A stretch of 37,289 bases of DNA, from positions 1 to 37,289 of the IMG/VR virus record IMGVR_UViG_3300036851_000591; one strand, written 5' to 3'. Shown here piece after piece: positions 1 to 37,289 of the stretch. A program made the translations under genes and the position numbers. The stretch's first letter is position 1, and the number at the start of each line of letters is the position of its first letter. Below the pieces are notes generated by a model that had not been told where the DNA came from, did not search any database, and worked only from the letters and a program-made list of their open reading frames with translations. This DNA comes from a virus.

Positions 1-1
1 G

Positions 2-391
2 TTTGTCTCCCGGAAGATGACGCAGATCGCTCAGATCCAAAAATACATTCGGCTGTGGACTGGACGTGTTCGCCACTTTACGCATCCGGTCTTCGCTAAC
101 GTTAAGGATGCGTTCAATAGTGCTGTTCAGGGCGGGGGCTCGGAAATGCTTCGTATCTCAATCTGCCGCATGGGACCACAGCTTCGCGCTCTAGATGCTT
201 GGATACTGCTTCAGATCCATGACCAAATTTTGGTTGAGGTTCCCGAAGGTCGTGTGAAGCAATGTGCTCGGATCATTCGACGTGAGATGGAAGATTTTCC
301 GCACTGGCTGGTGCCCACAAAAGTTGATATAAAGATTGGATACCGTTGGGGCCAATTACTTCCTCTTTCCGAGTGGAGCAAAGCAGCATGA
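2..391 (+). CDS. DNA polymerase family A, C-terminal end (partial)
   Basis: The reading frame is open from base 2, so this is the last ~130 residues of a gene that starts outside the window. It copies phage DNA. Visible family A landmarks are a segment resembling the palm helix after the fingers (VQGGGSEMLRISI, compare the IQGtaAD-type motif) and motif C as IHDQILVEVPE, where the HD pair carries a catalytic aspartate. Most family A enzymes read HDE here; this one reads HDQ. The end (IKIGYRWGQL) fits the usual polymerase C-terminus. The stop overlaps the ATG of the next gene as ATGA, so it is first in the visible replication operon. The internal ATG at 17 is not a start. Exonuclease and fingers domains are outside the window and cannot be judged. 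Confidence 0.88.
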   Translation, partial: FVSRKMTQIAQIQKYIRLWTGRVRHFTHPVFANVKDAFNSAVQGGGSEMLRISICRMGPQLRALDAWILLQIHDQILVEVPEGRVKQCARIIRREMEDFPHWLVPTKVDIKIGYRWGQLLPLSEWSKAA

Positions 392-849
392 AAGAGATTC
401 CGCTCTCAAAAGGATATGTAGCTATAGTAGATGATGAAGACTATGAGCGAGTCTCAAAGTACAAGTGGTGCGCTGTGAAGACAAAGAATTTTGTTTATGC
501 CGTTCGTAGTTATGAGCGTCACAAGTTGATTTACATGCATCGATTCATTCTGAATATTTCTGACAATAAAGACACAGATCACAGAGATGGTGATGGCTTG
601 AACAATCGCCGATTGAATATTCGAGCCAGCACTCGGAGTCAGAACAATTGCAACCGCCGAAAGCCTAGAAGCAATACTTCTGGATACAAAGGTGTCAGTT
701 GGAACAAGAAAGCTGATAAATGGAAGGTGACAATCGGATTACATAAACAGTCAATTCATCTAGGTATGTTCGCCAACCTCAAAGATGCTTCTCAGGCATA
801 CATCAAAGTCGCGAAGAAGTATCACGGTGAATTTGCGAGGATATCATGA
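388..849 (+). CDS. HNH endonuclease with AP2 DNA-binding domain
   Basis: Free-standing homing-type endonuclease of 153 aa. An N-terminal region precedes an HNH_3-like core at about residues 49-79: H51 in YMHRF, D64-H65 in TDHRDGDG, N72-N73 and N77 in LNIR. An AP2-like domain follows at about 95-150 (SGYKGVSWNKKADKW, then LGMFANLKDASQAY), which in this family binds DNA. I chose ATG 388 rather than the upstream in-frame ATG at 346, because 388 overlaps the polymerase stop as ATGA and has GGAG at 375-378. Its own stop overlaps the next gene the same way. The gene is visibly more AT-rich than its neighbours, which suggests later acquisition. Such genes often insert beside DNA polymerase genes. 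Confidence 0.93.
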   Translation: MKEIPLSKGYVAIVDDEDYERVSKYKWCAVKTKNFVYAVRSYERHKLIYMHRFILNISDNKDTDHRDGDGLNNRRLNIRASTRSQNNCNRRKPRSNTSGYKGVSWNKKADKWKVTIGLHKQSIHLGMFANLKDASQAYIKVAKKYHGEFARIS

Positions 850-1301
850 GTGAGAAGCCCGAAGGCAAAGTACCCTGGCCCAAAACCGAAGAGGAATTGT
901 TGGCCTATATTCGCGAGATGATAACGTGGCCGGATGGCGCAGCAGATATGGGAGAAGGTTATGGGCGCTGCGTCTATGCCATGTCCAATGCCGCATTGGC
1001 AACTTTCAACTACATCGCCGGAACGCTCGGCGTTACTGGATTCCAAGCTGGCTGTGCAGAGATGCAATTTCTGAGAGATAGTCGTCACATGGAACACGGC
1101 TTTATGATTCTGGATGCTGAAAATCTGCTCTATCCGCAGTACGATCTCCGAGGACGAGTAGAAGAATGGATTGAAAAGACTCGTCCGCATCTCAAGAAGG
1201 CTGCGCAAGAAAAGTTGGCAGAGAACCCTAACAATGTTCATCCTGACGTGCAATCCCGATGGGAAGAAATTGCGGCACTGCCTGATCCTGTTGAGACATG
1301 A
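846..1301 (+). CDS. Conserved phage hypothetical protein
   Basis: 151-aa soluble protein with no domain I can name. It contains an aromatic and alanine-rich stretch (AALATFNYIAGTLGVTGFQA) and a segment reading HGFMILDAENLLYPQYDLRG. From memory, closely similar patterns (ATFNY..LGVTGFQA and LYPQYD) occur in unannotated phage proteins near replication genes, so it is probably a conserved phage family. No signal peptide or membrane segment is visible. It starts with ATG overlapping the HNH stop (ATGA) and ends overlapping the DUF2493 gene in the same way, so it is translated within the early operon. Function unknown; location suggests a role in replication or nucleotide metabolism. Confidence 0.8.
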   Translation: MSEKPEGKVPWPKTEEELLAYIREMITWPDGAADMGEGYGRCVYAMSNAALATFNYIAGTLGVTGFQAGCAEMQFLRDSRHMEHGFMILDAENLLYPQYDLRGRVEEWIEKTRPHLKKAAQEKLAENPNNVHPDVQSRWEEIAALPDPVET

Positions 1302-1687
1302 TCATCATTATCTGCGGCAACCGGGACGCGGAATCCATCGATCTCTTCGAGCCCTATACCCGAGCGATCCACCGGCTCTATGACCGCCTGCTGAAAAACC
1401 GGGCGCCGCACCATCTCATTGTGATCGAAGGTGGGCAGCGCGGTGTGGATTTCATGGCGGGACGAGAAGCGGTACATCGCGGCTGTGGATGGGTTACCGT
1501 GCCAGCCAACTGGACTCGTTATGGCCTTGGTGCTGGCCCGCTCCGCAATGAGTGGATGTTGCAGCTCAACGTGTCGAAGATTTACGGCTTGCACCACGAT
1601 TGGACGAATTCGAAGGGGACCACCAACTGCCTGACCCGAGCGGAGAGTATGGGCATCCGCACGAAGAGGATTACGGTGAAGGTGTGA
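1298..1687 (+). CDS. DUF2493 / YspA-like SLOG-family protein
   Basis: 129-aa Rossmann-like protein. It opens with a short beta strand and glycine (MIIIICGNRD), the usual start of DUF2493 proteins. The family core is visible at about residues 43-88: IEGGQRGVDFMAGREA, then a value-rich strand (VTVPANW), then GAGPLRNEWML, matching the pattern H/EGG.rGaD..A..wA...g......a.W...G..AGP.RN..M. SLOG proteins are thought to bind or process nucleotide-derived ligands; in phages their role is not established. Start ATG 1298 overlaps the previous stop, and the end overlaps the GTG start of the VRR-NUC gene. Length is normal for the family. Confidence 0.87.
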   Translation: MIIIICGNRDAESIDLFEPYTRAIHRLYDRLLKNRAPHHLIVIEGGQRGVDFMAGREAVHRGCGWVTVPANWTRYGLGAGPLRNEWMLQLNVSKIYGLHHDWTNSKGTTNCLTRAESMGIRTKRITVKV

Positions 1688-2007
1688 GCATCCGAGAGAG
1701 CGGCATTCAGAAACAAGTGGCCGATGCAATCAAGGCGCGGTATCGAGAGCATGCCTGGGTCCGAGTTAAGCATGGAACAGCTTACGCCGTTGTTGGTGAT
1801 CCCGATTTGTATGGCTGTGTCTGGGGTCAAGCCTTTGGATTCGAAATCAAAAATGAGGACGGCGAACTAACCACAATCCAAACTTATCGCATTAAAGAGT
1901 TGAAGAAAGCTGGTGCTATTGCTGGCGGTGTCCAGACACCTATGGGAGCATTGTCGTTATTGGATCGTGGATTGGCGCATCTTGAGCGACCAGGGTTTGC
2001 ACCGTGA
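1684..2007 (+). CDS. VRR-NUC domain nuclease
   Basis: 107-aa PD-(D/E)XK nuclease of the small phage VRR-NUC type, expected to cut branched or structured DNA during replication or recombination. Catalytic-core signs: E5 in the first helix (IRESGIQKQV), GDPDLYG at 38-44 supplying D41, GFEIKNEDG at 52-60 supplying E54-x-K56, and Q66 in the following helix. I chose GTG 1684 because it forms a GTGA overlap with the previous stop, has AGAGGA upstream at 1664-1669, and gives the usual short VRR-NUC length; the open frame extends back to 1552 but that part reads as noise. The helicase gene downstream overlaps by GTGA. VRR-NUC and SNF2-type helicase pairs are common in phage replication modules. Confidence 0.9.
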   Translation: MSIRESGIQKQVADAIKARYREHAWVRVKHGTAYAVVGDPDLYGCVWGQAFGFEIKNEDGELTTIQTYRIKELKKAGAIAGGVQTPMGALSLLDRGLAHLERPGFAP

Positions 2008-3386
2008 TTGATAATGGTAGACCTCCTCGCCGCAGGTCGCAGCTCCGGGCGCTTCGCTGGATCAGAAAGCGCCAGGGAGTGGCGATGCTGGCCATGCCCA
2101 TGAGTTCTGGAAAGTCAAGAGTCGTTATTGACTACATTCAGACCGAGGACATTCGAACAGTTTTAATTCTGGCTCCCAAGTCCGTGATTGATGTGTGGCC
2201 TGAGCAGTTCGACAAGCACGCCGAACATCGAACCGACTACCTGGTACATCAGATGGGATACGGATCGGTGAAACAGCGCACTGAGGATGCCGATGCCTTC
2301 CTAGAAGCGGCCCAAAAATCCAATCAAACTTACATTGGCGTGATCAATTATCAGGCAGCATTCCGTGAACCCTTCCGTTCTTGGGCGCTTCAGCAGAGGT
2401 GGGATCTTGTAGTGCTGGATGAATCCCACCGGATCAAGTCACCGGGCGGGAAGCAGTCATGGTTTTGTAAGCGATTGACCGAACGCTCGACTGCTCGGCT
2501 CTGTCTCACGGGCACGCCGATGCCCCATAGCCCCCTCGACATCTATGCCCAATATCGATTTCTGGCGCCCGATACTTTTGGCACTCGGGTTGACGCATTC
2601 AAATTGGCATATTGTTATGTGGGAGGCTTCTCGGGTCGTCAGATTATCGGATGGCACAACCTTAAAGATCTCCGTCGCCGTTATAAGACCCTTGCGTTCG
2701 AATCCTCCGAAGCCGAACTGAAGCTGTTGCCTGAGCAGGACATCGTGCGTCACTGCGAGTTGGAGCCCAAGGCCCGCCAGCACTATGGTGAGTTGAAGAA
2801 GGAGTTCATCACCGCCACCGAACAAGGCATCGTCACCGCCGGCAATGCTCTGGTCAAACTGCTTCGCTTCCAACAGATCACCAGCGGCTTCTTTCAGCAC
2901 CAGGCGCATCCCAAAGCACCGAAAGTCATTGAAGATATCAGCCATGCGAAGAGCGATCTCCTAGCCGATATCCTGGAGGACTTTCATCCCGACGAACCGT
3001 TGGTGATCTTCTGCCGTTTCCATCCCGAGATGGACCGACTCCACACACTATGCCAGCGACTCAAGCGCCCTACCTACGAATTGTCCGGCCGGATCAACCA
3101 GCTCAAATATTGGCAAGCCGGTTTGCGTCCCATATTGATCACCCAAGTTCAATCAGGAGCCGAAGGAATCGATCTCACCCGCGCGCGATATGGGATCTGC
3201 TCTTCACTCGGCTTCTCCTTGGGCGATTATCGGCAGATTCGACGCCGGGTCAACCGTACCACCCAAACCCGCGCCGTAACCTGGATACATCTGGTCTGCC
3301 GCAATACGGTTGATCAAAAGGTCTATCGGGGATTCAAGAACCAGGAGGATGTCATTAACATGGTACTGAAGGAGGGCATCGAATGA
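2004..3386 (+). CDS. SNF2-type superfamily 2 helicase
   Basis: 460-aa ATP-dependent DNA translocase or helicase. Motif I (Walker A) is MSSGKSR at 33-39, motif II is DESH at 139-142, motif III is TGTPM at 169-173. In the second RecA-like domain motif V is QSGAEGIDL at 383-391 and motif VI is QIRRRVNRTTQ at 411-421, the SNF2-like form of Q..gR..R..Q. The length and the compact spacing fit the small phage SNF2/DEXH proteins linked to replication. It starts with GTG 2004 overlapping the VRR-NUC stop, and ends in ATGA overlap with the next small gene. It probably works with the neighbouring polymerase and VRR-NUC nuclease in DNA replication or recombination. Confidence 0.93.
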   Translation: MIDNGRPPRRRSQLRALRWIRKRQGVAMLAMPMSSGKSRVVIDYIQTEDIRTVLILAPKSVIDVWPEQFDKHAEHRTDYLVHQMGYGSVKQRTEDADAFLEAAQKSNQTYIGVINYQAAFREPFRSWALQQRWDLVVLDESHRIKSPGGKQSWFCKRLTERSTARLCLTGTPMPHSPLDIYAQYRFLAPDTFGTRVDAFKLAYCYVGGFSGRQIIGWHNLKDLRRRYKTLAFESSEAELKLLPEQDIVRHCELEPKARQHYGELKKEFITATEQGIVTAGNALVKLLRFQQITSGFFQHQAHPKAPKVIEDISHAKSDLLADILEDFHPDEPLVIFCRFHPEMDRLHTLCQRLKRPTYELSGRINQLKYWQAGLRPILITQVQSGAEGIDLTRARYGICSSLGFSLGDYRQIRRRVNRTTQTRAVTWIHLVCRNTVDQKVYRGFKNQEDVINMVLKEGIE

Positions 3387-3604
3387 AGATCATCGACGGT
3401 GAAGCTCGCCCCCGCGAATGGGCCAATGGGCACATCTATTACTCTGAAAAGTTTGAATATGTGGATGGACGCCAACTTGATGCTCTAGACGATTATCTCA
3501 CGACCCATGCAGCGGGATATGGTGAGATTATGACATGGACCTTTGCGATATTATCCGAAGGATACTTTCTCGGTTATCTCCCTCGAAATAAGATACATCA
3601 ATGA
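3383..3604 (+). CDS. Small hypothetical protein
   Basis: 73 aa, acidic and aromatic (GHIYYSEKFEYVDG), with no recognised domain, signal peptide or membrane segment. I do not recognise it. It is accepted as real because its ATG overlaps the helicase stop as ATGA and its stop (3602-3604) overlaps the next ATG in the same way, continuing the unbroken chain of coupled genes. Function unknown; it belongs to the early operon. Confidence 0.7.
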   Translation: MKIIDGEARPREWANGHIYYSEKFEYVDGRQLDALDDYLTTHAAGYGEIMTWTFAILSEGYFLGYLPRNKIHQ

Positions 3605-3846
3605 GTGAAGTTAAAGCTTTAATCGTAGCGGCGACAATGGCACAAGCTAGCGCCGCCGCACACCATGAACAGCTCCGACCCGGAGAGTGGAAATATTTAG
3701 ATGATCCAATTCAGACAATGGGTTTACGTCCCAGAGATGGACTGAAGTTGATCGTCAACGAGGGAGTATGGCTGCCAGATCGTAGTTATGAAATTATTGA
3801 TCGTTTGGAGTCTGTTGGATTCAAGACCGAAAGGATCTATCTATGA
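3601..3846 (+). CDS. Small hypothetical protein
   Basis: 81 aa with no recognised domain. An Ala-rich N-terminal helix (VKALIVAATMAQASAAAHH) is followed by a mixed region (LRPRDGLKLIVNEGVWLPD). The helix is too polar to call a membrane segment. ATGA overlaps at both ends tie it to the neighbouring genes. Function unknown. Confidence 0.68.
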   Translation: MSEVKALIVAATMAQASAAAHHEQLRPGEWKYLDDPIQTMGLRPRDGLKLIVNEGVWLPDRSYEIIDRLESVGFKTERIYL

Positions 3847-4058
3847 ATCGCAAAGAAGCCTTCCAAGAAATCGCCCGCGCTGGCCATGCACTTGCCGAGT
3901 TGTGCGACAAGCAGAAGGATACTGTGGCATGGTGGACCGACTTCGGCACGGAGTTTCAGAGGCTGGGCATCGCTGTGGAGAGTGCGCGACCGAAGGACAA
4001 TCTCATGCGCGCCGCTCAAACAGCCATGAAGAAGACCCGTGCTGACGCCGTCTCCTGA
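3843..4058 (+). CDS. Small hypothetical protein
   Basis: 71 aa, probably helical and soluble: a first helix (RKEAFQEIARAGHALAEL) with a single Cys after it, then AWWTDFGTEFQRLG and a basic C-terminus. No family recognised. The ATG overlaps the previous stop as ATGA. Its stop lies 20 nt inside the following gene. Function unknown. Confidence 0.68.
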   Translation: MNRKEAFQEIARAGHALAELCDKQKDTVAWWTDFGTEFQRLGIAVESARPKDNLMRAAQTAMKKTRADAVS

Positions 4059-4314
4059 GCACCAACGCTTCTTGGAGCACATCGGTCGAACCTTTTATGC
4101 CGAAAGCACCAAGATTATTCCTGATGAGGAATTGACATTGCGAGTCTTCATCACCCGAAAGACCATGCATCAGATCTTCACCGGCAAATGGCTGGCAAAA
4201 TATCCTATTACGGTGCGGATAGTTCCCAAGGAGAAACCACCGCAGCTTGTGAATCTGAGTCAGCGCGAGGAACCAATGTTCGTGTCCGTCGTCCCGAAAG
4301 GAAAGGCAAGCTGA
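4039..4314 (+). CDS. Small hypothetical protein, last of the plus-strand operon
   Basis: 91 aa, no recognised domain. The only usable start in frame is GTG 4039, which overlaps the previous gene by 20 nt; the next methionine is about residue 43. Codons look natural and the middle (TFYAESTKIIPDEELTLRVF and TGKWLAKYPITVRIV) reads like a real alpha/beta protein. The last 107 bp lie antisense to the end of the minus-strand spanin-like gene, so the two operons run into each other here. Function unknown. Confidence 0.6.
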   Translation: MLTPSPEHQRFLEHIGRTFYAESTKIIPDEELTLRVFITRKTMHQIFTGKWLAKYPITVRIVPKEKPPQLVNLSQREEPMFVSVVPKGKAS

Positions 4315-4936
4315 TCGGAATGCCGCCTGTCATCTGGATACCCGCGTGAACCTTTCCGCCGGCAGAGACACCGACGCCTGGACCTACTATGAGTTTGGGA
4401 CACGGTCCTTTCGTGATCAGATACGAGCACTCGTCCTCGATGATCTCGACCAAGCGACTGATAGTGACGCTATCGACTCGGAGTTGCGCGAGCAGACCAC
4501 CAGCCGCGCGCTTCCATTCGTCCCGATCCCGCCGCATGCTGTCCCGTCCCGACCGAAGACGATTGATGCGGAGGGTATCCGCTATGTGCCGCTGTTCCTG
4601 CTGTCGGTCGATCTCCAGGAGCAGGCGATTGCTGTCGCGTACTTCCGGCAGCGCCCGCAATTGCTGGCGAAGATTCGTGATCGTTTGGCTCGCGAGATTG
4701 CTTATCAATTCACCAGCGCGTTCTTCGGCACTGTCACGCGCATAAATCGTGTCCCGACTGCTACTAAGTTGGCTCAGGCTGTCAAAGCGATGCGTCCAGA
4801 CCGCTAGGCTCTCGGCATGGACTCTTCGAAGCTCCTTGGCCTCCTGTCGATCTCGCCCGTCTGGCGATCTGGCCAGAAACAGGAAGATCGCCACGACCGC
4901 GCATCCTAAGACAATGAACCATAACGATTTAGACAC
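4208..4936 (-). CDS. Spanin-like protein (TM, coiled coil, Gly-rich end)
   Basis: 242 aa. A short N-terminus leads to one membrane segment at about 5-21 (LWFIVLGCAVVAIFLFLA), then a long polar helical region rich in Arg, Glu, Ser and Gln (about 30-150), then a Gly-rich beta segment (VGPGVGVSAGGKVHAGI) and a low-complexity tail. A single N-terminal TM, periplasmic coiled coil and position after an endolysin fit an inner-membrane Rz-like spanin; the Gly-rich hairpin resembles the end of some phage Rz-like proteins. Start is GTG 4936, with AGGAGG in 4941-4946, only 4 nt away. It is the last gene of the late operon. The final ~30 residues read like read-through into the antisense strand of the opposing gene. 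No separate outer-membrane lipoprotein was found. Confidence 0.62.
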   Translation of the reverse strand: MSKSLWFIVLGCAVVAIFLFLARSPDGRDRQEAKELRRVHAESLAVWTHRFDSLSQLSSSRDTIYARDSAEERAGELISNLASQTITNLRQQLRALPEVRDSNRLLLEIDRQQEQRHIADTLRINRLRSGRDSMRRDRDEWKRAAGGLLAQLRVDSVTISRLVEIIEDECSYLITKGPCPKLIVGPGVGVSAGGKVHAGIQMTGGIPISLPFLSGRRTRTLVPRADSDSQAAVVSPWELSAP

Positions 4937-4940
4937 TTGG

Positions 4941-4946
4941 CCTCCT
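4941..4946 (-). promoter_or_regulatory. Ribosome binding site for the spanin-like gene
   Basis: Perfect AGGAGG on the minus strand, 4 nt before the GTG at 4936. It supports this start and independent translation of the gene, which is separated from the endolysin by 132 bp instead of being coupled by overlap. Confidence 0.6.
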
Positions 4947-4949
4947 AAA

Positions 4950-4968
4950 AGGGTCGAAAAACAACCCT
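4950..4968 (-). terminator. Weak terminator-like hairpin before the spanin-like gene
   Basis: On the minus strand, a 7-bp stem (AGGGTTG with CGACCCT, one G-T wobble) closes a loop of five T, and the 3' arm runs into TTTT. The T run is short and the stem has limited GC, so termination would be partial at best. It lies between the endolysin stop and the spanin-like gene's ribosome binding site and could lower readthrough into that gene. Confidence 0.3.
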
Positions 4969-5020
4969 AGCTGGAAGTCGTCCGAGCAGGAGATCGTGTC
5001 TCTGGCGGGCTCCCAGGAAG

Positions 5021-5038
5021 CCGCTGGAGCCTCAGCGG
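5021..5038 (-). other. GC-rich hairpin in the endolysin-spanin gap
   Basis: Perfect 6-bp inverted repeat CCGCTG / CAGCGG with a 6-nt loop, in the 132-bp gap after the endolysin. No T run follows, so it is not a terminator by itself. Together with the hairpin at 4950-4968 it makes this gap structured, unlike nearly all other junctions in the late operon. Confidence 0.35.
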
Positions 5039-5068
5039 GGCAGGTATCGTCATGGTCATGTCTCTAAG

Positions 5069-5452
5069 TTAAGGATCGTCAATTTCAAAGTGACCATAGT
5101 CGCGGTTGCGCTCATCGGTGGTGGAACTGTTCTGATTCCAGTCTCCGCCCCATCGTAATCGCACTCCAGCGATGTGAGCGACAGCGCGCATCACACCTGC
5201 CAGTACACAAAACATTTCAGTGTCGTTCCAATTCACCGGCCAAGGAGCGAGATCGACGGCCTTGCCTTCCAAGTGCTTAGATTTCATTGTCCAACTCTTA
5301 CCCCGAGCGACATTGATTTTCTGCTCTTCGATGGTCCGCACACCATCGAGCACCTTGAAGTCCATGATTTCAATTGCCGCTTCGCAGACCAACACCAGTC
5401 GGCCATCGACGCCTTCCAGATTGGCCCTACTTTCCGCTCCGAACACCGGCAT
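5069..5452 (-). CDS. Endolysin, M15 L-alanyl-D-glutamate peptidase type
   Basis: 127-aa zinc peptidase that cuts peptidoglycan stem peptides during lysis. Zinc ligands and catalytic residue are all present: H60 and D67 in SKHLEGKAVD, D118 and H121 in DYGHFEI, with WGGDW at 101-105. The spacing H-x6-D and D-x2-H is the same as in the T5 endolysin (His66, Asp73, Asp130, His133), and the length is close to that enzyme. The frame could open one codon earlier at GTG 5455; ATG 5452 is preferred because GGAG at 5460-5463 is then 7 nt away. It has no cell-wall-binding domain and no signal peptide, so it needs a holin. It overlaps the upstream two-TM gene by 26 nt. Confidence 0.93.
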   Translation of the reverse strand: MPVFGAESRANLEGVDGRLVLVCEAAIEIMDFKVLDGVRTIEEQKINVARGKSWTMKSKHLEGKAVDLAPWPVNWNDTEMFCVLAGVMRAVAHIAGVRLRWGGDWNQNSSTTDERNRDYGHFEIDDP

Positions 5453-5948
5453 CACCCGTCTCCACGTTGATGTCCACCTGCTCGGGCTGCGGGATTACTA
5501 CAGCAGACCGTTCTTTCGTTAGAGAACCGTTGGCGGCAATACGAGCAGCTTCCTGACCTTTGGCCTTGGCCTCTTCGATCTTTGCTTTGGACTCGCCGTG
5601 TTCGCGGGAGGAATAGCGATCTACGGCCTGTCCTGCCACATTGGCTCCGATGGCGATGCCGATTAGCGTGATGAGCGCATTAGCTAGTGCCAAGGCATTG
5701 TTGCGGTCGCTGGTCTCTGTGGTCTGCGCCCCGGCGCGAACAGCGGCGGCAGCTTCCAGGACGGCCTTGGTGGTATCGTTCTGCACCATCTGCACCGCCG
5801 TGTTGAATGCGCGTGCCGCATCGTTATTGAGAAACATATACATCGAAGTCGCTAGAAGGCCGAGGCAGACGATGCCGAAAACGATGATGATTGCCAATGA
5901 CCGCAGCGACTGCATCGATGTCTTGTTGATCCACTCGGAAAAGGTCAT
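5427..5948 (-). CDS. Two-TM membrane protein of the lysis cassette
   Basis: 173 aa. TM1 at about 16-40 (SLAIIIVFGIVCLGLLATSM), an amphipathic Ala-rich segment (41-80), TM2 at about 84-109 (ALANALITLIGIAIGANVAG), then an Ala, Lys and Glu-rich hydrophilic tail that may form a coiled coil, ending in a polar region. Two TM segments directly before an endolysin make a holin or antiholin role plausible, but it is longer than typical class II holins and I do not recognise the family. ATG 5948 overlaps the stop of the receiver-domain gene as ATGA, so the two are translationally coupled. Confidence 0.75.
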   Translation of the reverse strand: MTFSEWINKTSMQSLRSLAIIIVFGIVCLGLLATSMYMFLNNDAARAFNTAVQMVQNDTTKAVLEAAAAVRAGAQTTETSDRNNALALANALITLIGIAIGANVAGQAVDRYSSREHGESKAKIEEAKAKGQEAARIAANGSLTKERSAVVIPQPEQVDINVETGDAGVRSGK

Positions 5949-6307
5949 GCTGCCTCCAGCAACTCGTGCAGCGCCGTGGTATATTGCTCGATGGTGAACG
6001 GCTTCAATAAAAATCGATAATGCTCCGAGATTTTCCGTCGTTCAATTAATTGTTCCTGCGGCGTGCCGGAGATCAGGAGAATGCGAATTTTGGGACATTG
6101 CATGTGCAGAAAGCGCAACAGTGGCATCAACTCTTCCGGCAGACCGACATCGGCGACCAGAATATCAATCTCGCAGTTCTGCAACACTTCCAGTGCCTCA
6201 TGCACGGTGGGAACCGACGCCGTCAACTCATAACCGATAGTCACCGTCATTTTATTCAAGACTCGTCGCATCATCGGAGAATCTTCCAAGACCAGCACAT
6301 TAGCCAC
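5945..6307 (-). CDS. Stand-alone CheY-like response-regulator receiver
   Basis: 120-aa single receiver domain with no output domain. The phosphorylation apparatus is intact: acidic pair E8-D9 in LVLEDS, phosphoacceptor D53 in LVADVGLPE, S80 (with T82) in LLISGTP, and K102 in FLLKPF, spaced as in CheY (D12-D13, D57, T87, K109). The hydrophobic strand pattern of the (beta-alpha)5 fold is clear. Start is GTG 6307 with a strong GGGAGGGGG just upstream; it overlaps the preceding gene by 8 nt and the following gene by 4 nt, so it is fully built into the lysis operon. It could accept phosphate from a host histidine kinase and act on a membrane partner, on lysis timing, or on host chemotaxis; none of these is shown by sequence. 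No kinase gene lies in the window. Confidence 0.92.
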   Translation of the reverse strand: MANVLVLEDSPMMRRVLNKMTVTIGYELTASVPTVHEALEVLQNCEIDILVADVGLPEELMPLLRFLHMQCPKIRILLISGTPQEQLIERRKISEHYRFLLKPFTIEQYTTALHELLEAA

Positions 6308-6608
6308 CGCCCCCTCCCTCTCGCTTTTGTCGCCGCCGATTCACCTGTTCCCAAGCGGCATCCCGCGACTGGCGTAAGTGAATATTTTCAGCATCGCGCT
6401 CGGCCAGCAGCCGGCGATAGCGTTCATTGTCCGCCCGCAAGTCATCGTTCATATCCTCCAATCGCTTCCACTGTGCGGCAATGCGACCCTGCTCGGTCTC
6501 CCGTCCACTGATACGGCCCTGCGTCAGCGCTTGGATCACTTTGGCCAGCGCGCCGAGGACGGCGACAATGCCGCCGGTCCAGGCAATAATGTCGAAGGCG
6601 GGATTCAT
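6300..6608 (-). CDS. Small TM plus coiled-coil protein, holin-like
   Basis: 102 aa. One membrane segment at about 5-28 (FDIIAWTGGIVAVLGALAKV), then a charged coiled-coil region at about 40-80 (LRADNERYRRLLAERDAE), ending in a basic stretch and a run of five glycines. This shape recurs among small phage lysis proteins (holin-like or Rz-like), but I cannot name the family. ATG 6608 overlaps the previous stop as ATGA; its end overlaps the receiver gene by 8 nt. The membrane anchor and long polar helix make it a candidate partner for the receiver or for the spanin-like protein. Confidence 0.72.
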   Translation of the reverse strand: MNPAFDIIAWTGGIVAVLGALAKVIQALTQGRISGRETEQGRIAAQWKRLEDMNDDLRADNERYRRLLAERDAENIHLRQSRDAAWEQVNRRRQKREGGGGG

Positions 6609-7057
6609 GGTCTCCTCCTTCTTTCGTCGGCCCGGTCATGCAGCACACGAATCAGGAGACCGGTATAAAAGGCTGTGATGCAGATAATACTCAAGACGGT
6701 TCCTGAATAGAGCATGTCGCTGATGGCATAGGAGACGCCGACCACGACAAAGGAAGCCATGATCGCAAGCAGCACCAACAGACGCAGGAAATGATGCAGT
6801 GATCCGGCGAGAATAATTTGCGCGGCGCCGAGAAAAAAGAGAAAGGCACCCCATCGGTTCTCGTTCAAACCCAACTCCAGCAGCTTCCCGGAGACATCGA
6901 AGGGCCAAAAACGTTCTGGCACGGCGACGAGCAGTATACCGCGAAAGAGAAGCAAGAAGAGACCCGATAAGATCTCCGTGAATGCCGTCGAATCATAGCG
7001 AGCAATGATCCAAAGATGAAAGAGCCGCCGCTGGAACCAACGTACGATATCGCTCAT
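6605..7057 (-). CDS. Four-TM membrane protein
   Basis: 150 aa, about four membrane segments: roughly 26-47 (FTEILSGLFLLLFRGILLVA), 69-90 (WGAFLFFLGAAQIILAGSL), 91-114 (LRLLVLLAIMASFVVVGVSY) and 117-139 (YSGTVLSIICITAFYTGLLI). The N-terminus is aromatic and basic, and the C-terminus is very Arg-rich, so both ends are probably cytoplasmic. I do not recognise the family. Position between tail adhesins and the lysis genes allows a holin-like or superinfection-exclusion role. ATGA overlaps join it to the genes on both sides. Confidence 0.72.
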   Translation of the reverse strand: MSDIVRWFQRRLFHLWIIARYDSTAFTEILSGLFLLLFRGILLVAVPERFWPFDVSGKLLELGLNENRWGAFLFFLGAAQIILAGSLHHFLRLLVLLAIMASFVVVGVSYAISDMLYSGTVLSIICITAFYTGLLIRVLHDRADERRRRP

Positions 7058-7572
7058 GTGAGCCCCAGGATGCGGACTCTGCCCGCTGTCAGATTGCTAG
7101 TGCCGCTGATTTTGAATCCGTCGATGGCCCCTGCGTTGTCGAGTTTTCCAACCCCGCCATTGCGGAAACTCTGTCCGGTCGGCCCGATCTCGTAGCTATT
7201 CACAAAGGCCCGCTTGTAGAGCGCCACTGATGCTGGATGCGGCACGTCAATGATGGCCCCGAAACTTTCAGCGGCGGCATTGCCGACATCCCAATTGCCA
7301 TCATTGCCAGTGAGCAGAATCGCCACCGCGCCGCTCGCGCTGTCGGTATTGAATGTGCTGCTGCTGGAGATGGAATCGTATGCCCAAGCATAACCAGCGA
7401 CGATTTCGACACCACCAATGTAAAATGTGAGCCGGGGGTCAGTCCCGTCCGTCGTTACGGTCACATCAGCGATGATAAGCCTAACCCGCTTGTAAGTGGA
7501 TAGATCCAGAACGGCAAAGGTAAATGCTCCCGCCGTTGGCGCATCCAAACTGGCAATCTCAATCCAGGCCAT
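7054..7572 (-). CDS. Tail receptor-binding-type jelly-roll protein, paralog 1
   Basis: 172-aa beta-rich protein, first of three related copies in a row. It begins with W-x-EIA and has VGNAAAESFGAIIDV in the middle and a C-terminal signature GKLDNAGAIDGFKISG followed by AGRVRILGL. The pattern G..g.l.....I.g..i.g...l..G.i.l.G matches the C-terminal beta-sandwich head of many phage tail fiber and adhesin proteins as I know them. Probably an exposed virion protein that binds the host surface or decorates the tail tip. Linked by ATGA to the downstream membrane gene and by TGATG to paralog 2. Confidence 0.7.
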   Translation of the reverse strand: MAWIEIASLDAPTAGAFTFAVLDLSTYKRVRLIIADVTVTTDGTDPRLTFYIGGVEIVAGYAWAYDSISSSSTFNTDSASGAVAILLTGNDGNWDVGNAAAESFGAIIDVPHPASVALYKRAFVNSYEIGPTGQSFRNGGVGKLDNAGAIDGFKISGTSNLTAGRVRILGLT

Positions 7573-8090
7573 CAGACGAGCCCCAAAAGAATGGCCTTGC
7601 CGGTGAGCAGTGCGCTTCCACCGCTCACCTTGAGTCCGTCAATGGCACCAGTATTCTCCATAATGCCAGAGCCACCTTGTGAATTGATATTGCCATCCGT
7701 ACCCACGAGAACGCTTTCATAGGTGGCTTTTTTGTAATGAGTTGTACTCAATGGTTCATCAATAGTAACGACGGAGCTGAAACTCTCGCCTGCTGCATTC
7801 CCAACAAGCCAGATGCCGGAATTGGAGCCGAGATCAATCTGGGATGCAGAGGGATCGGCATCATTATTGCTTGAATTCGCATAGGCCATGATAACATCCC
7901 AACGATATGGAGTCGTTATCAATGTGCCGCCGACATAAAACTGAATGAAGACTACCGTTCCATCAGTCGTGACCGTGATGCCACTGAGAATCAATTCGAG
8001 GACGCGATAGCCCGTAAGGGTAGGAGTCGGAAAATCAAAAACTCCGCTGACCGGTGCATCAACTCTGGCAATCTCAGTCCAGACCGACAT
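7572..8090 (-). CDS. Tail receptor-binding-type jelly-roll protein, paralog 2
   Basis: 172 aa, the same length as paralog 1 and alignable along its whole length: W-x-EIARVDAP at the start, ITVTTDGT at about 38-45, VGNAAGESFSSVVTI in the middle, and TGAIDGLKVSG plus LTGKAILLGLV at the end. The sequences are clearly diverged, so the duplication is not recent. It is beta-rich with no signal peptide or TM. Its TGA shares a base with the ATG of paralog 1. Probable receptor-binding or tail-tip protein; alternative multimeric adhesins would explain the repeated gene. Confidence 0.7.
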   Translation of the reverse strand: MSVWTEIARVDAPVSGVFDFPTPTLTGYRVLELILSGITVTTDGTVVFIQFYVGGTLITTPYRWDVIMAYANSSNNDADPSASQIDLGSNSGIWLVGNAAGESFSSVVTIDEPLSTTHYKKATYESVLVGTDGNINSQGGSGIMENTGAIDGLKVSGGSALLTGKAILLGLV

Positions 8091-8092
8091 GG

Positions 8093-9067
8093 CTATTCGA
8101 CTCCCAGCAAGATGAGATTACCCGCCACCAGATCAGATGATCCATAAATCACGACGCCGGTGATCTTTCCCGAAGCATTCAGTTTGCCTGCGCCATATGT
8201 CACGCGCCCCAGACTTCCATCAGGCTTGACGAAAGCACCAGTGACATAGGCCAGTTTGGGAAGAGTAAGTGCGGGGCCGTGGATAGTAACTACGCCGTCG
8301 TAACTCTCAGTCGAAGCATTGCCTACCTTAGCCGCTGCCGCTGACGGTGTCAGGCTGATGGCGCTCTCGGGAGAGGCGACCGGAGAACCAGCACCGTAGG
8401 TCGTCCAGAGATAATCGGACCCAGTGTATTCTGTTCCATCAATGATGTAACGCAGGAAAAGCTGGGAATCATCATCGGTGACGCGAACGCCAGTAATAAA
8501 AAGGCGCACGACGGTGATGTTGGATAGATTCAAACCTGAGATGGTCAGTTTGCCGCCGACAGTACTTTCCTGCCGTGCCACTTCGCCCCACGGTTCCGTC
8601 AAGTCGATAATCGGTGTGTCCAGCGACAAGGCAAAAAGTACTGCACCCGAAGCGAGTGATGCTAACTCAACAGTTTGTGCGATACTCACTGTCGGCGATG
8701 ACAGAGTTGAAGCTGAAACAATCGTAGACAACGCAATATCTTGCGGGGCGATGACAACCGGCTGTAATAAAACAGCTTCCGAAGCAACGAATGGCAACGA
8801 AACAATGCCGGTAAGAGTCGGAGCAAAGAGAATGGCACCCGATGCAATCGCAGGTATGCGAACAATGGGAAGACCCGGCAAGGCCAACCATGCTGGATAA
8901 CCGGTTGTTTGATCATAACCAAGAAAATATTGCACGCTCCCCCAATCCGCTGGCCGCAACAGAACGTACCAAATTCCGTTCTCGCCCTCGAACCAGATGG
9001 TGCCAGGACCGCCACCCCATCCTCGGTTGCGAGGGGTACTAAGAATCGGAGTAAAGAGTTCACTCAT
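8093..9067 (-). CDS. Modular tail fiber: N-domain, four short repeats, head domain
   Basis: 324 aa in three parts. Residues 1-70 are an N-terminal domain rich in Gly and aromatics (TIWFEGENGIWYVLL). Residues 73-156 hold four repeats of 20, 22, 22 and 20 residues of the type AIASGAILFAPTLTGIVSLP, the same repeat that builds the protein at 31627-33537. Residues 159-324 are the third copy of the jelly-roll head seen in the next two genes (VGNASTESYDGVVTI, then YGAGKLNASGKITGV and LVAGNLILLGV). This is a compact fiber with attachment domain, shaft and head. The start ATG overlaps the stop of the TIM-barrel-like gene (ATGA). Confidence 0.72.
   Translation of the reverse strand: MSELFTPILSTPRNRGWGGGPGTIWFEGENGIWYVLLRPADWGSVQYFLGYDQTTGYPAWLALPGLPIVRIPAIASGAILFAPTLTGIVSLPFVASEAVLLQPVVIAPQDIALSTIVSASTLSSPTVSIAQTVELASLASGAVLFALSLDTPIIDLTEPWGEVARQESTVGGKLTISGLNLSNITVVRLFITGVRVTDDDSQLFLRYIIDGTEYTGSDYLWTTYGAGSPVASPESAISLTPSAAAAKVGNASTESYDGVVTIHGPALTLPKLAYVTGAFVKPDGSLGRVTYGAGKLNASGKITGVVIYGSSDLVAGNLILLGVE
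8600..8851 (-). repeat. Four 20/22-residue fiber repeats
   Basis: Protein-level repeats at residues 73-156 of the fiber gene. Each follows x-I-x-S-x-x-x-L-x-x-P with a hydrophobic beta-like end. They match the repeats at 31756-33414, about 23 kb away in this window. Confidence 0.75.
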
Positions 9068-10746
9068 GGCGGATCATTACTCGCGTATTGGTCACGTACA
9101 TCCTGTAGAGCATCGGGGAATCCTACCTGAACCCATAGACCATTTTCGTATTTCCAGCCGCCCATCGCAATAGTCTCGCTGCGGGCGGCAAATTTCCCGC
9201 CATAGTAACGCAGCTCAGTCGGCGTGATGTAGCGCGGACTTGGGCCGGACGGACCTTCGAATTCCTTGTAGTGGATACCGAAGATCATAAGATGACCCCA
9301 CGCATCCACCGCTGAGAGCCGAGTCGAGATATAAGAATCGATGGGACCGCGAGCGAGGCTGTACTCGCCCCACATGCAGTCCAGCCCGGCCATCTTTCGA
9401 ACGTAGCGGTCATCGGTGGGATCGACCCGCAGAATGGTCAGCCAGTTCGAAAACAGCGTCTTGGAATAAACGACGCACCGCTCCACGGTGCCATAAGGAA
9501 TGCCGCCACCTCGCCGCGTCGGCTGGAAGGGCTCATCGAAAACCATGTGCCCCCAAGCGCGGCGTTTGGTATATGGTGCCGTGCCTGCAATAGCAGCCTC
9601 CAAGGCAGTTCGGATGCGGGTGTCGTTATACAGCGCATCCATCTGCGCCTTCCACAACTCAAACGAAAATTGTCCGCCCGCGACTTGTTCAGATTCCGGC
9701 CCCATAGTGAACAGGAGATAGGCATCGCCTTCTTCGGCTTCACGCAGCAAATTGATAATTGCTCGGGGCGTAGCGCGTTTGACGGTCATGTTCCAGAAGC
9801 CGAGTCCGCCAGCAGGCAATCCCCATGCACCAAAAGGACGCGCCCCGCCGGTCGGCGGCGCGGGCCAGCCGCCCGGTGGCGGTTCCGGTGGTGGACTGCC
9901 GTCATCGGTGCCAGGGCCTCCGGTGCCGATGCCGCTGCCGACACAAAACGTCAGATTGTCGAAAACAACTGTTGCTCCTGCGGCACTGACAATAGCTTCA
10001 AGTGTTAGTTGTGCGAAATTGAAACTGTGATCATAGGACTCCCAGCCATTGGTGCTGATACGGACGAGAAGATTGCCATTGCCCGTTGCAGCGACAGAGC
10101 CCGGCGTTACCATCTCCTCTTCAACATCATTGCCACTCAGACTCGGAGTGGCTCGAATATCTCCATCCTCATTGGTGAGTCGGATGGCGCAGGAGACGAA
10201 CCAGCTCGTCGGCTCCTCGACTCGTCCCCACGCTCGCACTCGCCAAGTCGATCCCACCGGACGGTTGAACGTCTTGAAAAAGGCGGGCTTGACGCCGCCC
10301 GAAGTCAATTCGATGGACGGTGTGACACCATTCACCGCGAAGGGTCGATTGAAGTTGACATTACCTTCGGCATCCCAGCCTGCTGCTTGAGCGGCTGCTA
10401 GATTGGGAAAATCGAATGTTTCCGTCGATGAGCCGCCACCTGCACCGCCGGTTTCGGCTTCCTGTACACCGAAGCGAACGGTGATCTGGGCACTGGCGTT
10501 TGATGTCCCTTCAGCGCGCAGTGTCTGCGCGCTCGTGATAGTGGCCAGTGTTGTTTCACCGCCGACAACTTCAAGAAAGGCTTTGACCGCGAGTGAAGAG
10601 GGATTGACCAAGAGATAGAAAGTGTGCAATTCACTGGCAACGACACCATCGGCCGCCGTGAAGGTATGCGCGCGCTGGATTATGCCGCTGTCGCCCGCTT
10701 CAAGCGTCAGCGTGACCTGATTGCCGGTAACAGACCAGATCGCCAT
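9064..10746 (-). CDS. Tail protein with CBM-like and TIM-barrel-like domains
   Basis: 560 aa. Residues 1-100 form a beta-rich domain (SVTGNQVTLTLEAGDSGI). Residues 108-270 look like a carbohydrate-binding jelly-roll, ending AGATVVFDNLTF. A Gly/Pro linker at about 270-303 follows. Residues 304-555 look like a glycosidase-type TIM barrel: FGAWGLPAGGLGFWNM, INLLREAEEGDAYLLFTM, QFSFELWKAQMDAL, and an acidic strand end HMVFDEPF (D404, E405) where such folds carry catalytic acids. I recall this layout (GaF-LP, G-F-L-W, DEP) from uncharacterised Gemmatimonadota proteins. ATG 10746 forms TAATG with the gpJ stop and is preferred over GTG 10761. It likely sits at the tail tip and binds or cuts cell-surface glycan; catalysis is unproven. 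Confidence 0.62.
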   Translation of the reverse strand: MAIWSVTGNQVTLTLEAGDSGIIQRAHTFTAADGVVASELHTFYLLVNPSSLAVKAFLEVVGGETTLATITSAQTLRAEGTSNASAQITVRFGVQEAETGGAGGGSSTETFDFPNLAAAQAAGWDAEGNVNFNRPFAVNGVTPSIELTSGGVKPAFFKTFNRPVGSTWRVRAWGRVEEPTSWFVSCAIRLTNEDGDIRATPSLSGNDVEEEMVTPGSVAATGNGNLLVRISTNGWESYDHSFNFAQLTLEAIVSAAGATVVFDNLTFCVGSGIGTGGPGTDDGSPPPEPPPGGWPAPPTGGARPFGAWGLPAGGLGFWNMTVKRATPRAIINLLREAEEGDAYLLFTMGPESEQVAGGQFSFELWKAQMDALYNDTRIRTALEAAIAGTAPYTKRRAWGHMVFDEPFQPTRRGGGIPYGTVERCVVYSKTLFSNWLTILRVDPTDDRYVRKMAGLDCMWGEYSLARGPIDSYISTRLSAVDAWGHLMIFGIHYKEFEGPSGPSPRYITPTELRYYGGKFAARSETIAMGGWKYENGLWVQVGFPDALQDVRDQYASNDPP

Positions 10747-13700
10747 TAGACTACCGGCCACTCAGCGTCGAGTGCAGCTACGCTGGCATAGGTAAAATCG
10801 TCAAGTGTCGTCGGCGTATCGCAGGAACCAGGATCGTCTTCCGGTGGCTCTTCCGTTTCCGGCGGCTCAACTGGAGGAGCTATGGTCGCAGACTTTCTGA
10901 ACCACACCGACAACCGAAGAATGATGATTTCCTCCAGTACTGCTCCAGTAACGCCGACAAGATCTGCTCGAATATGCAGCGGACTGCCAAGAAATTCTTC
11001 GCGCATGGTCGCCCAGTCTCCTCGCACGCACACCGGCATGACACCGAGAATTGTCGCCTCCGCATCAAGTGCGATCAGACTAGCTTCGTCCAATGGAATG
11101 CGCGGAGTATCATCTGCTCCCAGACTTGCCCAGACACCGACTTCGCCCGGTACTTGTCCGCGAATCACGAGATAGGAACCGTGCGGCAGGTCGGCCTTGA
11201 CCAAAGAAGCCGCTATATAACAAGTTGTTGCCCAGGTGATCGGAGTTTTAACTTCAGTCGCTTTCCACGGCGTCAGCGGCAGCAGCTCGCCAAAGGCGGG
11301 TGATTGGATTTCGTCAACACCGATAGGTGTCGGACCTGCCGCGTGCAAGACAACTTCCAGCTCTCGGTCAAAGATCGGTTCGGGTTCCGGCGGCGGTTCT
11401 TCCGGTATCCCTGCCGGAACGAAATCGTAGCCGTCCTCGAACAGCGCCGTGCTGCCGTCGCAGGCAAAATAGGTGACGCGCCACTCGATGCGGCTGATCT
11501 CGGTCGCTGAAAGAGCGACACTATAGCAATAGGGAGCAGTAATAACTTCCCATACGCTGAAATCTCCATTGCCGCTGCGACCACGGAATTCAACCAGTTG
11601 CACTCGGCTCTGTGGATCGGTGATCTCCAATGTGATGATGCCGGTCAGATCATCGACCGTATAAGTGTAAGTCGGCAGGACACAGGTCGGATCGACCGGT
11701 GGTTCATCTACATCGGAACAGGTGATCCAACCAGTGAATGGTCCCGGCGTGGTATACGAACTGATCTGGCGAGCGGCATAGAATTTTCCGACCGTCCCAT
11801 CGTAGAACATAGGATCGGTGCCAGCCGCGATGGTTGCAACCAGAATGTTATTGGTGCCTATCTCATCATCGGCTTCCCAGACTTCCACCGCATAGATGAA
11901 ATCAGTCGGAAACAGCTCGATGCGAGCCACACCAACGCCGCCCGTGCCGCAGCCGATGCCCATGGCCGGAGCAGCTTGCTTGGGAATAGTGCTTTCGGTC
12001 CCGTCGTTGATGGAGCGAAGCAGCAATTCCTCGCCCCAGATGTCTTTGACGCCTTCAATGGTCAGCTTGGGCGCGGTACGCGTGCCGTAGCTGACCTTGG
12101 TGATGCGAACTGCAATGGGCTCGGTGATCCCCCACTCCGGCTCCAGCACCTTGACCACATCCCACGGCGTCAGACCGGACTGGTCCCGCTTGCCATCCCA
12201 ACTGAAAGTGTCGATTGATCGGGAGAGCGTGGACCGCAGCCGGTCGGCTTTCCACTGCGCATTGATGGGATCGGTGAAGAAGGTATAATCGTAGCTTTCG
12301 GCCTGTTGGCGGCCGACGCTGCGCTGGTTGGCGAGATTCTGCGAGGTAGCGACTTCATCTACAAACGCAACGAAAGTCGGATTGGCAACATACTGAATCC
12401 GAAGCTCCATCCCTTCAGCTATGAGTACTGTATCAAAAAACAGCCATGTTCCCCGCTCTAAATTGACAATAAAATCAACCCCGAGCGTCAATTCTACATC
12501 ATCAGCGAAGGCACGGACTGTTCCTTCTTCAAGATTCTCTCCTGCACCGCGATATAAATAAGCGCGGCTACTTTCTGCTACAGCGGCTTCTGCATATGCG
12601 CGGGCATTGAAATTCCAATCCAAATTCCTAGTTACAATTTCGGAAGCGATAGATCCAGCTACTCCGCCGCGAAAGCGACGATAACGAACTTGGATATCAT
12701 TCAGTGACCTTGGTGAGAGCGGCTTACCACGACGGAAGTTATCGGTATTGGATTTGTTGATAGTCAATAAATCATCAACGTCATAATCATCTCGGGCGAG
12801 TTTGAGCTGTAACAAGCCAGTGGTCGGATCTTCGACAATACCGGCATCGATGTGCGAGAGAATATCCTCGACCGTATCGTCCAGCGAGCGAGGGTTATCC
12901 AGTGGAATAGAAATGCCTTGATTATGATCTTTGAGATATTGTGCCTTGGTGATCCATTGCGGAATGTCGAAACGCGCCGTCGGCTTGCGTCCGCCCCACT
13001 TGCGATCCGTGTAGATCTCATAGAGGACTTCGGCCGGATTGCTATTGAGACCAATTTTCCCACCGTCACCCAGCAGCGCATCGGGATAGGCGCCCAGCAC
13101 GAAGGAGATTGGCTTCGGAGCTGGCGAATTGGAACTGACATAGAAACGGTCGCCCTGTTGATTGCCGCCAGTGGCCGACAATCCTTCTGCCCGAGTGGAT
13201 TCCGCACCCAACCGAGCATAGGCTCCCCATGGATAAGCACTAGCGAAGTCGCCAAGGACTTCTGCAATCAAAGGATCAACAGGTTGGTTGGTATAGCCTG
13301 GATAGAACATCAACAGCCCTTGGAGCCCGCCTTCCTCAGTCCCTCCACCATAGATCTGCCGGGCATTGATGCTGAATTCCACACCAGCGCTCGGATTTGC
13401 ATCAAAATCAAATGGCAACGCAGGAAGAATGATGTTGGGATCGCCACCCTGGAGTGATTGCTTCCGGCCAGGTCGCTGGGTGCGAATGGACCGCTCATCA
13501 GAGACGATATCATACAGGACGCTGATCGGTCCCCAGCCGAGCATGAGCTGGAGTTTGACATAATACCGGGTGATAGCGATATCATCTTGCTCATCCTGCT
13601 CAATCTCCGGCTCATGCACCAACACGACCGTCGGCTGCACTTCGAAAACACCGAAGCCTTTGCCGAGCGGAATGCCGGAGGACGCGGTCGGCGCTTCAAA

Positions 13701-13805
13701 TGGCTGTGGCCGTCCCCGTTTCTGCTTGGGCTCTAACAATCGGCTCAATAGGTTGAGACCGACCTGAACGGCAAGATTAATGAGTAGATTGATGAAAAAT
13801 CCCAC
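10746..13805 (-). CDS. Tail tip attachment protein J-like hub
   Basis: 1019 aa, largest minor tail protein. The start (GFFINLLINLAVQVGLNLL) is the hydrophobic N-terminus common in gpJ-like hubs. Next comes SSGIPLGKGFGVFEVQPTVV and the typical region GWGPISVLYDIVSDER, then NPAEVLYEIYTDRKWGG at about 260-277, and later SRSIDTFSWDGKRDQSGL with PWDVVKVLEP. The C-terminal third has fibronectin-like and beta domains separated by Pro/Glu linkers (EEPPPEPEPIFDR). gpJ forms the central tip under the tape measure and carries host specificity. It starts at GTG 13805, immediately after the TAA of the previous gene. The last ~20 residues (TLDDFTYASVAALDAEWPVV) look like the cut beginning of a carbohydrate-binding domain. 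Confidence 0.85.
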   Translation of the reverse strand: MGFFINLLINLAVQVGLNLLSRLLEPKQKRGRPQPFEAPTASSGIPLGKGFGVFEVQPTVVLVHEPEIEQDEQDDIAITRYYVKLQLMLGWGPISVLYDIVSDERSIRTQRPGRKQSLQGGDPNIILPALPFDFDANPSAGVEFSINARQIYGGGTEEGGLQGLLMFYPGYTNQPVDPLIAEVLGDFASAYPWGAYARLGAESTRAEGLSATGGNQQGDRFYVSSNSPAPKPISFVLGAYPDALLGDGGKIGLNSNPAEVLYEIYTDRKWGGRKPTARFDIPQWITKAQYLKDHNQGISIPLDNPRSLDDTVEDILSHIDAGIVEDPTTGLLQLKLARDDYDVDDLLTINKSNTDNFRRGKPLSPRSLNDIQVRYRRFRGGVAGSIASEIVTRNLDWNFNARAYAEAAVAESSRAYLYRGAGENLEEGTVRAFADDVELTLGVDFIVNLERGTWLFFDTVLIAEGMELRIQYVANPTFVAFVDEVATSQNLANQRSVGRQQAESYDYTFFTDPINAQWKADRLRSTLSRSIDTFSWDGKRDQSGLTPWDVVKVLEPEWGITEPIAVRITKVSYGTRTAPKLTIEGVKDIWGEELLLRSINDGTESTIPKQAAPAMGIGCGTGGVGVARIELFPTDFIYAVEVWEADDEIGTNNILVATIAAGTDPMFYDGTVGKFYAARQISSYTTPGPFTGWITCSDVDEPPVDPTCVLPTYTYTVDDLTGIITLEITDPQSRVQLVEFRGRSGNGDFSVWEVITAPYCYSVALSATEISRIEWRVTYFACDGSTALFEDGYDFVPAGIPEEPPPEPEPIFDRELEVVLHAAGPTPIGVDEIQSPAFGELLPLTPWKATEVKTPITWATTCYIAASLVKADLPHGSYLVIRGQVPGEVGVWASLGADDTPRIPLDEASLIALDAEATILGVMPVCVRGDWATMREEFLGSPLHIRADLVGVTGAVLEEIIILRLSVWFRKSATIAPPVEPPETEEPPEDDPGSCDTPTTLDDFTYASVAALDAEWPVV

Positions 13806-15164
13806 TTATGGCCTCAGTCCTTGGCCATAGTAGGGATTGGAAACCGGCAGGTTGGGAAAGGCGAAATACCGCTCGATATTAAAGAACTTATTGCGACAAG
13901 TTTCTTTCTGGCGGTCGTCGCCCGCCAGCAACTTGACGACATCGCCGACGACAAGATCGGGAATCATTTCATCCAGCAGCATGACATCGCCTTCCTGCTG
14001 CTTGATCATGGTATGCTTGAAGCCGAGTGAAAAATCCCCTAATGTGAAAAAGTTCGGGTCTATATTGAAGGCACTGGCTCCAGTTACCGTGACTTCGAGT
14101 CCATCAATGAGCGCCACGACACCTTCAAATGTGAAGGCAGTCGGATCGACTCCGCAGGTCAACGGATCATAAGTATTGAACATGCACTGCTCGCGCTGCA
14201 CCAATCCGCTAGGAATGATGACTTCACCTTGGCCGATGATGGACGCACACGTGAGCACTGTCTGTTTGGGATGATGCTCGGCGCTAACGATATCGAAGAG
14301 AATGGCCCGCACGTTGGTGGGGTCTGGCTCGTCCACCGGAGGGCGATGATACTGATAGACTGCCACCATCGCCTGCGATGGAGGAATAGACGACTTGAAC
14401 TCGATGGCTATGGCATCATCGCCGGGCAGCGAAATCTGAACCGTTCCTGGCGCATCCTCCACGCCCTGCGACGGCTCGGAATGCTCGATTTCAGCCGGTG
14501 CATAGCTTTCTTCACGAAATACAACAGTACGCCGAAAGGAAGTCCGTCGAATCGAGCTGACCGGCAGGGCGACCGGCGTGACCTGTTTCCACAGTTGAAT
14601 CTGATCCCAATGCACATCAGCGACCGTAGACCAACCGCCAATGCGTTCCAGCCGAACCGTGATCTGCCCAGAGGGAGAGCTGATAACTGCTCCGGTGACA
14701 TTCTGAGTCCACTCGTTGCTATCCCCGGTATAACTTCGCTTGGCGTTTGCTGTGTCGCCTATCAGACGAATGAGAGTATCTACGTCGTACCAGGGTCGAA
14801 CCGTCATCCGCATGCGCGCCTTGAGCCGATAATAGGTGCTTGGCTCCACGCCATCGGATAGACCTAAGATGCGCGTAGCGTAGAGCTGGCCCACCGAACT
14901 GCCGAAGGTGAGGGCTTTCAGACTGGCCGCGCCCTCAAATTTCACCGCCGTATCCATGCTGTTCCAATTCGCTGCGGTGTGGGTATCGGCCAACGTCCAA
15001 CCCGCCGCCTGAAGCGCAATTAGGTCGGCATAATCCATACCATCCTCGAAGATCATTTCTTCGTCGGTCACTGGCGTGCTCTCTTGTCCGCCTTCGAGCA
15101 TGAACTTGTACAGCGTGACCGGCTTGCGACCGAAGAGGGACGATTCGCTGGCAGGCATGGTCAT
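13806..15164 (-). CDS. DUF2163/BR0599-type minor tail protein with inserted CBM-like domain
   Basis: 452 aa. The frame is DUF2163: LYKFMLEGG at 18-26, then after an insertion RRTSFRRTVVFREESYAPAE at 206-225, TVQISLPGDDAIAIEF at 241-256, REQCMFNTYDPLTCGVD at 324-340 and the BR0599 end DRQKETCRNKFFN at 417-429 with FAFPNLP. Cys 327, 337 and 423 are in family positions. Residues ~40-195 are a jelly-roll like CBM4/9 (WTLADTHTAANW, EGAASLKALTFGSS, ending HWDQIQLWK), placed inside the N-terminal DUF2163 strand region. Tail-tip baseplate protein next to gpJ. I chose ATG 15164, which overlaps the preceding stop as ATGA; the longer frame to 15239 is only shadow sequence. Confidence 0.82.
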   Translation of the reverse strand: MTMPASESSLFGRKPVTLYKFMLEGGQESTPVTDEEMIFEDGMDYADLIALQAAGWTLADTHTAANWNSMDTAVKFEGAASLKALTFGSSVGQLYATRILGLSDGVEPSTYYRLKARMRMTVRPWYDVDTLIRLIGDTANAKRSYTGDSNEWTQNVTGAVISSPSGQITVRLERIGGWSTVADVHWDQIQLWKQVTPVALPVSSIRRTSFRRTVVFREESYAPAEIEHSEPSQGVEDAPGTVQISLPGDDAIAIEFKSSIPPSQAMVAVYQYHRPPVDEPDPTNVRAILFDIVSAEHHPKQTVLTCASIIGQGEVIIPSGLVQREQCMFNTYDPLTCGVDPTAFTFEGVVALIDGLEVTVTGASAFNIDPNFFTLGDFSLGFKHTMIKQQEGDVMLLDEMIPDLVVGDVVKLLAGDDRQKETCRNKFFNIERYFAFPNLPVSNPYYGQGLRP

Positions 15165-15781
15165 AGCGCAGATCCCGTAAGCGGCACGCTGCGCAGTTCG
15201 ACCATGGTGAGATCCACCGAGGCGATGTCGTGGGTCCACCAGTCCATCTTCACCAGATCATCGCTCAATCGGCCATAGAGCAGATAGCAGATACCGTTGG
15301 CGCGGCGCTGGATGAATTCCACGCCGAGTGCTTCGTTGATGGTGATGGTTTCCGTGCCATCGCCATTGCTGATCGCCGCCGTAATTTCCCGTTTCAGAAT
15401 GGTGCCGTTCGTGAAGATGAAGGCCAGATTCCGCCGATTGGGATCAGGGAACTCCAGATCGGTATAGCCGCGATCAAGGATGTTGTAGGTGGTATCAATG
15501 GCAGCGATAGTCCCCAAAGGCACAAAATCACGTTGGTAAGTTGGGAGCCAGAAGGGTTCGCAGGCACCGAGAATGGTGTCATACCAGTCCCAGAAATCAT
15601 CGATCTCCTCCACCGTGATCAGATCCAAATGGATGGGATGAGTACCAACCGGTCCCAAGGTATGCGCGCGAACGGAGAACTTGCCCGCCGCCGTCGAGAG
15701 TTGCGTCAGTTTGCGGTTGATACCATGGGAGATATCGCCCGCGACCTGGACCGCGTCCAGCGGCACGAGTAAAGTGGCCAT
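15161..15781 (-). CDS. Minor tail protein (tail tip assembly)
   Basis: 206 aa, beta-rich. It contains ITVEEIDDFWDWYDTILGAC and PFWLPTYQRDF, a motif (FW-LP-x-W/Y) shared by small minor tail proteins between the tape measure and the hub in many siphophages. The end (IASVDLTMVELRSVPL) is typical of their terminal strand. The upstream 192-aa gene has the same plan (PYWPRERF), so the two look like distant paralogs. TGATG joins it to that gene, and ATGA joins it to the DUF2163 gene. Function is inferred from position and motif: a component of the tail tip ring. Confidence 0.75.
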   Translation of the reverse strand: MATLLVPLDAVQVAGDISHGINRKLTQLSTAAGKFSVRAHTLGPVGTHPIHLDLITVEEIDDFWDWYDTILGACEPFWLPTYQRDFVPLGTIAAIDTTYNILDRGYTDLEFPDPNRRNLAFIFTNGTILKREITAAISNGDGTETITINEALGVEFIQRRANGICYLLYGRLSDDLVKMDWWTHDIASVDLTMVELRSVPLTGSAL

Positions 15782-16359
15782 CAGTCGTCCGTGATGTCCA
15801 GATCGAAAGTGACGCGGGCGCTGCCGAGATGCACATCCTGCGTGATGTACTCGCTTTCAGGAGCGAGGAAAGCTCGAAAGCAGGGAATCACTTTGTCTCG
15901 CCGTCCAACGCCTTGCCACGCCAGTGTCGTAGCGGCCACCCCAATTGAACTCGCAGCCACGGAGACGACTTCGACGACTTCAAAACGCGAAGGATCTCGG
16001 TACAGGAGTACACCCTGACCGACGACCAGTTGCATGCGTGCGGTTGATGCCACACTAAGAGAGGTTGCTCCGGCAATTGCATTGGCCACGAGAAAGCGCT
16101 CCCTTGGCCAGTAGGGCACCCACCACTGGAGGTGTTGTCCGCCCCAGAGCCGGGCTTGGAGTCTCTGAAGTTCATCATGTTCGATCTCCAGACATTTGAT
16201 CAAATAACTGAATCGGCGATTGGGCACCTCGCTCAGATTGCTGCGCTGTTCGGTATCGTCCCACATCGCTTGAATAGTGGTCTCGTGCTCTCGCTCTTCG
16301 GTGAAGCGTTCGCTCCAGTCGATCTCGAAGTGGAAGGGAACCGGCTCGATTAACGCCAT
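15781..16359 (-). CDS. Minor tail protein, DUF2460-like
   Basis: 192 aa. The start (FHFEIDWSERFTEEREHETT) and DTEQRSNLSEVPNRRFSYL at 35-53 match the E.R..L...PRR....Y pattern of phage minor tail proteins that follow the tape measure. QWWVPYWPRERFLVANAI corresponds to the FW-LP motif in the next gene. The C-terminus is beta-rich (ARVTFDLDITDD). It overlaps the tape measure stop by one base (TGATG). Expected role is distal tail or tail-tip assembly. Confidence 0.75.
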   Translation of the reverse strand: MALIEPVPFHFEIDWSERFTEEREHETTIQAMWDDTEQRSNLSEVPNRRFSYLIKCLEIEHDELQRLQARLWGGQHLQWWVPYWPRERFLVANAIAGATSLSVASTARMQLVVGQGVLLYRDPSRFEVVEVVSVAASSIGVAATTLAWQGVGRRDKVIPCFRAFLAPESEYITQDVHLGSARVTFDLDITDD

Positions 16360-19300
16360 CAGGGCACCCGTTTGAGTTGGCGGCTGAGATTGCCCACGAA
16401 GCGCGGCGCACTGCCGACGTGGCCCAAGGTGATCGACCGGCCCTTCGGCCCTTCAAAGAAGGTGAGCAAACCATCGCGATCCACGCCGATGATATGGGTG
16501 ATTTCCTGCCGCATGACCGGACGGGCTCCAGCGCCCGCGGCACGACCGACCGGGCCACCTGCCGCGAAAGATGTACGGGGCCGAATTGGGCGAGGAACAA
16601 AGTGGCTGTGCAGCAGCGAATACAACTCACGCGCCCAGGTGATCGGCACTCGCATCTCATTGAAGAGATCCAGCACCTCTGCGCCGTACTTTCGGGTAGC
16701 TTCCCGGCGCAAGAAATATTCTTCCGGCATGGCCGAGATCGTGATGGAATCTTTGCCGGGAATGCCGCCGTGCAGCACGCCGTGTGGTGGTCGAGCCGGA
16801 CCACCAGCAGCACGCCTCTGCGCTAATCCTCCAGTGGCTTTCCCGCCGCTTTGTGTTGTATTTCCAGTGGCCTGACCTGTGGCAGCCTTAGCAGCGGTAC
16901 CGAAGATCAGACGAATGATGCTGGAGGCGATCAGTTGCGCCACCAGTCGGCGCATGTCATCAATGATGCTCTTGACCATCTGCTTGAAGAGACCGGCAGC
17001 GGTACGGCTGCCGTCGCCGATCTCCTGGAAGAATTCTGTCAAGCCACCTTCAAGTGCTTCCCGGAGTCCTTCCCGGAGACGGCGGGCTTCCAGATCTACC
17101 GATTTGATGCCTGCGATGACTGTATGAATTCGAGCAATGATCGTGTCGATCATCGCAATCATATTAGTATCGGCGGGATCGGTGAGATCCCGCATGGCTC
17201 GCAGGCGCAATTCCAGATCGGCGAAACTGGCCGCAGCCCGTTCATTGGCAGCAGCGATGGCATCGGCCCGTGCTTGCTGCTCATCGATATTGAGCTTCTT
17301 GCCCCGAGCGGCAAAGCGGGCGCGAATTGCTTCCACTTCGCGATTGCGTTGCTCTTCGGCTCGGGTTACTTCATCTTCGATGGCCTTCAATTCGCCTTCG
17401 AATGCTTCGCGATCCAGGCCGATCTTGAGCTTCAGAATCTCTTCGGGAAGTTGGTCGCCGATCTGTTCCAGCAGGATGCGAAGTTGGGGACCAGTCGCTT
17501 CGAAGAGTTGTTTTCTCAGCTCGGCAGGAATAGCCTGACCGAATCTGGTGATGGCATCCCGGATTTGCTCTTCATGTTTGAGCCGGATTTCCCGCTGTGC
17601 CGCTTCGACATGTCGGCCGATAGCGCGGAGATAGGCAATCTCAATTTCCTCACGGGCCTTGGCAGTATCCCTTTCACTGTCCAGAGTTTCGCGATTGACG
17701 TTGATTCGATTCTCTTTGACCTTCGCATCCAGCGATAGTTCCTGAGTAGCCAATGCCGCCAGTTCATCTAACGCTTTTTGAACCGCAGCAGGGCTAGTCT
17801 TGGATTTATCTTTCCTCGCCTTATCAAGATCCTGATTGGCCTTCTCTCGAAGTGCGTTGATCAGTGCTCGTTCGGCTTCAATAGCTCCTAGTTCCCGAGC
17901 AGCAATGAATTGAATCAGATCGATATGAGTGATGGCCCCTTGCTCGAATTGCAGTCGAGCCTGCGCCACATCGCGCTCAATCTCCGCTTTGATCCGTTCC
18001 AGATTGGCCCGCGCCTGGCGCACGAATTGCGGCTCACCGCCAACACCTTCGCCTGGCGGTGGTGGAGTTCGAATTTTCGCTGGCTCCTTACCGACTCGTT
18101 TGAAGGCTCGAACAAAGGCATCCGTGCGCCCCGTCGCCGCATCCAATTCGGCGCCGGTGACCTGTAGCTCTTCTTGAATAGCTTGCAGTCGAGCTTTAAG
18201 ACTAGCTGTCTGAGTATCAGTGATGACAAATCCACCGGCGGTCGGCTTGGCAAATTGAATTAGCGCCTTTTGAATATTTTGCTGTTCCTCTTTTAGCGCC
18301 TCCTGCCGTTCCCGAATATCGATTTCCTGAATTGCCGCCACCTGCTGTTGCGTATTCAGCAGATCCAGCAAAGCCTCGCGACGTTCTTTAAGCGATCCCG
18401 TGCCCTCACCGATGATGGCGGCATACGATTTATCCAATTCGATCAATTGGTTCTGCACCGACTCCAATTGCCGATCCAGCACAATCGATTCTTCTTTGGT
18501 GGTGTTCTGATCTTCCAGCGCCCGAGTCAGGTTAACAAATTCCTCAATCAATGGAACCGCACGCTGGCGTTGGTCGTCCAATTCTGAACCGAGTCGCGCA
18601 GCTTCCAATCGAGCGGCTTGTTGATCACCTTTCAGCAGTTTGTATGCCGCTGCAAGGGTCAGAACAGTAGCAACAATAGTTCCAACGCCAGGAACAAGTC
18701 CTACTGCTGCCCGGCCTCCAAGAGCTACACCGACTCGGCCAGCGATGCCGGTGACGCCTTTCAGAGCCGCTAGCGTTGCGGCTATTTTTCCAATAGCTAC
18801 AAAAAGGGCTCGACCGGCCAAAAGACCGATGATGAGTTTGACGTTATCTGCGACAGCTTGGAAGGCCGCAGAAAGCACCCGAGCGGCACCAGTGACGGTA
18901 TTGACTTCACGACCCAAACTCACGATTTCGACTATGCCTTGACCAATGGCAGCGATCATTTTACCAAACTCTGCTACCATGGTGGCGACAGCCGCAGCCG
19001 TCTCACGGACCTCTTGTCGATTCTCACGGAACCACCGAGACAACTCTTCCGCCCGATCTACCGCCGTACGAATCGCGCTGGAAAAGACTTCACCGAGCTG
19101 CCCGAACAGCGTCCGAAGTCCTTCGATTAAGCCTCGGAAGTTCTCCCGAATCTGTGCCGTCTCGAAATCAAAGATGCGAGCAATAGCTGCTTGACCTGCA
19201 TCCCGGATGCTCTCAAACAATGGTTCCGTAGCCAAACCAGCGAAGACAGAGAAGGCATCGGCAATCGTAGTTTTCAAGGTTGCCCAGGTTTTCAGCGATT

Positions 19301-21074
19301 CGATGCCGGCAATGTTGAACGCCTTGAATTTCTGATTCAGCAATTCGAACAGCCGGTTCTCGGCCTTGGCCTGATTGACCATTGCGTTGGTCAAGTTGAG
19401 TGACTTGGCGATGCGGCTATTGCGGTCGATGGTGCCTTGCAGGATGGAACGAGTTTCCTGCTGGAGCTGATTCATCGGCAGATGAATGGCCGATGCTGCC
19501 TGAGCAACCAGTACCGAATACTTGCGAATCTGATCCAGCGTCAGACCGACATTGAGTCCGGCGCCGACTGCTTCCTGGAAAGCCGTGACCAATTCTTCCG
19601 TCGTCGCTGCCGTTTGGATGCCAGCGATGCGGAGCTTGTCAAGCTGATCCTTCGCCAATCCCTGCGCTGCTGCTAATGCCTCAGTACCAGTCAGCAGTCG
19701 GCCATTGGTATCCACTAGATCGGACTGCGCCGTGATTAGCGCAGCGATGCCGAGCTTGCTGGATTCGATGAGTTGGTTGAAACGGAAACCTGCGCGAATA
19801 AATCCGAAAATGGCTCGAAAACCAGCATAAGCCGAGACGAGTTGAAGCACCGTCGAACGAAGGCGGCTAAGTCCAGCGGTGAGCCCAGGAATGGCCCGCC
19901 CCTGCCGAAGCAGCGCTGCATTGGCTCGATTGAAAGCCCGTTCCTGCTGCCGTGCCGTTTGATCCGCAGTTCGGGCTTCGGCGCGAAGTTGATTGATTCG
20001 GGCTCGCGAAGCGCCAACGGCGGTGTTGCGCGAAGCGATTTCCGCCCGAGCCTTGATGCGAGCCGCTTCGATTGCCGCCCGACCCCCCTGCCGTGCCGCT
20101 GCAATTTCCGCTCGACCTTGTGCGATAACTTCTCGGGTACTCTGTCCGGCCTGTCTCGCCTCCTGAATGCGCGCTCGCACCCGATCCTGCGCCGCAGCAA
20201 CCGCTTGGCGAGCGGTCTCCCGAGCCGCAGCAATTTCCTGTCGGCCAGATTGGATGGAATCACGAAGGACTTGACGATTCGTTCGAATGCGTTCCCGAGC
20301 AACGATCTGAGCACTCGTGAGAATTTCCCGCTGTAATTGGATCTGCTCTCGACGGCGTCCAGTCTCAAGCTGCGACTGCTCCCGCAGGATCTGCAATTCC
20401 TGGCGTCGAGCACGAAGATCGGCGGTTGCCGCCTGTCGCGGCGCCCCAGGAGCTGCCACATCACGAATCGCTTGCGCCTCCCGTACCGTGCGGCGGGCAT
20501 CGGCGATGCGCTCTCGCGCAATGGCTTTTTCTCGATTACTGGTGATGATGAGATCGCGCAACCGCTGCCGCTCAAAGACGACCCGCGCTTTCGCCGCATC
20601 GTTAGCGGCTTGAAGCACTTGACGCTCAGCCGTAATTCGCTGCTGAATGCCACTCCGAACGGACTGAATGATCTGTCGCTGATTTTCTACTTCCTGCCGG
20701 ACGGCATCTCGGGCCTGCTGCACGCGCTCCCGCGCCTGCTGCTGTCCTTGCTGGAAAGCGGTACGTTCCGTCGCAGCACGACGCTGAGCTGTTTCAACAG
20801 TAGCCCTAGCCGTCTCTCTGGCCAGCCGTATTTCTTCGGCGGCGATGCGGCGCTGCTCGGCTAATTGCCGCTGGCGATCACGCACCAATGCTTGCGCGAT
20901 CTCTAATTGATCTCTAAGAGCTTGGGAGACGTTCTTGGATGCCTGGATGGTCTCGCGACTGACCGACGCTTCTCGATTGGCCTGCTTAAGTCCGAGCAGC
21001 GCACGGACCAGATCGGAAATGAGCCGACGGGCGCCACGGTCAACGGCGGTGACATTCAGGCTGACATCGGCCAT
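16359..21074 (-). CDS. Tail tape measure protein
   Basis: 1571 aa, longest gene here. Residues about 30-400 are an unusually long, charged helical region rich in Arg, Ala, Glu and Gln. The tape-measure core follows: FRFNQLIESSKLGIAALIT near 428, then AQGLAKDQLDKLRIAGI, TTEELVTAFQEAVGAGLNVG and a hydrophobic, Gly/Ala-rich stretch at about 780-810 (LVPGVGTIVATVLTLAAAY). The C-terminus has the lambda-H-like pattern FKQMVKSIIDDMRRLVAQLI and a Gly-rich loop before PEEYFLRREA. It sets tail length and takes part in DNA ejection. At about 1.5 angstrom per residue the tail would be near 235 nm. It lies directly after the G/GT chaperone genes, as expected. Confidence 0.95.
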   Translation of the reverse strand: MADVSLNVTAVDRGARRLISDLVRALLGLKQANREASVSRETIQASKNVSQALRDQLEIAQALVRDRQRQLAEQRRIAAEEIRLARETARATVETAQRRAATERTAFQQGQQQARERVQQARDAVRQEVENQRQIIQSVRSGIQQRITAERQVLQAANDAAKARVVFERQRLRDLIITSNREKAIARERIADARRTVREAQAIRDVAAPGAPRQAATADLRARRQELQILREQSQLETGRRREQIQLQREILTSAQIVARERIRTNRQVLRDSIQSGRQEIAAARETARQAVAAAQDRVRARIQEARQAGQSTREVIAQGRAEIAAARQGGRAAIEAARIKARAEIASRNTAVGASRARINQLRAEARTADQTARQQERAFNRANAALLRQGRAIPGLTAGLSRLRSTVLQLVSAYAGFRAIFGFIRAGFRFNQLIESSKLGIAALITAQSDLVDTNGRLLTGTEALAAAQGLAKDQLDKLRIAGIQTAATTEELVTAFQEAVGAGLNVGLTLDQIRKYSVLVAQAASAIHLPMNQLQQETRSILQGTIDRNSRIAKSLNLTNAMVNQAKAENRLFELLNQKFKAFNIAGIESLKTWATLKTTIADAFSVFAGLATEPLFESIRDAGQAAIARIFDFETAQIRENFRGLIEGLRTLFGQLGEVFSSAIRTAVDRAEELSRWFRENRQEVRETAAAVATMVAEFGKMIAAIGQGIVEIVSLGREVNTVTGAARVLSAAFQAVADNVKLIIGLLAGRALFVAIGKIAATLAALKGVTGIAGRVGVALGGRAAVGLVPGVGTIVATVLTLAAAYKLLKGDQQAARLEAARLGSELDDQRQRAVPLIEEFVNLTRALEDQNTTKEESIVLDRQLESVQNQLIELDKSYAAIIGEGTGSLKERREALLDLLNTQQQVAAIQEIDIRERQEALKEEQQNIQKALIQFAKPTAGGFVITDTQTASLKARLQAIQEELQVTGAELDAATGRTDAFVRAFKRVGKEPAKIRTPPPPGEGVGGEPQFVRQARANLERIKAEIERDVAQARLQFEQGAITHIDLIQFIAARELGAIEAERALINALREKANQDLDKARKDKSKTSPAAVQKALDELAALATQELSLDAKVKENRINVNRETLDSERDTAKAREEIEIAYLRAIGRHVEAAQREIRLKHEEQIRDAITRFGQAIPAELRKQLFEATGPQLRILLEQIGDQLPEEILKLKIGLDREAFEGELKAIEDEVTRAEEQRNREVEAIRARFAARGKKLNIDEQQARADAIAAANERAAASFADLELRLRAMRDLTDPADTNMIAMIDTIIARIHTVIAGIKSVDLEARRLREGLREALEGGLTEFFQEIGDGSRTAAGLFKQMVKSIIDDMRRLVAQLIASSIIRLIFGTAAKAATGQATGNTTQSGGKATGGLAQRRAAGGPARPPHGVLHGGIPGKDSITISAMPEEYFLRREATRKYGAEVLDLFNEMRVPITWARELYSLLHSHFVPRPIRPRTSFAAGGPVGRAAGAGARPVMRQEITHIIGVDRDGLLTFFEGPKGRSITLGHVGSAPRFVGNLSRQLKRVP

Positions 21075-21082
21075 GGCGGCTC

Positions 21083-21756
21083 CTACTCAGGGGATGTGCC
21101 TTCACCTCCGAACATCGCAGCCATCGTCCCACTCTGCCGGTGCTGCTCCTCGATCAATCGTTCATAAAACAACAGTCCTTCCCGAATCCTCATCGGGAGG
21201 ATTTCTTGCGGCTCCTTACGTTTGTAGAAGGCGATTTCACGGATAACCGACCCGTAGGGGCCGAGTGAAAGAGCGCCCCGGCTGCTTCGGGACTCAGCAC
21301 GGGTTTGCGCTCGGAGTTCGGCGGCGGTGCGGGGTCGCTGTCGGCGTCGAGGATCGAGGAGATGTTTGAAATCTGCTTCGAGTTGACGCCGCTCTCGAAA
21401 AAAGCGATCAGCGCGCCGACCAGAGCGGGTCGGAGCTGGTCCTTGGAGTCCTTGTCCCGTGTCTTCTGGAAGAGAAGCGCGTTGCGGTCGGCCTGCTCTG
21501 GTGACCATTCGGTATGCTCCTCGGTCACCAGTGCTGCCATCAATTTGAAGAGTGCGCCGCGCTTGTATGCCTGAATCAGCAGATGCTTGATCGCCGGTTC
21601 CAGATCCTTCTCGTCCGGTGTAAGCTGGAGGGAGGCTTGATCCAGTCCTGCCTCAACCGCCTGCTCCATGATATACATCTCCTGCTCGAACGACGGAGCG
21701 TCCTGGACGAATTTCCGCCCCTCAATCGTGAGCGTCACACCCTTCACTTGTGTCAC
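21083..21756 (-). CDS. Tail assembly chaperone GT (programmed -1 frameshift product)
   Basis: Joined product of two overlapping frames, 224 aa. Translation starts at GTG 21756, reads the G frame through codon 120 (GALIAFF), slips back one base on TTTTTTC (21403-21397), and continues in the -1 frame with RERRQLEADFKHLLDP to the TAG at 21083. The T part is basic, then ends with GSVIREIAFYKRKEPQEIL and a helix (REGLLFYERLIEEQHRQ), a form common in gpT and equivalent chaperone extensions. Such GT proteins bind the tape measure and recruit tail tube subunits; G alone binds the tape measure too. No start with a good ribosome site exists for the T frame, which supports expression by slippage. Confidence 0.88.
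21190..21756 (-). CDS. Tail assembly chaperone G
   Basis: 188 aa, unshifted product. It begins with a beta-type segment (GVTLTIEGRKFVQDAP), followed by helices (FEQEMYIMEQAVEAGLD, LIQAYKRGALFKLMAALV), the usual make-up of gpG-like chaperones. Start GTG 21756 has AGGAG at 21764-21768, 7 nt away. After codon 120 the zero frame continues with a low-complexity, Pro/Ser-rich tail (DPAPPPNSERKP) and stops at 21190, whereas the -1 frame carries the T domain. It lies between the tail tube and tape measure genes, the canonical position. Confidence 0.88.
   Translation of the reverse strand: MTQVKGVTLTIEGRKFVQDAPSFEQEMYIMEQAVEAGLDQASLQLTPDEKDLEPAIKHLLIQAYKRGALFKLMAALVTEEHTEWSPEQADRNALLFQKTRDKDSKDQLRPALVGALIAFFESGVNSKQISNISSILDADSDPAPPPNSERKPVLSPEAAGALFHSAPTGRLSVKSPSTNVRSRKKSSR
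21342..21403 (-). promoter_or_regulatory. -1 frameshift signal: slippery heptamer plus stem
   Basis: On the minus strand, TTTTTTC (21403-21397) sits in the G frame as T TTT TTC, exactly the X XXY YYZ arrangement. Five nt later CGGCGTC (21391-21385) is fully complementary to GACGCCG (21348-21342), giving a 7-bp stem with a 36-nt loop. Re-pairing on TTT TTT moves ribosomes to the T frame. Confidence 0.88.
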
Positions 21757-21773
21757 ACACCGTCTCCTGCGAG

Positions 21774-21793
21774 GGGAGCCCCGAAGGGCTCCC
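21774..21793 (-). other. 8-bp hairpin with cUUCGg loop between tail tube and G genes
   Basis: On the minus strand GGGAGCCC and GGGCTCCC are perfect inverted repeats around TTCG, so the RNA would form C(UUCG)G, an exceptionally stable tetraloop. No T run follows, so it is not a standard intrinsic terminator. It lies 19 nt after the tail tube stop and could act as an mRNA 3'-end protector or partial transcription brake, lowering G/GT relative to the abundant tail tube protein. Confidence 0.7.
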
Positions 21794-21812
21794 GGTAAAT
21801 GTTCCTACATCA

Positions 21813-22640
21813 CTAATCCGGCAGATACTGAATCGAGTACAGCGGGTTGTCCTCGGTTCCGCCATGGTTGCCAGCAGCATCGTCCTGCACGGTAAGGTTG
21901 AGCGCGAAGGTGGCGAATTCGTCCGAAATGAGTCCCAGCGCGCCATCCGGCGTGATCGAAACACTGTGCGCCCGGAGAATACCATTCGGGCCGGAAGCGT
22001 TGTCAGCGATATACAGGAAGCCGCCCTCAACCGTCGCCTGGGTGCCGCCGCGCACAATCGGCGCATCGGTGCCAGTGATGGCGGTCGGCGTGAAGCTAAC
22101 CATGAGATCGTCGCCAGCAGCGACAGCCTGCGTCGAAGTCGAAAGGATCTTCACCACGCCCATATTGGCATTGAAGACTGCAAAATCTGTCGCACCGAGT
22201 GAAGTGATCCCGAGCTTCATGGTGACGGTGTTGATCAACAGGTTGCCGACATAGAAATAGCGGTCGCCCAACAGATCGCCGAGCGTACCAGCACCCAGCG
22301 TGTCCACATCGGTCACCAGTATCCGATCAACGACCGCCGTTGCCGCCTGCGTGGTGAACGCCACGTCGCCCATGGTCATGAGCGCCATGTTGTTGGCATC
22401 GAATTCATTGCCTACCACACGGAGCACCACTTCCCGGCCCCGGTTCACCTTCTTGTAGACCGGTCGATTGGAAGTCATGGAAGACCGTTTGATCAGCGGA
22501 TCGTCGGTCGTGGTGTCTTCCAGCGCTTCGCAGTTACCCAGATGGCGGAAGTTACGAGCCACCCCATCGTCATCGAAAGGAGCGAAGAAGCACTGACCGG
22601 CACCCAAGAGAAGCAGATCAGCATTGGGAGTAGCGAGCAT
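21813..22640 (-). CDS. Major tail tube protein
   Basis: 275 aa, almost entirely beta with Gly/Ala/Thr-rich loops. Features include LLLLGAGQCFFAPFDDDG at the start, a mid region with KVNRGREVVLRVVGNEFDA, and a late section SVSITPDGALGLISDEFATF followed by FALNLTVQDD. Size, composition and place (after the tail completion gene, before G/GT and tape measure) fit a siphovirus tail tube subunit, including the long-loop version with a possible extra Ig-like region. Start ATG 22640 has AAGGAA upstream. The gene is followed by a strong hairpin. Confidence 0.85.
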   Translation of the reverse strand: MLATPNADLLLLGAGQCFFAPFDDDGVARNFRHLGNCEALEDTTTDDPLIKRSSMTSNRPVYKKVNRGREVVLRVVGNEFDANNMALMTMGDVAFTTQAATAVVDRILVTDVDTLGAGTLGDLLGDRYFYVGNLLINTVTMKLGITSLGATDFAVFNANMGVVKILSTSTQAVAAGDDLMVSFTPTAITGTDAPIVRGGTQATVEGGFLYIADNASGPNGILRAHSVSITPDGALGLISDEFATFALNLTVQDDAAGNHGGTEDNPLYSIQYLPD

Positions 22641-22672
22641 GGTCTTGATTCCTTCTCAGTAGTGTGCCCTGG

Positions 22673-23215
22673 TCAGGGCGCTTTGTTCAACAAAATGCCT
22701 TCGAAAAAGACAATGCCCATCAGACTCGATTCCGGTACGGCACCCGCGACCCGCTGAAATGACAGCTTCGTAAGTCTGGCCAACAAGACATCGTTGAGTT
22801 GCCGAAAATCTTTGCTGAGTTGCGGTCGATTGAATCTCGCCAAACTTTGTCCGGCTGCCCGCAACACATAATTCCCATCGCGGCGCGCCCGTGCGCGTGG
22901 AGTACCCTCTTTGGCGTAGTACGCAATCGCGCCCGTGAGGCCGTACTCGTGGCCCGGTTTGTCCGGTTGCGAGATATCCGTCCCTTCGGGATTGACATCG
23001 CAGATCACCGCCAGCGCTGGTCGCTTGGCTGGGTTGAAGCCCGCGACATCGTCCAACTCGAAGTCAATATCGTTGTAGATCGTGACCAACTCGGGCTCTT
23101 CATCTTCTTCCTCTCCGCCAATCAAATCTCTCGATACATTCGGCAGCAGGGCATTAACGCCATAGACTGCATGGCCGAGCCAGGCTGTGACCATCCGCGT
23201 CACTTCGACGTGCAT
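22673..23215 (-). CDS. Tail terminator or tail completion protein
   Basis: 180 aa. N-terminal helix with MVTAWLGHAVYGVNALLPNV, an acidic loop (GGEEEDEEPELV), beta strands (KRPALAVICDVNPEGTD, YGLTGAIAYYAKEG) and a C-terminal beta region (SSLMGIVFFEGILL). This alpha/beta plan and its place between the virion morphogenesis protein and the tail tube suit a tail terminator, the ring capping the tail at the head end. No definite family motif is visible, so the call rests mainly on position. Its ATG overlaps the previous stop as TAATG. Confidence 0.58.
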   Translation of the reverse strand: MHVEVTRMVTAWLGHAVYGVNALLPNVSRDLIGGEEEDEEPELVTIYNDIDFELDDVAGFNPAKRPALAVICDVNPEGTDISQPDKPGHEYGLTGAIAYYAKEGTPRARARRDGNYVLRAAGQSLARFNRPQLSKDFRQLNDVLLARLTKLSFQRVAGAVPESSLMGIVFFEGILLNKAP

Positions 23216-23703
23216 TAGGTCCGGCCTTCGACCACATAGCTCTTCACCGCCCGACGCACTTCATCAATGAAGGTCTTCGGCAGCGGATCGGGAATCATCT
23301 GTCGCACCGGCACATTCGACTCTGGAATACCGAGTTGATGGCCAATGAATCGAGCCCTAGTATCCGCCCCTTCGGCAATGGTGAGACTGTACCGATTGGG
23401 TTCCAGCACTACTTCCTGATCCGGGTGGCCTTTCTTGGTCAGCGCCTCGAACAGTCCGTCCGATTGCCGGAGAATCGGCTTGTCCGGCAAGACGCGCCGC
23501 AAGAGATACGTAGGTTGGAGCGCGGGCCATTGTCCTCGGCCGCTGGCGCGTCCTTGCGTCTGAAACTGTTGCCGAATCAGCCGCCGGGCCAGCACATCCA
23601 CCCGGCCACCAAGCACCGGCCGGAAATTGGTGAAGCGTCCGGCCAATCTCTGAAACTTCACCAATGCTGGCGTGATGTTCAGATCCGTTCGTAGCTCAAT
23701 CAT
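23215..23703 (-). CDS. Phage virion morphogenesis (Mu gpG-like) protein
   Basis: 162 aa. The N-terminus (VDVLARRLIRQQFQTQGRAS) is followed by GRGQWPALQPTYLLRR and ILRQSDGLFEAL, the classic pattern F...G...G..W.pL.p.Y..rK....iLr.tG.L of the virion morphogenesis family. C-terminal beta strands and PLPKTFIDEVRRAV complete it. In siphophages this position holds the head-tail joining or tail completion protein. ATG 23703 overlaps the previous stop as ATGA. Confidence 0.78.
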   Translation of the reverse strand: MIELRTDLNITPALVKFQRLAGRFTNFRPVLGGRVDVLARRLIRQQFQTQGRASGRGQWPALQPTYLLRRVLPDKPILRQSDGLFEALTKKGHPDQEVVLEPNRYSLTIAEGADTRARFIGHQLGIPESNVPVRQMIPDPLPKTFIDEVRRAVKSYVVEGRT

Positions 23704-24059
23704 CGAATCGCTCGCATGTCGCCGTAGCGGCTCTCGATTTCCTCGTCTTTCTCAACCAATGCAATACCCGCCGCCGCCGCTGGATCGACCAGCAGAATAC
23801 CGTCACGGTAGGTGACATTCTGTTTCGACTGCGACGAGCTGACCTGCTTGGTGTACCAGATGCCTTTGGGAAGCTGAAGCTGCCAATTGATCTGCATCGC
23901 CAGGTAGCGTTCCACCCGGCGCTTGTTCTGCCCGGTATACGACGTGCCGGAGATCCCGAGCAGATCTTCAGCCCATGCCTGCTGTTCTTCGAATACATCA
24001 TCGGCCAGCTCCTGAGCGACTGGCGACAGCAATACATGTTCCGACACGTCGTAGGCCAT
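23700..24059 (-). CDS. Head-tail adaptor
   Basis: 119 aa. A helical start (SPVAQELADDVFEEQQAWAE) leads to GTSYTGQNKRRVERYLAMQINW and strands (IWYTKQVSSSQSKQNVTYRD), ending with a helix and RYGDMRAIR. The long helical N-terminus and small size suit an adaptor bound to the portal ring, as with HK97 gp6-type connectors, but the family motif is not clear. The alternative frame at 23696-24037 is a shadow of this gene. Joined by ATGA to the next gene. Confidence 0.6.
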   Translation of the reverse strand: MAYDVSEHVLLSPVAQELADDVFEEQQAWAEDLLGISGTSYTGQNKRRVERYLAMQINWQLQLPKGIWYTKQVSSSQSKQNVTYRDGILLVDPAAAAGIALVEKDEEIESRYGDMRAIR

Positions 24060-24062
24060 GCT

Positions 24063-24446
24063 TTACGCTTCCTCTTCGGCTTTCTGCTCCAGCGCCTGCT
24101 CTTCGGTCAGGGTCAGCGTGCCTTCACCTTCATCTCCTACTTGTCCCTTCTTGGCTGCGGCTTTGGTGCCATATCCCCGTATTGCACCAGTATCGGCCAA
24201 CGATTGCAATCGCGCCTTGTGCTGCTCGGCACGCTTCTTAGGATCGGTCTCGCTGATCTCCGCGAGTCCTTCCTTTTCGACCAGCGCCGCGAAGGCGCGC
24301 TGATCGGCTGCCTTGGTATGGTCGTACAGCTTGCCATTGTGATAGACCGCGCCGACAAGTCGGTTCGGTGCCTGTTGGGCAGCCGCATCCTCAGCCCGAG
24401 GCTTCTCCTGACGGGCTCCGCGAGTGGCTTTCTTCTTCGCCGCCAT
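24063..24446 (-). CDS. Small charged protein between capsid and adaptor
   Basis: 127 aa, very Lys/Ala/Glu-rich. The basic N-terminus (AAKKKATRGARQEKPRAED) is followed by VGAVYHNGKLYDHTKAADQR and AFAALVEKEGLAEI, then an acidic end (LTLTEEQALEQKAEEEA). No family recognised; the central GKLYDH..A..AL.E.G part resembles small linker proteins after capsid genes in other phages. ATG 24446 is preferred over the earlier in-frame start at 24539 because AGGAGGAG precedes it at good spacing and the extra residues overlap the capsid gene. Possible role in head completion. Confidence 0.65.
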   Translation of the reverse strand: MAAKKKATRGARQEKPRAEDAAAQQAPNRLVGAVYHNGKLYDHTKAADQRAFAALVEKEGLAEISETDPKKRAEQHKARLQSLADTGAIRGYGTKAAAKKGQVGDEGEGTLTLTEEQALEQKAEEEA

Positions 24447-24472
24447 GATTCCATCTCCTCCTGCTGAGTGAA

Positions 24473-25561
24473 CTAGACACCGACATTGGCCACGAACATC
24501 CGGTCCTCGAACGGCACCGGAAAGGCGTTGAGCTGACACTCCACCACGAACTGCCGTCCGCCGTTCTCCGCGAAGTGATAGACGGTATTGCCCCGCACAT
24601 CGATCCCCGCATCCGGCACCTGCGCCGTGAGATCATATGCACGAGCCACCGGAGCGAATGCAGTGAATCCGACTGCGCCACCGTTGGCAGCCGGAATGAA
24701 GCCGACGCGTTCTGCCGGCCAACGTTGGACCGTGGTGGTATTGGTGAGCCCGCCATCGGCGAAGGTTTCCAGCGTGTCTTCAAAGATGACGATAGTGAAT
24801 TCCCGGCGCAGCTCGGCACGAAGCCGGGCTTCGATCTCTTCATTGGTGAGCCGGAGAATCGGGAAAGTAGAGCTGACGGAAATCGCGGCGGTCGCATCCG
24901 CGATGACTTTGTCCCAAGTGGCCTGCCGCATGATGGCACCCTGCACTCGGCCGATCTGCTTATCTGCCACCGGCACCATCTTGATCAGTTCATTGAAAGC
25001 ATTGGCTCCTACCGCGTCCCAAGCAGGCGAAGCGGTCGGATATCGCGCGCCAGCGAAGTTGAAGTTGAAGGTTTGTGCGACATGGCCGAGTTGCGGATTA
25101 CGCCGAGTGATGACACCGCCAGACCAGCCATCGAAAGCGTCCTTCTCAATCCGGCGGAAATTGGCAGCGGCAATCCGATCCGTCCGCCGGGGAATGCGCG
25201 GGCCGATCTGATCCATCATCATGGCCTGATTGCCATTGAACCGGAGCAGAAGATCGTTGATCTCCTTCTCCATGATCTCGAAGTACGTCTCGATGGGGAT
25301 GAATTCCAGCTTGTAGCGGCCGGGCGCGGCGAAGGGAATGGGACGACCCCGCGTGTTCCACTCACGCCGCTCGGAGACATACTCGACTTCGACCTGCTCT
25401 TCCATGATCTCGTCCAGCTCGGTCGAATCCACCGGCTGGCGCGGGAAAAATTGATCCCAGAGCAGGGTATTCTGCAACGTGGGGTCCACGAGCTGGGCGC
25501 GCACCGTGAGGGCCGGTGCCGAAAGTTCTCTGACCCGCTCGATCCAGGTGAGTAGTGCCAT
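24473..25561 (-). CDS. Major capsid protein, lambda E-type
   Basis: 362 aa, HK97-fold capsid protein of the Phage_cap_E family. Family marks are QNTLLWDQFFPRQPVDSTEL near 29-48, then VEVEYVSERREWNTRGRPIP, the E-loop-like region, and FAAPGRYKLEFIPIETYFEI. Later segments include IEARLRAELRREFTIVIFED and the conserved end AVGFTAFAPVARAYDLT plus FEDRMFVANVGV, the ending pattern of this family. No prosegment for cleavage is evident at the N-terminus. Immediate neighbours are a decoration protein upstream and a scaffold before it, as in lambda-type head modules. Confidence 0.92.
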   Translation of the reverse strand: MALLTWIERVRELSAPALTVRAQLVDPTLQNTLLWDQFFPRQPVDSTELDEIMEEQVEVEYVSERREWNTRGRPIPFAAPGRYKLEFIPIETYFEIMEKEINDLLLRFNGNQAMMMDQIGPRIPRRTDRIAAANFRRIEKDAFDGWSGGVITRRNPQLGHVAQTFNFNFAGARYPTASPAWDAVGANAFNELIKMVPVADKQIGRVQGAIMRQATWDKVIADATAAISVSSTFPILRLTNEEIEARLRAELRREFTIVIFEDTLETFADGGLTNTTTVQRWPAERVGFIPAANGGAVGFTAFAPVARAYDLTAQVPDAGIDVRGNTVYHFAENGGRQFVVECQLNAFPVPFEDRMFVANVGV

Positions 25562-25574
25562 CGATCAGGTCTCC

Positions 25575-25997
25575 TCAAACGTCCACGAGAATGCACTTCG
25601 ATCCAGCAGCATCGAAGCCAGCAAGCTCGTCGGCGGTATAGGCGCGGTCCAGAATGTCTTCGGCAACGTCGCGCACGACGGCGCACAGGAGAGTAACAGG
25701 AACATCGAATGCAGTGCTGAGTGCCGCGATGGTGGCCGTTTCATTGTCATCGGCCACTTTGAAGGATTCGACGGTGACACCATAGACGAAGTCGGGGGCA
25801 ATCCCGATCATCAGGCCAGCGCGAGTCAGCGGAATGCCTGGCTTCAGGTTGCCGTCATCGTCGATTTCCTTGTCGGTGAATTGCGTCAGATCGACCGGAA
25901 TTGCCACCGTGTACTGGACATTTCCCGGCAGGAAGAGATCCGACGTTCCGGCGAGATCTTTCGCCGTGGAGGTAACGGTCTTTTTGATTCCAGGCAT
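25575..25997 (-). CDS. Head decoration protein
   Basis: 140 aa, beta-rich. The N-terminal part is disordered (GIKKTVTSTAKDLAGTS), then DDDGNLKPGIPLTRAGLMIG and FVYGVTVESFKVADDN, which match the D.dG..k.G..L...G.......v.GV.....kv pattern of gpD-like decoration proteins, ending GFDAAGSKCILVDV. Its position between the scaffold and lambda-E-type capsid gene supports this. It would bind capsid threefold or similar positions and stabilise the head. Confidence 0.75.
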   Translation of the reverse strand: MPGIKKTVTSTAKDLAGTSDLFLPGNVQYTVAIPVDLTQFTDKEIDDDGNLKPGIPLTRAGLMIGIAPDFVYGVTVESFKVADDNETATIAALSTAFDVPVTLLCAVVRDVAEDILDRAYTADELAGFDAAGSKCILVDV

Positions 25998-26042
25998 AGC
26001 AGACGGCTCCGTTTATGTCACGGGTCCACTGACCATGCCGGA

Positions 26043-26813
26043 CTAACGATTCTTGATGCGCTCCTTCAACGGAACTCTGGACGCCTGACCCTTCTGCTCG
26101 GCTTCGGCCTGTTTGCGGACGTTGTCGAAAAACGCCTTGTCGCCGGTCGCCGGCCCTTGACTGCGCCCACCAGTGACGCCACCACCAGCATCGCCGTCGC
26201 TGATGAGAATTTCCTGCACATCAGGACTATTCACCAATTCATCCGCGAGCAGGCTGAGATGCGTCTGTCCGTTGCCGGGCGAAAATGGGATTCGCTGTCC
26301 GGCCTGATGAACGATGAGTGAGCCTGCTTCGTCATATTCCGCACGCTTCGGCAACAGCTCGGGATCTCGGGCGATGCCACGGGCGTTAGCGCGAGGTACT
26401 TTGCGCTCTACCAGCAGCCCTTCCAATATGGCTTGATCCCGCTGATGCAGGATCGACTGCGATCTCGCCTTCTCCTTCTCCAGATCGGTCTTGAGCTTCC
26501 CGGTCTCCTCATTGAGCTTGGTCTGCCACTGCTCGTTGAGCTGCTTGATATCGGGATCTTGCTTTTCCCTGACCTTATCCTGGAGCGCTTTGAGATCGTC
26601 TTCCGCCTTTTTCCGAGCTTCCTTTTCGGTCGTGAGCTGCGGCTCGAATCGAGCCTGGGCTGAACCGAAACCGAAATTCACGAGTGCCTGGTACAACGGA
26701 TTCCAGGCTTTCTTCAGTGCTTCGAAGACCGTATTACGTTGCTGCTCGTCTTCGAAATTCACATTCGGATTCAACTCGCGAGCCTGCGTGAAGAACTCAC
26801 TCAGTTCGGGCAT
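26043..26813 (-). CDS. Capsid scaffolding protein
   Basis: 256 aa. Residues about 60-130 are a long charged helix or coiled coil (LTTEKEARKKAEDDLKAL, LNEETGKLKTDLEKEKARSQ), then a mixed region (RKVPRANARGIARDPELLP), a Gly-rich linker (DAGGGVTGGRS) and a basic C-terminal helix (QASRVPLKERIKNR). A helical middle and a basic C-terminus that would contact capsid protein are typical of scaffolds; the slot before decoration and capsid genes is right. ATG 26813 follows a 96-bp gap, the longest in the head module, with a promoter-like sequence. Confidence 0.75.
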   Translation of the reverse strand: MPELSEFFTQARELNPNVNFEDEQQRNTVFEALKKAWNPLYQALVNFGFGSAQARFEPQLTTEKEARKKAEDDLKALQDKVREKQDPDIKQLNEQWQTKLNEETGKLKTDLEKEKARSQSILHQRDQAILEGLLVERKVPRANARGIARDPELLPKRAEYDEAGSLIVHQAGQRIPFSPGNGQTHLSLLADELVNSPDVQEILISDGDAGGGVTGGRSQGPATGDKAFFDNVRKQAEAEQKGQASRVPLKERIKNR

Positions 26814-26883
26814 TACGCATCGACCTTTCTGGCGGCGATGATTTCCGACCTACGCACCCGGTCGGGCGAGGATCTACGAACCG

Positions 26884-26913
26884 AACATATCACAAATGTG
26901 CTCAACTCGTCAA
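26884..26913 (-). promoter_or_regulatory. Candidate sigma-70-like promoter before the head genes
   Basis: On the minus strand TTGACG (26913-26908) and TATGTT (26889-26884) are separated by 18 nt, in the only ~100-bp gap of the head module. A near-palindrome CACATTTGTG (26900-26891) lies in the spacer and could be an operator. The -10 match is only moderate and host sigma preferences are unknown. Confidence 0.32.
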
Positions 26914-27740
26914 GCGGCAGCCTTTTCGACCACCCCGACTAGGTCACCCCACCCCTGGTCGGGGTGCATCCAGTGGTCGAAGAAATCCTGCTCCCGAATC
27001 CAAAATCGGCCCCGTATCCCGTAGTTGTCCTGGCCCCAACTCTGCACCCCTTCGATAGCCGGTCCCAGCCGCCGGAAACTCCGGGTCCGTCCAATGAGAA
27101 AAACTTCATGGCCGTACTGCCATGGCCCTACGGCGGTCACCAGACCGTAGTCGTCGGTGCGAAAGGCCGATTCCGGCCACATGGCCCCGAACCAGAGCCC
27201 GCCGACTTCGGTCAACCAGCGCAATGTGGCTTCGGCGTCAGCGGGTCCGCTGTACCACCAAGACGATTCCACCAGACCAAGCCGTTCGCAAACCTGAAGC
27301 ATGTAAGTGGCGGAGGTGCCGTCCTCGCCGGGCCAGGGATCAATCTTCTTGCATTCCTCATAGAGATCACCTAAGAGATGCGTGAGCCGACCATAGAGCG
27401 GCAAAGAAAGCTGCCAGTGGCAGCGAGTCGCATCCACGCACCAGGGCGTTTGGCCTTGATCAACCTGAAGATTGCGACGGAGATACCAGCGGCGCTGAAG
27501 AATGCGCAACAAGCTGCGCAGCCGACTAACGCCTTTCGGCCGCACCGGCACCTTCAGTTCCCGAAGGCCATCCGCCAATGAGCCGTGCTCGCGAATGGCT
27601 GCTTCCGCCGCCGGACGGGACCGGCGCAGGCCGAGATGGCCGGTCAACGCCGCCTGGGCGAGCTGCGGATCGGTCTTCCGCAGCCCGCGAAAGGGATGCC
27701 GGAGAATCACCGCGACTTGATCCAGCACCTCCTGGTTCAT
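26910..27740 (-). CDS. Papain-like (C1) cysteine peptidase-related protein
   Basis: 276 aa. An Arg-rich N-terminal region (1-90) precedes a papain-like domain: DQGQTPWC at 94-101 gives oxyanion Gln95 and nucleophile Cys101 with the papain spacing of six; EDGTSATYMLQVCERLG at 139-155 matches the usual helix; YGHEVFLIGRTR at 209-220 gives His211; and GVQSWGQDNYGIRGRFWI at 231-248 corresponds to the papain NSWG..WG..G...I strand. At the catalytic Asn position the residue is Gln233. Similar DQG-TP-CVG proteins of unknown role occur in other phages. It overlaps the holin-like gene (ATGA) and precedes the scaffold, where a head maturation protease is often encoded. It may process head proteins, act in lysis, or be a binding protein. 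Confidence 0.8.
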   Translation of the reverse strand: MNQEVLDQVAVILRHPFRGLRKTDPQLAQAALTGHLGLRRSRPAAEAAIREHGSLADGLRELKVPVRPKGVSRLRSLLRILQRRWYLRRNLQVDQGQTPWCVDATRCHWQLSLPLYGRLTHLLGDLYEECKKIDPWPGEDGTSATYMLQVCERLGLVESSWWYSGPADAEATLRWLTEVGGLWFGAMWPESAFRTDDYGLVTAVGPWQYGHEVFLIGRTRSFRRLGPAIEGVQSWGQDNYGIRGRFWIREQDFFDHWMHPDQGWGDLVGVVEKAAA

Positions 27741-28123
27741 CGGATCGAACCGGTGCCGGTTACCGGAACGTGATGGCGTCCAAACTTAAAGATCAGTCCA
27801 GCGACCACCGTAGGAATTGCTGAGATCACCGCAGCGTCAGTCAACTGAACGCCGTCAATGGTAGCATTGAAGCCGAGTTGCCCGGAGAGCCAAGTGAGTG
27901 CAAGCCCCACCAGATAGAGAACCGTCCACTTGACCGGTTCAGAAACCTTGGCCCAAGCAGGACCGGCCAGCTCAAATCCCTTCAGAACCGCTGACTGAAG
28001 AAAAGCTATGATGGGAAGAAACCAGTAATCGATAATTGGGCCAAAAATGCCAGTAGCATCTTCTCCCGGCGCAACAATTACAGTGTCCTGCACCGTCCGA
28101 GCAAGCAGAGTTATCGAAAGCAT
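27737..28123 (-). CDS. Holin-like membrane protein
   Basis: 128 aa with about three membrane segments: WFLPIIAFLQSAVLKGFELA, WTVLYLVGLALTWLSGQLGF and VISAIPTVVAGLIFKFG, between a short N-terminal region and a polar end containing HHVPVTGTG. Size and topology fit a holin, although it lies inside the head module and not next to the endolysin. I chose ATG 28123 because GGAGG (28133-28129) is 5 nt upstream; the earlier ATG at 28135 contains that GGAGG and has no site of its own. Alternative: an inner-membrane protein acting together with the papain-like protein encoded immediately after it. Confidence 0.68.
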   Translation of the reverse strand: MLSITLLARTVQDTVIVAPGEDATGIFGPIIDYWFLPIIAFLQSAVLKGFELAGPAWAKVSEPVKWTVLYLVGLALTWLSGQLGFNATIDGVQLTDAAVISAIPTVVAGLIFKFGRHHVPVTGTGSIR

Positions 28124-28128
28124 GATAT

Positions 28129-28133
28129 CCTCC
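28129..28133 (-). promoter_or_regulatory. Ribosome binding site deciding the holin-like start
   Basis: GGAGG on the minus strand, followed by 5 nt and the ATG at 28123. It lies within the first two codons of the alternative start at 28135 and therefore favours the shorter form. Confidence 0.6.
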
Positions 28134-28135
28134 AT

Positions 28136-29875
28136 TCAAGGAATCTCAGGACCATCCAACTGGTCTTTCACCGGTTGCTTGGTCTGAGCCGGTTCAGGCG
28201 GCATGTTCTGTTTGCGATCTCCTGGAACCTGCGGCGCCTGTGTTTGCTGCACCTGAAGCTGCTTCTTCAACTCCGCTGACTCTTCCAACTCGGCCAGCAC
28301 GGTTTCCTGCATCTGGCTATCCGGTACGAATCCCTCATCCGTTGCCGACGCCAGCACCACCCGGCTTTCCAGTGTTACCGAGCTGAGCCCTGAAATTCTG
28401 AGCAGTTGCAGCACTGACTGCGCCGCCGTGGTCAACTCAATGAGTTGGAACTTGCGCGTCCAATAGGTGCTGCCCGAGGGATTTGCGTTGCCAGCCCGGC
28501 GCTCCAGAAAGTTGATGACACTATTCTGGCAGGTCTCCACGTTTCCCGCAAGAATAGAAAGGCGCGAGGCATTGCCGCGAATATAGCCCGCCTGTTCCGA
28601 GAGCCCGCTGGTCTTGGTGCCGAAGGTCTCTTGGAGCTTGATACGGTCCACCAACCGCAGGATCATGTTGATCCGCTTTTCGAAGGTATCAGCCACGACG
28701 GCACCGACCGAGAGATCCTGCACACTAGCCGACATCACCTTGCCTGCATCATCCGTCGCCCCTTCCAGTGGTGCGTATCGGTTGCCTCCGAGAATCTTCT
28801 CGATAAACAGATTGAACCCATCAGGTGTCGTGCCGCGCACGGCTTGAATACTGCCAGCCGAATCAAAAGCGTCGAAATCGGCGGCGCTGCTGACATTCAT
28901 CAGAGCAATATCAGCATTACCTAACATGGTCGTAGCCGGTCGGCCGAAGATGCGGGGATGGCGATCATAGAACAACGGTACCAGAGGGATCTCGCCGTTG
29001 GTGCGACTCCAGTCGCCGCTACGCAGGAACTTCTTCTGCGGATCGTACATCCACCAGCCGCCGCCGCGAAACGCATCGCCGAAGCCATCATAGCCGCGCC
29101 GGACCATCCAGTAATAGCCGTAGTCCATCGTGTTGCCGATGAGCTTGCCTTTGGTATTCAACTTGGGCTGGCGCATCAGGAATCGAACACAGGCAAAGGC
29201 GAGCTGTCCTTCTTCGTAGTGATAGTTGGTAACATCCCGCGAAGAGAAACCAATCAGATAGGGCCGAAATCCTTGAAGCTGGCGAATCTGAAGCCGAGGA
29301 GCCTGCCGAGGCGATTCGACCAGAATCCAGCGATAGCCGGTGTGCATCGCCGCTTTGATCTGCGTAGCCCAGAAAGTATCCCACTGGCTGCCGTCATTGC
29401 CGATACCGTCGGCGTTGTAATAGATCAGTTCCGACAGCTTAGGCTTATCAATATCCCGCTTCCGGCGCACCGGTCCCAGCGTGCCAAAATCCAATCCGGT
29501 GGTCGGTAGCGGGGACTCGCGCATGAGCCCACCGACCAGCTCCTCGGCATAGCTCTCCATGAATCCCGTGTAGACCGCCGACTCCTGCCGTCGCCGATAG
29601 TGTTCTCCAGGAAGGAACGGAGACGTGATCGGGATAACATCACGCACCGACACCTCAGAACGCGGCATGAAAGCGGATAGATACCAGGGTGCCGCTTCCA
29701 GCGCCTTGTCGTATTTGGTCTCCCAATCAAAGCGCCACAACTCATCCAGCACGGCTCGTCCGCCCTCAGCACGGCGTTCGTTCTGCTCCCAGGTCGAATA
29801 CATTTCCTCGAAGAGCGGATGCTTTTCGTCCAGGAAGTCCAACTCGCGTTCTAATTCAATGGTGGGCGCGGCCAT
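28136..29875 (-). CDS. Portal protein (DUF4055-like)
   Basis: 579 aa. Portal features: an N-terminal helical part, TSPFLPGEHYRRRQESAVYT near 84-103, SELIYYNADGIGNDGSQWDT, IKAAMHTGYRWILVESP, SSRDVTNYHYEEGQLAF, GEIPLVPLFYDRHPRIFGRP and a long helix after ALMNVSSAADFDAF, then a Gln/Pro-rich tail. The G-x-IPLVP segment and the surrounding order are typical of DUF4055-type portals. Forms the dodecameric ring through which DNA passes and which binds terminase. It directly follows the TerL gene. Start ATG 29875 lies 2 nt beyond the TerL stop. Confidence 0.92.
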   Translation of the reverse strand: MAAPTIELERELDFLDEKHPLFEEMYSTWEQNERRAEGGRAVLDELWRFDWETKYDKALEAAPWYLSAFMPRSEVSVRDVIPITSPFLPGEHYRRRQESAVYTGFMESYAEELVGGLMRESPLPTTGLDFGTLGPVRRKRDIDKPKLSELIYYNADGIGNDGSQWDTFWATQIKAAMHTGYRWILVESPRQAPRLQIRQLQGFRPYLIGFSSRDVTNYHYEEGQLAFACVRFLMRQPKLNTKGKLIGNTMDYGYYWMVRRGYDGFGDAFRGGGWWMYDPQKKFLRSGDWSRTNGEIPLVPLFYDRHPRIFGRPATTMLGNADIALMNVSSAADFDAFDSAGSIQAVRGTTPDGFNLFIEKILGGNRYAPLEGATDDAGKVMSASVQDLSVGAVVADTFEKRINMILRLVDRIKLQETFGTKTSGLSEQAGYIRGNASRLSILAGNVETCQNSVINFLERRAGNANPSGSTYWTRKFQLIELTTAAQSVLQLLRISGLSSVTLESRVVLASATDEGFVPDSQMQETVLAELEESAELKKQLQVQQTQAPQVPGDRKQNMPPEPAQTKQPVKDQLDGPEIP

Positions 29876-29877
29876 GC

Positions 29878-31257
29878 TTACCTCGCCGAGTCGGCGTAGT
29901 CTTCAGGATCATAGGAGACGGACGAGTTGACCAAGAGAAACCACATCAGCCACACGAAGGCATCGCCCCGGTCGGGACTGCCGATGCCCTCATATCCCTT
30001 CGGCGTGAAAAAGATGAGCTGATCTTCCAGTTCGGGAAAGGAACCGATGAATCGAATACGCTTCTGTTCGTGAAAAGCGGCAATCGGCTCGGCCCGCTGA
30101 TGTTTGCCGCGCGAGGCCCAGACCAACTTGATCTTAGGAGTGTCGCCACCTTCGCAAGCTCGAATATTGCGCTTGACCAGATCGCCGCCGTTGTTGCGCT
30201 CGCCAATGATGGCATCGCCCTGATAATCGTCATAGGTCTCGATGCCGATGCGGCCCCACGCCTCCGGCGAGAAAACACCGGACTTGTCCTCGAAGAGATA
30301 GGCAATGCCATTGGTGCCGAGTCCGCCGACCATGATGCCGGTCTCGTTGGCCTTTTCTCCGCTGGTAGTCGCCGGATCGATAGCCACACCGATGCGAGTC
30401 ATCTCCGGCAGCTTGGCGCCTCTCGGAAGGCGATTGTCCTCCAAAAGTTTCCGAGTCCAAAAACCTCCCTCAACGTCGTCCAGAATTTCGGCGTGCAATT
30501 CCTGACGCCCGATTCGAGTGCCCTCATACTTCTTGACGATATTCTTGATCGCCTTGGGCGAGATGTTGATGTAGTTGTCATAAGAACTGCCCCGCGTCAC
30601 TACTACCCGAGGATCTTCTTCACCAGCCTCTTCGATCATATCCTTGATCATCGGCAGCGGGCGCGGCGTGGTGGTGATGATGCCTTGCGGGTTGTCGCCC
30701 AGACGAAGGGCCATTTCCAGGTTGTCCATGGTCTCATCGGGATATTGATATTTGGCCCATTCGTCCACCCAAGCAAAATGAAACTGCGGGCCACGAAGCT
30801 GGTCGGGTTCTTCTCCCGAGTAGAGAAAGCCCATCGTGCTCAACGCACTGTAATGACCATAGGCATCGGGCCACGTAATCCTTCGTTTGGAGGACTCGTA
30901 CTTCGGCATGTTCCATGGCGGCGCCTTGGCCAGAATGCCGGACTCGCCCTCGGCGATGACATCCCGGCAATCGGATTTGGTCTCAGCAACGAGGGCGAAA
31001 CGTATCTGTTGGCGAGTACGGCGAGCCAACAGCGCTTTAGCATTGATCCACTCAGCTCCTGTGCGGGTTTTTCCCCACATGCGTCCGGCGAGAATGAGCC
31101 ACCAACGCCAATCTCCCGGCGGAGCCTGCTGATTCTCCCGGCCGGTTTCGCTCCAATCATAGAGAAGCGCCAGCACCGTCTCATCCGTCATTTCCTTGCG
31201 AATGAATCGGTTGCGCTTCTCGGGCGGAAGCTCCAGCAATTGCGCGATCACGCCCAT
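29878..31257 (-). CDS. Terminase large subunit
   Basis: 459 aa, DNA packaging motor. ATPase domain: Walker A AGRMWGKTRTGAEW from residue 57 (G62-K63-T64), Walker B FAWVDEWAKY with D165-E166, and the coupling motif TTTPRP at 195-200. The RNase-H-like nuclease has acidic residues in expected places: D294 in GVAIDPATTSG, E353 in IGERNNGGDL and D432 in DRGDAFVWLMW. The type with LILAGR-GKTRTGAEW resembles the Terminase_6 and gene transfer agent group. It cuts concatemers and powers packaging through the portal encoded next. ATG 31257 shares one base with the previous stop. No recognisable small terminase precedes it. Confidence 0.96.
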   Translation of the reverse strand: MGVIAQLLELPPEKRNRFIRKEMTDETVLALLYDWSETGRENQQAPPGDWRWWLILAGRMWGKTRTGAEWINAKALLARRTRQQIRFALVAETKSDCRDVIAEGESGILAKAPPWNMPKYESSKRRITWPDAYGHYSALSTMGFLYSGEEPDQLRGPQFHFAWVDEWAKYQYPDETMDNLEMALRLGDNPQGIITTTPRPLPMIKDMIEEAGEEDPRVVVTRGSSYDNYINISPKAIKNIVKKYEGTRIGRQELHAEILDDVEGGFWTRKLLEDNRLPRGAKLPEMTRIGVAIDPATTSGEKANETGIMVGGLGTNGIAYLFEDKSGVFSPEAWGRIGIETYDDYQGDAIIGERNNGGDLVKRNIRACEGGDTPKIKLVWASRGKHQRAEPIAAFHEQKRIRFIGSFPELEDQLIFFTPKGYEGIGSPDRGDAFVWLMWFLLVNSSVSYDPEDYADSAR

Positions 31258-31625
31258 CAGTCGATCTCAGGTGCCATGATGATCTTGAAGTTGCCGGTAT
31301 TCGGACCCGTGAGCGGCTTACCGGCGAAGGTCGCCTGGATTTCTCCTTCAAAGATCAGTCTCTCCGTTGCGCTGTAGGGACCAGTATCCCCGGCTTGCCA
31401 TTCGTACTTCCAATATCCCATTTCTTCTTCCACTAATTGATCACCGACGATATCGGCCGGAGCACTGATGAGGACAGTGCCTTCCTCGTCCTTCATGTGA
31501 AATTCCAGTGTGGCGCCGTCCAGGCTTTGCCCCTTCCCGGTCTCTCGGTCGATGATGCGTCCTTCGAGCACTGGCAACAGGTCGCCTTGCTTGATATTAA
31601 AGCGTTTGTTCACGGTGACGGCCAT
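31257..31625 (-). CDS. BppU N-terminal-like structural protein
   Basis: 122 aa, beta-rich. Its pattern (KQGDLLPVLEGRIIDRETG, SLDGATLEFHMKDEEGTVLI, GYWKYEWQAGDTGPYSATE, FEGEIQATFAGK) matches the D..p.l...l.d..G....L.gA.v.f.m....g........v......G...Y.W...DT...G.y...f of BppU N-terminal-type domains used as baseplate or tail-fiber adaptors. Its location immediately upstream of TerL would usually suggest a small terminase, but the beta pattern and lack of a helix-turn-helix argue against it. Probable virion structural protein linked with the fiber genes. Confidence 0.7.
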   Translation of the reverse strand: MAVTVNKRFNIKQGDLLPVLEGRIIDRETGKGQSLDGATLEFHMKDEEGTVLISAPADIVGDQLVEEEMGYWKYEWQAGDTGPYSATERLIFEGEIQATFAGKPLTGPNTGNFKIIMAPEID

Positions 31626-31626
31626 G

Positions 31627-33537
31627 TCACACCTCGACTTCGAAGCCGGAAGATTGCATATCCACGGTCAGAACCTGCTGGATAAGGTCTACGTCGATCA
31701 CACCGCTCACAAGATCTACATCCATGATGCCGGAAATCACTGTGACGGTCGGATAATCAACAATGACAACGGCTCGCTGCACGACAGGGACGATGACGAC
31801 GCTGTCTGAAACAATGATCGGCAACGAAACAATCTGATCGAATGTCGTACTTGGCGCAAAAACCGCACTCCCCGCAGCAATGGCTTCTACCGCGATCTCA
31901 TAAGCAATATTTGGAACAGTTAGTGCCGATCCAGACAGAATGGTCGGTAAGCTGATGACGCCGATTGCTGTCGGAGCAAAGGTCTGCGCACCGCTGACAA
32001 TCGTTGAGAGCGTCAGAGCCTGATCGACCAACGCCAAGGGGGCAAACAGCGTAACCGTACTGCTAAGACTCGGCAGCGCCAGCGTTTGATCGCCCGGAAC
32101 AGGCGGCAAACCAAGCACCACCGGCGGCGTGAGTACCGCCGCTGACGAGATCGCCGCTGTTGTTACCGCATAGGCAAGTACCGGAGCCGACAGCGCGCTT
32201 CCGGCGGCGATAGCTGGCAACTCCACCACCGCAAGCAACGCTGGAGCCGTGAGGACACTGCCCGACACAATCGCAGGCAGACCGAGAGCCTGATCAACCA
32301 GGAACGAAGGAGCTGTGAGGGTATGGCTGCTGACAATGGTCGGAAGGGCGAGGGCCTGTTCGACTAGCGCCGCAGGCGCGAAGATCTGACTCCCGGATGC
32401 GATGGCAGCAAGCTCTACGATCTGAGCCGTCGTCGGTGCAAAAAGTTGATTTCCAGCAGAAATGGACGCGAGGGTGATCGCCTGCTCAACCAATGCAGCC
32501 GGAGCAAACAAGGCACTATCCGGTCCCAGCACCGGAATGGTAATCGCAGCAGCAACTGTCGGCGAAGTCAGGGCGACCGTGCTGGCGATTGCCGGAAGCG
32601 CAACAGCCTGGTCTACTAGTGCGGTAGGCGCATGCAGAACAGTGGTCGAACTGATCGTCGGCAGCGCCATCGCCGCCGCCAGATCAGGAGCCATGAGCGC
32701 ACTGCCCGACGCGATACCCGGAAGCGCTATCGCTTGGTCGGCCAACGCCGTAGGCGCGAAAACCTGACTCTCGGATGCGATAGTGGCAAGCTCGATAACC
32801 TGAGCCGTCGTCGGCGCAAAGAGCTGACTGCCAGCCGCGATAGTGTCAAGCGTAACGGCTTGATCCGCCAACGCCGTAGGAGCATATAGCACCGAGCCAA
32901 CGCCAATAACCGCTAGATCCAGCCCATATGCCAGCGTCGGCGCAGTGACGACCGAGGTACTCGCTATCGTCGGGAGATCTAGGGCCTGCTCGATTAGCGC
33001 AACGGGCGCAAAGAGTACGCTACCAACTCCGATGGTAGCAGCGGTTATCTCATAGGCGACCGTGGGAGCCGCGAGTGTTGATCCGGCGGGAATTGCAGGA
33101 AGAACAACAGCCTGATCCACCACCGCCGTAGGCGCAAAAAGAGCACTGCCAGCCGAGATGATTGGCAGCGCAACGACTTGATCGGCTAGAGCAGTTGGAG
33201 CGTTGAGAGCCGCCGTCGAAGCAATGGTCGGCAGCGAGACGGTATACGCGGCCGATGGTGCAGCCAGAACCGATGTCGAGCTGATCGAAGGAAGAGCGAC
33301 GGTTTGATCAGTAACAGCAGTGGGGGCGAAAAGCGCACTTCCCGCTGCGATAGTCGCGAGGCTAACGGCGTAAGCTAAAGTCGGAACCGTAAGCGCAGAA
33401 CTACTGGCGATGGTCGGCGCGGTAACTGCCTGGTCAGCTGTGGACAACACCGCATGAGGCTGACCGCCCAGCCAATAATCAAATCCCCCGGTGTTCCCCA
33501 GGGGAATAACTGGCTGACCGCCAAACCAATAGTCCAC
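31627..33537 (-). CDS. Giant repeat fiber protein with 26 short repeats
   Basis: 636 aa. The N-terminus has two copies of a DYW-x-GGQP element (MDYWFGGQPV and FDYWLGGQPH). Residues 42-594 are 26 tandem repeats, alternating almost strictly between a 20-residue form (TIASTSVVTAPTLAYGLDLA) and a 22-residue form with a DQ pair (TIAAGSALFAPTAVTDQTVA plus LP). A different C-terminal ~42 residues has IMDVDLVSGVIDVDL. Residues are small, aliphatic and nearly uncharged, so a beta-solenoid or extended shaft is likely. It starts with GTG 33537, 2 nt after the previous TAA. No signal peptide is visible. Predicted exposed virion fiber or head decoration; the same repeat occurs in the fiber at 8093-9067. 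Confidence 0.72.
   Translation of the reverse strand: MDYWFGGQPVIPLGNTGGFDYWLGGQPHAVLSTADQAVTAPTIASSSALTVPTLAYAVSLATIAAGSALFAPTAVTDQTVALPSISSTSVLAAPSAAYTVSLPTIASTAALNAPTALADQVVALPIISAGSALFAPTAVVDQAVVLPAIPAGSTLAAPTVAYEITAATIGVGSVLFAPVALIEQALDLPTIASTSVVTAPTLAYGLDLAVIGVGSVLYAPTALADQAVTLDTIAAGSQLFAPTTAQVIELATIASESQVFAPTALADQAIALPGIASGSALMAPDLAAAMALPTISSTTVLHAPTALVDQAVALPAIASTVALTSPTVAAAITIPVLGPDSALFAPAALVEQAITLASISAGNQLFAPTTAQIVELAAIASGSQIFAPAALVEQALALPTIVSSHTLTAPSFLVDQALGLPAIVSGSVLTAPALLAVVELPAIAAGSALSAPVLAYAVTTAAISSAAVLTPPVVLGLPPVPGDQTLALPSLSSTVTLFAPLALVDQALTLSTIVSGAQTFAPTAIGVISLPTILSGSALTVPNIAYEIAVEAIAAGSAVFAPSTTFDQIVSLPIIVSDSVVIVPVVQRAVVIVDYPTVTVISGIMDVDLVSGVIDVDLIQQVLTVDMQSSGFEVEV
31756..33414 (-). 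repeat. 26 alternating 20/22-residue protein repeats
   Basis: Consensus LP-x-IxSGSxLxAPT, followed in the 20-residue form by xAYxVxLx and in the 22-residue form by ALxDQAVxLP. The alternation breaks only at repeats 4-5, 17-18, 19-20 and 23-24, and repeat 21 is extended to 28 residues. DNA copies are diverged. Confidence 0.85.
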
Positions 33538-33539
33538 AG

Positions 33540-35024
33540 TTACGCTCGGGTTACTACATCGAAATAGGTCGAGCTGCTCACCGACGAAGATCGAGAAATT
33601 AAGCGCACCTCGACCACACCCTTAGCGGTCGGCGTAAAGGTGACCGATAGCGTCTCCTCCGTAGCCGCCGCCGCGCTATCGGTCTGCTGCGTCACACCGA
33701 TGTCTGGATTCGCCGCCGCAATCAATTGGGGATAATTGGTGCCGCCGTAGGACGTGCTTTTCGTAATAACTGATATGGTGGTGCTGACCGCATCCACCGG
33801 CACGAAAATACAAACCTCACCCGCCCCGGTGACCTTAAGGCTGTTGGCCCCACCGCCGGTGATTTGGCTTCCGGTGTCCTGAGCGATGAGGCCCAACTCC
33901 ACATACCCGATACTCGCGCCGGAGCCCCAGGGCCGCACCTGCCGCCCCCGAAAATCAGCAGCGGTATTGGTCCACCCGCTGTACTTCTGATCGGTGTGTG
34001 CATCGGGCGACCAACCCAGAAAATCTCCCCGGGGAAACTGGAGGCCCCACTTGACAAGGTCGGGTAGGATGAGGTGCGGCGGCACCTGGCGCTTAGTGGT
34101 ACCCGCCTCCGTCACGTTGGTATTAGCAGTCGCTCCGCAGATCGCACGGTTATACCCGGCGTCTACCAAAACGCTGGCATCAGGGCTGCTCGCAACCTGC
34201 GTGCAGCCAATGAACAGGCAGCCCTCAAAGTCCGATTGGGCTACTGTCGAGAGTGCCCCAGCAGAGGCCACCGTGATTCCGGTCGAGCCCGGCGCGACGA
34301 TACAACAGCCGCGCCAGTGAAACCCCCCGCCTTTGTTCGCGGTGTTGTTACCGGCGCGGAAGGTAACCCGACCGATCAACAAGCAGCTTTCCCAGACGAT
34401 GTTAAGGTCCGCGTTGGCGGTGGAGGCAGCGGCGAAGGGCTGAAACGCAATGGACCGAGACCCGATGAAGATACAGCGCCGAAACGTCCAATTGCGTCCG
34501 GCCACCGGGGTTGCGCTGGTATCCTGCATCGCGTCATCATGGCCCATGAACCGACAGTCTTGAGCGAGAAACCCCGTGGCTCGGCCGGGATGGAGGTTAA
34601 TGCCGACATTCCCCTCAACAATCATGTCATATAGTTGGAGCCCCGGCACATCGTTCGTGCCCAGGTGAATGCCAGGCACCGTTGATGCTGGGGATGAATC
34701 TGCTTCGGCTGACGTTCGCGTCGTCGCCATGACGATGCCCGGAGCGCGCCGTACCCCTGACCCGTTCTTGAATCCCTGGGCATTGAGCGGATCACCCCGG
34801 AACGCCGTGGGGCTCCCGACGCTGGAGATGCTCGCAACCGGGACCAGTGCCTCGCTGTAGTAGACCCCGGGTGCCACGTAGACGGTGTCTCCCGGCAAAA
34901 CGGTACTGCCGGTGTTCATCGCCTTCCCGATGGTGAGCCATGGCTTGTTGGTCGCGTTGCTCGCGTCAGGCCCCAACCCGGTATTGAGGTTGTTACCATC
35001 GGGGCTGATGTAGTAGGTCGCCAA
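33540..35024 (-). CDS. Tailspike-like right-handed beta-helix protein
   Basis: 494 aa. It begins like secreted and phage parallel-beta-helix proteins: YYISPDGNNLNTGLG, NKPWLTIGKAMNTG and GDTVYVAPGVYYSE. Then come beta-helix coils (DMIVEGNVGINLHPGR, FRRCIFIGSRSIAFQPF, WESCLLIGRVTFRAG) to about residue 300, and a C-terminal jelly-roll-like domain with GANSLKVTGAGEVCIFV and a final FTPTAKGVVEVRLISRSSS. Such proteins bind or hydrolyse surface polysaccharide. Start is TTG 35024; no ATG or GTG is available in frame upstream and the N-terminal alignment starts right here. Catalytic residues cannot be assigned. No signal peptide. Confidence 0.75.
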   Translation of the reverse strand: MATYYISPDGNNLNTGLGPDASNATNKPWLTIGKAMNTGSTVLPGDTVYVAPGVYYSEALVPVASISSVGSPTAFRGDPLNAQGFKNGSGVRRAPGIVMATTRTSAEADSSPASTVPGIHLGTNDVPGLQLYDMIVEGNVGINLHPGRATGFLAQDCRFMGHDDAMQDTSATPVAGRNWTFRRCIFIGSRSIAFQPFAAASTANADLNIVWESCLLIGRVTFRAGNNTANKGGGFHWRGCCIVAPGSTGITVASAGALSTVAQSDFEGCLFIGCTQVASSPDASVLVDAGYNRAICGATANTNVTEAGTTKRQVPPHLILPDLVKWGLQFPRGDFLGWSPDAHTDQKYSGWTNTAADFRGRQVRPWGSGASIGYVELGLIAQDTGSQITGGGANSLKVTGAGEVCIFVPVDAVSTTISVITKSTSYGGTNYPQLIAAANPDIGVTQQTDSAAAATEETLSVTFTPTAKGVVEVRLISRSSSVSSSTYFDVVTRA

Positions 35025-35060
35025 TCGCGTATCTCTACTGAATACAGGTTACGCCACTGC

Positions 35061-36821
35061 TTAGGGCGTGCAGGCAACGTTATAGGCCGAACCGCCCGGC
35101 TGGATGTCGGTCACCACGTTATCGCAATAGACCGTCACCGTACCCGCGACTCGCCGGATGCCGATGGCGTTGGTCTGCAAGCTGATCTGATTCCCCCGGA
35201 AAATGGCCGAGCCCTCGTAGATGTCGATGCCATAGGGCGCACCTTTTGAGAGCACGTTGTTGGAAATGACATGATTTACGCCACGAACACTGATCAAGGA
35301 ATTCATCGCCCCATAGATCGACACGGTGCCGGTCCCGTCAATTGTGTTCCCGGTCGCCGTCACCCGATCCGCACCCGCCGAGATCTCAATAGACTCGGCC
35401 CGCACGTTGGGACCGAACTGATTGTCGAGTACCTTGTTGTCATCCGCCAGCAGATCCGCCGGGCCGCTAAACCCGGAGGCATAGCCCCCGATGTAGACCC
35501 CTTCACCGTACTGTGCCGTTCCTTTCCCGGTGTCGCGGATCTTCGACCGGCGCACAGTCGAGTTATTCGTTCCCCAGCGGAGATGCACCGCCGCCTGGGT
35601 CATGTTGTCAATTTCCAGACTATCCAATTCGACGTAGGCTGAGCCTTCCGGCTGAAATCCGGTGAATCCGTTGGTGATCCTGAGTTTGCGAACGGTCCAA
35701 TAACTCGCCTGAAGCGAAATTACTCCATTGTTGGTCGTCAGAATGGTGGTGGGGCCGACACCGGAGAGCGTAATGCGCTGCGCAGCGGTGCCGCTCCGAG
35801 TCCACTTAGGATATTGGGAAAGAGTATACGTTCCCGCAGCGGCATTGATGCAGTCACCAGGAAGCGCGGCAGCTATCGCGCTGTTGAGTGCGGACACGGT
35901 TGAGACGTTGACCGTGCGAGCGCAAGAAATTCCTGATGTAGCCGTCACCGAGATGCGGGAGCTATCGCTCTGACCCGACGCTGATCCCACCACATAGGTG
36001 ACTCCTGCGGCCTCTCCCGTCACAGTCGCCGCTTGCGCTCCCGCCGATGCTACCGAGGCGATGCCCGGTGCCCGGCTGACCCAAGTGACGGTCGTTCCCA
36101 GCGACGCACCGCAATCGGTCACGCTTCCCATCAGTGAGCCGGTCCCGCCAACATCGAGCGCCAGCGTGGGAGGTGACACATCGATGGTGGAACCACCCAT
36201 GCAGACTTTCGTGGAGTCTTTGAGGGTACCCGACATGCCAACGATATAGGTGGTTCCCGTAGCAACGGCTGTTGCCCGAGCCCGCCGGATGGCGGTCTGC
36301 GTAACAGTCGCGATGCCGGTGTTCCGAGAGACCCAGGTGATCGCCAAGCTGGTGTCGATCTTGTTGCACTGATTGGTGAGCACTGCCGTGATCGATGCCG
36401 TATCGCCCGGTGCGGCGAACGCCAGGGTATCGGGACTCAGCACCAGCGATCCCGCCACAGAAATACATGGATTTCCGACCAGCACCAGCGAACTGTCGCG
36501 CTTGCCTTTCAGAGCCGCGCCTACGAATACTGAGCCATCGCTCTTCGCTGCCACCTTCCCCATCTGACCAGAACCAGAGATCGAGGCAATGGTTGTATTC
36601 TTACTGAACCAGTTCCCCATCGCATTTGATAAAGCCGTTCCACTGGTATTGAGCGGCACACAGTTCTGTGGTGCCGTATCCGGCACGTCCAATCGCAGGG
36701 TATCGGGCGTACAGCGAATGGAAGCGACCGCCTTCTCTTTTCCCTCGCGGGGACTGACCAACGGTTGCGCCGCTGCCGCACAGGCCAGCAGACCGATGAC
36801 AGCAGAGGCATAGCGAATCAT
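35061..36821 (-). CDS. Exported Big2-domain and beta-helix protein
   Basis: 586 aa. It has an apparent signal peptide: MIRYASAVIGLLACAAAAQP, with a possible lipobox (LLAC, Cys14) or an AAA cleavage site. Three bacterial Ig-like (Big2-type) domains follow at about 30-115, 120-210 and 212-295, each with a W-S/V-K/R-I-A core (NWFSKNTTIASI, TWVSRNTGIATV, TWVSRAPGIASV). Residues ~300-586 are a parallel beta-helix: SALNSAIAAALPGDCINAAA, GTYTLSQYPKW, then coils such as LRITNGFTGF, NSTVRRSKIRDTG and SNNVLSKGAP. Such layouts are common in secreted Gemmatimonadota-type proteins. The signal peptide is unusual for a virion protein. It could be exported in the infected host, or be a captured host adhesin. 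Confidence 0.75.
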   Translation of the reverse strand: MIRYASAVIGLLACAAAAQPLVSPREGKEKAVASIRCTPDTLRLDVPDTAPQNCVPLNTSGTALSNAMGNWFSKNTTIASISGSGQMGKVAAKSDGSVFVGAALKGKRDSSLVLVGNPCISVAGSLVLSPDTLAFAAPGDTASITAVLTNQCNKIDTSLAITWVSRNTGIATVTQTAIRRARATAVATGTTYIVGMSGTLKDSTKVCMGGSTIDVSPPTLALDVGGTGSLMGSVTDCGASLGTTVTWVSRAPGIASVASAGAQAATVTGEAAGVTYVVGSASGQSDSSRISVTATSGISCARTVNVSTVSALNSAIAAALPGDCINAAAGTYTLSQYPKWTRSGTAAQRITLSGVGPTTILTTNNGVISLQASYWTVRKLRITNGFTGFQPEGSAYVELDSLEIDNMTQAAVHLRWGTNNSTVRRSKIRDTGKGTAQYGEGVYIGGYASGFSGPADLLADDNKVLDNQFGPNVRAESIEISAGADRVTATGNTIDGTGTVSIYGAMNSLISVRGVNHVISNNVLSKGAPYGIDIYEGSAIFRGNQISLQTNAIGIRRVAGTVTVYCDNVVTDIQPGGSAYNVACTP

Positions 36822-36824
36822 GGC

Positions 36825-37061
36825 TCAGCCCTTCTTCGGAGGGTTCCGCACATCGCGGTCCTTCACGGTCACGATCTTCCCATCCGGTCGCTTGACCTTA
36901 TACCAGGCGTGTCCGCCTTTCACTGGCATTTCTAGGTCGGTCTGACCCGCTCCGATCATCTGACCTTTCGGCAGCTCGTATGGTTCCTGGTGGACTTCGA
37001 CCACCGTCGCAATCGAATCATCCGGCAGCCGCACCTTCTCTTTCTCCTTGTAGACCCGCAT
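36825..37061 (-). CDS. Small hypothetical protein
   Basis: 78 aa, charged and soluble (VRLPDDSIATVVEVHQEPYE, then HAWYKVKRPDGKIVTVKDRD), which looks like a small SH3-like or KOW-like beta barrel, but this is only a guess. GGAGGAG precedes the ATG at 37061. It sits between a structural gene upstream and the exported Big2 protein, 3 nt away. Function unknown. Confidence 0.65.
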   Translation of the reverse strand: MRVYKEKEKVRLPDDSIATVVEVHQEPYELPKGQMIGAGQTDLEMPVKGGHAWYKVKRPDGKIVTVKDRDVRNPPKKG

Positions 37062-37073
37062 GGCTCCTCCCCA

Positions 37074-37289
37074 TTAGAGCGCAAACCAACCGGCCGCATT
37101 CACCGTAACGTTGATGTTGCCGCCGTTGGGCGTGACCGGCATGCCGGTGATTCCGGTGTCGTAGAACGCAACCAGCCGATCATCGACAATAGTGTCGTCC
37201 CACAGAATGATCGCTTCGGACTGATCGCCGGAGACGGCGGTCCAAGTGAAGTCGGCCGTGTCGAAGACGCCGTTGGCGATGGTGGGCGA
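37074..37289 (-). CDS. Phage structural protein, C-terminal fragment
   Basis: The minus-strand frame is open from the right edge for 71 codons and stops with TAA at 37074-37076. It encodes IANGVFDTADFTWTAVSGD, then SEAIILWDDTI, LVAFYDTGITGMPVTPNGG and NINVTVNAAGWFAL. This matches from memory a widespread small phage structural family with the pattern D..D.tftavsGd.aeaiviy.dtg....s.LiaY.dt..glPvTPnGgdi.v.w...g...L. The gene begins outside the window. It shows that the minus-strand structural operon continues to the right. Confidence 0.75.
   Translation of the reverse strand, partial: SPTIANGVFDTADFTWTAVSGDQSEAIILWDDTIVDDRLVAFYDTGITGMPVTPNGGNINVTVNAAGWFAL

Follow-up and report, generated by a model that had tools for sequence, protein, structure and literature searches.

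The phage analysed here encodes a conventional receiver domain within its lysis genes, and receivers also adjoin the lysis genes of another five phage lineages. This genomic association of receivers with lysis genes is solid, and within the searched data and literature the arrangement is recurrent and unrecognised. The window, i.e. the whole stretch of DNA under analysis, comprises 37,289 nucleotides (positions 1 to 37,289 of IMG/VR record IMGVR_UViG_3300036851_000591) and derives from a tailed phage, as indicated by terminase, portal and major tail protein matches. The association suggests that some phages consult the signalling state of the host before bursting it.

The lysis cassette of the window is transcribed right to left and follows the tail genes. 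Its genes, in order of transcription, are:

6605 to 7057, minus strand: 150-aa protein with about four transmembrane (TM) segments, first gene of the cassette (hydropathy; weak match to phrog_8980, 3e-4)
6300 to 6608, minus strand: 102-aa protein with one N-terminal TM segment and a highly charged, probably helical tail, the proposed membrane partner (hydropathy, phrog_3671)
5945 to 6307, minus strand: stand-alone receiver of 120 aa with E8, D9, D53, S80 and K102, without output domain (Pfam, PDB, AlphaFold, alignment)
5427 to 5948, minus strand: 173-aa two-TM protein, both ends predicted cytoplasmic, holin candidate (topology and place only)
5069 to 5455, minus strand: endolysin of the Peptidase_M15_4 / L-alanyl-D-glutamate peptidase type (phrog_465, 2.8e-42; Pfam M15_4, 9e-6)
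4208 to 4936, minus strand: 242-aa protein with an N-terminal TM segment and a long charged helical region, inner-spanin candidate (topology)

The endolysin assignment is certain. The protein is 45-48% identical to annotated endolysins, its start being either the GTG at 5455 or the ATG at 5452, and the receiver thus lies upstream of a real endolysin, as an initial annotation made from the sequence had held. That annotation also described the 102-aa neighbour as a TM plus coiled-coil protein; the TM segment is right, but its heptad pattern is not above that of shuffles (86/300). The tail of this protein is predicted cytoplasmic by the positive-inside rule, and its profile matches are phrog_3671 (1.3e-5, unknown function) and an Rz-like profile (0.09), with no match to the XhlA/hemolysin family among Pfam, PHROG and NCBIfam profiles. 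Neither the 173-aa nor the 242-aa protein matches a family in Pfam or PHROG. The TM proteins of the window fit holin and spanin topology, with no holin or spanin family match above noise, and by that topology candidates among them could be the holin and spanin.

The receiver gene is an open reading frame on the minus strand (a strand left unstated in the initial annotation) with a GTG start at 6307, a stop at 5945 and 120 codons for amino acids. Immediately 5' of the start is GAGGGAGGGGG, which is G-rich and Shine-Dalgarno-like. The annotated overlaps with both neighbours are confirmed, 8 nt with the 102-aa gene (6608-6300) and 4 nt (ATGA) with the 173-aa gene (5948-5427). The product belongs to Pfam Response_reg (PF00072), scoring 43.4 bits (E 4e-11; profile positions 1-110 of 111) against a curated cut-off of 30.2 bits, and its best PDB sequence match is a CheY (8.5e-8). 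An AlphaFold model (pLDDT 83, pTM 0.80) displays alternating beta and alpha elements in a (beta-alpha)5 fold and gives 419 matches to PDB structures at E<=0.001, with solved receivers at a TM-score of about 0.8. Open reading frame, Pfam, PDB and AlphaFold therefore agree on the intact stand-alone receiver claimed for this position. Aligned with other receivers, the protein has the acidic pair at E8 and D9, the phospho-Asp at D53, the T/S position at S80 and the catalytic Lys at K102; the initial list of phosphorylation residues holds for these five, but T82 is not needed, as S80 occupies the T/S position. The beta3-alpha3 loop is without the Gly found there in other receivers, and the Pfam score is the lowest among the receivers compared. 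By sequence the receiver resembles CheYs, yet the receiver of the hybrid kinase CckA (best) and the single-domain CpdR (second) are the NCBIfam profiles that score better. A DNA-binding regulator of the PhoB/OmpR type is rejected for this gene, since the protein ends at residue 120 and Pfam finds Response_reg alone. Codon usage matches that of the rest of the phage (z 0.43, a comparison of low power at 120 codons) and shows no sign of recent acquisition from a host.

The first lead beyond the window was Alteromonas phage V22, from a structure search of viral proteins; further cases came from structure and sequence searches. The survey for receivers at lysis genes that had been proposed initially has in this way returned recurrence in five further lineages of three morphotypes, namely Myoalterovirus V22, schitovirus A5, siphoviruses R9Y1-3, Foturvirus R8W and H4/4, and siphoviruses PB15 and XX1924. 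Every cultured carrier infects a single genus, Alteromonas. Because the search ignored gene context, these cases were not selected for adjacency to lysis genes; the window, unlike them, was chosen for that context. In each lineage the receiver lies directly 3' of a gene for a protein of about 100-125 aa with a single TM segment and a charged helix, and the helix is predicted cytoplasmic by the positive-inside rule in 10/10 partners, including those of PB15 and XX1924 with a C-terminal anchor. In V22 the stand-alone receiver is situated between the TM-helix protein and an Rz-like spanin, and in two V22 relatives (L128, L130) it is accompanied by Rz, an embedded lipoprotein (o-spanin) and a two-TM gene. 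Gene order in A5 is TM-helix, receiver, Rz, two-TM, endolysin; in R9Y1-3 it is TM-helix, receiver, GH108 lysozyme, with 4-nt overlaps; in R8W and H4/4 it is holin, one-TM, receiver, two-TM gene, the last overlapping by 4 nt. PB15 displays an XhlA-like gene (phrog_937 'hemolysin', 1.8e-16), the receiver, an M15_3 endolysin (4-nt overlap) and GTA_holin_3TM. Homologues of the Foturvirus partner are confined to receiver-bearing phages among 50,697 phage records. The receiver region of V22 and A5 also adjoins the tail fibre. A counter-example is Stenotrophomonas phage Bhz63, in which a receiver protein of 239 aa, annotated as PhoP-like, is encoded away from recognised lysis genes.

Additional observations can be garnered from these searches. 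The Bhz63 regulator gene overlaps a gene of 276 aa that the annotation places in the PRK11100 superfamily (OR797046.1, 37520-39066), and the two are possibly a phage-borne two-component pair. Most receiver matches in INPHARED (Listeria, Staphylococcus, Acinetobacter MD-2021a, 'Bacteriophage sp.') were set aside as bacterial-looking DNA, an exclusion judged by labels, absent annotation or bacterial gene names and not record by record. Many receiver-bearing 'phage' records of the OR844-OR851, MT835-MT840 and CAKLQ series look bacterial on labels and gene names only, and counts of phage response regulators from INPHARED may be inflated. Twice, in lineages unrelated to each other, a DUF5675 protein occupies the place of a relative's M15-type peptidase: L128:7507-7893 compared with L130:8315-8710 and V22 ORF35, and PB15 (L141:6384-6740) compared with XX1924 (L142:2438-2836). 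The assignment is by Pfam match for V22 ORF35 and by resemblance for L130 and XX1924, and DUF5675 proteins may be an alternative endolysin.

The reading preferred here, for which the case stands about evenly balanced, is that the receiver and a membrane partner on which it acts form an accessory module for lysis control, with input from a host kinase. The receiver would be made late and co-translated with that partner, the helical protein anchored in the membrane (6608-6300), its gene lying directly 5' of those for the holin candidate and the endolysin. D53 would be phosphorylated, most likely by a host histidine kinase or HPt protein, and its phosphorylation state could alter binding of the receiver to the cytoplasmic helix of the partner (or to the two-TM protein), so that hole formation would be delayed or released to suit the physiological state of the host. 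Phosphorylation, the identity of the kinase, membrane-partner binding and any effect on lysis time are what we infer. The reading draws on the recurrence of the layout, the predicted cytoplasmic helices, the conserved active site and the ten genomes in which no kinase or HPt was found; it is weakened by the 13-24% identity of the window receiver to the others, by partners that show no homology, by searches that found no cassette-sharing relative of the window phage, by the single host genus and by the host-recognition assignment of the V22 and A5 genes. Extended to several tailed-phage families, the proposal is somewhat more tentative: a host-kinase-phosphorylated receiver and a membrane-anchored helix might form an input module for lysis timing, with host signalling setting the opening of the holin. 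Explanations of lysis timing usually turn on holin properties, antiholins and the sensing of superinfection, all internal to the phage. A phosphorylatable receiver conserved in lysis operons across unrelated phages would mean that some of them time their release by direct reading of a host two-component pathway; if so, the lysis cassette reads this signalling post-translationally, and the window represents a lineage outside the Alteromonas-phage cases. Alteromonas is a common marine genus, and its receiver-carrying phages provide culturable test systems.

No HPt domain was found in ten genomes (the window and nine other phage records), nor any HATPase_c match above cut-off, with one sub-threshold match in A5; each of these genomes encodes one receiver. 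With no phage kinase or HPt found in the ten genomes, the signal, if any, should come from the host, in line with host kinase input. The lack of a phage kinase in these genomes also favours a phosphate sink or decoy, in which the receiver would drain a host kinase or HPt (e.g. an envelope-damage sensor) and blunt the stress response, its operon place being a matter of timing. Further points on its side are the 120-aa receiver without output domain, the kept catalytic residues, the CckA receiver and CpdR as top NCBIfam profiles, and the two matches to the window receiver in a GTDB scan (28-29% identity), both of which are receivers of hybrid kinases. Such a sink is unlikely all the same: it would have no need to be invariably paired with an overlapping gene for a helical protein anchored in the membrane, or to co-occur with that partner, and if synthesised minutes ahead of lysis it could do little before the cell bursts. 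Of the ideas put forward in the initial annotation, control of host motility and the decoy for a host histidine kinase, taken as an early decoy, fit poorly with the late, lysis-linked placement.

Published assignments, as given in the excerpts of the respective papers, are of another kind. The V22 receiver is described as a class II AMG (PMC7289586), the A5 receiver is placed in a host-recognition module or as an AMG, with the V22 and A5 genes regarded as a common host-recognition module (PMC10579305), and the R8W gene is described as PhoB-like, for adaptation to phosphate limitation (PMC8228385). These excerpts contain no statement linking the receivers to lysis, and a literature text search on phage-encoded response regulators returned nothing. 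The initial claim that a response regulator in a lysis cassette is not described accordingly survives as regards the lysis link in those excerpts, but the genes themselves are annotated in published Alteromonas phage genomes. In the records of R8W and H4/4 they are annotated as PhoB or putative DNA-binding response regulator (MW043865.1, 44435-44896; NC_047834.1, 43324-43785). In H4/4 gp44 Response_reg is matched but no DNA-binding domain is, and because R8W gp48 is 92% identical to it the PhoB reading is rejected for both. The published assignments for V22, A5 and R8W, along with the occurrence of the window receiver as a singleton in its own lineage, speak for an auxiliary gene of host physiology (motility, phosphate or general signalling), the end of a late operon being a common site for cargo. 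That explanation is a little weaker still than the phosphate sink, as the PhoB identity fails and cargo leaves unexplained the TM-helix gene 5' of the receiver at lysis genes in five lineages. Reading the receivers as part of a lysis module would correct the annotations as class II AMG, PhoB and host-recognition module.

The acidic pair, phospho-Asp, Ser and Lys are kept in 13/13 receivers at identities as low as 13%, and dN/dS is 0.02-0.20 in six receiver pairs with estimable dS, which at the level of sequence demonstrates purifying selection on the Alteromonas-phage receivers. For the window gene itself, the initial argument that retained catalytic residues mean selection does not carry, because the residues alone are insufficient and there is no close relative for testing. 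Conservation bears directly on the idea that the receiver fold serves structurally or as a chaperone, in a phosphorylation-independent antiholin-like or scaffold protein that fixes lysis time via the membrane partner. Co-translation and pairing with that partner would agree with such a protein, as would the missing loop Gly after the phospho-Asp and the low Pfam score of the window receiver. It is nevertheless improbable, since a scaffold does not need Asp, Ser and Lys jointly and the catalytic positions are kept in the 13 receivers. With recurrence in five lineages, invariant catalytic residues and purifying selection, the arrangement as a class is neither a single random find nor one in which the equivalents of D53 or K102 are lost, outcomes that the initial annotation had named as counting against its interpretation, though in the lineage of the window no second receiver was found. 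That interpretation is partly supported.

Identity between the window receiver and those of the Alteromonas phages is 13-24%, and a phmmer search with the former finds none of the latter. The membrane neighbours in the window, including the 102-aa partner, have no detectable homology to their Alteromonas-phage counterparts, and comparison of the 150-aa protein with the multi-TM gene that takes its position in PB15 and XX1924 gives a best E of 0.15, showing no homology. Among the Alteromonas phages, receiver identity is 43% between V22 and A5 and 45% between R9Y1 and Foturvirus, and the partners are homologous within each of these pairs. Because the V22/A5 and R9Y/Foturvirus modules are homologous, the count comes to about three Alteromonas-phage receiver modules plus the window, and perhaps about three independent cases exist besides the window. 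The layout may have originated several times, or a single old module may have passed from phage to phage; both imply that place matters.

The window phage is an orphan and its receiver a singleton in the searched data. Scans of IMG/VR and GTDB revealed no close relative of the receiver; two weak matches lie in unannotated faecal records. A tail-protein search revealed no relatives of the phage. The tail-assembly protein is 22-25% identical to those of Mesyanzhinovviridae, and the distant tail-tip relatives QDWS359 and PaMx11 are without a receiver. Among the terminase relatives (26-52% identity) a receiver is present in 0/15, with no other common protein in the compared stretches, and among the IMG/VR records nearest by endolysin in 0/80. 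The nearest endolysin (71% identical; L031:1714-2112) lies on a short contig from another kind of phage, with a different gene order and without a receiver. The motif FLxKPFTxE gave 11 matches in IMG/VR, none of them a receiver. No relative sharing the cassette, receiver-bearing or receiver-less, was found in these searches. A chance insertion of a functionless host receiver gene, confined to the window and unrelated to the Alteromonas cases, would fit the singleton status, the 13-24% identity to other receivers and the endolysin relatives without a receiver, and is very improbable given the intact frame and active site, phage-like codon usage, overlaps at both ends with a translated operon and the same placement in other phages.

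Elsewhere in the window, three adjacent genes (7054-7572, 7572-8090 and 8093-9067) have similar ends (GFKISGTSNLTAGRVRILGLT, GLKVSGGSALLTGKAILLGLV and GVVIYGSSDLVAGNLILLGVE) and are apparently tandem paralogues of a tail-associated domain. A 586-aa protein (35061-36821) that matches Ig-like (Big_2) and right-handed beta-helix domains and, weakly, chondroitinase B is a tailspike candidate, distant from the tail-fibre genes. The opposite-strand arm encodes a SLOG-family (YAcAr) protein (1298-1687) and an SNF2-type helicase (2004-3386).

The closest layout to the window is that of PB15 (KX982260.1, 30533-30910) and XX1924 (MN592896.1), both with siphovirus-size genomes, in which a multi-TM gene, a TM-helix protein of about 101 aa and a stand-alone receiver are followed, in PB15, by an M15 endolysin. 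Differences from the window are receivers of 13-15% identity to its own, a C-terminal (XhlA-like) TM anchor, a holin 3' of the endolysin in PB15 and, in XX1924, a DUF5675-like protein where the endolysin would stand. In B. subtilis PBSX, XhlA works together with the holin XhlB and the endolysin XlyA; vesicle formation triggered by the prophage requires each of xhlA, xhlB and xlyA, agreeing with an earlier lysis report (PMC5589764). Foturvirus R8W and H4/4 share with the window a one-TM helix protein, receiver and two-TM protein with 4-nt overlaps, adjoining a class II holin; they differ in that terminase genes follow, the endolysin is elsewhere and the receiver is 19% identical, with a C-terminal extension. 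The 'CheY-like' class II AMGs V22 gp30 and A5 gp11 likewise lie directly 3' of a TM-helix protein and precede an Rz-like spanin, a two-TM gene and, in A5, the endolysin, but these receivers are 14-17% identical to that of the window and a spanin, not the two-TM gene, is next.

A receiver fold encoded by phages is also known from the cREC domains of jumbo phages, which are divergent and tied to NAD/ADP-ribose enzymes, never to two-component signalling (PMC7824862). The window receiver is not assigned to these, its neighbours being membrane proteins and an endolysin, not NAD/ADP-ribose or cyclic-nucleotide enzymes. A precedent for control of release by a host phosphorelay exists: lysis by RcGTA needs CtrA (PMC6363796), and CtrA directs 'lytic deferment' in alphaproteobacterial phages (PMC9437464); in both, a host phosphorelay sets the time at which phage-type particles leave. 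The receiver in these systems is that of a host transcription factor, which works on promoters, whereas in the window the receiver is phage-encoded, has no output domain and lies inside the lysis cassette.
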